From contig JAMXFF010000024.1 in the NCBI GenBank assembly GCA_025370845.1, forward strand, positions 54,497-116,372: DNA of 61,876 bases. The letters are read 5' to 3'. The stretch is from Laspinema palackyanum D2a. GTDB lineage: Bacteria > Cyanobacteriota > Cyanobacteriia > Cyanobacteriales > Laspinemataceae. Shown piece after piece: positions 1 to 61,876 of the stretch (the first letter of the stretch is position 1; each line of letters opens with the position of its first letter). The notes below the pieces were generated by a model. The model was not told the DNA's origin and did no database searches. It saw nothing but the letters and a program-made list of their open reading frames with translations. A program made the position numbers and the translations under genes.

Positions 1-166
1 TACGAACTGAAGAGAACGACTGAAGTCGTTACTACGAACTGAAGAGAACGACTGAAGTCGTTACTACGAACTGAAGAGAACGACTGAAGTCGTTACTACG
101 AACTGAAGATAACGACTGAAGTCGTTACTACGAACTGAAGAGAACGACTGAAGTCGTTACTACGAA
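1..166. repeat. Tandem 32-bp palindromic repeat (5 copies)
   Basis: Five head-to-tail 32-bp units (starts near 1, 33, 65, 97, 129) plus a partial sixth. They are identical except for one G-to-T change in the fourth. Each contains the hairpin-forming core AACGAC-TGAA-GTCGTT. The array runs directly into a CATCTCCCCCATCCTC stretch. The same core and the same C-rich stretch recur at 30.6-30.95 kb. The start is cut by the window edge, so the copy number is a minimum. Confidence 0.95.
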
Positions 167-189
167 CATCTCAGCCATCTCCCCCATCC

Positions 190-1095
190 TCAGTGCTCCC
201 AAAAATAGTCAGCAAGGGGTCGATCGCCCGTTGACCGCAGTTCTTCCGGAATATCAAATAATAAAGAACGCTGGACAAAGGGTTCCATTCCGAGGCGATC
301 GCCCACTCGTCTTTCCACCCGACTGGGAATGCCATATCCATACACAATATGCCCTTTTCCCGCCAGAACCACCACCTGAGTCTGAGGATTTTCCCTCACA
401 AAATTGGCGATCGTCTCAGCCATTGTTTCATCCCACAGCACTTGGGCTAAAAAGAAATTCTCAAACTTCAAACTCGACCCATGTGCCGCTGCTTGATGCT
501 GTTCAAACACCTCACGCACCATCTGCTGATAATCCAGATTATCCGTCTTAATTTCGGCAAAGGGAGGAATATATTCTCGGTCCTGTTCGCTTAACCCTTC
601 TAACCCCTCCCGCGCTACTTTTCGGGTGACTTCCGTCGGTGCATTTAAGGCTAAAATTGGCAACTGATGTTCTTTGGCAAAGCGCACAATCTCTGCATAA
701 TACTCCCAAGGAAATCCCCAACGTTGCTCGTATTCGGTTTCTGCAATCAATTCGGTTTCCGTGATTTCTCCGCGTAAATAACGGTCGATCGCCCCTTGAA
801 AGGGACGCTGGAACATTTCCATCGCGATCGCCATATTGGGATTGTTCCGATGCAGTTCCTGGAGAATCTCCAATTGCGCTTGATGATCCGCTTCGCTATC
901 GTGAGTTTCCCCTAAATAAATCACATTCACTTCCCGCAATTCTTGCAGAATTTGGGGTTGGGGTAACACTTGGGAAAATAAACTCTCAACTCCGGGAGTC
1001 CGAGGGCTGATTTCTCCCCCTTGGACCGATAGAGTGCAGGCTAAAATAATTCCCAGAGAGCAAGTGCCTAGTTTAATGAAGTTGGCTAGTTTCAT
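190..1095 (-). CDS. ChaN-like haem-binding/TIKI-superfamily lipoprotein
   Basis: A 301-residue protein of the ChaN/DUF399 type, a TIKI-like fold that in Campylobacter binds haem and is tied to iron uptake. Seen: an N-terminal hydrophobic segment ending in I-L-A-C at residues 17-20, which fits a lipobox; the hallmark GETHD at 62-66; MEMFQR at 92-97; and a GKGH motif near 245. ATG start. The LemA gene lies 3 bp upstream in the same direction, so the two are probably co-transcribed. Family membership is well supported. The ligand (haem, metal or peptide) cannot be read from the sequence. Confidence 0.82.
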   Translation of the reverse strand: MKLANFIKLGTCSLGIILACTLSVQGGEISPRTPGVESLFSQVLPQPQILQELREVNVIYLGETHDSEADHQAQLEILQELHRNNPNMAIAMEMFQRPFQGAIDRYLRGEITETELIAETEYEQRWGFPWEYYAEIVRFAKEHQLPILALNAPTEVTRKVAREGLEGLSEQDREYIPPFAEIKTDNLDYQQMVREVFEQHQAAAHGSSLKFENFFLAQVLWDETMAETIANFVRENPQTQVVVLAGKGHIVYGYGIPSRVERRVGDRLGMEPFVQRSLLFDIPEELRSTGDRPLADYFWEH

Positions 1096-1098
1096 AAA

Positions 1099-1866
1099 TT
1101 AATCCAATCTCGGAACCTCTCGATTCTCGGCGGCAAAAAAGGGTTTCGGACTAAATCCGGTTAAACCAGCAATCAGGGAATTTGGAAAAGCTCCCACCTT
1201 TTGATTGTAGGCTTGCACCGCTTGATTGTAGCGCATTCGCTCCACCGCAATCCGATTTTCCGTTCCGGCGAGTTCATAACTGAGATTTTGGAATGCCTGA
1301 GAGGATTGTAATTGAGGGTTCATCCCGAGAGATTGATTAAATTGATTAATCGCCACATTAATTTCTGCGATCGCCGCCTGTTTTTCCGGTAAGTTTTGCG
1401 CTTGGAGATAATTTTCTCGCGATCGCATCAACAGGGCGATCGTTTCTTGTTCCGCAGCAGTTTGTGCCTTCGCCACACTAATCAGATTCGGAATTAAATC
1501 CGCCCGCCGCTGGAACTGATTTTCTACCTGTGCCCAACTTGCATCGACATTAGAGGCACTGCTTGACAAAGAATTATAGGTAAAAATTCCCCAGAGGGCG
1601 ATCGCGACTGCCACCCCTGCCGCCACCTTTTTTATCGTTTTTTGCCGTTCCTGTGCCCCTTGTTGCTCCTGCGCCTCAATCCTGCGTTTTTCCCGTACCT
1701 CTTGAATCGCTTTGTTTATCAACTCGGGTGGAATCTGGACATCGGAACCCGCCTGTTGCAACTGCTCCAAAGAATAGCTATTTTGAGACCCAGAATAGTA
1801 GCGGGAAGCCAGTTCCAGCACTTCCTGGGCCATATCTTCAGGAATTTGAGAATTAGAATCCTTCAT
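1099..1866 (-). CDS. LemA family protein
   Basis: A 255-residue protein. An N-terminal cytosolic region rich in Gln and charged residues leads to one transmembrane segment around residues 75-95. A LemA helical domain follows, with the typical run VDASWAQVENQFQRRADLIPN and a C-terminal NQKVGAFPNSLIAG-like stretch. I chose the ATG at 1866 because GGGGGAAGG lies directly upstream; a TTG six codons earlier is possible. It is divergent from two TPM-domain genes, and LemA with TPM proteins is a common bacterial neighbourhood, so a joint envelope role is inferred. The exact biochemical function of LemA is not established. Confidence 0.85.
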   Translation of the reverse strand: MKDSNSQIPEDMAQEVLELASRYYSGSQNSYSLEQLQQAGSDVQIPPELINKAIQEVREKRRIEAQEQQGAQERQKTIKKVAAGVAVAIALWGIFTYNSLSSSASNVDASWAQVENQFQRRADLIPNLISVAKAQTAAEQETIALLMRSRENYLQAQNLPEKQAAIAEINVAINQFNQSLGMNPQLQSSQAFQNLSYELAGTENRIAVERMRYNQAVQAYNQKVGAFPNSLIAGLTGFSPKPFFAAENREVPRLD

Positions 1867-2175
1867 CCTTCCCCCTCTACTCAATTCATAACAAAATGTT
1901 AAATTCTCTTCTAATTTATCTCAATCAATGCCAGGATGGAGCGAGGTAATGCAACTCTCCCTCATAAGTCCAGGAGTGATGCAACAAGTCTGATTGAGTG
2001 AAAGAAGGGCCAAGTCCCACTACTGTTTATCATTCCAGCCTAATGTGATGACTGGGTTCTGGAGTCCCGAGTCAGGGTTAGTCTAAAAATCTCCTCCATT
2101 TTTGTGAGGCATGAATTGACCTCCTTTAATTTCCCGATATTTCCATCTCTTGATAAGAAGTTGAGGCTCTGAATT
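1867..2175. other. Divergent intergenic region lemA-like / TPM genes
   Basis: About 300 bases between the divergent lemA-like and TPM genes must hold both promoters. I see no strong -35/-10 pair, large repeat or structured element that I could name. Confidence 0.5.
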
Positions 2176-3825
2176 ATGACCCCATTGCTCAGAATCATCC
2201 GGACAAATTTCGGGATAAGAGTCAGTCCAGGAAGAATACTCTGGAGTGTTTTACTCTGTTTATCCCTGGTTCTCTTTCCCCTTATCAGTCACGCTCTCTC
2301 GGTGCAAGATGTGCCGAATCCACGACAACAATATGGGGGATGGGTGAGCGATATGGCAAATATTCTTAGCGAAAGTACGGAAGCTCAACTCAATCAGATG
2401 ATATCGGAATTGGAGGCAACCACGGGGGCAGAAATTGCCGTAGTGACGGTCCCCACAACCGCCCCCTCTCCCACTCCGAAAGACTTTACTACCGAACTCT
2501 TTAATGAGTGGAAAATTGGTAAAGAAGGCGTAGATAATGGCGTTTTATTTTTAACTTCCGTCGGAGATAGAAGAGTTGAAATCGAAACGGGATATGGCGT
2601 AGAGGGACTCTTACCTGATGCCCAAGTGGGTAACATTATTACCACTCAAATCACTCCGAAACTGCGTCAAGGAGATTGGGATGGAGGCATATTAGCGGGA
2701 ACTGAAGCCTTAGTGACTCAGTTATCAGGAAATCCCCCAGTAAAGGAGTTTTCAGAACCCTCCTCTCCCACGCCATTCTTGGGGATTACTTCTCTGGTTG
2801 CCTTTGTCTTCTCTTTCGGTGGCTATAAAAAAGTCCAATCCATGACAAAGCAACCGCTATCCCTAAAACCCACAGGGCGATCGCTGGTTATCGGCAAGTC
2901 CGACAACCGCCTCGAAACAGGAGTTTCTGCGTGGATTTATTCGGCTGTTTTTAGTCTCTCCTTCGGCTTAATTTTGCTTACCGTCATCGCTGATCCATCC
3001 GGGATGCTGTGGCGAGGGTTCGCCATCATTTCCCTGGGAGTCGGTTCCTTATTTTTTGTGGTCAATTTCTGGCGGGCAATGTATCACCATGTCACCACTA
3101 ATGTCCTGCTAAATACGCCATTTTTTAACTCAAAAATAAGGGCGATTGGTGTAACCTTTGTTTTTGTAAGTTTCTGGTCTCTATTAATTATTCCTCTTGG
3201 ACAACCTATATTTTATGGAATCAGCCACACTATTTCCTTGTCGTTGTCTAGTTTCACAGAAGTGAGGGGATTATTCTTATTCATCTGGCTGCTCATTTCT
3301 AGCCTGGTAACCTATGTCGTTTCTCCTGGGATTATTGCCCTATTTCGAGCCAAACTGCCGGTGAAATGCCAGAAATGTCAAACTCCCTTAATTAAGCTCA
3401 ATCGAGACATTCTCTGCGATCGCTTTACTCCTCCGCAACAAGTCGCCCAACGATTAGGCAGCACCCGATTTGAAGGATGGCATTGTTCCCAATGCTATCC
3501 CGATAATTCGTCTACCTTTCATCTCAGGCGCTATCTGCTCAATCAGCATCGCTTTAGTGAATGTCCCCATTGTCAAGAATTCACGATGATTGTCGTAGAA
3601 CAAAAAACCCTGCAACAAGCAAGCTATGAAAAAGAAGGAATTCTCCAGCTTTTTTATGAATGTCAATCTTGCAATTATCGTGAGGATAACCAGCAAAAAA
3701 TTCCTCGCTTAACGCACAACACGAGCAGTAGTTATGGGGGTGGTTATAGCGGTGGTAGCAGTAGCAGTGGTGGCGGTTTTGGCGGTGGCAGCAGTGGCGG
3801 TGGCGGTGCGGGAGGGGATTTTTAA
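2176..3825 (+). CDS. TPM-domain (YgcG/TLP18.3-like) membrane protein with Cys-rich module and Gly tail
   Basis: 549 residues. Seen in order: a signal-like hydrophobic segment (20-40); a TPM domain (about 40-190) with DVPNPRQQYGGWV and the conserved GxDNGVLFL and VEIETGYGVEG runs; several membrane segments (about 195-400); a cysteine-rich zinc-ribbon-like region with four C-x2-C pairs (CQKC, CSQC, CPHC, CQSC) at about 405-510; and a Gly/Ser-rich C-terminus ending GGGGAGGDF. TPM domains occur in photosystem II repair phosphatase TLP18.3 and in bacterial YgcG proteins. Phosphatase activity here is unproven. Tandem paralogue of the next gene, which lacks the multi-span membrane block. Confidence 0.82.
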   Translation: MTPLLRIIRTNFGIRVSPGRILWSVLLCLSLVLFPLISHALSVQDVPNPRQQYGGWVSDMANILSESTEAQLNQMISELEATTGAEIAVVTVPTTAPSPTPKDFTTELFNEWKIGKEGVDNGVLFLTSVGDRRVEIETGYGVEGLLPDAQVGNIITTQITPKLRQGDWDGGILAGTEALVTQLSGNPPVKEFSEPSSPTPFLGITSLVAFVFSFGGYKKVQSMTKQPLSLKPTGRSLVIGKSDNRLETGVSAWIYSAVFSLSFGLILLTVIADPSGMLWRGFAIISLGVGSLFFVVNFWRAMYHHVTTNVLLNTPFFNSKIRAIGVTFVFVSFWSLLIIPLGQPIFYGISHTISLSLSSFTEVRGLFLFIWLLISSLVTYVVSPGIIALFRAKLPVKCQKCQTPLIKLNRDILCDRFTPPQQVAQRLGSTRFEGWHCSQCYPDNSSTFHLRRYLLNQHRFSECPHCQEFTMIVVEQKTLQQASYEKEGILQLFYECQSCNYREDNQQKIPRLTHNTSSSYGGGYSGGSSSSGGGFGGGSSGGGGAGGDF

Positions 3826-3920
3826 CGGGTATTATAGTCACCTCTTCTCTTGATATTTGCCACCTTTTTAGAAACGAATTGCCCTGAATTTAGCTTTGTA
3901 AACTGGAGTAAAATTAACCG

Positions 3921-5582
3921 ATGTTTACCCGAAATACTGGAATTAAGCAAACACTTTGGGGAATCTTGTTCGGATTTTCCCTGATAATATTTCCCCTGCT
4001 CAGTCATGCCTTAACCGTCCAAGAGGTTCCCAATCCCCGACAACAATATGGGGGATGGGTGATGGATATGGCAAATATTCTCAGCAATGAGACCGAAAAT
4101 CAACTGAATCAGATGATATCACAATTAGAGGCAAGTACGGGGGCAGAAATTGCCGTGGTGACGGTGCCGACAACGGCTCCATCATCCAGTCCCAAGGAAT
4201 TTACAACGGAACTGTTTAATCACTGGAAAATTGGAAAATCTGGAGCCGATAATGGGCTGTTATTTTTAACCACTGTGGGTGAGCGACGGGTGGAAATTGA
4301 AACCGGATATGGAATGGAAAGCTTGCTGCCGGATGCTGAAGTTGGAAATATTCTTAAAACTCAAGTGACCCCTCGATTTCGAGAGGGGAATTTTGAGGGG
4401 GGAATTTTAGCCGGAACCCAGGCGTTAATCGCGGTAATCGCAGCGGATCCTCCCCCCTTAATCACTGAAATGGAAACAGAAGCTTTTCCCGGGGATTGGA
4501 TACCTTGGTTGGTAGGGGGAGGGGGCGCCTTAGCAACGATCGCCGGAGGAACAGTCTATCGGCAAAAAAGGCGAATTTTCATCGAACCCACCGGAAGAAC
4601 GCGCTCAAAAAAACTTTTTCAAAACTCGCAACGTCTTTATTGTAATCAGTGTAAACATTCTCTAAAACCCCTAGAAGAAACAGAAATTAACTCCCATTTA
4701 ACGGGTCCGGAACGAGTCGCCCAACAACTTGGAAGTGTTGAATTTAAGGGGGCATTCTGTGCAAGGTGCTATCCCAATCATCCCATCGGTGGAGTTCAAA
4801 TTCTCAGCTATGACACTCAGTTATCTAATGTTACGAATTGTCCCACTTGTCAAGAATTAACCGTCACCCGCCAAGTGACCAAAATTGTGGAACAACCCAC
4901 CTGGAATACAACTGGGAAACACTGGATCACCGAGGATTGCCACTGTTGCGATCGCCACGAAGAACTCCTCGAAGATATACCCTGCCTGGAACCTCCCGCC
5001 AATGCCGTATTCCTGCCACCCACCGGGCGATCGCGGGTTCAGGACCAACCGAGCTTTATGGGACCTCGGGAGTGCGATCGCCCTGCTCATTGCCAGATTT
5101 GCCGCTATCCCCTAAACCAAATCCAGGGTTACCCCTTGCAATCCTCACTCACCCCAGCGGAAACCACCGCTGAAACCCTCAGTAGTGTCAAATTTATCGG
5201 GTGGAAATGTGCCAATTGTTACCCCCAATCCGGCAATCAGCCAATCCACATTCGTGGTTACATCCAAAACTCAGCCATTTTGGAATGTGCCATCTGTCAG
5301 GAACTCACCGTCACTCGCACCGAACAAGTTATCCAGCAACCGACAACCCATAGTTCAGGCAGTCAGGAGATTCGCGATCACTGCCACTGTTGCGGCAACG
5401 AAAGTATCCAATCTATCATCCTTCCTGCCTTGCCTCCCCCACCTCCGGTTTATAGTTACAGTAGCGATAGTAGCAGTAGTAGCGATAGCAGCAGCAGTAG
5501 TAGCGATAGTAGCAGTAGTAGCGATAGCAGTGACTTTGGCGGCGGGGACAGTGGCGGTGGGGGTGCTGGGGACGATTGGTAG
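3921..5582 (+). CDS. TPM-domain membrane protein, paralogue with duplicated Cys-rich module
   Basis: 553 residues, clearly a duplicate of the preceding gene: the signal-like segment and TPM domain (about 30-180) match closely. Then they differ. There is one short hydrophobic segment (about 190-210) and two copies of the cysteine-rich unit (about 235-350 and 380-500). Each unit ends in a CxxCQELTVTR stretch followed by an HCHCC or similar knuckle. The tail is a Ser/Asp run followed by GGGDSGGGGAGDDW. Probably a zinc-binding, membrane-anchored protein working with LemA. Function unknown beyond family level. Confidence 0.8.
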   Translation: MFTRNTGIKQTLWGILFGFSLIIFPLLSHALTVQEVPNPRQQYGGWVMDMANILSNETENQLNQMISQLEASTGAEIAVVTVPTTAPSSSPKEFTTELFNHWKIGKSGADNGLLFLTTVGERRVEIETGYGMESLLPDAEVGNILKTQVTPRFREGNFEGGILAGTQALIAVIAADPPPLITEMETEAFPGDWIPWLVGGGGALATIAGGTVYRQKRRIFIEPTGRTRSKKLFQNSQRLYCNQCKHSLKPLEETEINSHLTGPERVAQQLGSVEFKGAFCARCYPNHPIGGVQILSYDTQLSNVTNCPTCQELTVTRQVTKIVEQPTWNTTGKHWITEDCHCCDRHEELLEDIPCLEPPANAVFLPPTGRSRVQDQPSFMGPRECDRPAHCQICRYPLNQIQGYPLQSSLTPAETTAETLSSVKFIGWKCANCYPQSGNQPIHIRGYIQNSAILECAICQELTVTRTEQVIQQPTTHSSGSQEIRDHCHCCGNESIQSIILPALPPPPPVYSYSSDSSSSSDSSSSSSDSSSSSDSSDFGGGDSGGGGAGDDW

Positions 5583-5642
5583 ACTGAGATCCTGCCCTCA
5601 GCGCTGACGAGAACCCAAGTTTTTTGAAGGGTGACCCAGAAT

Positions 5643-5676
5643 TTCTGGAAACTGGGCAAAAACCCAGTTTCCAGAA
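5643..5676. repeat. Perfect 14-bp hairpin
   Basis: TTCTGGAAACTGGG, then a CAAAAA loop, then its exact complement. It lies 60 bp after the TPM gene and 67 bp before the invertase gene. There is no T-run, so it is either a Rho-independent-like stop or a dispersed palindromic element. A related palindrome (CCAGAAACCGGGTTTCTGG) occurs at 43488. Confidence 0.8.
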
Positions 5677-5742
5677 TCAGGGAATTGCGGATCATGGGTG
5701 CTATAATTAAGTGTTTATCAAAGCAGTACACTCAGGGAATTA

Positions 5743-7155
5743 ATGGGTACGGACAGCACTATCCTCGACGAAGCATGGCAGGTTCTGGAAAAATCGATTA
5801 TTTATTACAACGGTCATCCCGTCGGTACCGTTGCCGCTTCAGATCCCAGTGCGGAAGCACTCAATTATGACCAGTGTTTTATCCGGGATTTTGTCTCCTG
5901 TGCACTGGTCTTTTTAATGAAAGGCCAAACCGAAATTGTTAGAAATTTTCTGGTCCAAACCTTAAAGTTACAAATCAAAGAAAGACAACTGGATTTTTTG
6001 GAAGCGGGTCGAGGATTAATGCCCGCGAGTTTCAAAGTGGTCCACGGCAAACATGAAGAATATTTACTCGCCGACTTTGGCAACCATGCGATCGGGCGAG
6101 TCACGCCGGTTGATTCTTGTTTGTGGTGGATTTTTGTCTTACGGAATTATATCAACACCACGGGCGAATTGTCGATCGCCCATCAACCGGAGTTTCAAAA
6201 AGGCATCCGGTTAATTATGGAGTTGTGTTTGGTGGCTCGCTTCGATATGTACCCCACCATCTTAGTTCCCGATGGCGCTTGCATGATTGACCGACGGATG
6301 GGCATTGACGGTCATCCCTTGGAAATTCAATCGTTATTTTACTATGCATTGCGATCGGCTAAAGAACTCCTGCTGGAAAATGGAGAGAATTCCTACATTA
6401 ATCAAGCCGTTGAAAAACGATTACACTCCCTCAAAATTCATTTGCGACAACATTATTGGCTTGACCTCGATCGCGTCAATGCCATTTACCGCTACAAAGG
6501 GGAAGAATATGGGGAAACTGCCCTCAATCAATTTAATATTTACTCCGACTCCATTCCCTACGATCGCCTGAGTCGGTGGTTGCCCGAAGGCGGAGGCTAT
6601 CTCGCCGGGAATCTCGGCCCTTCTCAACTGGATTGTCGGTTTTTTGCCTTGGGTAACTTAATGGCAATTTTATCCGGCTTGACCACCCCAGAACAATCCC
6701 TAGAAGTGATGACTTTGATTGAAAAGCGCTGGGAAAATCTAGTGGGACAAATGCCCATGAAAATTTGTTTTCCCGCCTTAGAAGGACGGGATTGGGAAAT
6801 GATGACCGGATGCGACCCGAAAAATCGGGCTTGGTCCTATCATAATGGGGGAAATTGGCCGGTATTGTTGTGGATGTTAACCGCAGCGGCCCTGCATACG
6901 GGAAAACCAGAGATTGCCCGCAAAGCGATTCAAATTGCTGCAAAACGGTTACACAAAGATGAGTGGCCGGAATATTATGATGGGACCACCGGCAGACTGA
7001 TTGGGAAAGAAGCCAGAAAATATCAAACCTGGACGATCGCCGCCTTTTTATTGGCCCAAGAAATGATTGAACATCCCGAACATTTATCGATGATGGTCTT
7101 TTTAACGGGACAACATCCTGAGAGTCTTGAGGGGACGGGAACGGGTAATGCCTAG
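5743..7155 (+). CDS. Alkaline/neutral invertase (glycoside hydrolase family 100)
   Basis: 470 residues, the usual length for cyanobacterial alkaline/neutral invertases, which hydrolyse sucrose to glucose and fructose in the cytoplasm. Seen: no signal peptide; [10 protein letters not shown] near 26-35; [10 protein letters not shown] at 41-50; [16 protein letters not shown] at 181-196, whose Asp189 sits where I expect the catalytic acid; and DEWPEYYDG around 406-414 with Glu410 in the position of the base. GDWEMM-like and [10 protein letters not shown] stretches are also typical. ATG start. Likely monocistronic. Assignment to GH100 is strong; whether it is the InvA or InvB type is not decided. 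Confidence 0.92.
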
Positions 7156-7298
7156 GGATTCCCTGGGGGGTCTGTACCCGGAAGATCCACAGGGGAGAAA
7201 TCGCCCCTAACCCGAATTTCTAAGAAAATGTATCAAGATTACCCCCCAAACCCATAAAATAAGAACTCGGCAGTTTAACAAGCAGGTGTTTTCAAGCA

Positions 7299-8030
7299 GT
7301 GAAGCTCTTTGTCTACCATACTCCCGAACTGACCCCCACCGATAGCGTGCCGGATTGCGCGATCGCCGTGGACGTTTTACGCGCCACCAGCACGATCGCC
7401 ACCGTACTCAATGCCGGTGCAGAAGCAGTGCAAGTGTTTAGTGATATGGATCAGCTCATGCAACTGAGCGAAGATTGGCCCGCTGAAAAACGCCTGCGTG
7501 CTGGGGAACGCGGGGGGGCCAAAGTCGAAGGGTGCGACCTAGGGAACTCTCCCTTAGATTGCACGCCGGAACGAGTCACAGACTGTCGTTTGTTTATCAG
7601 TACCACCAACGGGACAAGGGCGCTGCAACGGGTCCAAGCAGCCCCGTCGGTACTTGCAGCAGCGTTAATTAATCGCCAAGCGGTGGTCAACTATCTGCTA
7701 GAAACCAATCCAGAAACCGTTTGGATTGTCAGTTCCGGTTGGGAAGGCAGCTATTCTTTGGAAGATACCGTCTGTGCAGGGGCGATCGTAGATGGTTTAC
7801 TCGCCAGTAGCAGTCTCTCACCCAAGGAACTCGCAGGAAATGACGAGGCGATCGCGGCTCTAGCCCTCTATCGTCACTGGCAAGACGATTTATTAGGCTT
7901 AATGCATCACGCCAGTCACGGCCAACGCCTGCTCCGTCTCAACTGTCATGAAGATCTAAAATACTGTGCTAAAACCGATATTTTAGAGGTCGTCCCCCGA
8001 CAAAAAGAACCCGGGGTTTTGGTTAAATAA
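7299..8030 (+). CDS. comB: 2-phosphosulfolactate phosphatase (ComB family)
   Basis: 243 residues, the normal size. ComB hydrolyses 2-phosphosulfolactate in the archaeal coenzyme M pathway. Cyanobacteria carry homologues although they do not make coenzyme M, so the physiological substrate here is uncertain. Seen: [10 protein letters not shown] at about 24-33, a GERGG run, [14 protein letters not shown], and [20 protein letters not shown], all characteristic of the family. The start is GTG at 7299. A strong intrinsic terminator follows 26 bp after the stop. Confidence 0.88.
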
Positions 8031-8055
8031 ACTGTCCATTTTCAAGAAATTAACG

Positions 8056-8088
8056 GGTAGGGTTGGCCTCGCCAACCTTACCTTTTTT
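8056..8088 (+). terminator. Intrinsic terminator after comB
   Basis: GGTAGGGTTGGC pairs with GCCAACCTTACC (12 bp with one G-T) around a short loop and is followed by six T. It is 26 bp beyond the comB stop codon, in the right orientation. Confidence 0.88.
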
Positions 8089-8235
8089 AAACGAATCTGG
8101 GAGGATTTCAACGCCGTTATAGTAATTTTTGGATAAAACTTTAGGGACTCAATTGAATCCCACATTCCCCATCAGCCAAAATATTTATGCAGAATGTTGG
8201 CTGCAAGGGCGATCGCCTGAGATTAAAGCGATCGC

Positions 8236-8720
8236 CTAAGTGAGTGCCACTTTTTCATCCTCTTCGAGGGTCCTATCCGAAATCGGCGCGATCGATACAA
8301 TGGCGGTATCCGAACCACCGGCAAAGGTTACAGTTCCGGTCGTTCCAAAAGTATCCGCACCCGTTGGATTGTAATGTGTGTTTAGTGTTGCGTCTCCTTC
8401 CCCTATGAAATTCACGGTTAGCGGACTGCTTAACGGTACATTCACGCTATCGGTCCGAGTGAAGGTGTATCCTCGGATTCCTTGAAAAATATTTAACCCT
8501 TCAAAGGTGACTCCCCCGGGGAGTTCCAGTTCATCTTCTAAGGGACTAAAATCCGTAATTACTGATGCTTCTGCTAAAGTGCCACCGCCTAGGGTGGGAA
8601 AGAGAATAAAGGTATCTTTATTTTGACATCCGGTGAGGGTATCTGCACCCCATTCCAGATAAAAGGTGTCGAATCCGCTATTTCCAAACAATCGAATGGT
8701 GTGCCTTGAATGACTGCCAT
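8236..8720 (-). pseudogene. Broken RTX/Calx-beta paralogue of the giant surface-protein gene
   Basis: The first ten codons (MAVIQGTPFD, from the ATG at 8720) match the start of the giant gene at 14919. At the next bases the sequence jumps to the region coding LFG-x-x-GFDTFYLE, which in the intact gene lies about 90 codons later, and the junction is out of frame. The downstream frame stays open and reads the gene's GFDTFYLE...DTFILFPTLGG...LEGLNIFQG block, then a Calx-beta-like segment, with a stop at 8236. The calcium-binding nonapeptide repeats are therefore deleted. I read this as a decayed duplicate. A truncated product from an upstream start in the second frame is possible but unlikely. 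Confidence 0.78.
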
Positions 8721-9064
8721 AGTGTTTGAGTTGCCCTTTTAAACTGGAACCTGTGCTAATCAATAAGTTGGCGATCGCCCGGATCAAGTTCCATCCCTGA
8801 TACCTGAAAATCCCACTCTGACTCCTACTTTCTCAGTTATGCCCGATCGCCTCCTTGAATGTCATCGGTATTGTTATCTATGACATGACCCTCCATCTAA
8901 CGGGTAGGGATTTCGGCTTAAAAATTTCCTGGTATGCCGGTGGCGATCGCCTTGACTTTTTGAATCACTTATGGTTTTGATACAAGGGATTGTTTTTGAG
9001 ATGAGTTTTTGAAGCGGTCCAGGGTGGCGATCGCCATCAAAACCCATCCTCTCTCTTGGATGGA
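8721..9064. other. Intergenic, no gene seen
   Basis: About 340 bases with several HIP1 cores and stops in all frames. It may include the decayed upstream region of the pseudogene. No promoter or RNA that I can name. Confidence 0.4.
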
Positions 9065-10108
9065 CTAGATGACAGTTGGCGCAGGACCAATCGTAATCAT
9101 GCGGCGGATTTCATCAGTTTTTAACCCCACCGCCATCGGACGGCGCACCCCTGGTAAAACTGCCACGTCATACAACTCTTCAAACAAACTCCCCTCCAGT
9201 CGCAACCAGTGAACGATATCCCCACTCCGCAAGTCGATAATCAGCAACCCGCAGCGTGCCTCTGCGCCTTTGTCTTGCAAAGCTGCGTCTAAGGGTAACC
9301 CGCTAAAGGTCTTATTGTGGCGAGGTTTGGAGACGCCAACCACCGCGAAATCCTCGAAAAACGCCAACCCGCGCAAGTATCCCGGACAAAAGGTGACAGG
9401 TTCAAATCGACCTGCTTCCATATCCACATAGCCAAAATATCCTGTCCCAGAATTGAGCAACCACAGTTTATCCCGGTACAGGCGCGGGGAGTGAGGCATG
9501 GAAAGATTCTCCAGAATAATGCGATCGCCCTTCACATCGATAACACAACCACCATTGTGCCGTTTGTCGCGCCACCCATCTGCCACATCACTTTGACTAA
9601 CTGCCGTCACATAGCTGGGCGTTCCGTTTTCCATTGCCAACCCATTCAGATGACAGCGATCTTCGGCGGCGAGTTTGGAAATAAACGGCGGTTGCCAGAG
9701 GGGGATAAAACTGTGCCTGTGGCTGACGGTTGCCAAACAGCTAAATAGGGTATTGACAAAAATTGGGGTTTCAGTGCGATCGCAGGCGACATCGTGAATG
9801 TCTAAATCGCCAGTGGTGTAGGCGAGTTGGGGAACGTAAAGGCGATCGTACCCCTGATGGATTTGTCCGGGTTCCAGAGCATTTTCAAAGCGCCATAGCT
9901 GATAGAGGGAACTCATATATAACGTATTCGCCGACGCCAATAAACCCATTGCCCGATTGAACGTGCGCTCGAAAATCGATAAGCGTCCGTCGGGTTGCAA
10001 TCCGATGAGAAATAGCTTCCCCGTTTGGTAGGTAGTAAAAGCTAGACTAACTTGGTGATGGTGCAACCAGTCGGGCAACTGGTGCGATCCCATAATTTCT
10101 ATCGACAT
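9065..10108 (-). CDS. TIGR03032 family protein (uncharacterised)
   Basis: A 347-residue protein that I recognise as TIGR03032-like: LAFTTYQTGKLFLIG near the N-terminus, FNRAMGL, LYMSSLYQLWRF, a CHLNGLAM motif, and an RHNGGCVID stretch. Secondary structure looks all-beta, consistent with a propeller. I chose the ATG at 10108 because GAGGG lies eight bases upstream; a TTG at 10129 is the alternative. No signal peptide. The function of the family is unknown. It lies downstream of the giant calcium-binding surface-protein gene in the same orientation, 155 bp away, so a link to that protein is possible but unproven. Confidence 0.7.
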   Translation of the reverse strand: MSIEIMGSHQLPDWLHHHQVSLAFTTYQTGKLFLIGLQPDGRLSIFERTFNRAMGLLASANTLYMSSLYQLWRFENALEPGQIHQGYDRLYVPQLAYTTGDLDIHDVACDRTETPIFVNTLFSCLATVSHRHSFIPLWQPPFISKLAAEDRCHLNGLAMENGTPSYVTAVSQSDVADGWRDKRHNGGCVIDVKGDRIILENLSMPHSPRLYRDKLWLLNSGTGYFGYVDMEAGRFEPVTFCPGYLRGLAFFEDFAVVGVSKPRHNKTFSGLPLDAALQDKGAEARCGLLIIDLRSGDIVHWLRLEGSLFEELYDVAVLPGVRRPMAVGLKTDEIRRMITIGPAPTVI

Positions 10109-10210
10109 CGTAATCCCTCGCGAATTCAACGGTTTGGCGCATATCTTAACCCTTGGATTTGGAGCAACAACCGCTATTTCAGTCAGTTTTTAACCGACTC
10201 GCAGCTCTTA

Positions 10211-10232
10211 GACGGGGATTTTAGTCCCCGTC
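10211..10232. repeat. Hairpin after the giant gene
   Basis: GACGGGGA pairs perfectly with TCCCCGTC over a six-base loop. It lies just beyond the stop of the giant minus-strand gene and before the TIGR03032-like gene. No T-run on either side, so it could be a processing or stabilising hairpin, or a weak terminator. Confidence 0.6.
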
Positions 10233-10263
10233 GGCTGTTGCTGGTGCAAAATCTCAGGAAGAA

Positions 10264-13200
10264 CTAACTAATCACCGGAGTAATATCCGTATCTACCCAC
10301 AACAGCGCACCATCCAGACTGTAAGTGTTGTAACTGTTCGTCCCAAAAACAGTTGTGCCACCAGCGACCCAGCCGCCCGTCGCACTCACCGAGTTTCCTG
10401 CTACCCCATCAACGATTAACCGAGTCAACCCGCCAGAGGTAACATCAGACAGCGCCTTCACATCAAAATGACTCAACCTTAACCCATTGTTATTGCCATT
10501 AAGATTGATAACTTCAATCCCGGATAACTTATTATTAGCAATGGCGGTTAAATCCAGATTGAACGCCCCATCCAACCGCAGGGTATCGGTTCCGCGACCC
10601 CCTTTAATGCGCTTAAATCCCGCATCGCCAATCCCAATTAAATCGTCTCCGATGCCACCATAAAGCACATCAGCAGCGCCAGCGCCGATGAGGGTATCGT
10701 CTCCCTGCGCCCCCACCAACAGATCAGCCGCACCAGTTCCCGCCAACCATTCCGAGTTCGTCCCCCCCTGCTGGGTGACAGCGTTGGTGAAATTGCCACC
10801 CCAGATGATGTAGGATTCTCCGGCACCGCCGTTAGCACCGGGTGCCCCGACAATCGCATCATCGAAGCCATCACCATTCATATCTCCGGCACTGCTGACT
10901 GAGATACCAGAGTAGTAATCCGCCTCAATACCATTGATGATGAAACCTCCAGTCCCAGCAGCTATGTCACTCAAATTCACCGCAGTGCTATCGGTCTTGC
11001 CAAATATCACGTATGATTCCCCTGCCTCGGTATTACCCCCAGGGTCGGCATAGGGTGCGCCGACAATCAGATCGTCCAAGCCATCACCATTCATGTCTCC
11101 GGCACTGCTGACTGAGAAACCAGCCTCGTCATTCGCATCAATGCCATTGATAATGAAACCTCCAGTCCCAGCGGCTACATCACTTAAATTCACAGCGGTG
11201 CCATCGGTCTTACCAAATACCACGTATGATTCCCCGGCCTCGGCGTTACCCCCCGGGTCGGCATCCACTGCCCCGACAATCACATCGTCCAAACCATCGC
11301 CATTGACGTCTCCGGCATTGCTGACTGAGCGACCAGAGTTGTCATTCGCATCAATGCCATTAATGATGAACCCTCCCGTCCCCGCAGCTACTGCACTCAA
11401 ATCAACGGCAGTGCCATCGGTCTTACCAAACACCACGTATGATTCCCCTGCCCCGACGTTACCCCCAGGGTCGGGATGGGGTGCGCCGACAATCAGATCG
11501 TCTAAGCCATCGCCATTCACATCTCCGGCATTGCTGACGGAGGTACCAGACTGGTCATTCGCATCAATGCCATTGATAATGAATCCTCCAGTCCCCGCAG
11601 TGACATCACTCAAATTCACCGCAGTGTTATCGGCCTTGCCAAACACCACGTATGATTCCCCCGCCAAGCTGTTACCCCCGGGGTTGCCACCCCATGCCCC
11701 GACAATCACATCGTCCAAACCATCGCCATTGACGTCTCCGGCATTGCTGACTGAGCGACCCGAGGTGTCGGCCTCATCAATGCCATTCATGATAAATCCC
11801 CCAGTCCCGGCAGCGACATCACTCAAATTCACCGCAGTGCTATCGGCCTTGCCAAACACCACGTAGGATTTCCCGGAACTTAAGTTATTCCCGATGGTGG
11901 CATAGGGTGCGCCGACAATTAGATCATCCAAGCCATCGCCATTGACGTCCCCCGCACTGCTGACTGAGAAACCAGAGCGGTTATTCATATCAGTGCCATT
12001 GATGATGAACCCTCCAGTCCCGGCAGCAACATCACTCAAATTCACCGCAGTGCCATCGGCTTTGCCAAACACCACGTATGATTCCCCGGCCTGGGTATTA
12101 CCCCCGGGGTTGGCAAGGGGTGCACTGACAATTAGATCGTCCAAGCCATCGCCATTGACATCCCCCGCACTGCTGACTGAGAAACCAGCCACATCCTCTG
12201 CATCAATGCCGCTATTTCCAAAACCACCGATACCTGCCATCACATTACTCAGTTGGATTCCGCCCGGTGGCAGGGGGATGGTGGCCCGATCGCTGGCAAT
12301 ATCGTCTTCTGTAGGGATGAAGTTATTCGCCGTGGAATCGGGGTCCGGCTGATCTACGGCGGTGACTTGGGCGGTATTGGCGATCGTGCCGTAACTCTGC
12401 ACAATGCCACTAATGGTGAGGGTTGCATTACCTGCACTAGCTAAATTCGGCAGCGTCCAAATCCCGGTATTCGCGTCGTAGCTGCCGCTAGAAGGAGTTG
12501 CCGTTATTCCATTCATTCCCCCAGGCAAAATATTGGTAACGGCGATGTTTGTCGCTCCCGCAGGGCCATTATTAATCAGTGCCACCGTAAAGGTGAGGGT
12601 TTCCCCGATCGCCGGTGTGGTGTTGCTAACAGTATTGGTTAACTGCAAGTCCGCATCGGTATTCAGGGTGAGGGTGGTTGTGGCAATGGGACTCTGTACG
12701 GTACCATCATTCACCACCAACTGAATGCTGCGCGGAGTCGTGTTGGGCAGAGAATTGGTGTTATTGTAAGTAACGCTTCGCAGCACTTGCTGGTAGTTCG
12801 CCACCGTATCCGTCCCACTCAGGGTTAAAATTCCGCTCACCGAATTGTAACTGGCGGTAATATTCGTGCCTGTAGTCGTTGCCCCTAGGGATTCCGCACC
12901 GCCATCAAGCAGGTTGGTAATGGTTGCGGTAGCCGAACTTAACGAGGGATTATTAACATCGGTGACGGTTAAACTGCTGCTGTCTACCACTGCCACTGCA
13001 CCCATCCCGGCGTTGAATGTCGCCCCATAATCAATGCCTGCTGCACCGCCATTCAGATCCAGTGCGGGCGGCGTATTCGGGCCAATATTCAGGGTGGTGG
13101 TGGCAACGGGACTAGATGTGCTGCCATCGTTGACGGTAAACTCGATGGTCCGAGCCAAGGGATTGGGTGAGACGGCGGTATTGTTATAGGTGAGGCTTCG

Positions 13201-14919
13201 CAGCACCTGCTGATAGTTAGCCCGGGTATCGGTGCCACTGAGGGTGAGGATGCCATTGCTATAACTGGCGGTGATATTGCCGACGGTGGTGGCACTGAGC
13301 ACTTCATTGGCACCGTCGAGTAAATTGCTAATGGTAATGGTGGCACCCGACATTTCAGTGCTATCAACATCGGTCAAAGTGAGGGCAATTGGGTCTACAA
13401 TGGGGACTGTCCCAGAATTGCTGATAAAGTTAGTGGAAAAGTTAATATTCCCATTCGGGTCATCGGCAGTGCCATCTAGGTCTAAAATCGGGGGTTCCGG
13501 GGTATCATTAAGGGTGATGATTAAATCTTTAACAAAGGTCAACCCTCCAGAATCCGTGCTTTGTACGGTAATGATATGGCTGGTGGCTGTCTCATAGTCT
13601 AATAAGGTGCGATCAGTGACGATTAGGCGATCGCCTTCAATGCCAAAGCGTCCTCCAGCAGTGTTGATTAAGCTATAAGTGTGGGTATCTCCGCCATCGG
13701 GGTCAACGGGGGTTAAATTTCCCAAAACTGTCCCATTCGGGCTATTTTCATCAATACTGCTTTGAGAAAGGGTGATATCCGTGGGGGGTTCGTTAACATC
13801 GGTGAGGCTAATGGTAAACGGTTTATCAAAAGTATTCCCTGCGGAGTCACGGGTTTGGACGATAATCCCATGACTCGCCGTCGTTTCAAAATCGAGTAAG
13901 GTGCCGTTACCCACTGCTAATTGATTGCCACTGAGGGTAAACCGTCCCCCCGCGTTATCGATTAAGGTATAAGTATGGGTATCTCCAGCATCACCATCTA
14001 CCGTGGATAATCCCGCAATAATTGCGCCGTTGGCACTGTTTTCGGCAATGCTGCTATTGGAGAGAATAATGTTAGTCGGGGACTGATTTCCCGGTAGAGT
14101 ATCGTCCGGTTGATTTCCCGGTAGAGTATCGTCCGGTTGATTTCCTGGTAGAGTATCGTCCGGTTGATTTCCTGGTAGGGTATCGTCCGGTTGATTTCCC
14201 GGTAGGGTTATAGGGGGTCTTGCAGGCGGGGTTATCGGTGAAATTCCCGGTGAGGGACTGGCAAAGGTGATTAACGGGGGTTCTGTTGCTGCTTCTGCGG
14301 GTACGGCTGTTGGGATGTCCTCAGTCGCCTCTTGCACCAAACTAGGGGTTGCCACATTCAGCAAAATTACTAAATATCGCCCAGTATTCCGGTCCTGGAT
14401 AATCGTATCGTTGGCATAAAATCCCGTGCCTTGAAAAATATTTAACCCTTCAAAGGTGAGTCCCCCGGTGGGTTCGAGTTCATCTTCTAAGGGATTAAAA
14501 TCGGTAATAATCGCTGCTTCGGCTAAGGTATTTCCGCCTAGGGTGGGAAACAGAATAAAGGTATCTTTATCCTTGCCTCCGGTGACGGTATCTGCACCCG
14601 ATTCCAGATAAAAGGTGTCGAATCCCGCATCTCCAAACAGGCGATCGCCTCCCAATCCTCCAATTAAAACATCCTCCCCTTGTCCACCATAGAGGATATC
14701 ATTGCCATCCCCGCCATCAAAGACATCATCACCTTGACTGCCTGCAAGTAAGTCATTGCCATTCCCCCCACTTAGACTATCATTTCCTTCATCCCCGTAG
14801 AGAATATCATCCCCATCTGTACCCGTGAGGACATCATTGCCTTGCCATCCATAAATAAAATTGTTGCCCTGAGTTCCGAGCAAGGTATCATCGAACGGTG
14901 TGCCTTGAATGACTGCCAT
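10264..14919 (-). CDS. Giant RTX/cadherin/FG-GAP surface or secreted protein
   Basis: 1551 residues. Order: calcium-binding RTX nonapeptides GGxGxDxxx (about 10-110); a DTFYLESGADTVTGG block (to about 200); a Pro/Thr linker with four LPGNQPDDT repeats (about 240-285); two cadherin-like repeats (about 285-475); two Ig-like repeats sharing FNAG/NLLDGA motifs (about 480-755); a DUF11-like domain (about 760-870); seven FG-GAP repeats with SVSSAGDVNGDGLDDLIVGAP (about 905-1385), enough for a seven-bladed integrin-type propeller; and a short RTX tract and unique C-terminus. There is no signal peptide. With RTX motifs this suggests type I secretion, although no transporter is in the window. Probably calcium-dependent adhesion or S-layer-like. 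The MAVIQGTPFDD start is supported by its copy in the pseudogene at 8720. Confidence 0.88.
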   Translation of the reverse strand: MAVIQGTPFDDTLLGTQGNNFIYGWQGNDVLTGTDGDDILYGDEGNDSLSGGNGNDLLAGSQGDDVFDGGDGNDILYGGQGEDVLIGGLGGDRLFGDAGFDTFYLESGADTVTGGKDKDTFILFPTLGGNTLAEAAIITDFNPLEDELEPTGGLTFEGLNIFQGTGFYANDTIIQDRNTGRYLVILLNVATPSLVQEATEDIPTAVPAEAATEPPLITFASPSPGISPITPPARPPITLPGNQPDDTLPGNQPDDTLPGNQPDDTLPGNQPDDTLPGNQSPTNIILSNSSIAENSANGAIIAGLSTVDGDAGDTHTYTLIDNAGGRFTLSGNQLAVGNGTLLDFETTASHGIIVQTRDSAGNTFDKPFTISLTDVNEPPTDITLSQSSIDENSPNGTVLGNLTPVDPDGGDTHTYSLINTAGGRFGIEGDRLIVTDRTLLDYETATSHIITVQSTDSGGLTFVKDLIITLNDTPEPPILDLDGTADDPNGNINFSTNFISNSGTVPIVDPIALTLTDVDSTEMSGATITISNLLDGANEVLSATTVGNITASYSNGILTLSGTDTRANYQQVLRSLTYNNTAVSPNPLARTIEFTVNDGSTSSPVATTTLNIGPNTPPALDLNGGAAGIDYGATFNAGMGAVAVVDSSSLTVTDVNNPSLSSATATITNLLDGGAESLGATTTGTNITASYNSVSGILTLSGTDTVANYQQVLRSVTYNNTNSLPNTTPRSIQLVVNDGTVQSPIATTTLTLNTDADLQLTNTVSNTTPAIGETLTFTVALINNGPAGATNIAVTNILPGGMNGITATPSSGSYDANTGIWTLPNLASAGNATLTISGIVQSYGTIANTAQVTAVDQPDPDSTANNFIPTEDDIASDRATIPLPPGGIQLSNVMAGIGGFGNSGIDAEDVAGFSVSSAGDVNGDGLDDLIVSAPLANPGGNTQAGESYVVFGKADGTAVNLSDVAAGTGGFIINGTDMNNRSGFSVSSAGDVNGDGLDDLIVGAPYATIGNNLSSGKSYVVFGKADSTAVNLSDVAAGTGGFIMNGIDEADTSGRSVSNAGDVNGDGLDDVIVGAWGGNPGGNSLAGESYVVFGKADNTAVNLSDVTAGTGGFIINGIDANDQSGTSVSNAGDVNGDGLDDLIVGAPHPDPGGNVGAGESYVVFGKTDGTAVDLSAVAAGTGGFIINGIDANDNSGRSVSNAGDVNGDGLDDVIVGAVDADPGGNAEAGESYVVFGKTDGTAVNLSDVAAGTGGFIINGIDANDEAGFSVSSAGDMNGDGLDDLIVGAPYADPGGNTEAGESYVIFGKTDSTAVNLSDIAAGTGGFIINGIEADYYSGISVSSAGDMNGDGFDDAIVGAPGANGGAGESYIIWGGNFTNAVTQQGGTNSEWLAGTGAADLLVGAQGDDTLIGAGAADVLYGGIGDDLIGIGDAGFKRIKGGRGTDTLRLDGAFNLDLTAIANNKLSGIEVINLNGNNNGLRLSHFDVKALSDVTSGGLTRLIVDGVAGNSVSATGGWVAGGTTVFGTNSYNTYSLDGALLWVDTDITPVIS
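10850..12250 (-). repeat. Seven tandem FG-GAP repeats, about 216-bp period
   Basis: Inside the giant gene, about 70-codon units repeat seven times with high DNA identity. The core coding AGDVNGDGLDD and the following VVFGKADGTAVNLSDV stretch are almost unchanged. Two outer copies read LIVSAPLA and AIVGAPGA and are the most divergent. Confidence 0.9.
14084..14207 (-). repeat. 27-bp tandem repeat coding LPGNQPDDT
   Basis: Four to five near-identical 27-bp units inside the giant gene encode a nine-residue LPGNQPDDT linker repeat. The last unit changes to LPGNQSPTN. Likely a flexible spacer that can change length by slippage. Confidence 0.9.
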
Positions 14920-15571
14920 AATTGGTTAGTTCTCCTAGCTAGAACAAAGCGTTTTAAAGATAGTTTTTGGGCGGGTGTCCTGGTCCCCACCGAACAGAGT
15001 CCCGAAGGAATTCCCGAAAGAGAGAAGTAGCTACAAGACGACTCCAAATTCACCCTTGTTTGGTTCTGCCCTCTGGGACGAATAAATGTCACCTCTTGTT
15101 CATAAATCTTAAAAAAATAGGATTAAGCAATGGAGAGACTCCTTTTTGTCTCAAAAAGTTTCTGCTTGACAGATGAAACCAAATCGGCTTGAATAAATTT
15201 GAATTCAAGCCGATTTGCTGGAATGCCCAATCTCATTGAAGCGGCAGGCTATAGGGAATCCGTATAGCTTACCTGAGTTATTTAGGGCAAGAAAAAAACA
15301 AAAAGAGTCCGGTAAATCTAGACCAGAAAAGAGAAGGCTAACTTTCCTTCTTTTATTTTTACGATTAGGTTCCCAGATTTGAGACGATTTAACCCGGGTA
15401 AAGGCGCTTATAAAAGTTATAATCTAGTCATCCAAAAACTGTGTTTATGGACTCTGACTGTGCCAATATTTTTCTCGGGATAGGTAGAGATACTCTTTCG
15501 GTCCCCAGAAAAAACTTAGGGTATCAGCAGCTATAGTATTAGTTAAAAAGCGATCGCAAATTTTAGAGGGA
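14920..15571. other. Divergent intergenic region, giant gene / TPS-CHAT gene
   Basis: 650 bases between divergent genes. It holds a possible TTGACA (15166-15171) and the perfect inverted repeat at 15180-15217. Otherwise I see no gene or RNA. The stretch 15290-15400 is A/T-rich with short homopolymer runs. Confidence 0.5.
15180..15217. repeat. Perfect 15-bp inverted repeat, operator- or terminator-like
   Basis: CAAATCGGCTTGAAT, an eight-base AT loop, then the exact complement. It lies nine bases after a TTGACA box and would overlap the -10 region of that putative promoter, so it could be a repressor site. No T-run follows, which argues against a simple terminator. Confidence 0.6.
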
Positions 15572-18500
15572 ATGGCGGCAATGGATCAGACAACGGTGAC
15601 CCCCCCCAACTCAGGGAAATTATCCCCAAAAGCACTCTCCCTAGGGCTTTTGATACTACCCTGGGCGGTGTTCTTCTCGGCTTTGAGCGCCCAATCTCAA
15701 CCGATTGTCCCGGCAACGGATGGGACGGGGACCCTGGTTACGCCGGAGGGAACCCGTTATGATATCACTGGGGGTCAGCGGTCCTCCGATGGACGGAATC
15801 TGTTCCATAGTTTTACGGAATTTGGGCTGAATCCCGCTGAAATTGCTAATTTTATTTCTAATCCCGAAATTGTCAATATTTTAGGCCGAATTAATGGCGG
15901 CAATGCTTCTTATATTAATGGACTAATTCAGGTAACTGGCGGTGCATCCCATCTCTATTTAATGAATCCTGCCGGGATGGTTTTTGGACCGAATGCCAGT
16001 CTGAATGTCCCCGGTTCGTTTCTAGCAACAACGGCAACGGGGATGGGATTTGATGACGGATGGTTTAATGCAGTGGGAGGAAATAATTATGCGGATTTAG
16101 TGGGAACTCCTAGTGCCTTAGTTTTTGAGACGTTGCAGCCCGGGGTTATTATTAATTCCGGGAATTTAACTGTGGCATCGGGGCAAAATTTAACTCTGAT
16201 TGGGGGAACAATTTTGAATCAGGGGGCAGTTGCTTCACCCCAGGGAAGCATTACAATGGCGACGGTTCCCGGTTCGAGTTGGGTGCGCTTGTTTCAACCG
16301 AATCATCTCCTGAGTTTGGACATTTCTGCGCCCTTTCCGATCGCACCGATCGCTTTACCCGCCTTACTCACGGGGGGGAATTCTTCCCATGTAACGGATG
16401 TTCGCATCAACCCCGATGGAACGGTGGAATTAATCGGTTCTGGACTGGGAATCGCATCGGGAGATGTGGCAATGAGTCAATCTCACTTATCTGGAAAAAC
16501 GGTTTCCTTGTCTGCTCACCAAACCCTCACTTTAGGAGAAACAACCTTACAAACCACCGAGGATATACAGTTGCGGGCTGGGGATACGGTGCGGGTGCGA
16601 GATAGCCTGGACCGGCCATTTTTGGCGGATGCGGGGGGGAATTTGACCTTGCGAGGCGATCGCGCCATTGATATCTTAGCCTTGGATTCTATCGCTACAG
16701 TGGATCAGGTGAAGTTTCAATTTGAACCCTTTCGCGCCGGGGGTGATATCACCTTGGTGAGTGATGGTCCGATTTCCGGAGATTCCCACTTTGCGGCAGG
16801 AGGAAATTTTGCGATTCGCACAGGTGCAGGAGAACCGGGAACCCTGATCAGTCTATTTGACCCGATTGTGACTTCCAATGGGGATGTGAGCTTTGGGGAC
16901 TATACTGGCGCTTCCCTGAAAGTGGAGGCCGGGGGGAGCATTATCGGGGTGAGTATTAATATCACTCAACCGGACACCACTCTGACGGGTTCCGATCCGG
17001 ATATCCCCATTCTCACTAGCAGTCCCTCGGTGATTCTGCGCGCTGGGGAAGCAAGTCGGTTTAATGTCGCCAATGTTCCCCCAGATCAGGCGATCGCCGA
17101 TACAGTGTTTTCCGGGAGTGAGAGTGCCACCCGAGGCAGCATTACTGTTAACAATATTACCACTGCTGGAGGTCCGGCCATCCTCTCAGCGACTAGCGAT
17201 ATTATTACTGGAAATCTCATCACCAATGGGGGGGATATTTCAGTCCTGAGTCGCACTGGAAATATTATTACTGCCGGGGAAGTAGTCTCATTAGGAACAA
17301 CAGTTAATGGCAATATTAACCTGGATGCAGGCAATACCCTCACGGTGAGGATTGTCAACAGTGGCAATGGCAATATTACCCTAACAGGGAATGAAATTGA
17401 TTTGAATGGCACAGTTACCGGCACTGGAAATTTAACCCTACAACCGAGAAATCCCAACCAAAATATTGTTCTATCGGGTGGGAGTGATAGCGGAAATACA
17501 GTTTTGGATCTGACGGTGGCGGATTTAGCGGCCCTAGAGGATGGGTTTAATTCGATTATTATTGGGGCCGAAAATAGCACTGGATTGATTAGCATTGCGG
17601 GTGTTGTGGACTTCAGCGATCCGGTTACCCTGCGATCGCCCCAAGGACAAGGTGCGACGGATATCGCTGGAAATATCACCCTCTCGGATAATGCGACCCT
17701 GAATATCGATACCGCAGGCGCAACCTTGGTGAGTGCCGATGTCATTACGGAAGGAGAACTCAGCTTTGGAAATATCTTTTTAAATGCCGATGTTACCTTT
17801 TCCGGGAGTAATATCACCTTTAATGGCACGATCAATGGAGAACGCCAGTTGAATGTCAATTCGCCCTTGGGGACTGTGGCGGTGAACCAACCTGTGGGAA
17901 GTCAGGTTCCCCTCCGCAGTTTGGGCATTGTCGCAGATGTCTTAACTCTATCCAGCGACATTGTTACCCAAGGGAATATTATTTTGAGTAGTGCGGTGAT
18001 TCTCGGCAATGATATCCGCGTGAGTACCCTGACTCCGGGGAGTTTTATTACGTTTAATAATACTCTGAATAGTCGTGAAAATGCGACACAATCTCTCACT
18101 CTCAATACCCCGGGCCGTATTATCTTGGCGCGGGAAGTCGGGGGTGGGGAAGGGGGTGCATTAGGGGCGATCGCCATTGAGGAAACCACCGAAATTACCA
18201 CATCTGAGGCGATTACAGCCGATCGCCTGACGGTGAACAGTTCCGGAACGATCGCCCTGGAAGATGTGAACTTATTAGAGGCAAACGCCAATCCGACGAC
18301 CCCGCTTTTAGAACTGAATGCCACAGAGCAAATTACAGTCGGAAATGTCACCGCTAATCCGGCCCAAATCAGTCTCACCAGTACCAACAGTTTTGTCACC
18401 ATCGGGGATGTGACTTCACCGGGGGGAACCCTCCAAGTCACTGCGGGACGAGAAATTACTACCGGCATCCTGAATACCTCGACAACTGCGGGAACAGGAG

Positions 18501-20470
18501 GCGGAATTACCCTCACCAGTAACAACAGTCGCATTCTCACGGAAGAGATTAATACCTCCGGATTATTTGGCGGTGGCACTCTCACAATTTCTGCCTGTGA
18601 GTCTTGCCAAGGCATTGCTGGAGAACCCTTGGCACCGGGAATCCAAACGGGTACAATCGCCACCAATGCTACAGAACAATCAGCAGGGGATGTCACCTTA
18701 ACCGCACCCGGGGATATTCAAGTCCGTTCCATTAGCGCTGAGGGGAGTACCGGGGGAACTGCGGAAATTACCACCGGGCGATTTTTTCGGGCAACGGATA
18801 CCTTACTGGATGAAAATTCCCCCGATGCCAGCATTTCCACTGCCGGTTTAAGCGAAGAAGGGGAGGTAAAAATTAGTCATGGCAGTGCGATCGCCCAAGC
18901 GCCATTTATTATCGGTGATGCTCAACTTAATGGCACTCTAGCGGCGATTATGACGGATGGAAATAATATCATTGTACCCGTGCAATCCTTCCCATTTTCC
19001 TTTACTCAAGGGAATATTTCTTTGGTTTCTGCTGCGACAGAACCTTCAGTCATCCGCCCTCCGGCACCGATTCCTGAGTCTTCTCCCTCCCGAGAGTTGC
19101 CGGAAAATTTCTTACAAACTCAACTAGAAAAACCCCCAGAAGCGCAACCTCTGATTCAGATTGAAAATCGCCAACAAGATAGTCGAATTTTACCCGAGGA
19201 TCGCGTTGCAACCGCCCGATTAGCCCTCGATGATTTGCTAAATCAAGGGAACGAAAATCTCCGGGCCACCATTGAGCAAATTGAAGGACTCCGACAATCG
19301 GAATTTGAAACCTATTTCAAAGAAGATTTAGGGGTAGAATCCCTATCCTTTGAAGAAATTGTCCAAAAATTACGAACAATAGCCCAAGAAACCGGCACAA
19401 ATCCGGCGATTGTTTATGTTTTATCCCGGGGCGATCGCCTAGATTTAATCCTAGTTACCCCCAAGGGTCAACCCATTCACCGGATCATTCCCGAAGCCAA
19501 GCAAGAAGAATTATTATCCACGGCCCGCAATTTATTGGCCCAAGTTACGGACCTCAAACGATTAAATACTCAAACCTATTTACCTCCAGCACAACAACTG
19601 TATCGATGGCTGATTGCCCCACTTGCTTCAGAATTAGAAGGGCAAGAAATTGACACCATTGCTTTTTCAATGGACCCGGGATTACGAACCCTTCCTATTG
19701 CGGCTTTGCATGATGGAGAGCAATTTCTAGTCGAAAAATATCGCTTGGGCTTAATTCCCAGTGTGAACTTAACCGATACTCGCTATGAGGATATCCGGAA
19801 TTATCCTATTTTAGCAATGGGAGCCTCAACTTTTAGTACCTTACCCAATCTGCCCGCCGTTCCTTTAGAATTAGAAGCGATTATTCAGACTTTAGAGAAT
19901 GGCAAATCTTTTTTAAATGAAGAATTTACCTTGGAAAACCTCAAATTTCAGCGCGCATCTCAACCGTTTAGGTTAGTCCATCTGGCCACTCACGGGCAGT
20001 TTAATCCCGGAGACCCCAGTGAATCTTATATCCAGCTTTGGGACGGGCCCTTAAACTTACAGCAAATGCGGGATTTAGAATGGAACAATCCGCCGGTGGA
20101 TTTGTTGGTTTTAAGTGCCTGCCGCACGGCGATCGGGAGTTTAGAAGCGGAGTTAGGATTTGCGGGATTAGCGGTGCGAATTGGGGCAAAAACTGCCATC
20201 GCGAGTTTGACTTACGTCAGCGATGAAGGAACCTTAGCTTTGATGACAGAGTTTTATCAGAGTCTAAAAACCGCACCGATTAAAGCAGAGGCGCTGCGAC
20301 AGGCACAGATTGCCATGTTAGAAGGAAGAGTGCGCTTTGAAGGCGATCGCCTCTACTCTGAATCCGGAAATTTTTCCCTGCGTTCTGAGGGTATCAACGA
20401 CAATCAAACCCGGGATTTCAAACATCCCTATTTTTGGGCGGTGTTTACCCTGATTGGCAGCCCTTGGTAA
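15572..20470 (+). CDS. Two-partner-secretion (filamentous haemagglutinin-type) protein fused to a CHAT caspase-like protease
   Basis: 1632 residues. Seen: a cleavable signal (hydrophobic about 22-42, ending SAQSQP); a TPS haemagglutinin domain (about 45-290) with NGGNASYINGLIQV and NPAGMVFGPNASLNV motifs; a long Gly/Asn/Thr-rich right-handed beta-helix region (to about 1140); a Pro/Glu-rich linker (about 1150-1210); and a C-terminal CHAT domain (about 1320-1632) with His1474 in LVHLATHG and Cys1517 in LVLSACRT, the expected catalytic dyad. The protein should be exported through a TpsB-type Omp85 pore, though no TpsB gene is in the window. Protease substrate unknown. ATG at 15572, with another at 15581. 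Confidence 0.9.
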   Translation: MAAMDQTTVTPPNSGKLSPKALSLGLLILPWAVFFSALSAQSQPIVPATDGTGTLVTPEGTRYDITGGQRSSDGRNLFHSFTEFGLNPAEIANFISNPEIVNILGRINGGNASYINGLIQVTGGASHLYLMNPAGMVFGPNASLNVPGSFLATTATGMGFDDGWFNAVGGNNYADLVGTPSALVFETLQPGVIINSGNLTVASGQNLTLIGGTILNQGAVASPQGSITMATVPGSSWVRLFQPNHLLSLDISAPFPIAPIALPALLTGGNSSHVTDVRINPDGTVELIGSGLGIASGDVAMSQSHLSGKTVSLSAHQTLTLGETTLQTTEDIQLRAGDTVRVRDSLDRPFLADAGGNLTLRGDRAIDILALDSIATVDQVKFQFEPFRAGGDITLVSDGPISGDSHFAAGGNFAIRTGAGEPGTLISLFDPIVTSNGDVSFGDYTGASLKVEAGGSIIGVSINITQPDTTLTGSDPDIPILTSSPSVILRAGEASRFNVANVPPDQAIADTVFSGSESATRGSITVNNITTAGGPAILSATSDIITGNLITNGGDISVLSRTGNIITAGEVVSLGTTVNGNINLDAGNTLTVRIVNSGNGNITLTGNEIDLNGTVTGTGNLTLQPRNPNQNIVLSGGSDSGNTVLDLTVADLAALEDGFNSIIIGAENSTGLISIAGVVDFSDPVTLRSPQGQGATDIAGNITLSDNATLNIDTAGATLVSADVITEGELSFGNIFLNADVTFSGSNITFNGTINGERQLNVNSPLGTVAVNQPVGSQVPLRSLGIVADVLTLSSDIVTQGNIILSSAVILGNDIRVSTLTPGSFITFNNTLNSRENATQSLTLNTPGRIILAREVGGGEGGALGAIAIEETTEITTSEAITADRLTVNSSGTIALEDVNLLEANANPTTPLLELNATEQITVGNVTANPAQISLTSTNSFVTIGDVTSPGGTLQVTAGREITTGILNTSTTAGTGGGITLTSNNSRILTEEINTSGLFGGGTLTISACESCQGIAGEPLAPGIQTGTIATNATEQSAGDVTLTAPGDIQVRSISAEGSTGGTAEITTGRFFRATDTLLDENSPDASISTAGLSEEGEVKISHGSAIAQAPFIIGDAQLNGTLAAIMTDGNNIIVPVQSFPFSFTQGNISLVSAATEPSVIRPPAPIPESSPSRELPENFLQTQLEKPPEAQPLIQIENRQQDSRILPEDRVATARLALDDLLNQGNENLRATIEQIEGLRQSEFETYFKEDLGVESLSFEEIVQKLRTIAQETGTNPAIVYVLSRGDRLDLILVTPKGQPIHRIIPEAKQEELLSTARNLLAQVTDLKRLNTQTYLPPAQQLYRWLIAPLASELEGQEIDTIAFSMDPGLRTLPIAALHDGEQFLVEKYRLGLIPSVNLTDTRYEDIRNYPILAMGASTFSTLPNLPAVPLELEAIIQTLENGKSFLNEEFTLENLKFQRASQPFRLVHLATHGQFNPGDPSESYIQLWDGPLNLQQMRDLEWNNPPVDLLVLSACRTAIGSLEAELGFAGLAVRIGAKTAIASLTYVSDEGTLALMTEFYQSLKTAPIKAEALRQAQIAMLEGRVRFEGDRLYSESGNFSLRSEGINDNQTRDFKHPYFWAVFTLIGSPW

Positions 20471-20518
20471 TTCTGGATTACAATACAATGGCAATCAAAA
20501 ATTCACGGTTTTAAAACG

Positions 20519-21463
20519 ATGGAATTCATCCAATTGGGAAACAACGGACCCACTGTCCCAACCCTCGGTATTGGTGCTTGGTCCTGGGGAGATACCCTCT
20601 TTTGGAACTATGGCAAAGATTACGGGGCCACTCAGGTTCAGGAAGCCTTTCATGCCGCTGTTGAGGCGGGAATTACTTTTTTTGATACCGCCGAAGTCTA
20701 TGGATTAGGCAAATCTGAACAGCTTCTCGGTCAATTTATTGGGGAAACGGAAACCCCCATTCAAGTGGCGACAAAATACGGTCCTTTACCCTGGCGGTTT
20801 ACGGCTGAATCGGTTGCTGAAGCGCTAACCGATAGTCTGAATCGCCTGCAATTACCCCAAGTCACTCTCTATCAAGTGCATTGGCCTTTTACATTTTTAA
20901 TGAGTCAAGAAACCTTGATGAATGCTTTAGCCGATGAAGTGGAAAAAGGCAGAATTCAAACTATCGGGGTCAGCAATTATTCCGCTGCCCAAATGCGGGA
21001 ATCTCATGCTCTTTTGTCTAAACGGGGAATTCCGTTAGCCGTCAATCAGGTGCGTTATTCTTTATTATCTCGTGAGGTAGAAACCCAAGGAATTATCAAA
21101 ACTGCCAGGGAATTAGGAATCACAATTTTGGCCTATAGTCCCCTCCAACAAGGATTACTCACGGGCAAATACAGCCCCGACAGTCCCCAACCCAGCGGAC
21201 CGCGCCAGTGGGATTCCCGGTTCAACCCAGAGGGATTGCGGAAAATTGCTCCTGTCTTAGACTTGTTACGCCAATTCGGTCAAAATTATGGCAAAACTCC
21301 CGCTCAAGTTGCCTTGAATTGGTTAATTGCTCAAGGGGGTATTATTCCCATTCCTGGGGCGAAAAATGCAGAACAGGCGCGACAAAATGCCGGTGCGGTG
21401 GGATGGCAATTAACGGCGAATGAAGTGGCGCAATTGGAACAAGTGACTCGTCCTTGGTTATAA
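20519..21463 (+). CDS. Aldo/keto reductase
   Basis: 314 residues, normal AKR size. An NAD(P)H-dependent carbonyl reductase with a (beta/alpha)8 fold, cytosolic. Seen: LGIGAWSWGD near the N-terminus; the catalytic tetrad Asp56 and Tyr61 (DTAEVYG), Lys86 (ATKYG) and His in LYQVHWP; IGVSNYSAAQM; AVNQVRYSLL; and the cofactor-binding IPIPGAKNAEQARQNAGA. The start ATG is 49 bp after the CHAT gene and in the same direction, so co-transcription is possible. Substrate not predictable; resembles the plant pyridoxal reductase/potassium-channel-beta-like AKR group. Confidence 0.9.
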   Translation: MEFIQLGNNGPTVPTLGIGAWSWGDTLFWNYGKDYGATQVQEAFHAAVEAGITFFDTAEVYGLGKSEQLLGQFIGETETPIQVATKYGPLPWRFTAESVAEALTDSLNRLQLPQVTLYQVHWPFTFLMSQETLMNALADEVEKGRIQTIGVSNYSAAQMRESHALLSKRGIPLAVNQVRYSLLSREVETQGIIKTARELGITILAYSPLQQGLLTGKYSPDSPQPSGPRQWDSRFNPEGLRKIAPVLDLLRQFGQNYGKTPAQVALNWLIAQGGIIPIPGAKNAEQARQNAGAVGWQLTANEVAQLEQVTRPWL

Positions 21464-21465
21464 CA

Positions 21466-21545
21466 AAAATAAACGTTTGTAGTGAATCCTTCACCGAGTC
21501 ATTTTAATGCAACCCCTGAAGGGGTTACTACAAACGTTTATTTTG
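21466..21545. repeat. Fold-back element (MITE-like) with 18-bp terminal arms
   Basis: AAAATAAACGTTTGTAGT at 21466-21483 is perfectly complementary to 21528-21545. The interior holds CCCCTGAAGGGG. Same family as the elements at 33411 and 57285 (GTTTGTAGT ... ACTACAAAC ends). Confidence 0.85.
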
Positions 21546-21549
21546 GCAA

Positions 21550-21570
21550 GGCGAGGGTTAAACCCTCGCC
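21550..21570. repeat. GC-rich hairpin
   Basis: GGCGAGGGTT-A-AACCCTCGCC, a perfect ten-base palindrome directly after the fold-back element and before the end of the convergent secreted-protein gene. It may serve as a terminator for either gene, though no T-run is visible. Confidence 0.65.
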
Positions 21571-21594
21571 TATAGAGGGGATTGAACCCCTGTC

Positions 21595-22155
21595 CTAAAT
21601 TTGATTGGGAGACTCAGAATTAGGCTCGACGGGGGCTATATTCACCCGAGGTGAAAGAGTGGATTCAAAGAAATAAACCCGATCGCAATAGCGATTTTGA
21701 CTCGAACAAACGGTTTCAATGGCAACATGACTGACATTGGTGATGTTCAGGGATACAGCGACTTGCTCTCCGGGACTCAAGGTATATGATTCCTGTCGCA
21801 CCCCATCTAAATAAATATTGACTGCATTCGGCGGACTCCCTCGGTCATTGTCACGCATTCCAAATTCTAATAAGAGAGATTCAAATTGACCCTCTTGTTC
21901 TCCAATCCGACAGGTTACTGAGACTTCTCGACTTCCCGGTCCTAAAAAGAAATAAGACCGATAGACTTTTCTTCCGACGGATATATCTAAGGTTTCTTGT
22001 TGCGATCGCCCAGGTCCATTGGTGACACATTGAGTATCCAATAAAAATAATGGAACAGGTTCGCGGGCTTTGACAACGGGTTGGATCCAAGGCGCGATCG
22101 CCACAGAGAGAATTCCCGCTGTCATCAGTTGATTGATGAAGTATCTATTTTGCAT
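21595..22155 (-). CDS. Secreted hypothetical protein
   Basis: 186 residues from the ATG at 22155, chosen because it opens a good signal peptide (MQNRYFINQL..., hydrophobic 8-22, cleavage after VVKA). A longer frame from 22263 would bury that signal. The mature part has four cysteines (CVTNGPG, VTCRIG, VCSSQN, YCDR), a YLDGVRQESY run and a YFFLGPGSREVSV stretch; predicted all-beta. I do not recognise a family with certainty. It resembles carbohydrate-binding jelly-roll modules in its LDVSVG...GS layout, but that is only an impression. Confidence 0.6.
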   Translation of the reverse strand: MQNRYFINQLMTAGILSVAIAPWIQPVVKAREPVPLFLLDTQCVTNGPGRSQQETLDISVGRKVYRSYFFLGPGSREVSVTCRIGEQEGQFESLLLEFGMRDNDRGSPPNAVNIYLDGVRQESYTLSPGEQVAVSLNITNVSHVAIETVCSSQNRYCDRVYFFESTLSPRVNIAPVEPNSESPNQI

Positions 22156-22373
22156 TGAGGGACAAACCACTAAGGGGTTTTGTATCTTATCATAGCCAAT
22201 TTTGCCCCCGAATGTGGCACCGAGTCTCGGGATGTTGTTTCTCTGTTTTGGATGCGACTCCATCGGGATTCTCTCCCCTCTAGGGTACCGATGAACCCGT
22301 TCCTATCGAGTTAATGGGAGTCACGATGCGATCGCATCGCTACTCCCTAGAGAGTTTCTGGGGTTTCGGAGAT

Positions 22374-22484
22374 TTACCGCTTGGTCGTCCAGACTGTGGT
22401 AAACATCATCAGCATCCCGCCCACAAAAATCCCCACGGCCAGCAGTCCAGCCACAACATTAAAAATCCCTTCTGCATTTTCCAT
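22374..22484 (-). CDS. Small single-pass membrane protein, 36 residues
   Basis: Begins MENAEGIFNVVAGLL and ends TTVWTTKR. One transmembrane helix (about 8-28) with a Gly-rich face (VGIFVGGM) and an N-out, basic-C-tail pattern typical of small subunits of photosynthetic or NDH-1 complexes. I do not recognise it as a named Psb, Psa, Pet or Ndh subunit. A weak AGGA lies upstream. Divergent from the 106-residue membrane-protein gene. Too short for routine gene calling, hence the moderate confidence. Confidence 0.55.
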   Translation of the reverse strand: MENAEGIFNVVAGLLAVGIFVGGMLMMFTTVWTTKR

Positions 22485-22652
22485 GATGGTGCACTATCCT
22501 TTACAAGAATTTACAACTTTCTTATTTTTACCATACCTCACTTTTTGATAAATTTTATCTATCATTCGTCCAATATCAAAATCAATATGCTACAGTAAAT
22601 CCATGCTAATTTTTTAGTTACACTTAGCACAAAGCAATTTCATAAGTTTATA

Positions 22653-22973
22653 ATGTTTGATCTGATTTGCGAATTTTCTCGAACCCACTGTATTGCTATT
22701 TGCGCGTTTTTGGTTCCGGCCAACTTACTCGCCACCTTACAAACTCTGATTTTTATGGGACTCGGAACCCAAAAACTACAGATTCGGGTGATGGCGGCGA
22801 TCGCTAGTTTTTATGCCACCGTCATGATCTTGCACGTTGTCAGTTGGTTCCTGGTGGGGGTGGTCATGGCTCCTACCTATATCTTGCTTGCCCTCGCCAG
22901 TTTGTGTCTGAGCATCAATATCTGGGGAATTGTTCATTCTCCCAGGGTGATTCCGTTACTGCGGCGCATCTAA
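22653..22973 (+). CDS. Conserved cyanobacterial-type membrane protein, 106 residues
   Basis: Three predicted transmembrane helices (about 13-35, 46-66, 70-92). The N-terminus MFDLICEFSRTHCIAIC carries two cysteines, and the C-terminus ends SPRVIPLLRRI. The composition looks like a real integral membrane protein. I cannot name a family or role. It is followed in the same direction by another small membrane-protein gene 134 bp on. Confidence 0.65.
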   Translation: MFDLICEFSRTHCIAICAFLVPANLLATLQTLIFMGLGTQKLQIRVMAAIASFYATVMILHVVSWFLVGVVMAPTYILLALASLCLSINIWGIVHSPRVIPLLRRI

Positions 22974-23107
22974 GGCAGGGATTGCCTGTGGAGTCCCATC
23001 AGGCAGCCCAAGTATGATATCCTAAGCCGTGGTATCTTAGCATTCCCCGAACTGCGATTGCCGCAATGGGGTTAAATTTTTTAAAGGATTAGGACAAGCA
23101 AGCGCCC

Positions 23108-23353
23108 ATGAAAGAAAAACTTTTAAATTGGCTGAACCTGTTTTTAGTTGCCGATGTATTTTTTGTATTGTTAAGCTTTGTTTGGTTTGCAGTCGCCGTG
23201 GTGGGACGCTCCACTGGGCTCAATCTCGGCCTAGATCTCTGGCATCAACTTTGGCAACCTGTTTTTAATCCAGCCATTGGCATTTTAATGGCCGGTGCGC
23301 TGTTGAGTGGATTAACCAGTTGGATTTCTAAGCGATTAAATAAAGCCCATTAA
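23108..23353 (+). CDS. Small two-helix membrane protein, 81 residues
   Basis: MKEKLLNWLNLFLVADVFFV start, hydrophobic helices at about 10-35 and 53-72, and a basic C-terminus (SKRLNKAH). An ATG with AAGGATTAGGACAAG upstream gives a fair ribosome site. Function not recognised; the layout is typical of small conserved cyanobacterial membrane proteins. Confidence 0.65.
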   Translation: MKEKLLNWLNLFLVADVFFVLLSFVWFAVAVVGRSTGLNLGLDLWHQLWQPVFNPAIGILMAGALLSGLTSWISKRLNKAH

Positions 23354-23897
23354 TCCGTAGGCGATCGCCCCCGAGAAATCACTAGATCCGCCCCTGCGCC
23401 TATGGGATGAGCTCAACCGACCCCGGGGCGATCGCTACTTGCATACCGGGCTTTCTTCAGTCCCCATCCTGTTAGCCGAGCCAGGGGTTTAACCGGGTTC
23501 AGTTTTTTTACGGAGTTGGTATTTTTTTGAAAAATCTGTTATAGTATTTCTAAGTAAATTCCCTGAGAGTTTCACCCCTTGATAACTCTCCCCCTCATCC
23601 AGTTGAGCGTCGCCAATCTGCCCCATCCTGAACCTAGAAAATTAATCCAGGAACAGCAAATTTTGCCCGTAACCCTTTCTGCTTATTATGCAAAAATAGG
23701 ACCGGCTCAGGGTTTCGCTAATTTAAAAAGGCAAAAGATAGACCCCCCCTAAAACAATGGACCGACCTTAACTTAAAATTAAGCCGATTTAAGCCCCGTT
23801 ATGGAACTCCAAAGATAAACAGGCCAACGCTTCATGAGACTGCACCCTAGGAACCCCTAAATTTAACCTCAAGTGGGTCGTGGGAACACAAGGGAAT
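23354..23897. other. Intergenic, 540 bases, no gene seen
   Basis: Contains HIP1 cores and A/T-rich stretches, for example around 23505-23560. It separates a + strand membrane-protein gene from the end of a convergent kinase gene. I see no clear terminator or RNA. Confidence 0.4.
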
Positions 23898-25403
23898 TTA
23901 GCAAGCCTTGAGATGAGATTGAAATCGCGTTTGGGGTCGTAAATCAGAGCGACTGGTCGGAGTTTCAGAAGACTTGCGTTTTTGTTGTTGTATCGGAATT
24001 TCAATGATAAATTCCGTGCCTTCGTCTGGAGTAGAAATACATTGCAATTGGCCGCCATGTTTTTCCACCACGATGTGATAGGAAATCGACAAACCTAACC
24101 CCGTCCCTTTGCCGACAGGTTTGGTGGTAAAGAACGGATCAAACAATCGTTGCCGAACTTCCTCGCTCATCCCCGGACCGTTATCAGAAATTTTAATCAC
24201 CAGACGGGTTTCATCGCGATCGCCATTCGCCAAACTCTTTTCCACCAATTCCGTTGCTATTTTAATTTGAGGCGAGATTTTAGGAGACCCCGACCCTTCG
24301 TCGGTAGAGGCAGATAACTCAGAATGCAGCACTAAAAACTTAGAACTTTCTTCAATCGCATCAATGGAATTGCTGATAATATTCATAAACACTTGGTTGA
24401 GTTGTCCAGCATAACATTCGATCGCCTCGAAGTCGCCGTACTCTTTAACCAATTCAATTCCGGGAAATGCCGATCGCGCTTTTAGACGATTTTGCAAAAT
24501 CAGCAGGGTACTATCAATCCCTTCATGAATATTCACTCGTTTCATTTGCGCCTCATCCAACCGCGAGAAATTCCGCAAACTCATCACAATTTCGCGGATG
24601 CGATCGGTGCCCAACTTCATAGAGGAGAGTAATTTGGGTAAATCTTGACTCAAAAATTCTAAATCAATTTCCTTTTGGTACTGAGTAATCTCTTCTACCG
24701 GATTGGGGTAGTGTTGTTCATACAATTCCATCAATCCCATTAAATCTTCGATATAGCAACTGGCGTGATCGATATTTCCGTAGATAAAGTTAACCGGGTT
24801 GTTAATTTCGTGAGCGACTCCAGCCACCATTTGACCCAAACTTGACATTTTTTCCGTTTGAATCAGTTGGGATTGAGTCTGCTTGAGTTGCTGAAGGGTC
24901 CTTTCCAATTGTTGAGTCTGTTCCCTAAGCTGCGCCTCAGATTTTTGCAATGCTTCTAATGCTCGCACTCGGGAGGTAATATCGCGCAGGGAAGCCATCA
25001 GCGCTTTTTCTCCTTCCCATTCCGTTTCCACAATTCGCATCTCAGCGATCGCATCTTCTTGTCCTTTCCGCAAAATTTCCACTTGCGTTTGCACCACTCT
25101 TGTGCTGTCGCGATCGCTATCTCCCACCCGCTGAATAATTTCCGTTCCGATTTGCCCCCCCTGAATTTCAAAGACTCGGGTCCCAAACACTTCTTTCCCA
25201 AGCAGAGCATCAGCTTGACATGAGAGCAAACATTCGGCAGCGCGGTTAATAAAGCGCACCAGTCCTTTGCCATCAACGATGATAATGCCATCGGCCAATT
25301 TATCGATCACATTCCGAAACCGGATTTCACTGGCAGCAAGTTGTTGGTGCAGTTCCTGTACTTCGGCTGGTTCTTTATACTCGGATTTAAGTGCGGTTAA
25401 CAT
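23898..25403 (-). CDS. PAS-domain sensor histidine kinase
   Basis: 501 residues, cytosolic with no membrane helix. Order: a short coil (1-25); a PAS domain (about 25-150; VIDKLADGIIIVDGKGLVRFINRAAE); a coiled coil (about 155-190); a dimerisation/phosphoacceptor region with His198 in GVAHEINNPVNF; and an HATPase with N-box (QVFMNIISNSIDAIE), G1 DNGPGMSEEV, F-box FDPFFTTKPVGKGTGLGLS and a G2 stretch. The HAMP-less, EINNPVNF type of H-box is common in cyanobacteria. No partner response regulator is adjacent. The kinase core is nearly the same as that of the kinase at 28215, so they are paralogues. Confidence 0.92.
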   Translation of the reverse strand: MLTALKSEYKEPAEVQELHQQLAASEIRFRNVIDKLADGIIIVDGKGLVRFINRAAECLLSCQADALLGKEVFGTRVFEIQGGQIGTEIIQRVGDSDRDSTRVVQTQVEILRKGQEDAIAEMRIVETEWEGEKALMASLRDITSRVRALEALQKSEAQLREQTQQLERTLQQLKQTQSQLIQTEKMSSLGQMVAGVAHEINNPVNFIYGNIDHASCYIEDLMGLMELYEQHYPNPVEEITQYQKEIDLEFLSQDLPKLLSSMKLGTDRIREIVMSLRNFSRLDEAQMKRVNIHEGIDSTLLILQNRLKARSAFPGIELVKEYGDFEAIECYAGQLNQVFMNIISNSIDAIEESSKFLVLHSELSASTDEGSGSPKISPQIKIATELVEKSLANGDRDETRLVIKISDNGPGMSEEVRQRLFDPFFTTKPVGKGTGLGLSISYHIVVEKHGGQLQCISTPDEGTEFIIEIPIQQQKRKSSETPTSRSDLRPQTRFQSHLKAC

Positions 25404-28214
25404 AACGAATAACTTCCTCTAATTAATATTCCTGGACAATTCATTTTTTTGGACCGGGCTTTACCTTAACCAATTTCTCTAATTAGCTTTGGCAGATTCA
25501 GGGTAGGGAATCGGTGAAGCATCTAACCCATCCGGGCCCGGCTGTGTTCATTAGGGCCTTCACCCTGGGGCGATCGGGAAATTCTCTGACACGGGGTTGC
25601 TGAAAACTCGGTTTTCTGGATATTGGTTTCGAGTCGTGAGTTCTCCTTCAAGACTCGACTGGGCATCAGTGGAGTGACAAGTGTTTCCTTTCTTCATTTC
25701 TTCAGCATCCCTTGAAAAACTTGAGATCTGTAATTTGGGAATTTTGAGAAAGTTTTGACTTCGCCTACCTCTTGGGCAACCCGATTGAGATGTCTTCCTC
25801 CTTTGTAACTGATACTTGACTACATTTTTGTTTTATAGAGCACTTTCTCTAAATTTTAAGTATCTCTTAATACTTTATTCTTAAAACTGGGGCTATTGAA
25901 TCCCAGCTAAACCCCACCGATCATAAAACTTAATACAAGAGTTACATTTTTTCATGGTTTGACCCGGGCTGATTCCTGAGTTTTAGGGGCTTTTAAACGA
26001 ACCGCTGATTTTTCTGTAAAGAAGCGGTGGCAAGAGGGATGAAGTCTCAAGACGGTCATATTTTTTTTTTGAAAACTGCTAAGGCTGATTTACTCTGACC
26101 TCAGACAGCACCCAGGAGACCAGCGGTACTGTAAATTTAATCCCATATTATTTCTCCACTATAGAATAATACCTCGGTCTTCAACCTGAGAATTAAGGGA
26201 TTTCCATAGAAAAAGTTCTGCATTAGAAGTAATGCCGAATTATTAAAGCCCCCCGTGGAACTAAACATTTATTCCGGGGGCCTCCCCCCTGGAACTAAAC
26301 ATTTATTCCTCTGGCTTCCCCCTTCTTAAGGGGGACGGGAGGGGGATAATCAGGGGGGCGGGGGGGGGATCCAAGGGGGGTTGGGGGGATCTCTCCTAGA
26401 AGATTTTATTTTTTGGAGTTCCCTAACTCAGAAGCCTAGGGGGAAAAAGTGACAATCTAAGCGATCGAGCATTGAATTTAGTTACAGGAGCGAAGCTTAA
26501 AGTAACTGCAACCCTCACCGATTGCACCAAGGCACGAATAGCACTGTGGGTAAAATTACTTGCCTTCTTCAGATGCCGAACCGCTTACTCGGATTCAGTT
26601 AGCAAATCTTTTAATTCATCAGGGTGAACACCTCGGAACCACGAGGATAATCAGCCATGCTGGAGAGTAGGAAACCCCTAGTCAACCTTTTGGGTATATC
26701 AGGCCGAAAAACCGATGAGTTCGAGGATGGCACAGAAGCTTAAAAGTTCCCTAAAGGAGGCAAGCAATGGAGTGGGAAATTTGAATGGACCGACTGGGAA
26801 ACAGTAACGAGATAAGGATATTCTTCGGCTGAGGCAAGGGTGTGAAGCCTTCCCGAATTAAGGGATCGGATTCCCCGATGGATGTAGAGGATTGGAACCC
26901 AATGCCTTCAACAGAAGTGATCCCCACAGAATCCCCGCCCCAAGGGGTACTGTTTTGCATCAAAGGTTCCCCAACCTTAGGAAATTGTGACCATTGCCTG
27001 GGGTTTTGGAATGAGGCTACAGATATGAGGGAAAGGGGCGGATTCATGTTCCTCTGCCTGGTGAAATGACGTAAATAATGCCGGAAAAATAGTTTATGAT
27101 GCTTTTACAAAGACTGGTTTTTTCTTCATCGTTTCTTTGCATTGAGTTCAGGTCGGTTCACCACTCTCCGGTAGGGGGTAAAAATTTAGGGGGATGATCA
27201 AAAACAGAGGCGGGATTGTGTGGATTGGAAGATTTAAACCCCGAGGAGAAGACCGTTCCACGGGGCTACCCAGGTCCGAAAAGACCTTTTTAGGTTGATC
27301 GGACCGAGTGATCGAAGCCGGGGGCGATCGCCTGGAATTGGGTTCCCGCTTTATTCGTTAGGATTCCTTGACATCAAGGATTTTTTTTTGATATCATTAG
27401 ATGTTTTAAACTTGGCTTTTCTTCGAGTAAAAATTTAACGCGCCTTTGCAACACAGGAGTTGTCCTCTCCCTTGATCCTTGATCCAGCCCGAGTGAGTTT
27501 CAGCAAAAGTTAATTTTTATTAAATAGTTTTAAAAAACCAAACAAAAAAGACATACTAGATGACAGGACCGGATGAAAGGGGGAATAAAACGGTTGGCTA
27601 GAAGGATAGCGATCGGAAAAATACCTTAACTAAAATTGACAACGATGGTGGCATCTGCGTTTTTTTAAAATTAATCCTTAATCCGCAATTTCCCCGTATC
27701 GAGTGGGGGTAAATTCCCGTAAAATAAACTCAGTACCGGGCCATCCCATCCATGATAAAAAGCTACCGTCCAGTCAGAAAGACTGGCCGTTTCTAATTTG
27801 GGGAGGGGTACCTTAAAATGAAAGGACCAGTGCCAAGTCAAGAACCCATCAAAAATAACGGGAGGGAGCAATTGTCAATCGGCTCTTTCAGGACCCGGGC
27901 CGGGAAGGATAGAGGAAAATGGGCCAATCAAACCAGCCACACCCCTCTGGCCGTCTATGTTTGGGTGCGGGGAAATCAAGGGGCATTCAGGGCAATACTG
28001 GGTCATTCATCCTGGATAATTCCATCGGGTGAGTTAGGGGTGGAGTTCAAAAGCATTCGGGAGCTGTGGCGATCGCTTTCTTGGGATTGGGGCAGAATAC
28101 CCGGGGATGGCAGGGGGGAATCGGGGTGGGGTCAGCGACGATCGGCTGAATGGCGATCGCCGGTGCAGAATTTTGGGTCCTGGGGTAGAACGCCTGTACA
28201 GAGATGGAATCGTC
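25404..28214. other. Large region without a convincing gene
   Basis: 2.8 kb between two divergent paralogous kinases. I found short open frames at about 26.75-27.07 kb and 27.67-28.22 kb, but none carries a recognisable family, good start site and length together. The region includes the G-rich repeat cluster (26249-26390), a short hairpin followed by five T (AGGTC-CGAAAA-GACCT, near 27270-27289), and many homopolymer runs. It may contain decayed genes or unknown RNAs. It must also hold both kinase promoters. Confidence 0.5.
26249..26390. repeat. Repeat cluster with G-quadruplex-capable tract
   Basis: A 20-bp direct repeat (TGGAACTAAACATTTATTCC at 26256 and 26290) is bracketed by C-run/G-run hairpins. 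Then come CCCCCTTCTTAAGGGGG and four long G runs at 26353-26388 separated by C, ATCCAA and TT. This type of G-rich module is dispersed in many cyanobacterial genomes. Confidence 0.8.
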
Positions 28215-30557
28215 ATGGATAAAACGAGTAACACTAAGTCCTGTGATCCTCAATCACCAGATGTCAAGATTGTCAGGACCTCTAACGAGCCCTGTGCGAT
28301 CGCTTTGGGGGAAGATTTAAAAAATGTCGGTTATTTTCGACTGGATCGCGAGTGGAATTTTACCGAAATCAACCCCCAGGGTGAAGAAATTTTAGGCAAA
28401 CCCAGGCATCTTTTAGTAGGTAGAAATATTTGGGAAGAATTAAGCCAGTGGAATCAGTCTAAATTGATAGAGGAGTACCGACGCGCCCTAGGTGAGGCAC
28501 GGACGGTCACAAGTAAGGCATTTTATCTGGGACGGTGTTTAAAAATGCAAGCCTACCCAAACTCCGAAGGTTTATCCGTGTATTTCCAAAATGTGACCCC
28601 CCCAAACCAACTCGAAGACACTCCCCTGAATAGCAGCCGACTCTATGGGTTCAGTGCTCAGATTGGACGACTCGTCGCCAAAGGAGGACCCTTAGAAACC
28701 CTGTTCCCACCGATCATGAGAGCGATCGTGGAGCATTTAGAAGCCACCTCCGCCGGAGTTTGGACCTTAAATCCTGCCCTCAAAGAACTAGAGATGCGAT
28801 CAACCGATGGGATTCCCCTGGACCAGGAACTGTTCCCCGATCGCATTCCCCTGGGACAAACCCAAATTGGCACCGTCGCTCAAACGCGCAAAACTTATAC
28901 CGGATGCTTGGTTCGCCAAAGAGAACGGGGCAAAAACGACACTTTAGAAAACTGTGAACTCCACCCGGATTGCTTACTGCAACCCTTAGTCATCGATGAC
29001 CAGATTTGTGGCGTCATGGCCGTTGTCATTGAGAATGGGGTGAGCGAGTCCGTCCAAAACCTCTTAATCTGGGTCGCCAGCACTTTAGCCCTAGCCATCG
29101 ATCGCGATCGCGCCCGGGAAGCCCTCCTCTCTCGTCGGGAAGGCTTGCTGTTCCGCCTTGCCAGTCAAATTCGCAACTCCCTCGACCTCGACACCATCCT
29201 CGAAACCGCCGTCACCGAAATTCACTCCCTCTTACAAATTGACCGCTGTCACTTCTTGTGGTACTTGCCGCATCCGCTTCAGCCTAGCCTCACCGTCACC
29301 CATGAATCGCGATCGCCCAACAAAAAAAACCTGCTGTGCGAATACCCCGCCTCCCTCAGCGGCCCCCTCACCCAGAAAATTCGCAACCTAGAATCCTTGC
29401 GAAGCGATCGCCTCGATACCAGCGCCGACTTAGACGATAAAACCCGCACCCTCTTCTCAGAAATGGGGATTCTCTCCGTCCTCCTCCTCCCCTTAGAAAC
29501 CCGTTCCGGTCAACTTGGGGCCGTCGTTTGTAGCCATAGCGAACCCCGACCCTGGACCGATAGCGAAATCGAACTTCTCCAAGGCGTCGTCGATCAACTT
29601 GCCCTGGCGATCGACCAAGCCGAACTCTACGCCCAAACCCACGCCGCCGCCCTCGCCGCCCAAACCCAAGCCCAACAACTCAGCGTCGCCCTGCAAAACC
29701 TCAAACAAACCCAAGCCCAATTAATCCAAACCGAGAAAATGTCCAGCTTGGGACAAATGGTCGCAGGCATCGCCCACGAAATCAACAACCCCGTTAACTT
29801 CATCACAGGCAACCTCGTCCATGCCAACAACTACACCCAAGACTTGCTGCACCTGATCGAAGTCTATCAAACCCTCTACCCCAATCCCGCCCCAGAAGTT
29901 CTCGAAGTCTCCGAAGATATCGACCTCGACTTTCTCCTCGAAGATCTACCTAAAATCCTCGCCTCCATGCAGATGGGTGCCGATCGCATTCGTCAAATTG
30001 TCGTCTCCTTGCGAAACTTCTCTCGACTCGATGAAGCCGAAATGAAGCCCGTAGACATTCATGAAGGCATTGATAACACCCTCCTGATTTTACATAACCG
30101 CTGGAAACCCAAAGGCAAAGACCCCGGAGTTGAACTCATCAAAGAATATGGGAAACTCCCCAAAGTGGAATGTTACGCCGGACAACTCAATCAAGTCTTT
30201 ATGAACATTCTCACCAATGCAATGGACGCCCTGGAAAATCAAGGCGCACCCCATATTATTAAAATCAGCACCGACATCGCCAAAACCGATGCCCTCGGCA
30301 ACCCCACCGAAGTCGCCATCCGCATTCGCGATAACGGACCGGGCATGACGGAAGAAGTTAAAAAACGCCTATTTGACCCCTTCTTTACCACCAAACCCGT
30401 AGGCAAAGGGACCGGCCTGGGCCTCTCCATTAGTTATAAAATTGTCGTCGATAAACATGGCGGTGTACTCAAATGTGACTCAGAACCCGGTCAGGGTACT
30501 GAGTTTTTAATTCAAATTCCCGCTAAACAGCCCTACGTTAAAAGTCGCTGCGCGTGA
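28215..30557 (+). CDS. PAS/GAF sensor histidine kinase
   Basis: 780 residues from the ATG at 28215 (MDKTSNTKSC). An upstream in-frame start at 28107 would add a low-complexity leader I do not trust. Order: PAS-like region (about 35-135; NVGYFRLDREWNFTEINPQGEEILG); first GAF (about 165-310) with a CxxxxxCLLQPLVI pattern; second GAF (about 325-480) with FLWYLPHP, which may bind a chromophore or ligand but has no obvious bilin-type CH motif; coiled coil; phosphoacceptor His521 in GIAHEINNPVNF; HATPase with DNGPGMTEEV and FDPFFTTKPVGKGTGLGLS. The kinase core is almost identical to that of the gene at 23898. Cytosolic. Confidence 0.92.
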   Translation: MDKTSNTKSCDPQSPDVKIVRTSNEPCAIALGEDLKNVGYFRLDREWNFTEINPQGEEILGKPRHLLVGRNIWEELSQWNQSKLIEEYRRALGEARTVTSKAFYLGRCLKMQAYPNSEGLSVYFQNVTPPNQLEDTPLNSSRLYGFSAQIGRLVAKGGPLETLFPPIMRAIVEHLEATSAGVWTLNPALKELEMRSTDGIPLDQELFPDRIPLGQTQIGTVAQTRKTYTGCLVRQRERGKNDTLENCELHPDCLLQPLVIDDQICGVMAVVIENGVSESVQNLLIWVASTLALAIDRDRAREALLSRREGLLFRLASQIRNSLDLDTILETAVTEIHSLLQIDRCHFLWYLPHPLQPSLTVTHESRSPNKKNLLCEYPASLSGPLTQKIRNLESLRSDRLDTSADLDDKTRTLFSEMGILSVLLLPLETRSGQLGAVVCSHSEPRPWTDSEIELLQGVVDQLALAIDQAELYAQTHAAALAAQTQAQQLSVALQNLKQTQAQLIQTEKMSSLGQMVAGIAHEINNPVNFITGNLVHANNYTQDLLHLIEVYQTLYPNPAPEVLEVSEDIDLDFLLEDLPKILASMQMGADRIRQIVVSLRNFSRLDEAEMKPVDIHEGIDNTLLILHNRWKPKGKDPGVELIKEYGKLPKVECYAGQLNQVFMNILTNAMDALENQGAPHIIKISTDIAKTDALGNPTEVAIRIRDNGPGMTEEVKKRLFDPFFTTKPVGKGTGLGLSISYKIVVDKHGGVLKCDSEPGQGTEFLIQIPAKQPYVKSRCA

Positions 30558-30950
30558 GGGAGATGGGGAAGATGGGGGAGATGGGGAGGATAGGGAGGCT
30601 GTTCGTAGTAACGACTTCAGTCGTTATCTTATCTCCGTTCGTAGTAACGACTTCAGTCGTTATCTTATCTCCGTTCGTAGTAACGACTTCAGTCGTTATC
30701 TTATCTTAGTTCGTAGTAACGACTTCAGTCGTTTCATGGCTGAAGCCGTGACAGGCACTATCAGAGGCTTAAGCGCCTGTGAAGAAACTGGAGGATCCGG
30801 CTATGGGTGCGTTACTTGGCTGACGCCAAGTAACGAGGTAACGACTGAAGTCGTTACTACGAACAGGAACCCCATCCTCCCCATCCTCCCCATCCTCCCC
30901 ATCCTCCCCATCCTCCCCATCTCCCCCATCCTCCCCATCTCCCCTGAAAA
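30558..30950. repeat. Composite repeat: 36-bp palindromic units flanked by C-rich/G-rich microsatellite
   Basis: Four direct units of 36 bp (starts 30601, 30637, 30673, 30709) each carry GTAGTAACGACTTCAGTCGTTA, the reverse complement of the window-start repeat core. An inverted copy is at 30840-30864. On the left lies a G-rich 9-bp microsatellite (GATGGGGAG-type, 30560-30598). On the right is the complementary CATCCTCCC run (30876-30950), so the whole module is a large imperfect inverted repeat. Confidence 0.9.
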
Positions 30951-30969
30951 AAATTTTTTTCAAAAACAG

Positions 30970-31000
30970 TTGACAAAACCAGGTAGGTATCTGTTAGTAT
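30970..31000 (+). promoter_or_regulatory. Promoter of tRNA-Gln
   Basis: TTGACA (30970-30975) and TAGTAT (30995-31000), spacer 19, ending 17 bases before the mature tRNA. The same box pair with a 17-base spacer precedes the long tRNA array. Confidence 0.55.
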
Positions 31001-31017
31001 GTTTAAGGTCAGAGAAA

Positions 31018-31089
31018 TGGGGCGTCGCCAAGCGGTAAGGCACCTGGTTTTGGTCCAGGCATCCGGAGGTTCGAATCCTTCCGCCCCAG
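31018..31089 (+). tRNA. tRNA-Gln(TTG)
   Basis: 72 bases, canonical cloverleaf: acceptor TGGGGCG/CGCCCCA, anticodon stem CCTGG/CCAGG, loop TTTTGGT, T-loop TTCGAAT, discriminator G, no encoded CCA. Stand-alone gene, probably the housekeeping copy; a second, different tRNA-Gln(TTG) is in the array at 56844. Confidence 0.96.
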
Positions 31090-31172
31090 TTGACTACAAC
31101 TCTATCAAGCAGAGTGAAGTTCAGAAAATCACTGAATTAAGGCGTCTGCTATCAGTGTGAAAGCGTCTAAAT

Positions 31173-31212
31173 AAAAGACCTACTTTTGAATAAGAAGTGG
31201 GTCTTTTGTTTT
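31173..31212 (+). terminator. Intrinsic terminator after tRNA-Gln
   Basis: AAAAGACCTACTT pairs with AAGTGGGTCTTTT (one G-T) over a TTGAATAAG loop, with a T-rich tail. It lies about 85 bases beyond the tRNA. Confidence 0.8.
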
Positions 31213-31285
31213 GGAATGCCTTCAGACAACCTGCCGCCCTTTGTGGGAAAATCGGCAAGGAGATTCTCTACCCTCAAATCCGATT

Positions 31286-32065
31286 GTGTCTAACCTTCCG
31301 ACAATTCTAGCCCTTGATTTTGATGGCGTCATTTGTGACGGATTAATCGAATATTTCCAGACTACTTGGCGATCGTATTGCCAAATCTGGCAGAATCCCG
31401 ATCGCCTCCCCCCGGAAGAAATAGCGCCCTTGTTTTATCAACTCAGACCGGCGATCGAAACGGGATGGGAGATGCCAGTCCTGGTGCGATCGCTCCTTTT
31501 AGGAACTCACCCAGACCAAATATTAGAAAACTGGCCCGCAATTTGTTCGCAAATCGTTACTGCTGAAGGATTAGAACCCACAGATTTAGCGGCGATCGTG
31601 GATGGCATCCGGGATAAATGGATTGCAGAAGACCTCACGGACTGGTTAAGTTTGCATCGGTTTTATCCCGGTGTTATCGATCGCCTCAAAAGCTACCTCG
31701 CCACCCATCAGCAACTGGTGATCATCACCACCAAAGAAGAACGCTTCGTGCGATCGCTGCTGCAACAACAAGGCATCCAACTCCCAGAAGACTGCGTATT
31801 TGGTAAAAATGTCAAGCGTCCCAAGCACCAAATTCTGCGAGAATTACTCGGCAAAATCACCCCAACCCCAACCATTTGGTTTGTAGAGGACCGCTTAAAA
31901 ACCTTAGAATCCGTGCAAAAACAACTGGACCTGACCGGGGTCAAATTATATCTCGCAGACTGGGGATATAATACCCCTAGCGATCGCACAGCAGCGCAGA
32001 ACAATTCTGGGATAGAACTCTTGTCCTTGTCTAGCTTCTGCCAAGACTGTTCAGTTTGGCCTTAA
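31286..32065 (+). CDS. HAD-superfamily hydrolase
   Basis: About 259 residues from the GTG at 31286. An earlier TTG at 31211 is in frame but adds an unlikely leader. Seen: motif I DFDGVICD directly at the N-terminus (phosphate-accepting Asp and the general acid/base Asp two on), a helical cap, motif II ITT, motif III Lys in the KRPKHQIL region, and a motif IV-like WFVEDRLKTLESV. Likely a phosphatase, or a phosphoglycolate- or nucleotide-type HAD enzyme; substrate not predictable. It lies just beyond the tRNA-Gln terminator and is followed 93 bp later by nurA. Confidence 0.82.
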   Translation: MSNLPTILALDFDGVICDGLIEYFQTTWRSYCQIWQNPDRLPPEEIAPLFYQLRPAIETGWEMPVLVRSLLLGTHPDQILENWPAICSQIVTAEGLEPTDLAAIVDGIRDKWIAEDLTDWLSLHRFYPGVIDRLKSYLATHQQLVIITTKEERFVRSLLQQQGIQLPEDCVFGKNVKRPKHQILRELLGKITPTPTIWFVEDRLKTLESVQKQLDLTGVKLYLADWGYNTPSDRTAAQNNSGIELLSLSSFCQDCSVWP

Positions 32066-32158
32066 ATCCGGGACTCAATCATGGAAGGGTCCGGCCCGGG
32101 GTTATAAAATAAATACAGCAAAAGCAACAACGGGCTATTTGATACCCAGGGGGAACGG

Positions 32159-33388
32159 ATGCTAGATCTGACCAAAATCGCAAGGCAAATGCAGGGAATC
32201 AGCGAACATCTTTCCAGAGAAGCGGAACAATCCCGCCAGCGGTTGGAAGTCGCCCAAAAATTGCGGAAAAAAGCTCACTCAGACCAAGAGCATTTGATTC
32301 AGGAAAGAGAAATTTGGCGCGATCGCATGGGATTTCCCGTTGCTATCCCCGCTGAACCCCTGGACTTTACCCCCTACATCCCGACCCCCCCCAACGTCCA
32401 AACCGTGCTCGCTACGGATGGGTCTCAGATTGCACCCTCCCACCATGAAATTGCCTACTGTTACTTAATTAATGTCGGGCGAGTGATTCTCCATTATGGT
32501 CAAAGTCGCCTCCCCCTGTTAGATAGTCTGCCGGAGGTGTTTTATAAACCCGAGGACCTGTATATTTCGCGGCAATGGGGGATTAAAACCGAAGAATGGA
32601 TGGGGTATCGACGGGGGGTTTCCGAGGCGATCGCCCTCGCCGATTTAGCCATTGCCTTGAGAACCCCAGGAAGCGGTCAAATTGCTCATCCAGAAGCGCC
32701 TATTTTAGGCATGGTCGATGGAGCCTTGATTTACTGGTTTCTCGAACCCTTACCCACCGATGCGCGTCAGCTCATTCTCGGGGCCATTTTAGAAGCTTGG
32801 GAAAAAATGCGGCAAGTCAAGGTCCCGATTGTGGGGTATATCAGTGCCTCCCGCAGTAGTGAATCCCTCAGCTTCTTAAGATTAGCCGCCTGTCCCCATC
32901 CCCACCCCGACTGTTTTACTCATTGTCCCATCCAGGCGGATTCCGTCCTGCGTCCCTACGACCAAAAAGCTCCCTGCCAAGTCTTTGATCCCTTGCGGGA
33001 TACCACCTTATGGGCCTCTGTACTTGAACCGGGTCAACGGAGTCCCCTCTGGCGCAGTTGTTCGCGGATTCTGGATTTATATCCCCCAGAACATCAAGTT
33101 TATTTCTGTTACCTTCATGTCGGGCCAGAAATTGCCCGAATTGATATGCCTGCCTGGGTTGCCCAAGATCCATCTCTGTTAAACATGGCGCTAAGTATGG
33201 TTTTGTCCCAAGTGCAAAAAGGGTATGGCTATCCGGTGGTGTTAGCGGAGGCCCACAATCAAGCGGTGGTTCGAGGAGGCGATCGGGCTCGTTTCTTTGC
33301 CCTTCTCGAACAACAAATGATTAAAGCCGGATTGCAAAATGTCGGCACCTCCTACAAAGAAACCCGCAAACGCGGCAGTATTGCTTAG
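32159..33388 (+). CDS. NurA-domain nuclease
   Basis: 409 residues. NurA is a single-strand endonuclease and 5'-3' exonuclease that works with HerA in archaeal and some bacterial DNA-end resection. Seen: a long N-terminal coiled coil (about 10-60); the metal-binding ATDGSQI at 85-91 (Asp87); a second acidic motif in MVDGALIYWF at about 183; a YISASRSS segment; and C-terminal VVLAEAHNQAVV. No herA gene is adjacent; cyanobacterial members usually stand alone. Start ATG with GGGGGAACGG upstream. Converges on xseB, another DNA-end enzyme. Confidence 0.82.
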   Translation: MLDLTKIARQMQGISEHLSREAEQSRQRLEVAQKLRKKAHSDQEHLIQEREIWRDRMGFPVAIPAEPLDFTPYIPTPPNVQTVLATDGSQIAPSHHEIAYCYLINVGRVILHYGQSRLPLLDSLPEVFYKPEDLYISRQWGIKTEEWMGYRRGVSEAIALADLAIALRTPGSGQIAHPEAPILGMVDGALIYWFLEPLPTDARQLILGAILEAWEKMRQVKVPIVGYISASRSSESLSFLRLAACPHPHPDCFTHCPIQADSVLRPYDQKAPCQVFDPLRDTTLWASVLEPGQRSPLWRSCSRILDLYPPEHQVYFCYLHVGPEIARIDMPAWVAQDPSLLNMALSMVLSQVQKGYGYPVVLAEAHNQAVVRGGDRARFFALLEQQMIKAGLQNVGTSYKETRKRGSIA

Positions 33389-33410
33389 GAGAAGGATGAA
33401 GCATGAAAGC

Positions 33411-33502
33411 GAACGTTTGTAGTAACCCCTGACGGGGTTAAATCCATCAGACTCAGTAACGGAGTCACTACGAAAGCTTGTAGTAACCCCGTCAGGGGTT
33501 GC
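33411..33502. repeat. GTTTGTAGT-family fold-back element
   Basis: GTTTGTAGTAACCCCTGACGGGGTTA opens the element; AGTCACTACGAAAGCTTGTAGTAACCCCGTCAGGGGTT closes it. Several nested hairpins (AACCCC-TGAC-GGGGTT type). Located between the convergent nurA and xseB, where it might terminate both. Confidence 0.75.
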
Positions 33503-33558
33503 CCTGTCAAGGTGTATTTGTAGGGACGCAATGGCTGTAGCCTGTTCCCACTCCTCTT

Positions 33559-33819
33559 TCAAAACTCAAAACTCACCTCATCGAGAGTTTCCAGTAATAC
33601 ATTCACCTGTTGCTGTCGTTGAGAGAGGAACGATTCGCACTGCCGTAAATACTCAACTGCCGTGGTGAATTGGTCGAAAACCTCAGCTAATTCTAGTTCC
33701 CCCGATTCGACTCGTTCAACGATCGCCTCAATTTGAGCCACCGTTGCCTCATAGTTCCAGTCTGATTCGGGGGTAAAACCCTTGTTCTTAGAAATCGGAA
33801 CCCGCCCTGAATTGCTCAT
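33559..33819 (-). CDS. xseB: Exodeoxyribonuclease VII small subunit
   Basis: 86 residues from the ATG at 33819 (MSNSGRVP); a longer frame to 33936 has no family similarity. Two-helix XseB pattern: [43 protein letters not shown]. Several copies bind each XseA to degrade single-stranded DNA into oligonucleotides. xseA is not next to it. The N-terminal extension of about 18 residues is mildly longer than usual. Confidence 0.88.
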
Positions 33820-34151
33820 CTTCTGTTCGTCTGAAGGGACTGTTAATAAAATCTGCTTAATTTTAATAGATCCCTGGATGAAGTGCGAGCCCTCCCTCGA
33901 TTTTGTAGCCGTTGTTGGTGAATTTTCTCTCAACAAGGGTCAATTGTGTAGTTATATCTACTCAATTATCAAGGTTAAACAGCAGATTTCTTCCTTTGAA
34001 TTGAGATTCGGCAATGCCTCGTGATTGTTGGGACCTCTTGACGATTCGGGTTGGGTAGGCTAGGCTGGAATTAAAAAAATTTATGCTAACTCTGCATGGA
34101 ATTAACCCATGAAATCAAGGGAATGGGGCTGATAGCGAGAAACTTATACAA
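33820..34151. other. Intergenic, xseB promoter side and IS630 left flank
   Basis: 330 bases, A/T-rich. It must hold the xseB promoter. The part after about 34050 probably belongs to the IS630 remnant, but I could not define a terminal inverted repeat. Confidence 0.4.
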
Positions 34152-34700
34152 ATGGCAAGAACTCTCAACCTAGAAATTAAGGAATCTTCAGAAGAACTGA
34201 AACATCTGCTGGAGAGGCAGACCAGTGTCCAAATGAAAGAAAGACTGCAAGCTTTGTACTTACTGAAAACGGGAACGCTCTCTACTTTGCAAGAGTTATC
34301 CTCAGTTTTAGTCAGAGACCCCTCAACAATTTATCGATGGTTTCAAAAGTACAAACAAGAGGGATTAGATGGATTACTCAAACCCTATAAAAGCCTGGGT
34401 AAAACTACGACTATTCCATCAGCAGCGATGGGGAAATTAAAGCAATATTTGGAGGGAAATGAGGGATTTACCAGTTATGGAGAGATTCAAACTTGGTTAA
34501 AAGAAGAATGTGGAGTTGATGTGAGTTATCATGTAGTTTATAGAGCGGTGTATCAAAAACTGAATGCCAAAATAAAAGGGTCTAAACCCCAAAAAAGAAT
34601 TAGAAAAAAGAGTGGAAAGGTAGAAGCAAGGGACTTCACGGAGAAGTCAGCAGAAGTGGGTTGGGGATCTGAGGAACAGTCACCGCTTTCCAACCGTTGA
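34152..34700 (+). pseudogene. IS630-type transposase, N-terminal helix-turn-helix part only
   Basis: 182 residues: two helix-turn-helix segments (LQELSSVLVRDPSTIYRWFQKYKQEG, and a winged-helix region with GFTSYGEIQTWLKEECGVDVSYHVVYRAV), then a basic stretch. This matches the DNA-binding first half of IS630/Tc1-like transposases. The DDE catalytic half is absent: only 86 bp separate the stop from the next gene. Either a truncated element or an OrfA left after deletion of OrfB. A domesticated DNA-binding protein is the alternative. Confidence 0.72.
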
Positions 34701-34786
34701 GTGTTAATTCAAATGAATGGGGTGGGAGAACAGGAGCTTAAAGCTAATCATCAGGGGAGAGGGTTTGGCCGAGTCAGACCCCGGGG

Positions 34787-35083
34787 CTATTTTTTTGCCA
34801 AACATGAAGCGATCGCCCCTTCTAAGTCCGGTTGACTTAATTCTGTGATGATAAAGACTTCTTGCACAGTTTTTCCCTGTCTGGCAATCACCTTATATCC
34901 GCCCAAAATAGGAACCGATATTTTTAACTTCATCTGGGGACAGTGACCTTTGGCACGACCAATCACCCCGGGAGTAATGGTTTGAATGCCGAGGCAACCC
35001 GTTAACTTTTCCAGGATGGCGATTAAACCCGGAATATGGGTGGAGTGATTCAGAACCAAGCGACCGCTAGAAGGTTTTCCCAT
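34787..35083 (-). CDS. DUF2103-like protein
   Basis: 98 residues, starting MGKPSSGRLVLNHSTHIPGL. The NHSTHIPGL start, TPGVIGRAKGH and GYKVIARQGKTVQEVF runs fit what I recall of DUF2103, annotated as a predicted metal-binding protein in cyanobacteria and haloarchaea. The HST-H pair and the KGHCP Cys/His could be ligands. Function unknown. Confidence 0.68.
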   Translation of the reverse strand: MGKPSSGRLVLNHSTHIPGLIAILEKLTGCLGIQTITPGVIGRAKGHCPQMKLKISVPILGGYKVIARQGKTVQEVFIITELSQPDLEGAIASCLAKK

Positions 35084-35289
35084 AAGATGTTTACCAAATA
35101 GAATAGTGTTTTCAAAGATATTGGGGAACCAACCAGAGGCTGCGACAGCCTGGAAATCAGCTTGGATACCCTAGACGAGAAATTGCGCCTCTGTAACTTA
35201 CAGTATGCAACCTCCTGGTTCATCTTAAGGGTAAACCGTGAAACCCTCATCTTGAACCCTAAGCTGGGACGCCTGATTCTTTAACAGGA

Positions 35290-35583
35290 TTAGGCTTTTT
35301 CTAAAGGAGCCATCGTCAATCCAGCGCGGCTGAGTTGCTGATGGTACAATTCGGCTTGCTCTAGTGGACCCACCCAGACTGTAGCTTGTCCTTCAAAGTG
35401 AACTTGATTGGTGAGTTCCCAAGCTAGATCGCTCGTCATGTTGGGAATGTACTTCATTAAGCAGGAGGAAACGTGCTGAAAGGTATTAAAATCATCGTTA
35501 AGCACGATTACCTTATAATTCGGATACGGTTGTCGGGTAACTTGACCCACTTGGTCCGGCGCAATAGTCGGCGCTGTCGCCAT
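35290..35583 (-). CDS. clpS: ATP-dependent Clp protease adaptor ClpS
   Basis: 97 residues from the ATG at 35583 (MATAPTIAPD). ClpS carries N-degron substrates to the ClpC/ClpAP protease. Seen: the core YKVIVLNDDFNTFQHV, with the NDD-type substrate-pocket residues, then a VHFEGQATVWVG segment contacting the Clp N-domain. Cyanobacteria often have two ClpS forms; I cannot say which this is. A longer frame to 35616 is less likely. Confidence 0.9.
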   Translation of the reverse strand: MATAPTIAPDQVGQVTRQPYPNYKVIVLNDDFNTFQHVSSCLMKYIPNMTSDLAWELTNQVHFEGQATVWVGPLEQAELYHQQLSRAGLTMAPLEKA

Positions 35584-36034
35584 TGAGCGAATCTTTACTG
35601 AAAGTCCCCTAGTCATAGCCTTGGCCTTACCGAATTAAGTTAACAATAATAGTTGTGTACCGTGATTCTGTGGTTAGTTTAACAAGGAACTGTCCGATCA
35701 TCAATCCATTGAGTCGGAAGGAGCCAGAAATTGTCAAGGGCTGGGCTAAATTTTTGGCGGGGGGGATGAATTGGTTTAAGGACCGATCGCCTCTCAACCC
35801 GCCAGAATCATTGCACTAATTTTAGGGAAACCGGGGACTGTACGGGATATTTGTTCAGGGAAGTAGGGCGATCGCCGCCCATTGAGCAACCCTCAAGTTC
35901 GGGGCAATTCATGAATCACCCCTGCAACCGATGGAGGGAGGTCAACAGCAGGAGCCTCTCACCCTTGATCGCCCAGTCACCCTTCCGAGGAAGCGAATGG
36001 ATTCCGGCCTGGGTGGCACCGCTTTAAAACATAG
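35584..36034. other. Intergenic, 450 bases, no gene seen
   Basis: Upstream of clpS and downstream of the adenylate cyclase gene, which is read toward it. Several HIP1 sites. No defined promoter or RNA seen. Confidence 0.4.
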
Positions 36035-36052
36035 AAAACCCCGAAGGGTTTT
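36035..36052 (-). terminator. Hairpin terminator of the cyclase gene
   Basis: AAAACCC-CGAA-GGGTTTT, a perfect 7-bp stem with A/T flanks, 25 bp beyond the stop of the minus-strand cyclase gene. Confidence 0.6.
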
Positions 36053-36076
36053 AAATAATTATCAGATTGAATTAAA

Positions 36077-37141
36077 CTAAACAATAGGTTTTTTACCCAT
36101 TAGGAGATAGGTCAACATTTCTCCTTTGCCTTTGACCTGAATCAGGCCCCGGTTTTCAAATAAAAAATCATCAGCCAGACATTCATAAGTGGAAGTTGTC
36201 ACTTGAATCCGTCCAGGAATGCCGTGAGATTCCATTCTTGAAGCCGTATTGACCGTATCCCCCCATAGGTCATAACTAAACTTTTTAGTTCCAATGACTC
36301 CCGCTTCCACCGGGCCGGTACTGATGCCGATCCGCATGGCGATCGTTTCGCCATGATTCGTCCTTAATTGGGTCGTAGCGTCGAGCATATCCAGAGCCAT
36401 TTGCGCGATCGCCTGAGCATGGTCCGGCCTAGGCATGGGTAAACCCCCGACCACCATATAGGCATCGCCAATGGTTTTAATTTTTTCCAACCCATATTTA
36501 TCCGCCAACTCATCAAACAACGAGAAAATATGGTTGAGAAACTCCACCAATTCCGGGGGAGATAAATGAGAAGAAAGCTGGGAAAAGCCGACAATATCGG
36601 CAAAAAGAACGGTCACATCCGAAAAATTATCGGCGATCGTCCGTTCCCCGGCCTTGAGCCGTTCCGCAATCGGTTTGGGTAAAATATTCAGCAAGAGCAG
36701 TTCCGATTTAGCCTGTTCATCTTGTAACTTTTGTAAAACTGCTTGTTCTTGGTCTCGCAGGCGTTTTTTCTCCAAAGAAGCACCAATCCGAGCTTTTAAC
36801 AGCACCGGATTAAAGGGTTTAGAGAGATAGTCTTCTGCACCCAATTCAATGCATTTGACCACGCTATCAATATCATCCACAGCGGAAATCATAATCACCG
36901 GGATATGGCGCAGACTGGAATCGGCCTTAATTTCCTCTAAGACTTGATAGCCATTAAGATGGGGCATCATAATATCGAGTAGCACGAGATCGAAGGGTTC
37001 CGCTCGGATTAATTCGAGTGCCTTCAGTCCATCTTCTGCAATTTTGACGTGGTAGCCTTGCCGCTTCAAGCGGCGGCAGAGGAGATCGCGGTTGGCTTCA
37101 ACATCATCAACTACCAGCACCGAGGCTTGGTCAAGGTTCAT
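36077..37141 (-). CDS. Response regulator-adenylate cyclase (class III)
   Basis: 354 residues. The N-terminal receiver (about 6-125) carries VVDDVEANRDLL, phospho-acceptor Asp56 (LVLLDIMMP), the switch Ser in MISA and Lys in LSKPF. A coiled linker (about 125-175) follows, then a class III cyclase domain (about 178-350): metal-binding VTVLFADIVGFS, substrate Lys in LEKIKTIGDAYMV, and DLWGDTVNTASRMES with the transition-state Asn/Arg. The Lys/Asp pair favours ATP over GTP, so the product is probably cAMP. Phosphorylation should gate the cyclase. The upstream six-PAS kinase in the same orientation is a likely partner. Confidence 0.93.
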   Translation of the reverse strand: MNLDQASVLVVDDVEANRDLLCRRLKRQGYHVKIAEDGLKALELIRAEPFDLVLLDIMMPHLNGYQVLEEIKADSSLRHIPVIMISAVDDIDSVVKCIELGAEDYLSKPFNPVLLKARIGASLEKKRLRDQEQAVLQKLQDEQAKSELLLLNILPKPIAERLKAGERTIADNFSDVTVLFADIVGFSQLSSHLSPPELVEFLNHIFSLFDELADKYGLEKIKTIGDAYMVVGGLPMPRPDHAQAIAQMALDMLDATTQLRTNHGETIAMRIGISTGPVEAGVIGTKKFSYDLWGDTVNTASRMESHGIPGRIQVTTSTYECLADDFLFENRGLIQVKGKGEMLTYLLMGKKPIV

Positions 37142-37646
37142 GGCATCGACTCTTTAAAATCTAGCAGGCTCGAAATAGCAATCGGGCAGGGGTTTAATGG
37201 GGTTAACCCGTCTCGGAACGGGCGATCGCCTCTAGGAGACGATAGGGGTGACCTTAGTCGTGGGATCCTGAAGATCCGGCAGGAGGTAGAACCTATTGAT
37301 ACCAAATCCGGGGGTCAAAGTTCTGTTTTGAGGTTAGCTCTTTTGATAGAGTCTTTGTCTGTGTAGCCGCACCCGACTGGGTGTAGGGGTTTTCAGACGA
37401 CTCAGAACCGCATGGAGTAGGAGAGGAGTTTTGGGCGATCGCATCATGGCATTAGTGTCCGCATAGCTGGGTTTACTGAGATTGAAGGAGCAAATCAACC
37501 CCTGATGGCGTTTGCTCTCTCGCCGTGGTGCAAGTGATTCGGCGAAATCCCATTTAAAGATGGAAACTTCCTAGGATTCTACCTATTTCTTGAAGGTTCT
37601 ATCCGATGGCCAGAGAATTTCCCCTGGAAAATGCCTCATTTGAGCA
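37142..37646. other. Intergenic, 505 bases, cyclase promoter side
   Basis: No gene seen. It separates the six-PAS kinase from the cyclase gene, so the two may be separate transcripts. No -10/-35 pair stood out. Confidence 0.4.
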
Positions 37647-40600
37647 TTAGGAGTCAGGTTGAACTGGGACAGTCCGGAGACGGACTGTAAAAGTGGACCC
37701 CACTCCCACTTGACTGCTCACGGAGATTTCACCTCCCATCATCTCGCAGAATCGCTGAGAAATAGCTAATCCTAAACCTGTGCCGCCATACTTGCGCGTC
37801 GTCGAAGGGTCCGCTTGGGTAAAGGCGTTAAAAATTTGATTCATTTGTTCGGGACTCATGCCAATCCCCGTATCCGTCACCCGAAAGATAATACAGGGAG
37901 ACGGAGGCCCCAGAGGGTCACCGTTGAGGGGCTGGGTAGAATCCGTCCCCATCAGGTCCCCAGACTCCCCGAGAGGTGACTTCAAAGGGGTCTGAGGAAT
38001 CCACATCAGGTCCCGAGAGACCTCAAAGGTAATGGTTCCCTCGGTGGTGAATTTAGCGGCATTACTCAAGAGGTTTAATAACACTTGTCGGATTTTTGTC
38101 AAGTCTGCATATAAGGTTCCGATATCAGGGGGACAGATTGATTCTAATGTATTGTTATTTTTTTGAATCAAGGGTTTGGCGGTGGCCAGGACATTTTCAA
38201 GCAGAGTCTGGATCTCGAAGGTTTCTAAATAGAGTTCCATCTTACCCGCTTCGATTTTGGAAATATCCAAAATATCGTTAATCAGGGAGAGTAAGTGTCT
38301 CCCGGCAACTTGGATTTTTTGCAAATCGGGGATGAAGTCTTCCGACCCTAAATCTTCGGATTCTTCGAGGAGAATTTCGCTGTAACCGATAATAGCATTC
38401 AGGGGGGTTCGGAGTTCATGACTCATGTTGGCCAGAAAGGCACTTTTAGCGCGGTTTGCAGCTTCGGCGGCGGCTTTGGCTTCTTGCAATTGCTGAGAGA
38501 CTTTCTTGCGATCGCTGATATCGTTGAGAGTCCCAGAAAGGCCGATGATTGTCCCATCGGGAGAGAGTCTCAGCCTCGCATAAACGTCAATCCAGCGGCG
38601 ATCGCCTGTCTTGGTCAGATAACACACCTCATGGTGGCAATAGTCAATCTGTCCCTGCACCAATTTCTGGAATTTTTGTTGAGTCTCCAGATGATTTTCG
38701 GGATGAATATAGTTTAAAAATGGCGTCCCGAGACTTTCTTGGATACTATATCCTGAAATTTCCGTCCAAGCCGGGTTGAGGAAGGTCCAGCATCCATTGG
38801 GGTCGGTTTGAAAAATGACTTCTTGAACCGTATTCACCACGGAGCGATATTTTTCTTCACTGTCTTGCAAAGAGGCGATTAGTTGCAGTTTTTCCGCTTC
38901 GGAGCGCTTGCGGGCGGTAATATCTCGGACGATCGCCAAGGCTTCCTGCTCTCCACTCGCCACAACCCGGCTTTCATAACTAAATATTTCTTCGTTAATG
39001 GTTAAGTCATATTCAAATATCTCAATTTCATGACTTTGTAAAGTTTTTTCTAAAGCATTAATACAATCTGCAACCACTTCATGGGATAATAATTCACTTA
39101 ATTTTTTACCTAAAAATTGGCCACTTAAGTTACCAAAATCGATGCCATTGACAGGTTTAAAGTCCAGAATCGTTTGTCGGCGATCAAAGCGGAACATTAA
39201 ATCAGGCATGGCATTGAGCAAGGCGCGATTTTTGGCTTCGCTTTTGCTCAATAAAGACATAGCGTGTAACATTTGGAACTCGGACCGCTTGCGATCGCTA
39301 ATATCCTGCACCGAACCCAGCACCTTCTTTCTCGGTTCTTCCCCGGGGTGATCAACCGTTCGGGCGGAATCGCGCAACCAACAAATTTCACCGAATTTGG
39401 TAAAAATTCGGTATTCTAAGACTGCTCCCTGTTCCCCCAGAATTTCTCGCTCAAATTGCCGAAACTTGGGCAAATCCTCGGGATGAATCACCCGATGCCA
39501 GCCGCCTTTTTGATTGATTTCCTCTCGGGTATAGCCCGTGATCCGTTTAAAGGATTCAGTCACCCATTCAGCGATCGGTTCACCCTGCTCATTGAGGGTC
39601 ATGGAATAGACAAAATCCGAAGCCAGTTCAGAAATGGCCCGATACCGGGCTTCACTCTGACGCAGAGCTTCTACGGATTTGGTGCGTTCGGTGATATCAG
39701 TTAGATAACCTTCTAGGGCAAATAATTCTCCCGTGACTGAAAAAATCCCGCGTCCTTGTTCCCAAATCCATTTGGTTTCTCCAGTGCGAGTGATGATGCG
39801 GTAAGCCGATTCAAAGGGCTGTTGGTTTTGTAAACTGGCTTGGACCTTGGCCCACAGTTCGTCTTGATCGTCAGGGTGGATGATTTTGCCAAAAGAAACC
39901 CGGCGATTCCCGATGAGATCTTCGGAACTATATCCGGTTAATTCGACACATCCATCGCTGACAAATTCCATTGTCCAATTTCGGTCATTTTTACAGCGAT
40001 AAACCATGCCCGGAAGGTTGCTCATCAGGGTGGCTAGGGTTCGTTGATTTTCAGTCACCGTGGCGATGAGCAATTTTTCCAGGTCTTGGGAGCGTTTGCG
40101 ATCGCTAATGTCTCGCACCGCTGCCACCCGGACTCTTTCACCGGAATTTAAAATTTCTTTCCCCTGAATTTCTACGACCCCAATTGTGCCGTCTTTTTTT
40201 AAAACCTCTACCTCGTAAGGAGTTTCATCGCCTAATTTAATCCGGGTTAAAGCGATTCTTTTAGAGTGGGGGGTTAAATAATCGAAGGCATTTTTGCCAA
40301 TCAACTCGGCCTCCGAGTAGCCGCTCATTTTTACGAGGGCTTGATTAACATCGATAATTTTTCCTCGGATATGAATGATGATCCCTTCAAAGGTGGCTTC
40401 CGAGAGTCGGCGCAATCGGGCTTCGCTATCGCGCAAAGCGGTTTCAGTTTGCACCTGCTGAGTAATTTCGCAAACTAAAGCGGCGACTCCGATGAGTTCA
40501 CGGGACTGATTGAGGAGGGGAAGGACATTCCATTCACAAGTTAGGGTTCTGCCTTCTCGGGTGCGATTTTCTAACCGCCAACGCTGTTTACAGGGGTGGG

Positions 40601-41177
40601 TTAAGAAGTGATTCCAGTGGTTTTGGAAATCAGGACGGGCATTTTCTGGGATGATGGCCGTGAGTAAAGGGGTGGCGATCGCTTCCCTGGCGTGATAGCC
40701 AAAGAGAGTTTCGGCAGTGGGATTCCAGGTTTGAATCTCACCGTTGAGGTTGAATTCAATGACGGCGATCGGGAGATGATTCAGGTAAAGTGCCAGTTGG
40801 TCTGCGGTGGGGGTCCCCAGGGATGGGATGCCAACCCTGTCACTTTGGACCGGACTAAAATGCAAAGACGTGGGATAGGTGGTTTTCTGGGCAATTTTTA
40901 ATTGTCCCCAGGTCCACCCCATCCAGCCGAAAAATAGGGGGTTAAGGTCTAGGATCCAGTGGAGTGGATTGGTGAGATGGACCTGGGCGATCGCCCCTAA
41001 AGACCAGTCTACATCTCGCATCACCATGTCCAGAATCCATGCCAAGACTGGGATCATGCAACCCAAGAGGATTCCCACCCGGGTATAAGTTTGAATCAGC
41101 CCCCCCTGGTGATTTTCGGGGTTACAATTTACATCTGCATTGGGCTTCAACTTCTGGGCCGGTAAATTATTAGACAT
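37647..41177 (-). CDS. Membrane-anchored six-PAS sensor histidine kinase
   Basis: 1176 residues. Two hydrophobic helices near the N-terminus (about 32-50 and 70-92), then six PAS/PAC units starting near 125 (NHLPIAVIEF), 255 (EATFEGIIIH), 385 (SNLPGMVYRC), 515 (ELASDFVYSM), 650 (NAMPDLMFRF) and 775 (NTVQEVIFQT). Several end in the PAC-like DISDRKR. HisKA with His920 in FLANMSHELRTPLNAIIGYSE; HATPase with VLLNLLSNAAKFT, FRVTDTGIGMSPEQ, QADPSTTRKYGGTGLGLAIS and GSTFTVRL. No receiver domain is attached, so phosphate must pass to a separate regulator. Separate receivers lie on both sides (41824 and 36077). Confidence 0.93.
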   Translation of the reverse strand: MSNNLPAQKLKPNADVNCNPENHQGGLIQTYTRVGILLGCMIPVLAWILDMVMRDVDWSLGAIAQVHLTNPLHWILDLNPLFFGWMGWTWGQLKIAQKTTYPTSLHFSPVQSDRVGIPSLGTPTADQLALYLNHLPIAVIEFNLNGEIQTWNPTAETLFGYHAREAIATPLLTAIIPENARPDFQNHWNHFLTHPCKQRWRLENRTREGRTLTCEWNVLPLLNQSRELIGVAALVCEITQQVQTETALRDSEARLRRLSEATFEGIIIHIRGKIIDVNQALVKMSGYSEAELIGKNAFDYLTPHSKRIALTRIKLGDETPYEVEVLKKDGTIGVVEIQGKEILNSGERVRVAAVRDISDRKRSQDLEKLLIATVTENQRTLATLMSNLPGMVYRCKNDRNWTMEFVSDGCVELTGYSSEDLIGNRRVSFGKIIHPDDQDELWAKVQASLQNQQPFESAYRIITRTGETKWIWEQGRGIFSVTGELFALEGYLTDITERTKSVEALRQSEARYRAISELASDFVYSMTLNEQGEPIAEWVTESFKRITGYTREEINQKGGWHRVIHPEDLPKFRQFEREILGEQGAVLEYRIFTKFGEICWLRDSARTVDHPGEEPRKKVLGSVQDISDRKRSEFQMLHAMSLLSKSEAKNRALLNAMPDLMFRFDRRQTILDFKPVNGIDFGNLSGQFLGKKLSELLSHEVVADCINALEKTLQSHEIEIFEYDLTINEEIFSYESRVVASGEQEALAIVRDITARKRSEAEKLQLIASLQDSEEKYRSVVNTVQEVIFQTDPNGCWTFLNPAWTEISGYSIQESLGTPFLNYIHPENHLETQQKFQKLVQGQIDYCHHEVCYLTKTGDRRWIDVYARLRLSPDGTIIGLSGTLNDISDRKKVSQQLQEAKAAAEAANRAKSAFLANMSHELRTPLNAIIGYSEILLEESEDLGSEDFIPDLQKIQVAGRHLLSLINDILDISKIEAGKMELYLETFEIQTLLENVLATAKPLIQKNNNTLESICPPDIGTLYADLTKIRQVLLNLLSNAAKFTTEGTITFEVSRDLMWIPQTPLKSPLGESGDLMGTDSTQPLNGDPLGPPSPCIIFRVTDTGIGMSPEQMNQIFNAFTQADPSTTRKYGGTGLGLAISQRFCEMMGGEISVSSQVGVGSTFTVRLRTVPVQPDS

Positions 41178-41823
41178 CTTGATGAGATCTCTTTGGCGAA
41201 GAGGGTGGGTTTGACTTGAACTGTCATTTTTAGAGTTCCTGTCTTGTCATCAACGGGATATCATGGGGTCCAATGCTTTCCTAACCGCTATTGTTGAGTT
41301 CTGAATCCTGGACGATCTCAAGAAAGTGAAGCGCTGACTAAAATTTCAGACAATCATTGGCCGTTAAATTCCCATTTATGATCACAGAAATTGCTGCCCA
41401 AATCGGCAGGTACTTGGCACCATTGATTCACCTCCTTTTTCTCCTCAATGCTCTGGTTATTTCACCAATCACGGATATGGACTAAGAGTAGGGCTTAGAT
41501 TAACCAGAAAATCAGGAAATCACCCAGACTGGCGGCAGGGGATGAATGCTCGGGAAAAATCTAGGTTTGACCGATGAGGGCTGCTGCCCTGTGATTCCGA
41601 TCTTTGGATTTTAAAATTGACCCAGAATCCCCCTCCATTAAAAATCCCCAGTTTGCGCCTGGAGAACTCCGAATCCTTAAAAATATCACTCAAAACTTCT
41701 GTGGACTGATAGAAATACCATTCATTGCTGTTCAAGAGTGAAGAAATTGACCCCGTGGCGATCGCACCCCTTAAATTTTCCTCATCTATTCTCCCCATTC
41801 AGCATCGGAGTGGAAGCGGCATC
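41178..41823. other. Intergenic, kinase promoter side
   Basis: 645 bases. A short open frame on the minus strand at 41520-41798 has no recognisable similarity and I do not call it. The region should hold the promoter of the six-PAS kinase. Confidence 0.4.
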
Positions 41824-42201
41824 TTAAACCGTCGGTTGCTTGGAAATATGTAACTGAATTTTCTCTAACAACCGAGGAAACTCCACGGGTTTGGTGTCAT
41901 AATCATCGCATCCTGCCGCCAGACATTTCTCGCGATCGCCAGACATGGCATGAGCAGTTAATGCAATAATCGGGATCCACTGAGTATCCGGTGCCGCTTT
42001 AATCCGCTTGGTTGCTTCCCACCCATCCAATACCGGCAAACTCATATCCATCAAAATCAAGTCAGGTGTTTCGGCATGGGCCATTGTGACGCCTTGTCCG
42101 CCATCGACGGCTACGATGACCTCATAGCCCCGACGCTTCAGACGACGCAATAGCATATCCCGATTCATCTCATTATCTTCTACCAACAGGATCTTATGCA
42201 T
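41824..42201 (-). CDS. Single-domain response regulator
   Basis: 125 residues, a stand-alone CheY-like receiver. Seen: LLVEDNEMNRDML (acidic pair), phospho-acceptor Asp52 in LILMDMSLPVLDG, the Thr of ALTAHAMSGD, and Lys in DTKPVEFP. No output domain, so it works as a phosphorelay intermediate or protein-interaction switch. It is upstream of, and in the same direction as, the six-PAS kinase (645 bp gap), which is its most likely kinase. Confidence 0.9.
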   Translation of the reverse strand: MHKILLVEDNEMNRDMLLRRLKRRGYEVIVAVDGGQGVTMAHAETPDLILMDMSLPVLDGWEATKRIKAAPDTQWIPIIALTAHAMSGDREKCLAAGCDDYDTKPVEFPRLLEKIQLHISKQPTV

Positions 42202-42691
42202 TGCTTTCGGGTTCCCTTTGCTCCCCTTACTGTATGCCTTCCTTAAGGCTTTCTAGCATAACGCTCATTTCCACGCCTCGATATTATTGTCCAGTTTCAA
42301 CGCCAAGGTTGCTTGAAGGCGCGAATGGCTTAAAATCTGAGCGGGGTCAGTCTGAATGCCCGGTTTGGCATTTCGCGTTGTGTTTTGTTCTTCCCCTAGC
42401 GATCGGTCCTTAGATTTCGGCAGCGATCTCCGGCCTAGGAGCCATTTTCTATAAACTTACAAACCTATCTCTGTGTGCAACAATGTTGCCGTAATTTATT
42501 TTGCAGTCACAACGCTCGACTCCTCCTCCAGTGTCTTTCTTAATTTACTTTACTCGATCGCCACTCTTCCACAAGCCACATCATAGAACTGACTCAAGGG
42601 TTCGATTACAGGACCGCCCCCAGAACCCTCCCCGCCCTCCGGACGGAAATTCTCCCCCACCCCTGCCCTCGATCCACCGATCCATTGATTT
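42202..42691. other. Divergent intergenic region, regulator / ABC transporter
   Basis: 490 bases between divergent genes. C-rich near 42590-42680 just before the ABC gene. No gene or defined promoter seen. Confidence 0.4.
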
Positions 42692-43474
42692 ATGTCCTTA
42701 CCCAACCCCCCTGTTAACGATTCAGTTGTAGAATTTTGGGATGTCACCTTTCGGGTGAATCAGCGCAATTTAGTCTCCAATTTGAATTTTAAAGTCAATC
42801 GTGGTGAAGCGTTAGTGCTCATCGGACGCAGTGGCAGCGGCAAAAGTACCACGATCGCCCTGATGGATGCTCTAAAAATTCCCACTCATGGCGAGGTCCT
42901 CGTTGAGGGCAAACCCACCACTCAATGGGACCCGATTCAGTTGCGGCGACGGATGGGCTATGTCATTCAGGACATTGGTTTGTTTCCTCATTTCACCGTA
43001 GCTAAAAATGTCGGTCTCGTCCCGTCACTTCAGGGATGGGACCGCGATCGCATCCAAAACCGAGTCACCGAACTCCTCGAACTCGTCGGATTAGAACCCC
43101 AACATTTCCTCCACCGCTACCCTCACCAACTCTCCGGGGGTCAACGCCAGCGCGTCGGCGTCGCCCGTGCCCTGGCAGCCGATCCCCCCGTCTTGCTCAT
43201 GGATGAACCCTTTGGGGCGGTGGACCCCATTACCCGCCTGGAACTCCAACGGGAATTTCAACACCTGCAACAGCAACTCGGCAAAACCGTAATATTTGTC
43301 ACCCATGACATTCACGAAGCTTTACGCTTGGCAACCCGCATCGGCTTGATGCAAGATGGCAAACTGGTCATGTTAGGCACTCCCCCGGAATTTTTGCAAT
43401 CCGAACATCCCGAAGCTCAAGCCTTTATCCGCTGCCTCCCCACTCCCACCTTCGATGAAACCGCTGATTTCTAG
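42692..43474 (+). CDS. OpuC/ProV-type ABC transporter ATP-binding protein
   Basis: 260 residues. Energises uptake of quaternary-amine osmoprotectants (glycine betaine, choline or similar). Seen: Walker A GRSGSGKST at 45-53, Q-loop VIQDIGLFPH, signature LSGGQRQRVGVARAL, Walker B VLLMDEPFGAVD, H-loop THDIHEAL. No CBS domains at the C-terminus, unlike many ProV/OpuCA proteins, so osmotic gating through CBS is not expected. First gene of a three-gene cluster with permease and binding protein. Confidence 0.9.
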   Translation: MSLPNPPVNDSVVEFWDVTFRVNQRNLVSNLNFKVNRGEALVLIGRSGSGKSTTIALMDALKIPTHGEVLVEGKPTTQWDPIQLRRRMGYVIQDIGLFPHFTVAKNVGLVPSLQGWDRDRIQNRVTELLELVGLEPQHFLHRYPHQLSGGQRQRVGVARALAADPPVLLMDEPFGAVDPITRLELQREFQHLQQQLGKTVIFVTHDIHEALRLATRIGLMQDGKLVMLGTPPEFLQSEHPEAQAFIRCLPTPTFDETADF

Positions 43475-43487
43475 GCGTTCCAGGGGA

Positions 43488-43556
43488 CCAGAAACCGGGT
43501 TTCTGGACAAAATCTCGGGGATGAAGTCACAAATCTCGGTAAGAAACCCGGTTTCT
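43488..43556. repeat. Pair of palindromes inside the ABC operon
   Basis: CCAGAAACCGGGTTTCTGG (43488-43506) and AGAAACCCGGTTTCT (43542-43556) fold singly or with each other. They fill the 131-bp gap between the ATPase and permease genes and may set differential mRNA stability or partial termination. Confidence 0.75.
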
Positions 43557-43605
43557 CACCCATTGCCCTATCAATCCACCCTTGTCAACTCTATCAGCCT
43601 GAATC

Positions 43606-44238
43606 ATGGATGAGTTTTTTCTGATTCGATATAGCGAAGAAATTTTGCGTCGCAGTGGCGAACATTTATTTTTAGTGGCGATCGCCATTACCATTGCCAC
43701 CACCTTCGGGATTCCCTTGGGCATTCTCATTACCCGCAAACCCCACCTTTCCCAAAGCATTTTGGGGATTGCCAATATCCTGCAAACGGTTCCCAGTTTA
43801 GCCCTCTTTGGCTTTTTAATTTCGGTACCCATTATTGGCGGAATTGGGGCAGTCCCCGCCATATTTGCCCTAACTTTATATGCCTTATTACCGATTATTC
43901 GCAATACCTACACCGGCATTATTGGCGTAGACTCGGCCATTCGTGAGGCGGGAAGGGGGATGGGGATGACCGATTGGCAATTGCTCTCCCAAGTTGAGAT
44001 TCCCTTGGCAATGGGGGTTATTTTGGCGGGGGTGCGAGTCTCGACGGCTATTTCAGTGGGAATGGCGACGATTGCTGCGGCGATCGGGGCCGGTGGATTG
44101 GGGGCGTTGATTTTTCAAGGGATTTCGATGGTGAACAATCAACTGATTTTAGCCGGGGCAGTTCCGGCAGCGGCGATCGCCTTAATTGCCGATGGGGCGA
44201 TCGGCTGGCTTGAACATCAATTAACGGTCAAAAAATGA
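43606..44238 (+). CDS. OpuC-type ABC transporter permease
   Basis: 210 residues with about six membrane helices. The coupling EAA-like loop IREAGRGMGMTDWQLLSQVEIPLAMG is typical of betaine/choline permeases of the OpuCB/ProW group. ATG start at 43606. Its stop overlaps the start of the binding-protein gene by four bases (ATGA), so the two are translationally coupled. Confidence 0.88.
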   Translation: MDEFFLIRYSEEILRRSGEHLFLVAIAITIATTFGIPLGILITRKPHLSQSILGIANILQTVPSLALFGFLISVPIIGGIGAVPAIFALTLYALLPIIRNTYTGIIGVDSAIREAGRGMGMTDWQLLSQVEIPLAMGVILAGVRVSTAISVGMATIAAAIGAGGLGALIFQGISMVNNQLILAGAVPAAAIALIADGAIGWLEHQLTVKK

Positions 44239-45164
44239 ACGCCAAACAAGTTTTATTCTTAGCCCTTTGCACCCTCACTCTCGGCGCAATCGTTGGTTGC
44301 CAAACCGATAACTCCCGCCCTAGGGGAAAGGCAGATATTGTGATTTGCTCTAAAAATTTCACGGAACAAAATATCCTCGGTGAACTCCTCGCCCAACAGA
44401 TAGAATCTCAAACCAATTTAACCGTCGATCGCCAGTTAAATTTAGGCGGGACATTCCTCTGTCATGATGGCCTCCGAACCGGCCAAATTGATGCTTATGT
44501 TGAATATACCGGCACGGCTTTTACCGCAATTTTAAACGAGACCCCGATTTCAGATGCAGAAACGGTTTACCAAAAGGTCAAACAAGCCTATCAAGACCAA
44601 TTTAACTTAACCGTCATGCCTCCATTAGGTTTTAATAATACCTTTGCCATCATGGTCCGAGGAGAAGATGCACGGAATTTAAACTTAAAAACTCTCTCCG
44701 ATGCCGCTGAACATACCCCCCAATGGACCGCCGGATTTGGCTATGAATTTATGAGTCGGGAAGATGGGTTTCCCGGCTTGGCGGCGACCTATCAGTTAAC
44801 CTTTGCCCGCCCTCCCGAAGTCATGGATTTAGGATTAATGTATCGGGCATTAGTTTATAAAAAAGTGGATTTAATTGCCGGAGATTCTACCAATGGATTA
44901 ATTGATAAATTGGGATTAGTGGTGCTAGAAGATGATAAAAATTATTTTCCCCCTTATCAAGCGGTTCCTATTGTCCGGCAGGAAACCTTAGAAAAATATC
45001 CAGAACTAGAAGCGGCAATTACCCAACTGGCGGGATTAATTTCTGAAGCAGAAATGCAACAAATGAACTATCAAGTTGATGGAGAATTTCGTCGATATCA
45101 GGAAGTGGTGCGGGAGTTTTTGGCCTCCAAACAGTCACCGAAATCTGGGAATGAGTCAGAATAA
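44235..45164 (+). CDS. OpuC-type substrate-binding lipoprotein
   Basis: 309 residues. Signal with lipobox LGAIVGC (Cys about 22), so it is anchored on the periplasmic side of the inner membrane. The ProX/OpuCC fold is seen in DIVICSKNFTEQNILGELLAQQIE, LGGTFLCHDGLRTGQIDAYVEYTGTAF and DLIAGDSTNGLIDKLGLVVLEDDKNYFPPY. The last matches the aromatic-ligand loop of quaternary-amine binders, but I cannot choose between betaine, choline and related compounds. Confidence 0.88.
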   Translation: MNAKQVLFLALCTLTLGAIVGCQTDNSRPRGKADIVICSKNFTEQNILGELLAQQIESQTNLTVDRQLNLGGTFLCHDGLRTGQIDAYVEYTGTAFTAILNETPISDAETVYQKVKQAYQDQFNLTVMPPLGFNNTFAIMVRGEDARNLNLKTLSDAAEHTPQWTAGFGYEFMSREDGFPGLAATYQLTFARPPEVMDLGLMYRALVYKKVDLIAGDSTNGLIDKLGLVVLEDDKNYFPPYQAVPIVRQETLEKYPELEAAITQLAGLISEAEMQQMNYQVDGEFRRYQEVVREFLASKQSPKSGNESE

Positions 45165-45195
45165 ACGGGGGGAATACTCAGGGGATTCGGTTTTC

Positions 45196-46533
45196 TTATT
45201 TCTGGAAAATCATATTCGGCATTCTCCCGATCCAAAATAAGCGAGTTGCAGTTACACCCATCAAGATTGCACCTGTGATGAAACAAGCACTATATCCATA
45301 AGAAACAGCCATCATTCCGCCTACCAAACTGCCAACAATTGTGGCAATGCCTATCAGGGAATTATAGGAACCCATTGCGATCGCTTCCTGACCTTTGGGG
45401 GCAAGCTTGGCAACGATGGTGGTGCTAGAAATGCTAATTGCAGCCCAAGTCAATCCGGTTAAGAGGTGGGCGATGCCCACAATGGGCAAACTCAGGGGAT
45501 GGACAGGCATCACCGCCACGAGAGTGAAAATCAGGAAAACGGCAATTCGGATGGCAGTTGCCCAAGCTTGTAGCTTAACCCCTTTGTGTTTTTGGACAAA
45601 ACGGGCCATTGGCAGATAAAAGAACGCCTCGATCGCCGCTTTACCCATGCTAATCAGTAAAATTTGAGTATTGGTTGCCCCTAAATGGGTGCTCAGAAAA
45701 ATCGGAAAGGGGACAAAGACGACATTCACCGCGAAGAAAAAGACCGCTGCACAACCATAGTAAAGCAGCAGGGGACGGGAGAGGTTTTGAAGCAGGTTAA
45801 CCGGCCAGGACGGATGCAGGATAAAATACAGCATTCGCGAGGAATAAAACATCGCCCGTCTTTCGATCACTGCTACAGAGATGACGTCATGTAACTCGGA
45901 CTGATACTGGCGGTGTTCTGAACTTTTGCGCGGTTCTTTTACCCATTTCACGCACAGAATCAAGCTGACTGTAGCGGCACAACTGGCTAAGAGTAACAGC
46001 GATCGCAGTCCCATACTCGTCCAATGAATGGGAATGAAGGCTAACCAACTGGCCCCCAACAAAACGCCCCCGACAAAACTCCAGCCAGAAATCTGATAAA
46101 ATCGACCAAAGGCACTGGCCCATCGGTCTTCGGGGTTGCCATCGATGACCAGGGCGGAGGCAACTGGGGTAATGGCGGCCATGAAAAATGCGCCTAGGGT
46201 ACAGAATATCATCACTTGCTCGATTCCCTGGGCGATCGCCGTGAGTGCGGTACAGAGGGCAAATCCACAAAATCCGAGGATGAGGAAGGGACGGCGCAGT
46301 TTGAGGCGATCGGACAGGTTGCCCCAGACAATAAAGGCAATGACACCGGCGAGGGAAGTCAGGGAATGGACTCGTCCGACATCGGTTACACTGCCATCGA
46401 CGCTTTGAACGATAAATAATGGCAGTAGGGTGATTAATAAGGCTTCGCCTAATTTATACGGCACAAAGCCAAAAAACCACAGCGGTACCGTGAGGCGCGA
46501 TAACCGGAAAGGGTTGATTAAGAAAAGATTCAT
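45196..46533 (-). CDS. MFS transporter
   Basis: 445 residues with about 12 membrane helices in two bundles joined by a long charged loop at about 205-240. The loop 2-3 motif GNLSDRLKLRRPFLILG is the MFS signature. Convergent with the ABC cluster, 30 bp apart. No substrate-specific motif recognised; efflux is as likely as uptake. Confidence 0.85.
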   Translation of the reverse strand: MNLFLINPFRLSRLTVPLWFFGFVPYKLGEALLITLLPLFIVQSVDGSVTDVGRVHSLTSLAGVIAFIVWGNLSDRLKLRRPFLILGFCGFALCTALTAIAQGIEQVMIFCTLGAFFMAAITPVASALVIDGNPEDRWASAFGRFYQISGWSFVGGVLLGASWLAFIPIHWTSMGLRSLLLLASCAATVSLILCVKWVKEPRKSSEHRQYQSELHDVISVAVIERRAMFYSSRMLYFILHPSWPVNLLQNLSRPLLLYYGCAAVFFFAVNVVFVPFPIFLSTHLGATNTQILLISMGKAAIEAFFYLPMARFVQKHKGVKLQAWATAIRIAVFLIFTLVAVMPVHPLSLPIVGIAHLLTGLTWAAISISSTTIVAKLAPKGQEAIAMGSYNSLIGIATIVGSLVGGMMAVSYGYSACFITGAILMGVTATRLFWIGRMPNMIFQK

Positions 46534-46821
46534 CGGGTCGGTATGGGTTGTAGGGTTAAAAAAAAAGAGCCAATTGCACCCCTAAATAATTGCAAATTTA
46601 AAATAAAATTGATGCGATTTGACGCTGATTACCCACTCTAATTCGACGCAGTTCTTGGGCTTAAAGTGCCTTACTATAAGGTATCCGCAAAAATACGGAC
46701 TATTGGGGATCGCTTGTTTAATTTTTGGGTTATTCTTAATACCTGCAATCTTCTTTGGACTCCATCCGGGCCGATCGCCTCATTCATTTTGGCCTGCAAC
46801 TCCCATCGCGATTGCTGCCAT

Positions 46822-46944
46822 AAAAAAACCCGCCTTCGCGGGTTGGATGAAATCTATAAAAACCTGCACCCTCAAGGGTGGGGCTACAGGGACCTTAGCG
46901 AAGCCCGGGCCGAAGGGCTATAGCCCGCCTGCGCGGGCTGAAGA
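46822..46944. repeat. Hairpin cluster with petL terminator
   Basis: Four GC hairpins: AACCCGC-CTTC-GCGGGTT (46827-46844), CACCCTC-AAGGGTG, GCCC-GGGCC-GAAGGGC and AGCCCGC-CTGC-GCGGGCT (46922-46939). On the minus strand the first is followed by seven T (46822-46828), giving a plausible terminator for petL. The rest resembles dispersed cyanobacterial palindromes. Confidence 0.7.
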
Positions 46945-46977
46945 GTATGGTTAGATCTTTGACAACCGGATTTGGGA

Positions 46978-47073
46978 TTAGATCAGCTTGACGGCACGCA
47001 ATCCAAACATCAGGACCACGGCACTGACGAAGGCTCCACCGACAATCAAAGCGTAAGCAAGGATTCCAGACAT
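46978..47073 (-). CDS. petL: Cytochrome b6-f complex subunit 6 (PetL)
   Basis: 31 residues: [15 protein letters not shown] start, one membrane helix, and the diagnostic C-terminus FGLRAVKLI. PetL is a small peripheral helix that helps stabilise the dimeric b6f complex in the thylakoid. A good GGAG ribosome site lies 10 bases upstream of the ATG at 47073. A longer frame reaching 47190 has no additional similarity. Divergent from aroB. Confidence 0.88.
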
Positions 47074-47167
47074 TGAGCAGTATCTCCATTTAAAATCGCT
47101 ACCCACCATTGAATCATGGCTTGCGATACAATACAGCCCTCTAGTTTTAGTGAATGGGTTGTTTACC

Positions 47168-48262
47168 ATGCCGTCTGATATCCGCGTCAATCTGCCCCAG
47201 GACTCTTACAATATTGCGATCGCCCCTCAATCCTTAGATCAACTCGGGGAGCAAATGCAACCCCTGAAGTTGGGGAAAAAAGTCTTAGTGGTGTCCAACC
47301 CCGTGGTGGATCGACGGTATGGCGACTGCCTCCGGTCCTCGTTAACCGCAGCGGGATTTGATGTCTCTACCTGCATCCTGATGGCAGGAGAACAATACAA
47401 AACCCTGCGATCCATCCAAAAAATTTACGATGCGGCCCTAGAACAACGCCTAGAACGGTCCTCCACAATGGTTGCTTTAGGCGGTGGGGTTGTGGGAGAT
47501 ATGACCGGATTTGCGGCAGCGACTTGGTTGCGGGGGATTAATTTTGTCCAAGTTCCCACCACCCTGTTAGCAATGGTGGATGCTTCGATTGGAGGCAAAA
47601 CCGGGGTGAATCATCCCCAGGGGAAAAATCTGATTGGGGCATTTTATCAACCGAAGTTAGTGGCGATCGACCCCGAGGTGCTAAAAACGCTCCCAGCCCG
47701 GGAATTTCGAGCCGGAATGGCCGAGGTGATTAAATATGGGGTGATTTGGGATTCGGAATTATTCACCCAGATGGAACAGGCAAAGCGGTTGGATCAGTTA
47801 CGCTATGTCGATGCGGGATTTTTGGAAGAAATTCTCGCCCGTTCTTGTCAAAGTAAAGCGGATGTTGTGGGCAAAGATGAAAAAGAAGCGGGATTGCGGG
47901 CGATTCTGAATTATGGTCACACCATTGGTCATGCGGTGGAAAGTTTGACCCACTATAAGGGAATGAATCATGGGGAAGCAGTGGCAGTCGGGATGGTGGC
48001 GGCATCGCGCTTAGCGGTGGGGTTGGGACTGTGGGATGAAGAGTGCGATCGCCGTCAGTTTGCCTTGATTGAAAAAGCCGGGTTGCCGACGAAATTACCG
48101 GAGGGGTTGAATCTTGAGGAGATTATTGACACCCTGCAAACTGATAAGAAGGTGAAAGATGGAAAAGTGCGGTTTGTGTTACCGACACAAATCGGTGCCG
48201 CAACTGTGAGCGATCGCGTGACGTCAGATCTCATTCGCCAGATATTGCCTGGAATGCAGTAA
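47168..48262 (+). CDS. aroB: 3-dehydroquinate synthase
   Basis: 364 residues from the ATG at 47168; a GTG six codons earlier is possible. Second step of the shikimate pathway, converting DAHP to 3-dehydroquinate, NAD- and metal-dependent, cytosolic. Seen: [28 protein letters not shown] (NAD site), [40 protein letters not shown] and the metal-binding [11 protein letters not shown]. Full length. Confidence 0.96.
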
Positions 48263-48301
48263 CGCCGGTTCACCTTAGAGACTTCGCAAGAGGGGGATGC
48301 C

Positions 48302-48751
48302 ATGAGCAAATATGACAAACTGTTCCAAACTTACGCGAAATCAACGGAAAAACTCACGCCTGTCGAAGCGTTGTTTGCCATTACGTTGATTGTGGTTTAT
48401 GCCGATGGTCAAATGTCTGAACAACAATCGGAGTTACTCCATGAGTTGATGGCAAGTGGCGCGATGAAGGGGTATGAGGTAGAAGATATCTACAAAATTT
48501 CGGCCAAAGTTGATAGAATTTGGGACCGTCAAGGGACTTCGGCTTTGTTTAATGCAGCCATTGAAGCCCTGCCGGATGATATGGTTGAAGGGGCCTTTGC
48601 CGTAGCCGCCACCTTTGCAATTGTTGATGGGAAGGTGACGCCAGAAGAATCCCATTATTTGGATAAATTAGCCCACGCCCTAAAAATTCCCGCCGAAACG
48701 GCACCCCGACTAATTGCCGAAGCTTGGGAGAATTATCGGCGATCGGAATAA
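48302..48751 (+). CDS. TerB-like (tellurite-resistance family) protein
   Basis: 149 residues, all-helical. The TerB/DjlA-N-type pattern is seen twice: LFAITLIVVYADGQMSEQQSELLHELM and FAVAATFAIVDGKVTPEESHYLDKLA, each with an acidic DGxxxxxE metal-like site. Such proteins bind metals or act in stress signalling. The name does not prove tellurite resistance. 39 bp after aroB and in the same direction, with GAGGGGG as ribosome site. Confidence 0.75.
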   Translation: MSKYDKLFQTYAKSTEKLTPVEALFAITLIVVYADGQMSEQQSELLHELMASGAMKGYEVEDIYKISAKVDRIWDRQGTSALFNAAIEALPDDMVEGAFAVAATFAIVDGKVTPEESHYLDKLAHALKIPAETAPRLIAEAWENYRRSE

Positions 48752-48801
48752 GGTGGGGGGATATAGCTGTTCCTGCACTCATAAGGCACAGATATTTAGA
48801 G

Positions 48802-48851
48802 GAGTGCGAGCATCTTGCTGGCTGACAATAGGGAGCAAAATGCTCGCACTC
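48802..48851. repeat. 18-bp inverted repeat
   Basis: GAGTGCGAGCATCTTGCT pairs with AGCAAAATGCTCGCACTC (17 of 18) over a 14-base loop, between the convergent TerB-like and AAA-like genes. Looks like a dispersed element; may act as a bidirectional stop. Confidence 0.75.
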
Positions 48852-48882
48852 CCAAAACTGCACCTCATAACTATGGGAACCG

Positions 48883-50391
48883 CTATAGCAACGCCTCACC
48901 AAAATACTGCCCATAAACACCGCAACTGACTTTCATCCGATGATTTTCTATCTTGACTAAACCCAATTCTTGTAATCTTAACAGTTCTAACTGTCGTCCT
49001 TTCAGAGGAAACTCTTCGCGCAACACCTGTCGAAACGCTCCCATCAACTGGGAATGCTTTTGAATGGCTCTCAACTGTTCGTGCAGGTGTTCCCGATAAA
49101 TCCCTGTCTCTGTCGCTGCTGTTTCTATTAACAATTCGAGAGGAATTGCTTGACTCGCGCTCGAATAGAAAGCTAGCCGGACTAAATAGGGATGACCTCC
49201 CAGTAGCTGTATCAATTCCTCAATTTGTCTGCTTGAAAACTCCAGTCCATACCTTGCTGCCAACTCGTCCACTTGCTCTGCTGTAAAGGGCAATAGTTCA
49301 ATCGGCATTCCGATATTCAATGAGCCAACAATGCCAGCAATTTCTAAATAGCATTGTTGGGACTTAACCATCACCAATCGCAGCTTTTGCCAAAGGGTAC
49401 TATCCTGACTTTCCTCATACCAGTAGCGCAGCAATCCAAAAAAGTCACAAGCCAGTTCTGGATAGGCTAAAATGCGATGGCACTCATCCAATGCCAACAC
49501 CAAAGCTGTATCGATCTGCGGCAGGAGATACTCTTGAAAATAATTGGTGCAACTTTCTAAACTGCCAAGATTTTCATCCCAATATTCATTGAGCTTTGAT
49601 TCTAGCTTAAGCTGCTGAGTGATGCGGGTGCAGAACCATCGGAAAAATTTGTCTCCACAGGTGAAGGCGCTGCTACCCGCTTGCTGTAAGTTTAACCGTA
49701 CTACGCGATCGTTATTTTCTGTGGCATGGGCAATAATTCTTTCTAATAGAGAAGTTTTCCCCATTTTTTTCGCCGCTGAAATCTGGAGGTAAGCTCCAGG
49801 TTTGGCCAGTTCTCGATGACAGAGAAAATCGGAGCTTCTCAAAATATAAAATGGAGAAGTTACAGAAACTTTGCTCTGCGGATATTCTAAATGGGGTCCT
49901 GAGATTAAATTGGGAATTGGATTTGACGATTCAGAGGTATGAGAGGGTGAGCTCTTCAAGGAAAGGGTTTCGAGTCTCTTTTGGATTAAATTTCCTAAGC
50001 TGTTATTACTTTCATCAAATCCTTCTCCTCCGTGTTGCTGATGAACCCCAGTCATTGAAGAAAATTCTGAAGCGGAGAATTTGCGTTTGATGGTATCGAT
50101 TAAAGGTTGATTTACCCGATACACTCTTGCCATTCGCCCTGCCAGAATCGCGAGACAATTGCTTTTAGTAATGGGTTCTCCCAGAACGTCAGCGAGCAAA
50201 TTCCATAACTTGGGAGCCACGTTTTGACTCAAGTAATCGCTACTGTAGTTATGCTCTGATGCGATGATGCGATAAGTTTTTTGCTGCAAAGATCCAGCCA
50301 AAACTATCCGTTGGGTGTCTGAAAGAGATTGTCCCGTTTTTTCTTTCACTAAGACATCAACAAGCAGGATGATAGATTCGATATTCTTCAT
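48883..50391 (-). CDS. AAA-like ATPase with N-terminal vMAP-type HTH
   Basis: 502 residues from the ATG at 50391 (MKNIESIILL); a longer frame to 50517 starts in a region without similarity. The N-terminal part (about 1-95; SLSDTQRIVLAGSLQQKTYRIIA) fits the vWA-MoxR-associated-protein HTH domain. A Ser-rich linker follows, then an AAA_35-like P-loop domain (about 165-480): Walker A ISAAKKMGKTSLL, Walker B ALVLALDECHRIL, a WYEESQ segment and LLGGHPYLVRLAFY. Cyanobacteria have many such STAND-related proteins, often in signalling or conflict gene sets. The role of this one is unknown. Confidence 0.8.
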   Translation of the reverse strand: MKNIESIILLVDVLVKEKTGQSLSDTQRIVLAGSLQQKTYRIIASEHNYSSDYLSQNVAPKLWNLLADVLGEPITKSNCLAILAGRMARVYRVNQPLIDTIKRKFSASEFSSMTGVHQQHGGEGFDESNNSLGNLIQKRLETLSLKSSPSHTSESSNPIPNLISGPHLEYPQSKVSVTSPFYILRSSDFLCHRELAKPGAYLQISAAKKMGKTSLLERIIAHATENNDRVVRLNLQQAGSSAFTCGDKFFRWFCTRITQQLKLESKLNEYWDENLGSLESCTNYFQEYLLPQIDTALVLALDECHRILAYPELACDFFGLLRYWYEESQDSTLWQKLRLVMVKSQQCYLEIAGIVGSLNIGMPIELLPFTAEQVDELAARYGLEFSSRQIEELIQLLGGHPYLVRLAFYSSASQAIPLELLIETAATETGIYREHLHEQLRAIQKHSQLMGAFRQVLREEFPLKGRQLELLRLQELGLVKIENHRMKVSCGVYGQYFGEALL

Positions 50392-50656
50392 TTCAACATT
50401 CCGGGCTATCAAAGCGATCGGATGTAGCGATTTGTCCCCCGGTTCTGGGCGATGGTGGCAACAATGGGGAATTTCATCCCAACAAAGTTTTGAGCGTTGA
50501 ATGGCGATCGCCTCCACTGGTGGGGCAATTCATGCTCATGCACCAACACTTCATGGACTTACATCCTTTCTATCATACCAGATGTAGCACCAAAATCATC
50601 ATCCCTCCATGACTGCGGCTACCCCCTTTCACTGGATAGACCCTCCAAACCTTCGC

Positions 50657-50690
50657 AAAAAAAAATCCCAGTTAGATCTGGGACTTTTTT
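50657..50690 (-). terminator. Bidirectional terminator after the PEP-CTERM gene
   Basis: A 9-A run, then TCCCAG-TTAGAT-CTGGGA, then a T run. It works on both strands and lies 36 bp beyond the stop of the minus-strand PEP-CTERM gene. Confidence 0.82.
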
Positions 50691-50725
50691 AATAATGTCA
50701 GCTAGGATATCAAAGAGTTTCTTTC

Positions 50726-51232
50726 CTATGCGGAACACTTTGAAAGCTTTCTCTTGGTGAGTAAACCGCTAACACCCATTAATGCTAAGGCAGCAACCGT
50801 ACCGGGTTCGGGAACGGTCGCAGGGGTTTGGGGTTCGGGCTGGTAATCATACGCCATACTAGCCCAGGAAGAGTCTACTGCAATTCCTTCAGCCCAACTG
50901 AAGTAAGAGCCAGTAGGTGATCCCCAGCCACTTGCGTCGGCGTTCCACACCCCGTTATTCAAGTCAAAACTTCCCAAATCAAATAAATCATCCAGATTTA
51001 GCGAATAATAGCCGTGAATGTCGTTGAAAGTAAAGCTCGTCAGTTCACCTAATTTTAGCAAACCATCGCTGTCATCGTCAGTTCCTTCAAAATCTCCAGA
51101 CCCCCAGATACTACTATCATTATGCCTGATGACATTGAATGATAAAGAAGCAGCAGTGGCGGGATTGGCGTCGAGAACTGCGAGGGAAGCTACACCGGCT
51201 ACAACACCAAGGGAAATTAATTTTTTCAGCAT
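50726..51232 (-). CDS. PEP-CTERM sorting-domain protein
   Basis: 168 residues. Signal peptide (MLKKLISLGVVAGVASLAVL...ATAAS), a Ser/Asp/Gly-rich beta-type mature domain, and a C-terminal tripartite tail: VPEPG, hydrophobic TVAALALMGVSGLL, basic TKRK. PEP-CTERM proteins are processed by an exosortase and go to the cell surface or exopolysaccharide; no exosortase gene is in the window. The mature-domain function is not recognised. A terminator follows. Confidence 0.88.
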   Translation of the reverse strand: MLKKLISLGVVAGVASLAVLDANPATAASLSFNVIRHNDSSIWGSGDFEGTDDDSDGLLKLGELTSFTFNDIHGYYSLNLDDLFDLGSFDLNNGVWNADASGWGSPTGSYFSWAEGIAVDSSWASMAYDYQPEPQTPATVPEPGTVAALALMGVSGLLTKRKLSKCSA

Positions 51233-51930
51233 TATTATTTGACTCCTGGGAGTGGTTTTGCTTTTCAGTTTGATGTCTTTACAGTCTTAACCTGACACCT
51301 AGTTTTTGTTTTGTCATTCTATAAAAGTTGACTTCTACCATTATTTGGCTCTTAAACGTCCTTTATCAAAACTTTTTACAATAATCGATCGCCTACATTG
51401 ACTCTTCACAAAAGAAAAGCCTATTCTGAGAATTAAAACGCAAATCCTGTTGGATTTATTAAAAATGCTTTTTGTCAACCCCTTAAAGTTGATTGATTAA
51501 AAATTCAATCAACCTGTTTGACCTGGATCTTCAGGTTGGGAGCAAGGGTATCGCCCCACAGCACCCCTACTCGCTTGCCCCAACTCAGGGGATGTTGGAG
51601 GGTGGGGAGTCTTTCCACTCCCCTCACCGGGAAAAAGCGATCGCAGCCCTTGGAGAGAAAAGATTTTGTGGGCTTGTTCCGGGGAGAGGCGGAGAATTAT
51701 CACCGGCGCACCCAATAGCAACAACACCCCGTCAGACGGGGCGGTTACATTAATTAGTTATAATTATAAAAAATGATATAAAAATTTAATATTATTATGA
51801 CTTTCCCAATGGCAGCTTGAGGTCATGACCGAAGTGCGATCGCCCCCCTGCTCTTTTTCTCCCCTTAGAAAGCGGACAGTCAGAGGAAAAATCAAGAAAG
51901 TTACAGGGGGGCGCGGTTTAGTTCGATGCT
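51233..51930. other. Intergenic, 700 bases, structured in part
   Basis: 51240-51490 is the AT-rich promoter side of the PEP-CTERM gene. 51530-51750 is GC-rich with hairpins GGGGAGT-CTTTCC-ACTCCCC and CCCCGTC-AGA-CGGGG, and may encode a structured RNA or be a dispersed repeat. Short open frames there overlap each other on both strands and look random. Confidence 0.5.
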
Positions 51931-52266
51931 CTATCCAACCATACTCTCTATACTCAGGGGCACCATATCGCCGCCGGTGGTTAAGCCTAATAACATGGGT
52001 TCTTGCGGTCGAATCACTTTGCCGGTGAGGACGCACCGTTCCTCTCGTTGGGCCGTCGCATCTAAACTGGCGCGAATATCGTCTCGGGAAAATGAAGGTC
52101 GATACTCTCCTGATTTTTGCTGGACGTAATTCCAGAGCACGTCTCGAATCAAGGCTTGATAGCCTTGATTGCCAGAGATGGCTTTGAGGCTTTCTTTCAG
52201 AGATCTCTCTAGGCGGATGCTGGTGACTTCCATTTCGGTGGTGGGTGTTCGAGTAATCGCAGACAT
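51931..52266 (-). CDS. Ribbon-helix-helix-like conserved protein
   Basis: 111 residues. The middle MEVTSIRLERSLKESLKAI followed by GYQALIRDVLWNYV has the beta-strand/helix/helix layout of RHH (CopG/Arc-like) DNA-binding proteins. The C-terminal half has a CVLTGKVIRPQEPMLLGLT segment I do not recognise. Possibly an antitoxin-like or autoregulatory protein, but no toxin partner is adjacent. Confidence 0.62.
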   Translation of the reverse strand: MSAITRTPTTEMEVTSIRLERSLKESLKAISGNQGYQALIRDVLWNYVQQKSGEYRPSFSRDDIRASLDATAQREERCVLTGKVIRPQEPMLLGLTTGGDMVPLSIESMVG

Positions 52267-52647
52267 AACTTTTTTCCTCTGGAGGGTTTACATTCTCTGT
52301 AATATTAGTGTAGTATGTTTGGTGAAGAATTCAAGTCCTTGCTTTCAAAAAATCTAACCGTGAACTTTTTACCCCTCCTTCCTACAATCACTGGACTGTA
52401 TGCCAATGGCTTGGGCCGTGATGTTGATGCAGGCGATCGCCTCATGACATCGGCTATAGCTTTGGTGTCCATCGGGCGGGGTGAGTATGATAGGAATGCG
52501 GACCCAAATTTCGAGATGAGCGAGGAGTTTAAATCCACGTTAGGTCAGCTATCAGCATGGCCAAATATTCATAGCAGAAGCGGGAGGGATAGGCATCAAG
52601 TGCCGTATCCATCTAGGACGAGAAGACCCTAATAATAAGAGTTTTTT
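52267..52647 (+). other. Long leader region of the HNH gene
   Basis: 380 bases. A 105-codon open frame on the + strand (52315-52632) has no recognisable similarity and I do not call it. Near its end is GGACGAGAAGACCCTAA (52616-52632), which resembles a conserved large-subunit rRNA segment. Because a strong terminator sits directly before the next gene, I treat this as a possible regulatory leader. Confidence 0.35.
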
Positions 52648-52692
52648 CAGCCCCCGCTTCCCCTAAATCAGGAAGTGGGGGCTGTTTTTTTT
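52648..52692 (+). terminator. Very strong intrinsic terminator or attenuator
   Basis: CAGCCCCCGCTTCC pairs with GGAAGTGGGGGCTG (14 bp, one G-T) over a nine-base loop, followed by eight T. The HNH gene's AAGGAG ribosome site starts immediately after the T run, so no promoter fits between them. HNH expression probably needs read-through of this terminator. Confidence 0.88.
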
Positions 52693-52705
52693 AAGGAGTC
52701 GAGTC

Positions 52706-53254
52706 GTGAATAGCATAAGTGACGTATTAACAAAATCGGTGGTGGTGTTTTCTAAAAACTACTTACCGATTAGCCGAGTCAACATTAAACGAGCAATTGT
52801 CCTGTTAATTGCAGGCAAGGCAGAACCGTTGGAGTTAAGCGATGGCAGCAATAGCTATGACTTTGGCTTAGAGACCCCTCAACGGTATGAGGTGCGATCG
52901 CCCTCTCAAGTGGTGATGGTTCCTCCCCATATCCGCCTCACCATTACAGGGACTGAACGGATTTGGAAGGTGCCTCCGGTCAACCGTCGCGAAGTCCTCA
53001 AACGGGACCACCATGCCTGTCAATACTGCGGCAGTGCGAAACATTTAACCCTGGATCATGTCTTGCCTAAATCCCGAGGCGGGAGTCATAGTTGGGATAA
53101 TGTCGTAACCGCCTGCATGAGTTGCAATTCTCGCAAGGGCGATCGCACTCCGATGGAAGCTGGAATGACACTCAAAAGCAAACTCAAGGCCCCCATCCAC
53201 CCGGCGATCTCGTTTGCAGAACAATTCTGGAGCGATTTGAAGGGCTACGAGTGA
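52706..53254 (+). CDS. HNH endonuclease
   Basis: 182 residues, GTG start supported by AAGGAG seven bases upstream. N-terminal half (1-95) is the conserved cyanobacterial extension (VVVFSKNYLPISRVNIKRAIVLLIAGKAEPLE). The C-terminal HNH nuclease has Cys105/Cys108 (CQYC), catalytic LDHVLP with His118, the WDNVV Asn, and Cys137/Cys140 (CMSC) completing a structural zinc site. This stand-alone form is widespread in cyanobacteria; targets unknown. Neither a restriction methylase nor an intron is nearby. Confidence 0.88.
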   Translation: MNSISDVLTKSVVVFSKNYLPISRVNIKRAIVLLIAGKAEPLELSDGSNSYDFGLETPQRYEVRSPSQVVMVPPHIRLTITGTERIWKVPPVNRREVLKRDHHACQYCGSAKHLTLDHVLPKSRGGSHSWDNVVTACMSCNSRKGDRTPMEAGMTLKSKLKAPIHPAISFAEQFWSDLKGYE

Positions 53255-53494
53255 GAGCAACCGGGAATTGGATGTCCAATTTCTGCACATTCTTTGGAGA
53301 AAATCTCACGGGAAGAAGTTAGACGGAGTGAATCTGAGATTGGGAATTGCCAATCGTTCAATAAATTTTTGATGTTTCACAATTCCTAAGAATATAGACG
53401 CCCTTTTTTGTAAAAAAAACATAAGTTCGGGCGACTCAGACTCTCACTCAAGGGCGAAGCAAGAATAACTCACAAAGACGAGAGATCACTGGCA

Positions 53495-53890
53495 ATGCTG
53501 AAGTTCATTTATACTGAAACCGGCTTTAACCTAGAGCGTCTGCCTGACTCCATTGAGGAAGTCGTGGCGACCCGTGCCGTCGTGGCGATGCGAGTGGGTG
53601 AAAGCATCGCGATCGCCCCCTCTAGCGCGTCGTTTTTGCTGCCTGCCGATTTGCCCGCACTGAAATTTCTGGAAGCGGAGGCATTAAACGATCCAGGCGA
53701 CATGATTTCGATCTGCGTTGCCGATAGTGAGTATGTGGAAGTCAGCTTACGGGGGACTTGGATCTCTACGGATTCCCAGAACGATTTTGGGGTTTTTGTC
53801 ACCGCCTTGAGCGATCGGGCTGAGTTCTATGTCCTCAAATGTTCTGAGGAAGCGAATGCCGGGGTTTCCTTACTCAATGAAGTCGATTGA
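53495..53890 (+). CDS. Conserved hypothetical protein (possibly alr0857-like)
   Basis: 131 residues, starting MLKFIYTETGFNLERLPDSIEE, with SFLLPADLPALKFLE in the middle and no membrane segment. It resembles what I remember of the alr0857 family of cyanobacterial proteins of unknown function, but from memory only. Good coding character and HIP1 codon use. A hairpin with flanking A run follows. Confidence 0.6.
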   Translation: MLKFIYTETGFNLERLPDSIEEVVATRAVVAMRVGESIAIAPSSASFLLPADLPALKFLEAEALNDPGDMISICVADSEYVEVSLRGTWISTDSQNDFGVFVTALSDRAEFYVLKCSEEANAGVSLLNEVD

Positions 53891-53893
53891 TCT

Positions 53894-53935
53894 AAAAAAA
53901 TGAACCCAGAGACACTGGAAGTATCTGGGTTCATT
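53894..53935 (-). terminator. Terminator between convergent genes
   Basis: TGAACCCAGA pairs with TCTGGGTTCA over a 13-base loop. The A run before it (53894-53900) gives a T tail on the minus strand, so it best serves the minus-strand gene at 53993. Confidence 0.72.
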
Positions 53936-53992
53936 CGGGGTTGAACTCTATTTGTTCTGAAATCCACTCAGGAGATCGTCCTCCTATTTATC

Positions 53993-54685
53993 CTACTGAT
54001 TAATTCGCGAACACAATCCTGGACCTTCCTGGACCACAATATCCACACAATTGGCATACTCCATCGCCGGACTATTTCCCGGTTGAAACGTAATAGTAGA
54101 ACGATTACCCGCTGCATCCCCATATTCCACCCGCAAGTTTTCTTCAACAAAACTCAGGGACTTAATCTCCCCTACGCCATAAGTCGAAAACTCATTCGGA
54201 AAGGGTCTCGGTCCCGGGACTTGGGCTCGATAAATCCCATAACCTCGCGGTTGCGGATCAAGGACGAAAATGCCACTGGTGGTCGTGGCGGCAAAATAAT
54301 CTAGCACGACGCCAACCACAATATGTCCTGTAAATGGATTAACCGCCACCTGAGCAAATAAATCCCCACTCCGATCGCGATCGACCAGATTTCCTGTTTC
54401 TTTATCGTAGGTATCCAGAACTAAGACCTTCAGTTCATCCGCATCAATGATATAAGTATTTCCCCCCCACTCCCCTCGGAGTTGTTTCCGGTCCGAAATA
54501 ATCTCGACTTCCGGAGAAAAGATGGGGCTGCCGGTTTGGTTTCTCCAGGTTCGCACAAATGTCGAATCATCGCTTAACCACTCGGGATGATTCGCTTCTA
54601 TTAATTCTTGGAGGATAGTCAGGGCTTGCTTTTGATGTGTAAGTTGTTTGTAGTAGTGGGCAACATTGATTAAAGAAATGCTCAT
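53993..54685 (-). CDS. Hypothetical protein, 230 residues
   Basis: ATG at 54685 (MSISLINVAHYYKQL); a GTG three codons earlier is possible. The N-terminal 30 residues look like a TPR-type helix pair (YYKQLTHQKQALTILQELIEAN). The rest is predicted beta, with DRSGDLFAQVAVNPFTGHIVVGVVLDY and a C-terminal CVDIV...CSRI cysteine pair. I do not recognise a family. Downstream of, and in the same direction as, the glutathione S-transferase gene. Confidence 0.6.
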   Translation of the reverse strand: MSISLINVAHYYKQLTHQKQALTILQELIEANHPEWLSDDSTFVRTWRNQTGSPIFSPEVEIISDRKQLRGEWGGNTYIIDADELKVLVLDTYDKETGNLVDRDRSGDLFAQVAVNPFTGHIVVGVVLDYFAATTTSGIFVLDPQPRGYGIYRAQVPGPRPFPNEFSTYGVGEIKSLSFVEENLRVEYGDAAGNRSTITFQPGNSPAMEYANCVDIVVQEGPGLCSRINQ

Positions 54686-54757
54686 GAGTATCACTGAGTC
54701 CTCTTGTGGTTTTACAGTGGTTAGATTATAACCCTTTGGTAAATAAATTGCCTGAAG

Positions 54758-55417
54758 TTACGGGCGCTGAGAGAGCAGAATTTTAAGTTGCATCTTAAAT
54801 TCTGTAATTTCTTGCTCAGTGGGTTGGGTTTGCTGCCAACTCTCTCGGGCCATTAGGCGATCGCACCAATCTTTCAACCGAGGATAATCTTCCAGGGGTA
54901 ATCCCAGACTAGGCAAAAACGGAATGGCAGTTCCGGCAACAATATCTGCCAGGGTCAACTGTTCATCCCCAAAATATAGGCGATCGGCTAATTTACTTTC
55001 AAAAAAGCGTAACACCTGGTCAATATTCTGTTTAGCTTCCTGCAATTTTTCCGGAGTTTCTTGCGAAAACCCCATCGAATGCATCATCAAGGGCCGCATC
55101 GGTGGCATCATCTGAGTTAAGGTCAAAATTTCTACCATTTTCACAGTCCCTAACATCTGCGGATCTGAGGGCAGTAAAGAAGGAGTGGGATATTTTGCCT
55201 CTAAGTAATCCAAAATTGCCAAAGACTCCACCATTACAAATCCGTCATCTTCCAAAACCGGAATTTGGTGAAACGGATTGAGTGCTAGAAACTCCGGTTG
55301 GAACTGATCGCCATTAAGTTTCATCGGGACCAACTCAAACGATAGCCCTTTTTCTAATAAGGTTATCCAGACTCGGCTAGAGTTAAAAGAAATGCGGTTG
55401 TAGTATAGCTTCAACAT
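54758..55417 (-). CDS. Glutathione S-transferase family protein
   Basis: 219 residues. N-terminal thioredoxin-like domain (1-80) with LYYNRISFNSSRVWITLLEKGL, the cis-Pro in HQIPVL (about 51-56) and the glutathione-contacting ESLAIL. Helical C-terminal domain with LTLADIVAGTAIPF, the N-capping motif of GSTs. No catalytic Tyr/Ser/Cys can be named from sequence alone. The ATG at 55417 overlaps the stop of a small upstream frame. Confidence 0.88.
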   Translation of the reverse strand: MLKLYYNRISFNSSRVWITLLEKGLSFELVPMKLNGDQFQPEFLALNPFHQIPVLEDDGFVMVESLAILDYLEAKYPTPSLLPSDPQMLGTVKMVEILTLTQMMPPMRPLMMHSMGFSQETPEKLQEAKQNIDQVLRFFESKLADRLYFGDEQLTLADIVAGTAIPFLPSLGLPLEDYPRLKDWCDRLMARESWQQTQPTEQEITEFKMQLKILLSQRP

Positions 55418-55539
55418 GGCTTGATTTTTTTAAGATAACCTTCTGATTTTACCCCCCTTTGGGTCCAATACCACAACAGGGTAAGCCCAACTAGACCCAA
55501 GACAGTAAGGGCCATTCCTCCTGGCCCATCAAGATCCAT
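55411..55539 (-). CDS. Possible 42-residue membrane peptide coupled to the GST gene
   Basis: Starts MDLDGPGGMALTVLGLVGL, with a single membrane helix (about 8-26) and a basic tail (TQRGVKSEGYLKKIKPC). Its stop overlaps the GST start (ATGTTGA), a typical coupling arrangement. The Pro-Gly, hydrophobic, basic layout recalls the C-terminal part of PEP-CTERM tails. Either a genuine small protein or a leader peptide; no similarity recognised. Confidence 0.38.
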   Translation of the reverse strand: MDLDGPGGMALTVLGLVGLTLLWYWTQRGVKSEGYLKKIKPC

Positions 55540-55675
55540 TCCATACTTCAGACCTTCCTCATTGTAGTATGTTGATTTTGGGCAGTTTCCTCAGACTGAT
55601 TAGCGGACAAAATCCTTATATAGAAAGCTTTTCAATAAAATTTGAAAAAAAATTCAAAAATTTCTCCAAAACCCC
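55540..55675. other. AT-rich DNA upstream of the tRNA-array promoter
   Basis: A/T-rich, with an A run near 55640-55665 that could act as an UP-type element for the promoter. No gene. Confidence 0.4.
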
Positions 55676-55704
55676 TTGACAGATTTGTAGTATGTTTGTA
55701 GTAT
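55676..55704 (+). promoter_or_regulatory. Candidate promoter of the tRNA array
   Basis: TTGACA (55676-55681), 17-base spacer, TAGTAT (55699-55704), with A runs upstream. The motif GTAGTATGTTTGTAGTAT is a short direct repeat. About 200 bases separate it from the first tRNA. The same box pair precedes tRNA-Gln at 31018. Confidence 0.62.
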
Positions 55705-55907
55705 ATAAATATGAGGCGAGAGGGACAGGGCAAAACGCTCTACCCAAACGCCCACATCGAACCTTGAAAACTGAATAATCAAAGGGCCATTTAATGAAAA
55801 CGGAAACAATGGCGGACTCAATCGGTGGGAATCATTCCCTTGAATCATTCCCACCCTATCAACCGCCAAACTTTTCCAAATTCCATGTAATCCACTGCTG
55901 ATTTCAT

Positions 55908-55982
55908 GGGGGTGTAGCTCAGTTAGCGTAGAGCACTTGTCTGTCGAACAAGTCGTCGCGGGTTCGAGTCCCGTCACTCCCG
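55908..55982 (+). tRNA. tRNA-Asp(GTC)
   Basis: First gene of the array. Acceptor GGGGGTG/CACTCCC, anticodon loop CTGTCGA, T-loop TTCGAGT, discriminator G, no CCA. Confidence 0.93.
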
Positions 55983-56040
55983 TTCAGCATGGATTAAATT
56001 TGGAAAAAACCCGAAGAAAAAACTCGATTGTAATGGATAG

Positions 56041-56112
56041 GGCCTCATCGTCTAATGGTTAGGATATAGCTCTTTCAAGGCTGGGATACGGGTTCAATTC
56101 CCGTTGAGGCTA
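56041..56112 (+). tRNA. tRNA-Glu(TTC), copy 1
   Basis: Acceptor GGCCTCA/TGAGGCT (G1-T72), anticodon loop CTTTCAA on a weak stem with two G-T pairs, T-loop TTCAATT, discriminator A. No CCA. Differs clearly from the other Glu(TTC) gene. Confidence 0.88.
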
Positions 56113-56124
56113 CCCAATCGATAT

Positions 56125-56199
56125 CGCAGTGTAACTTAATGGTAAAGTACCCAGCTCATAACTGGGTTGATGCAGGTTCAAATCCTGCTGCTGCGACCA
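56125..56199 (+). tRNA. tRNA-Met(CAT), elongator-type
   Basis: Acceptor CGCAGTG/TGCTGCG, anticodon stem CCCAG/CTGGG, loop CTCATAA, T-loop TTCAAAT, encoded CCA. Pairing at 1-72 makes it elongator-type. A tRNA-Ile with modified C34 cannot be excluded. Confidence 0.9.
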
Positions 56200-56205
56200 A
56201 CAAAT

Positions 56206-56280
56206 GTGGGGATAGTGTAATGGCTAACATGACGGTCTCCAAAACCGTTGATCTGAGTTCAAATCTCAGTCCCCTCGCCA
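56206..56280 (+). tRNA. tRNA-Trp(CCA)
   Basis: Anticodon stem ACGGT/ACCGT, loop CTCCAAA, T-loop TTCAAAT, encoded CCA. Acceptor has a T2-T71 mismatch. Confidence 0.88.
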
Positions 56281-56284
56281 ACCT

Positions 56285-56361
56285 GGTGCCGTAGGCAAAT
56301 TGGTAAAGCCCCCGATCTTTCAAGTCGGCGTTTGCGGGTTCAAATCCCGTCGGCACTGCCA
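56285..56361 (+). tRNA. tRNA-Glu(TTC), copy 2
   Basis: Acceptor GGTGCCG/CGGCACT, anticodon stem CCGAT/GTCGG, loop CTTTCAA, T-loop TTCAAAT, discriminator G, encoded CCA. Second Glu(TTC) in the array, with a quite different body. Confidence 0.88.
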
Positions 56362-56369
56362 CATTGTAT

Positions 56370-56456
56370 GGGCTGGTATCCAAATTGGTGAAGGAGCTTG
56401 ACTGTAAATCAAGTGCTATTGTGCTAAACATGGGGGTTCGAGTCCCTCCCGGCCCA
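56370..56456 (+). tRNA. tRNA-Tyr(GTA)
   Basis: Class II. Acceptor GGGCTGG/CCGGCCC, anticodon stem CTTGA/TCAAG, loop CTGTAAA, long variable arm, discriminator A, no CCA. Confidence 0.94.
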
Positions 56457-56460
56457 TTCT

Positions 56461-56547
56461 GGAGAGGTGGCCGAGTGGCTTAAGGCGCTTTCCTGCTAAG
56501 AAAGAGCGGTTTAACGACCGTCGAGGGTTCGACTCCCTCCCTCTCCG
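56461..56547 (+). tRNA. tRNA-Ser(GCT)
   Basis: Class II. Acceptor GGAGAGG/CCTCTCC, anticodon stem CTTTC/GAAAG, loop CTGCTAA, long variable arm, T-loop TTCGACT, discriminator G. Confidence 0.95.
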
Positions 56548-56584
56548 CCTTTTTTGTATAACTTGGGTGCATGACACCCAACCT

Positions 56585-56674
56585 GGAGAGATGGCCGAGA
56601 GGCTGATGGCGCGGTCTTGGAAAGACCGATCGGATTGAACAAATCCGACGAGGGTTCAAATCCCTCTCTCTCCT
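56585..56674 (+). tRNA. tRNA-Ser(GGA)
   Basis: Class II. Acceptor GGAGAGA/TCTCTCC, anticodon stem CGGTC/GACCG, loop TTGGAAA, long variable arm, discriminator T (unusual for Ser, normally G). Confidence 0.92.
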
Positions 56675-56678
56675 TTAT

Positions 56679-56752
56679 CCCCCGGTAGCTCAGTTGGTAG
56701 TAGCGCCTGTTTGAAGAACAGGAGGTCGTCGGATCGAAACCGACCTGGGGGA
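56679..56752 (+). tRNA. tRNA-Phe(GAA)
   Basis: Acceptor CCCCCGG/CTGGGGG, anticodon stem CCTGT/ACAGG, loop TTGAAGA, T-loop ATCGAAA (first T replaced by A), discriminator A. Confidence 0.9.
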
Positions 56753-56759
56753 CTGGTAT

Positions 56760-56835
56760 TGCCTGGTGGACGATTGGCAAGTCGCTGTGACTCTGAATCA
56801 CAGAGAGGTTGGTTCGACCCCAACCCAGGCATCCA
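56760..56835 (+). tRNA. tRNA-Gln(CTG)
   Basis: Acceptor TGCCTGG/CCAGGCA, anticodon stem TGTGA/TCACA, loop CTCTGAA, T-loop TTCGACC, discriminator T, encoded CCA. Confidence 0.9.
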
Positions 56836-56843
56836 TATCACAA

Positions 56844-56919
56844 TGCCCTGTGGTGTAATTGGCAACACCTCCGGATTTGGACCGGAAGAGTCCAGGTTCG
56901 ATCCCTGGCGGGGCATCCA
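56844..56919 (+). tRNA. tRNA-Gln(TTG), array copy
   Basis: Acceptor TGCCCTG/CGGGGCA, anticodon stem TCCGG/CCGGA, loop ATTTGGA, T-loop TTCGATC, discriminator T, encoded CCA. Its body differs from the stand-alone tRNA-Gln(TTG) at 31018, which has discriminator G and lacks CCA. Confidence 0.92.
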
Positions 56920-56925
56920 ATTTTT

Positions 56926-56999
56926 GCTCCTGTGGCGTAATTGGAAAACGCGATCGCCTCAAAAGCGATTTATTGTGAGTTCGAGTCTCACCGGGAGTA
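56926..56999 (+). tRNA. tRNA with Leu anticodon CAA in a class I body
   Basis: Acceptor GCTCCTG/CGGGAGT, T8, D-stem GCG/CGC with A14 and GG in the loop, anticodon stem ATCGC/GCGAT, loop CTCAAAA, variable loop only five bases, T-stem GTGAG/CTCAC, T-loop TTCGAGT, discriminator A. All normal bacterial tRNA-Leu are class II; this has no long arm. HIP1 (GCGATCGC) forms part of the anticodon arm. Confidence 0.82.
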
Positions 57000-57012
57000 C
57001 CTTGGTTCTCTC

Positions 57013-57097
57013 GCTCCTGTGGCGGAATGGGTAGACGCGGCAGACTTAAAATCTGTTTTTTTAAAAAGTGTGGGTTCGAGTCCCACCAGGAGTACCA
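57013..57097 (+). tRNA. tRNA-Leu(TAA)
   Basis: Class II. Acceptor GCTCCTG/CAGGAGT, loop CTTAAAA, long T/A-rich variable arm, T-loop TTCGAGT, discriminator A, encoded CCA. The only canonical Leu gene of the array. Confidence 0.92.
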
Positions 57098-57098
57098 A

Positions 57099-57172
57099 CG
57101 GGATGTAATTCAGCGGTTTAGAAGCCTTGGTTTGGGGCCAAGGAGTCGTGGGTTCAAATCCTACCATCCCGA
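57099..57172 (+). tRNA. tRNA-Pro(TGG)
   Basis: Acceptor CGGGATG/CATCCCG, anticodon stem CTTGG/CCAAG, loop TTTGGGG, T-loop TTCAAAT, discriminator A. A six-T run follows directly. Confidence 0.92.
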
Positions 57173-57180
57173 TTTTTTCT

Positions 57181-57254
57181 GCCCCTGTGACGTAATTGGA
57201 AACCGTCGCTCGCTCAGACCGAGTGTTTTACAGGTTCGAGTCCTGTCAGGGGTA
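57181..57254 (+). tRNA. tRNA with Leu anticodon CAG in a class I body
   Basis: Acceptor GCCCCTG/CAGGGGT, D-stem ACG/CGT, anticodon stem GCTCG/CGAGT, loop CTCAGAC, five-base variable loop, T-loop TTCGAGT, discriminator A. Every stem pairs, but the leucine long arm is missing. Confidence 0.82.
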
Positions 57255-57284
57255 TTGGGTTTAATGAATTAGCCCAATTACGGT

Positions 57285-57352
57285 GAAGGTTTGTAGTGAC
57301 TCCTTTAGGAGTCATTAAACAGAAACCCCTAAAGGGGTTACTACAAACCTTC
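57285..57352. repeat. GTTTGTAGT-family fold-back element inside the tRNA array
   Basis: GAAGGTTTGTAGT and ACTACAAACCTTC are perfect inverted ends. The interior holds CTCCTTTAGGAG and CCCCTAAAGGGG hairpins. A partial copy continues to about 57386. It splits the array between the CAG and AAG tRNAs. Confidence 0.85.
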
Positions 57353-57401
57353 AAAAACCATTCATAGTGACTCCGTGATAGAGTCATAATCCCAAAAATT
57401 T

Positions 57402-57475
57402 GCCCCTGTAGCCCAATTGGAAGAGGCACTAGATTAAGGATCTAGTGGATACTGGTTCGAGTCCAGTCAGGGGTA
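57402..57475 (+). tRNA. tRNA with Leu anticodon AAG in a class I body
   Basis: Acceptor GCCCCTG/CAGGGGT (same as the CAG gene), D-stem GCC/GGC, anticodon stem CTAGA/TCTAG, loop TTAAGGA, five-base variable loop, T-loop TTCGAGT, discriminator A. A34 outside Arg(ACG) is rare in bacteria. Confidence 0.82.
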
Positions 57476-57488
57476 TTTTGGTGATTTA

Positions 57489-57566
57489 TGCAGGGATGGA
57501 GCAATGGTTGGCTCGTCAGTCTCATAAACTGAACATCAGCAAGTTCAAATCTTGCCCCTGCCACCA
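57489..57566 (+). tRNA. Initiator-like tRNA-Met(CAT)
   Basis: Only six acceptor pairs (GCAGGG/CCCTGC), T1 faces C72 unpaired, D-stem GAGC and GGCTCGTC follow the initiator pattern, loop CTCATAA, encoded ACCA. The anticodon stem TCAGT/ACTGA lacks the three G-C pairs of true initiators, and one extra A lies between acceptor and D-stem. Confidence 0.82.
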
Positions 57567-57575
57567 ATTCTTAAT

Positions 57576-57649
57576 GCTGGTGTGGCTCAAATTGGCAGAG
57601 CGATCGCCTTGTAAGCGATGGGTTGCAGGTTCAATTCCTGTCACCAGCT
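57576..57649 (+). tRNA. tRNA-Thr(TGT)
   Basis: Acceptor GCTGGTG/CACCAGC, anticodon stem ATCGC/GCGAT, loop CTTGTAA, T-loop TTCAATT, discriminator T. A HIP1-like GCGATCGCC overlaps the anticodon stem. Confidence 0.93.
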
Positions 57650-57653
57650 TTCT

Positions 57654-57725
57654 GCGGGTGTGATGTAGTGGTAAGCATCTGAGTCTGCCAGTCTCAGTGC
57701 ATGGGTTCAAATCCCATCATCCGCT
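57654..57725 (+). tRNA. tRNA-Gly(GCC)
   Basis: Acceptor GCGGGTG/CATCCGC, anticodon loop CTGCCAG, T-loop TTCAAAT, discriminator T. The inner anticodon-stem pair is a T-T mismatch. Confidence 0.85.
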
Positions 57726-57730
57726 TTTGT

Positions 57731-57805
57731 AGTCCTATAGCTCAACGGTAGAGCGCTTGCCTTACAAGCAAGATGTTGTCAGTTCAAATCTGACTGGGAC
57801 TACCA
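57731..57805 (+). tRNA. tRNA-Val(TAC)
   Basis: Acceptor AGTCCTA/TGGGACT, anticodon stem CTTGC/GCAAG, loop CTTACAA, T-loop TTCAAAT, encoded CCA. Confidence 0.94.
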
Positions 57806-57811
57806 ATAAAA

Positions 57812-57885
57812 GAGAGTGTAACTTAATTGGAAAAAGTCCCGATCTTCTAAATCGGTTTATGTAGGTTCAAGTCCTACCACTCTTG
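57812..57885 (+). tRNA. tRNA-Arg(TCT)
   Basis: Acceptor GAGAGTG/CACTCTT, anticodon stem CCGAT/ATCGG, loop CTTCTAA, T-loop TTCAAGT, discriminator G. A T-rich stretch follows. Confidence 0.9.
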
Positions 57886-58204
57886 TTGTTTTTTACTTAA
57901 AAAAGGAGGATTATCTTCTGAAATTCAAACGGTTTAATTTTCTGCGATCGCGTCCAAGCGTGACCTAATTTTTGGAGCTTACATACTTGAGTACGAGAGG
58001 AAAAGTGCCACAAAATAACTGTGGGCGCGTGAGAACGAGGAATACGAAGAACCCGAGAGGTGGGCTTAAAAGTAGCCATCCTTTAAAGAGTGTGTAACAA
58101 CCCATCGGTGGAGTCCCTCTAGTAACTGAGAAAGCGCAAAACGCTCCTCGCACTTGCACGACCAAACGCGATCGTCTCACATAAGTTCATTGTCTACTGA
58201 ATCT
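57886..58204 (+). other. Gap in the tRNA array with tRNA-unit remnants
   Basis: 320 bases without a tRNA I can fold. GAGCTTACATACTTGAGTAC near 57976 matches the repeated CTTACATACT start of the tandem units at 60.6-61.1 kb. Hairpins GCCACA...TGTGGGC and AGCG-CAAAA-CGCT are present. Probably decayed tRNA units. Confidence 0.55.
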
Positions 58205-58277
58205 GGGTCTGTAGTTCCAATGGGAGAACGCTTCTCTTGCAAAGAAGAGGTTGCGGGTTCGACCCCCGCCAGATCCA
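58205..58277 (+). tRNA. tRNA-Ala(TGC)
   Basis: Acceptor GGGTCTG/CAGATCC, anticodon stem CTTCT/AGAAG, loop CTTGCAA, T-loop TTCGACC, discriminator A. The G3-T70 pair, the alanine identity element, is present. Confidence 0.95.
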
Positions 58278-58282
58278 CTGAT

Positions 58283-58357
58283 GGTGTCTGAAGTCCAAGC
58301 GGTCCAGACGCTGGTTTGTGAAGCCAGTCCTAGCGGGTTCAAGTCCCGTCAGACACC
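58283..58357 (+). tRNA. tRNA-His(GTG)
   Basis: Acceptor GTGTCTG/CAGACAC with the histidine-specific extra G at -1 (58283) facing C73, loop TTGTGAA, T-loop TTCAAGT. Confidence 0.94.
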
Positions 58358-58361
58358 CTGC

Positions 58362-58447
58362 GGAAGATGCTGCTGAATGGACGGCAACTGGTCTCGAAAG
58401 CCAGAGTGCGGGTAACTGTAGGGGTTCGATTCCTCCATCTTCCACCA
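58362..58447 (+). tRNA. tRNA-Ser(CGA)
   Basis: Class II. Acceptor GGAAGAT/ATCTTCC, anticodon stem CTGGT/GCCAG, loop CTCGAAA, long variable arm, T-loop TTCGATT, discriminator A, encoded CCA. Confidence 0.9.
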
Positions 58448-58448
58448 C

Positions 58449-58520
58449 CCACCAGAAGCCGAAAAGTGAGGCACCGTGCTGATAACGCGGCGTCAGGAGG
58501 GGCAGTACCTCTCTGGTGGA
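58449..58520 (+). tRNA. tRNA-Ile(GAT) with aberrant loops
   Basis: Acceptor CCACCAG/CTGGTGG, D-stem GCC/GGC, anticodon stem CCGTG/CGCGG, loop CTGATAA and T-stem GGAGG/CCTCT are all paired. But position 8 is A, the D-loop lacks GG, and the T-loop is GGCAGTA instead of TTCRANT. It may be missed or scored low by covariance models. Confidence 0.65.
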
Positions 58521-58523
58521 TTT

Positions 58524-58593
58524 CCCTTTGCCAGCGGATCTGGAACTGATGCTACGAACGTCGGTGTCGGTGGTTCAACTCCATCCAAAGGGG
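58524..58593 (+). tRNA. tRNA-Arg(ACG)-like, aberrant D-arm
   Basis: Acceptor CCCTTTG/CAAAGGG, anticodon stem TGATG/CGTCG, loop CTACGAA, T-stem GGTGG/CCATC, T-loop TTCAACT. The D-arm is replaced by a tight CCAG-CGGAT-CTGG hairpin joined directly to the acceptor, without T8 and without GG. Confidence 0.62.
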
Positions 58594-58645
58594 CTTTCTC
58601 TTGCCTGTGAGAGGCTTCCTGCATCACTTTAAGGTAAGGGACTAT

Positions 58646-58717
58646 TCCTCGGTAGCTCAATGGTGGAGCATCCGGCTGTTAACCGGAGGGTTCTTGGTTC
58701 GAGTCCAAGTCGAGGAG
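58646..58717 (+). tRNA. tRNA-Asn(GTT)
   Basis: Acceptor TCCTCGG/TCGAGGA, anticodon stem TCCGG/CCGGA, loop CTGTTAA, T-loop TTCGAGT, discriminator G. Confidence 0.95.
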
Positions 58718-58779
58718 TTTCGGAGTTCCATTTAAGTGAGAGGTAACGTTAGGATGAAATAGTTTAAGTCGTGATTGAT

Positions 58780-58865
58780 GGAAGCTGCTGCTGATGGGAC
58801 GGCAACCAGTCTTGAACACTGGGGTACGGTGGAAATCCGTAGGGGTTCGACTCCTCCAGCTTCCG
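58780..58865 (+). tRNA. tRNA-Ser(TGA)
   Basis: Class II. Acceptor GGAAGCT/AGCTTCC, anticodon stem CCAGT/ACTGG, loop CTTGAAC, long variable arm, T-loop TTCGACT, discriminator G. Body clearly related to the Ser(CGA) gene. Confidence 0.94.
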
Positions 58866-58882
58866 ATGATATGAGATACAAT

Positions 58883-58955
58883 GGGTGGTTGGCAGATCGG
58901 TTTATGCATTCGACTTTTAATCGAATCGAGAGAGGTTCAACTCCTCTACCACCCT
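58883..58955 (+). tRNA. tRNA-Lys(TTT)
   Basis: Last gene of the main array. Acceptor GGGTGGT/ACCACCC, anticodon stem TTCGA/TCGAA, loop CTTTTAA, T-loop TTCAACT, discriminator T. Confidence 0.92.
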
Positions 58956-58976
58956 TGATTAAAACCAGGAACAGGG

Positions 58977-59960
58977 ATGATGATAACGTTAACAAAACGC
59001 GGCTATACAGGAGAAACGGATTTAGAGCCGATCGCGGCTTTAATTAACGCTTGTGAGGCGGTTGATTGCCTGGATGAAGGGAGTTCGATCGCCGAACTGC
59101 GCCAAGAAATTGAAGCGCCTGACGTCGATCGCGATCGCAATCTTTGCCTCTGGGAAACTCCCGAGGGGACACTGATAGGGTTCGCACAACTTTGGATTCC
59201 TGAATCCGGTGAGGTTCGGGATGGTTTCCTCTGGTTTCGGGTGCATCCCATGTTCCGAGGCGGAACCGTGGAAGGGGAAATTGTGGGATGGGGTGAGACG
59301 CGAATGCAGGAAGTCAGTCGGGAGTGTGGTGTGCCCGTGAGCTTGCGATCGGGCACGAGGGAAACCGATGGCGATCGCATTCGGTTTTTAGAAAGCTGTG
59401 GATTCACCATCAATCGCTATTTTTTCCGCATGGAACGACTCGCTGCGGAACCCATACCCACTCCTCATCTCCCGCCTGAATTTACCCTACAGATTGGGGA
59501 ACAGCAAAAGAATGGCGATGCTTGGGTTGAACTGTACAACCAGAGTTTTATTGACCATTGGAATTTTCACCCCTTAACTCGCGATCGCCTGGATTATGAA
59601 TTAGCAAATCTTCCTTATCGGCCCGCATTTGACTTAGTAGCCGTCTCTCCTGATGGGCAATTTGCCGGTTTTTGTTATTGTACAATTTATGCTGAAAAAA
59701 ATCGCAAAACTGGACGAAATGAAGGCTGGATTACAGTCCTAGGAACCCGTCGGGGCTTCCGCAATCAAGGCATCGGACGGGCACTTTTGTTAGCCGGGAT
59801 GCAGCAGTTACAATCGGCTGGAGTTGAAACTATTCTATTGAGTGTGGATGCCCAAAGTCCCACGGGAGCCTTGAAACTTTATGAATCCGTGGGGTTTCGC
59901 AAATCTTTCGCAAAAATTGCCCTATCAAAAGCACTGGACAATCCTAAATTAGCCAATTGA
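58977..59960 (+). CDS. Tandem GNAT acetyltransferase
   Basis: 327 residues with two GNAT-like halves. The N-terminal half (about 5-155) looks degenerate: a FRVHPMFRGGTVEGEIVG segment stands where the acetyl-CoA loop should be, then FLESCGFTINRYFFRME. The C-terminal half (about 165-320) has a clean motif A, LGTRRGFRNQGIGRALLLAGM, and LYESVGFRKSF. The arrangement resembles mycothiol-synthase-like tandem GNATs, but cyanobacteria do not make mycothiol, so the substrate is unknown. It starts 21 bases after tRNA-Lys with AGGGATG upstream and may be co-transcribed with the array. Confidence 0.85.
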   Translation: MMITLTKRGYTGETDLEPIAALINACEAVDCLDEGSSIAELRQEIEAPDVDRDRNLCLWETPEGTLIGFAQLWIPESGEVRDGFLWFRVHPMFRGGTVEGEIVGWGETRMQEVSRECGVPVSLRSGTRETDGDRIRFLESCGFTINRYFFRMERLAAEPIPTPHLPPEFTLQIGEQQKNGDAWVELYNQSFIDHWNFHPLTRDRLDYELANLPYRPAFDLVAVSPDGQFAGFCYCTIYAEKNRKTGRNEGWITVLGTRRGFRNQGIGRALLLAGMQQLQSAGVETILLSVDAQSPTGALKLYESVGFRKSFAKIALSKALDNPKLAN

Positions 59961-60531
<571 letters not shown>

Positions 60532-60596
60532 ACGCTTCAGAATTTAGCCATAATTTTAGGAGTTACCAAATGATTTCTCCCATTTGAACACAATTA

Positions 60597-61119
60597 GCAC
60601 TTCGCGCCCTGACTTAAAAAGCTTACATACTTGCTCAATGGTTGGGCACTACTTTATGGAAGTAACTCTAGCAGGTTCGAGTCCTGCGTATGTTCCAACG
60701 GCTTTTTTAACTTGCGCGAAGTGTTTTAATTTTCTACCTTTAAAAACCGTCTTAATATCCAGGCACTTCGTACCCTAACTCAGAAAGCTTACATACTTTG
60801 GTACAGCTTTACTCTCATAAAGTACAAGCAGCAGGTTCAATCCCTGCGTATGACTCAACGGCTTTCTGGACTTGTACGAGGTGTTTAAATTTTTCCGCGT
60901 TTCCCTATTCTGATTACCCCGGCACTTCGCGCCCTAACTTAAAAAGCCTACATACTTGCTCACTCGTTGGGCATTACTTGGAATGGAACCTTCGCCGGTT
61001 CTATTCTAGCTTATGAAACAACGGCTTTCTTTACTTGCGCGAAGTGTTTTATTTTTTCTATTTCAAAACGGTTTTAATATCCAGGCACTTCGTGCCCTAA
61101 CTCAGAAAGCTTACATACT
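60597..61119 (+). repeat. Tandem array of about 161-bp tRNA-like units
   Basis: Units begin near 60598, 60762, 60923 and 61085 with CACTTCGYRCCCT...AAAAGCTTACATACT. Each holds a tRNA-like body: unit 1 still has D-stem GCTC/GGGC, anticodon loop TTATGGA, T-arm GCAGG-TTCGAGT-CCTGC and a CCA. Unit 2 has a CTCATAA loop and T-arm but no D-arm. Unit 3 has lost most pairing. Between bodies, GCGCGAAGTG and CACTTCGCGC are complementary. The fourth unit is cut after CATACT. Confidence 0.82.
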
Positions 61120-61876
61120 GAGAGGGTGACAAGACAGCTAGACCACTTGCTGTACAAGGGATAAAGCTTTTAGTCCTTGCCGAAAATTGTGAGCCTTATG
61201 AGGCTTTAGGGCCATCAATGCTAACATTTCATCTCGCCAGAAAACTAGGGACTGGCTCCAAGCATAACCCGATAATCCGATCCAAAAAATACTATGATGG
61301 GGAAAATTATTAGGAGTTTTTTCGCTTCGACCGAGGTAAGCTACTAAATGGTTAGATTCAAACTCATGACCACAATTAGTCGCTAACCAATAAGCGAAAG
61401 TAATCAACAAAACCAAGGCTAAAAATCGAGTGGCATCCACCCGAGTAGATTCCATGTTATAGCCGCCACTTTTACAATCTCTAAACATCATTTCGATACC
61501 CCACCGCGCCTGATAAAGTTGCTTAACCAACTTGGGGTTAGAAATCGTAGTTAGTAAATACCAGGGTTCTTTTACCTTTTTTCCTCGGTGACTTTTTTCC
61601 CAATAAACTCCTAGGTTAAATCCCTGAATAGGTTCAGATTTTTGAAAGGTTACATGGGTGAAAAAGTGGGATTCGCCCGATTTAAAGCCTTGGGTTTTTA
61701 AAGACTTACCTGGCTGGCATGAAGTAGCTACAAAAGCACTCTTTTTTTGACGAAATACAACATCTACACCCCTTACTCTGAGCCAGTCTGCGAGTTTATC
61801 ACTATGAAATTCACGGTCTCCTATAACTACAACCGGATAAGGTTTTAGAAGGGCCAATACCGGCCCTAATACCCGT
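61120..61876 (-). mobile_element. IS4-type insertion sequence (incomplete at window end)
   Basis: Starts where the fourth tRNA-like unit breaks off (about 61119/61120). It carries a transposase gene that runs off the window. Terminal inverted repeats and target duplication cannot be checked because the other end is outside. Confidence 0.7.
61138..61876 (-). CDS. IS4-family transposase, 5' end outside the window
   Basis: At least 245 residues; the frame stays open to the window edge. Seen: the second catalytic Asp in VVVIGDREFHSDKL, and the YREK signature Y-x2-R-x3-E-x6-K in YQARWGIEMMFRDCKSGG, with the catalytic Glu. The first Asp lies beyond the edge. The C-terminal part has LVLLITFAYWLATNCG. 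The coding frame shows no interruption, so it may be active. Confidence 0.88.
   Translation of the reverse strand, partial: RVLGPVLALLKPYPVVVIGDREFHSDKLADWLRVRGVDVVFRQKKSAFVATSCQPGKSLKTQGFKSGESHFFTHVTFQKSEPIQGFNLGVYWEKSHRGKKVKEPWYLLTTISNPKLVKQLYQARWGIEMMFRDCKSGGYNMESTRVDATRFLALVLLITFAYWLATNCGHEFESNHLVAYLGRSEKTPNNFPHHSIFWIGLSGYAWSQSLVFWRDEMLALMALKPHKAHNFRQGLKALSLVQQVV

What the first reader, a model, noticed from the sequence alone, without database searches (positions are those of the whole stretch)
56926..57475. Three tRNAs with leucine anticodons (CAA, CAG, AAG) in class I bodies
Seen: fully paired cloverleaves with five-base variable loops, discriminator A73, A14 and G18G19 present, but no long arm. 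Known: bacterial tRNA-Leu is class II. Their acceptors match the canonical Leu(TAA) neighbour or each other. They could be Leu tRNAs that lost the arm, anticodon-shifted tRNAs of another identity (mistranslators), or inert. The AAG gene also has an unusual A34.
Basis: partly seen in the sequence, partly recalled or inferred. Interest (0 to 1): 0.85.

Follow-up and report, generated by a model that had tools for sequence, protein, structure and literature searches.

The report
Short-armed leucine tRNAs in stress array
Three leucine transfer RNAs in a cyanobacterial tRNA gene array really do lack the long side arm expected of bacterial leucine tRNAs, but they keep the marks the leucine enzyme reads and belong to a widespread, conserved family, so they are most likely ordinary leucine carriers in a streamlined shape.

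Summary
In detail: the CAA, CAG and AAG tRNAs (56926-56999, 57181-57254, 57402-57475) have 5-nt variable loops, A73, A14 and G18G19. They are not singletons. In the window and 32 homologous stretches, 91 of 96 usable Leu tRNAs are class I. The published E. coli leucine identity set (A73, A14, A15-U48, G18G19, A20a) is complete in 88 of those 91 and in 0 of 455 class I tRNAs of other isotypes there. They evolve about four times slower than spacers, their stems covary, and arm lengths of 13, 12, 10, 6 and 5 nt in Leu-TAA trace the loss. Ser tRNAs keep the arm, as expected if LeuRS does not need it. Outside arrays, class I Leu tRNAs are lone genes in many Actinobacteria; in one genome whose tRNA matches were all read they are the only UUA/UUG readers found. 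So 'bacterial tRNA-Leu is class II' is too strong. Best reading: genuine Leu isoacceptors of a TrcR-type stress array, charged by the one host LeuRS. A short-loop Leu tRNA in a mycobacterial cluster is in print (PMC6582537). Charging and expression are not shown.

The parts
56926..56999 (+). tRNA-Leu(CAA), class I, variable loop TTATT, A73
   Evidence: 63.6 bits; numbered; identical in 3 of the 4 other same-genus loci where it was found
57013..57097 (+). tRNA-Leu(TAA), variable region of 13 nt, the only long-armed Leu of this array
   Evidence: Leu-TAA of relatives show 13, 12, 10, 6 and 5 nt
57181..57254 (+). tRNA-Leu(CAG), class I, variable loop GTTTT, A73
   Evidence: 48.6 bits; the gene at the same place reads TAG in L382
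57260..57400 (+). dispersed repeat between the CAG and AAG genes; mostly absent at this place in 4 of 5 relatives aligned
   Evidence: more than 40 matching places elsewhere in the own genome; 106 of 141 bases not aligned in L382, L383, L385, L386
57402..57475 (+). tRNA-Leu(AAG), class I, variable loop TGGAT, A73; body closest to array Leu-TAG
   Evidence: 59.2 bits; 92.7% body identity to Leu-TAG of L014; AAG in 8 of 8 genus loci including the window
55907..58955 (+). array of 27 tRNA genes that holds the three genes
   Evidence: similar arrays on Nostoc, Tolypothrix, Calothrix and Kovacikia plasmids
55676..55704 (+). putative promoter: TTGACA, 17 bases, TAGTAT, with two TGTAGTAT (TrcR-type) sites, the second overlapping the -10 box
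   Evidence: sequence; sites 221 and 210 bases before the first tRNA, a third 344 before; tandem site found once in the genome

Best explanation
The three genes are real leucine isoacceptors of a cyanobacterial tRNA array of the trn-operon (L-array) kind. They lost the long variable arm because bacterial LeuRS reads A73 and the D-loop/T-loop core (A14, A15-U48, G18G19, A20a) rather than the arm. The arm is therefore free to shrink in Leu tRNAs, while Ser tRNAs in the same arrays keep theirs. Transcribed from a TrcR-type stress promoter (inferred from the Anabaena operon), processed and given CCA by the host (none of the three encodes it), they are charged with leucine by the one host LeuRS. 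With Leu-TAA they cover all six leucine codons if A34 of the AAG gene is edited to inosine. Shown here: structure, identity set, constraint, intermediate arm lengths, single LeuRS, operator-like sites. Inferred: transcription, charging, inosine, benefit under stress.
For: Identity set in 88 of 91 class I Leu and 0 of 455 other class I tRNAs of the same stretches; in a second sample fetched by a non-Leu query, 29 of 30 class I Leu, three of them the window's own. Nearest body with a different anticodon is Leu in 91 of 91. Arm retained in 41 of 41 Ser and 13 of 14 Tyr, lost in 91 of 96 Leu, matching the reported arm-independence of E. coli LeuRS (PMC9976931 section 12) and the statement that SerRS recognises only class II tRNAs (PMC7609411, passages). 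Substitutions per aligned site: class I Leu 0.0226, other tRNAs 0.0233, spacers 0.0874. Stem cells 95.1% paired, 18 of 21 pairs with Watson-Crick to Watson-Crick double changes; slid controls 48.7% and 34.5%, 7 and 6 of 17. One LeuRS over the family cut-off in the genome; five class II housekeeping Leu genes, one with a group I intron read by eye. Rhodococcus tibetensis has class I Leu-TAA and Leu-CAA as its only genes found for UUA/UUG. Exact TrcR-type sites in 13 of 25 stretches with enough upstream sequence.
Against: No expression, processing or charging data here. The identity set comes from E. coli LeuRS; the host LeuRS was not tested. Sequences are related, so counts are not independent events. 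L013-L040 were fetched by a query containing the Leu genes, which favours arrays with similar Leu genes. 12 of 25 stretches show no exact TrcR-type site in the part examined. The single-strand fold does not recover the full cloverleaf for CAG and AAG. L386 Leu-CAA has lost the G18G19 pair, so decay does happen.
Confidence: 0.88

Rival explanations
1. Anticodon-shifted tRNAs of another amino-acid identity that misread leucine codons under stress (mistranslators).
For: Class I shape would admit synthetases of class I tRNAs; A35 is shared with Val, Ile and Met anticodons (recalled); the Anabaena array is a stress system (PMC10272220).
Against: No class I tRNA of another isotype in the same stretches has the full leucine set (0 of 455), and bodies are nearest to Leu in 91 of 91. 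Anticodon swaps in these bodies stay among Leu anticodons.
Confidence: 0.04
2. Inert or decaying passengers of a mobile array, transcribed rarely and not charged.
For: The array is supernumerary: all five Leu isoacceptors also exist as class II housekeeping genes. One relative has a damaged Leu-CAA (L386). The Anabaena array is silent in normal culture.
Against: About four-fold lower substitution rate than spacers, covariation of stems, promoter with operator-like sites, AAG kept in 8 of 8 genus loci including the window.
Confidence: 0.07
3. Leu tRNAs used mainly for something other than elongation, such as a decoy for toxins or nucleases.
For: The array carries other odd RNAs: an rRNA-like element and tRNA-Sec-like Ser tRNAs.
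Against: Conserved leucine set, leucine anticodons and cloverleaf are what elongation needs; nothing here points to a decoy role for these three.
Confidence: 0.03

Closest known systems
Anabaena sp. PCC 7120 trn operon (delta plasmid, 26 tRNA genes; TrcR-repressed; PMC10272220, passages read)
   Same: Long tRNA operon in a cyanobacterium with a TGTAGTAT site overlapping a TAGTAT -10 box; similar arrays on Nostoc and Kovacikia plasmids also carry class I Leu genes.
   Different: This one lies on a 116-kb contig (in a same-genus genome the neighbouring element lies at 2.64 Mb of its contig, so probably chromosomal), has 27 genes and keeps one long-armed Leu-TAA. The 2021 array paper (gkab661) was not held.
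Cluster tRNA-Leu(TAG) with a short variable loop in Mycobacterium mucogenicum/phocaicum (PMC6582537, passages read)
   Same: A short-variable-loop Leu tRNA in a tRNA cluster beside a normal long-loop isoacceptor elsewhere in the genome.
   Different: In the passages seen, one isoacceptor and no identity analysis; here six leucine anticodons across many arrays.
Class I tRNA-Leu(TAA/CAA) lone genes of Actinobacteria (found here)
   Same: Commonest D arm (TAGCCCAAYYGGNAGAGGC) as in the AAG gene, A15-U48, A73, 5-nt variable loop.
   Different: Lone genes rather than array members; acceptor stems differ; the window's CAA and CAG genes have another D arm.
Human mitochondrial tRNA-Leu(UUR) (PMC9976931, passages)
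   Same: Leucylated without a long arm, identity from A73 and A14.
   Different: Organellar, different LeuRS.

Membership tests
Leucine-accepting bacterial tRNA (LeuRS substrate) | A73, A14, A15-U48, G18G19, A20a (E. coli set) | tested here: met
   All three window genes; 88 of 91 array class I Leu against 0 of 455 others
Leucine-accepting bacterial tRNA (LeuRS substrate) | Leucine anticodon | tested here: met
   CAA, CAG, AAG
Leucine-accepting bacterial tRNA (LeuRS substrate) | Charged with leucine in vivo or in vitro | not testable with these tools
   Needs biochemistry
Canonical class II bacterial tRNA-Leu | Long variable loop of 10 or more nt (definition seen in PMC7609411 passages) | tested here: not met
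   5 nt in all three; so they are filed as class I tRNA-Leu, not as canonical class II
Cyanobacterial trn operon / L-array | Dense collinear supernumerary tRNA array similar to known ones | tested here: met
   27 genes, similarity to Nostoc-type plasmid arrays, housekeeping Leu set elsewhere
Cyanobacterial trn operon / L-array | TrcR-type TGTAGTAT site at the promoter | tested here: met
   Three exact sites upstream, two beside a TTGACA box; TrcR binding itself not tested, and no TrcR gene was looked for
Cyanobacterial trn operon / L-array | Silent in normal growth, induced by translation inhibitors | not testable with these tools
   Reported for Anabaena in PMC10272220, not here
Anticodon-shifted mistranslating tRNA | Body belongs to another isotype | tested here: not met
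   Nearest different-anticodon body is Leu in 91 of 91

The most novel reading that the evidence does not exclude
Arm loss is adaptive: the array holds a leucine set in a shape that damage agents or regulators aimed at class II housekeeping Leu tRNAs cannot act on. When housekeeping tRNAs are cut or blocked, TrcR releases the array together with the RNA ligase RtcB (co-regulated in Anabaena) and the class I set, with Leu-TAA, keeps all six leucine codons readable.
Probability: 0.12. Interest if true: 0.72.

Novelty: new member of a known kind. Interest (0 to 1): 0.45.

Why it matters
It corrects a textbook rule: leucine tRNAs of bacteria can be class I, both in mobile arrays and, in many Actinobacteria, as lone genes. 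The arrays give a natural experiment on synthetase recognition: the arm is lost from leucine tRNAs and kept in serine tRNAs. It also warns that tRNA annotation by class alone can make real leucine tRNAs look odd.

Tried and rejected
Rejected: that the three are rare freaks; that their bodies come from another isotype; that a second LeuRS serves them (one hit over the cut-off; the other hits, three genes in pieces, fall far below it); that the AAG gene is a random sport (AAG in 8 of 8 genus loci; also in L032, L095, L388 and three viral stretches).

Led nowhere or limited: the search of 386 cyanobacterial genomes with the 550-base query gives weak hits to ordinary Leu genes in most distant genomes, so 342 of 386 is not a count of arrays. 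Rows dropped: of 640 parsed tRNAs 35 failed quality limits, 4 of them Leu (L025 CAA, L027 TAA, L028 CAA, L033 GAG), and 7 more were unparsed. L011 and L037 look like the same plasmid (both 41078 bases), so one array is counted twice; a few stretches (L036, L039) hold only 3 and 5 tRNAs. Three class I Leu rows lack the full set (L021 TAA, L028 TAG, L035 GAG). The substitution count used 5 of the 7 other same-genus loci. Literature: 10 searches. No listing showed a paper that states class I tRNA-Leu as general in Actinobacteria or in tRNA arrays, but for most papers only the title, abstract start and counts were seen, and the key 2021 array paper is not held.

Full report
What was checked. ARAGORN lists 27 collinear tRNA genes at 55907-58955. 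The three in question are Leu-CAA, Leu-CAG and Leu-AAG; Rfam's tRNA model gives 63.6, 48.6 and 59.2 bits. Position by position each has a 5-nt variable loop and A14, A15-U48, G18G19, A20a and A73.

Surroundings. The window lies on a 116-kb contig of a 7.4-Mb cyanobacterial assembly. Upstream of the array is TTGACA, 17 bases and TAGTAT, with two TGTAGTAT sites, the second overlapping the -10 box (sequence). TGTAGTAT overlapping a TAGTAT -10 box is the reported operator of TrcR, the repressor that silences the 26-gene trn operon of Anabaena PCC 7120 until translation is inhibited (PMC10272220, passages read). The tandem site occurs once in the genome with up to 3 mismatches allowed. Of 33 stretches examined (the window and L009-L040), 25 had at least 200 bases upstream of the first tRNA seen and 13 of those carry an exact site; in several of the others the first tRNA seen may not be the first of the operon. 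The rest of the genome has Leu-CAA, CAG, GAG and TAG genes, all with 12-15 nt variable regions, and a Leu-TAA gene with a group I intron whose exons, read by eye, give a long variable region. One LeuRS is over the family cut-off. No TrcR gene was looked for.

The family. In the 33 stretches, 96 of 100 parsed Leu tRNAs pass quality limits: 91 have variable loops of 5-7 nt, with anticodons TAG 26, TAA 23, CAA 20, GAG 11, CAG 9 and AAG 2; 5 have 12-13 nt, all TAA. Ser tRNAs keep long arms (41 of 41) and Tyr nearly always (13 of 14). A second set of 15 loci, fetched through a different element of the array and including the window, has 37 Leu tRNAs: 30 class I and 7 long, again all TAA. Without the window it is 27 class I of 33. 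Leu-TAA variable regions of 13, 12, 10, 6 and 5 nt are seen across the two sets. The L032 version differs from the window's at four positions outside that region and lacks its last 7 nt, so arm loss can be followed within one gene.

Identity test. The set tested is the one published for E. coli LeuRS (PMC9976931, section 12 read whole; A14 from a passage). It is complete in 88 of 91 array class I Leu tRNAs and in 0 of 455 class I tRNAs of other isotypes from the same stretches. In the second set it is complete in 29 of 30, three of these being the window's genes. The review also states that E. [quoted passage not shown] For each of the 91, the nearest body with another anticodon is again Leu. 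The same test on other isotypes often gives a foreign body (for example Gln 15 of 52 and Arg 14 of 47 find their own), though Gly finds its own in 23 of 29. Anticodon swaps in closely related bodies stay in the leucine box: TAG and AAG, and CAG in the window against TAG at the same place in L382.

Constraint. Among five same-genus loci aligned to the window (of seven held), substitutions per site are 0.0226 in class I Leu genes (24 of 1063), 0.0233 in other tRNAs (72 of 3092), 0.0336 in Leu-TAA (13 of 387) and 0.0874 in spacers (96 of 1098). Across 86 distinct class I Leu sequences 95.1% of stem cells pair, and 18 of 21 pairs show Watson-Crick to Watson-Crick double changes, far above the slid controls. 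Relatedness inflates such numbers, but inert DNA would hardly give them. Decay also occurs: Leu-CAA of L386 has lost the G18G19 pair.

Elsewhere. A pattern requiring the set, a 5-nt variable loop and a Leu-type anticodon was scanned in the genome collection. In Rhodococcus tibetensis all 49 tRNA-model matches were read (47 distinct genes by ARAGORN). Its single Leu-TAA and Leu-CAA are class I; CAG, GAG and TAG are class II. Unless a gene is missing from the assembly or was missed by the model, UUA and UUG in that organism depend on class I tRNAs, which is strong circumstantial evidence that a bacterial LeuRS charges them. The same pattern hits 120 viral stretches before its limit. The D arm shared with the AAG gene (TAGCCCAAYYGGNAGAGGC) suggests common descent or exchange, perhaps through phages. 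This was not resolved.

AAG. The gene's body is 92.7% identical to the array Leu-TAG of L014, so it probably arose by U34 to A34. It is AAG in all 8 genus loci, the window included. Streptococcus TadA edits tRNA-Leu(AAG) to IAG, which can read CUU, CUC and CUA, and that paper mentions AAG genes in Prochlorococcus (PMC13249217, passages read). Whether the host enzyme edits this tRNA is unknown.

Prior knowledge. A cluster tRNA-Leu(TAG) with a short variable loop is reported for Mycobacterium mucogenicum and phocaicum (PMC6582537, passages read). The Anabaena operon and its stress induction are known. What I did not see in print in the ten searches listed is the generality of class I Leu in arrays, its identity signature, or its use as the lone UUR readers in Actinobacteria; the main array paper could not be read. 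I therefore rate the finding a new member of a known kind with a moderately surprising general message.

Verdict. Genuine class I leucine isoacceptors, probably charged by LeuRS; mistranslation about 4%, inert about 7%. Charging and expression remain to be shown.

Noticed in passing
window 57955-58180 (between Arg-TCT and Ala-TGC): An element with the 23S rRNA sarcin-ricin loop motif AGTACGAGAGGA (57990; motif from recall) and a match to LSU rRNA positions 1169-1240 (58044-58114, RF02540, 52.5 bits; 47 bits when searched alone) that looks like the GTPase-associated centre: a possible mimic of the ribosome's factor-binding site inside a stress-type tRNA operon. Matches at E<=1e-6 in 78 of 291 genomes of the order (some are only weak hits of the rRNA-like part); 15 of 15 loci examined, the window included, lie in tRNA arrays and keep the exact loop; it evolves as slowly as the tRNAs (29 of 1053 sites). 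One literature search listed nothing on it by title or abstract start. It deserves its own study.
   Followed up: partly
window 58362-58447 and 58779-58866: Ser-CGA and Ser-TGA genes fit the tRNA-Sec model best (34.6 and 44.3 bits, gathering 47); they look like allo-tRNA-type serine tRNAs with an extended acceptor (that name and reading are from recall).
   Followed up: no
window 58449-58520: A further tRNA-model match of 34.7 bits (over the cut-off of 29) in the own-genome search that ARAGORN does not call and that the Rfam scan of the window did not list.
   Followed up: no
L010, L033, L389, L390, L392: Array tRNAs with a CTA (amber-suppressor) anticodon, labelled Pyl by ARAGORN; in L389, L390 and L392 they follow Val-TAC where other arrays have Arg-TCT.
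   Followed up: no
L015, L016, L019, L022, L024, L029: Array tRNAs with a two- or four-base anticodon call (cc, tcca) at the place where other arrays have Trp: altered anticodon loops shared by several arrays.
   Followed up: no
window 52706-53254: HNH endonuclease gene (Pfam HNH_5, HNH) about 2.6 kb upstream of the array; HNH genes also sit just upstream of the arrays in three Nostoc plasmids.
   Followed up: no
window 57260-57400: Dispersed repeat with more than 40 matching places elsewhere in the own genome sits between Leu-CAG and Leu-AAG; most of it is missing there in 4 of 5 relatives aligned.
   Followed up: partly
window 60624-60696: Lone weak His-like tRNA with an ATG anticodon (35 bits) between the acetyltransferase and transposase genes.
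   Followed up: no
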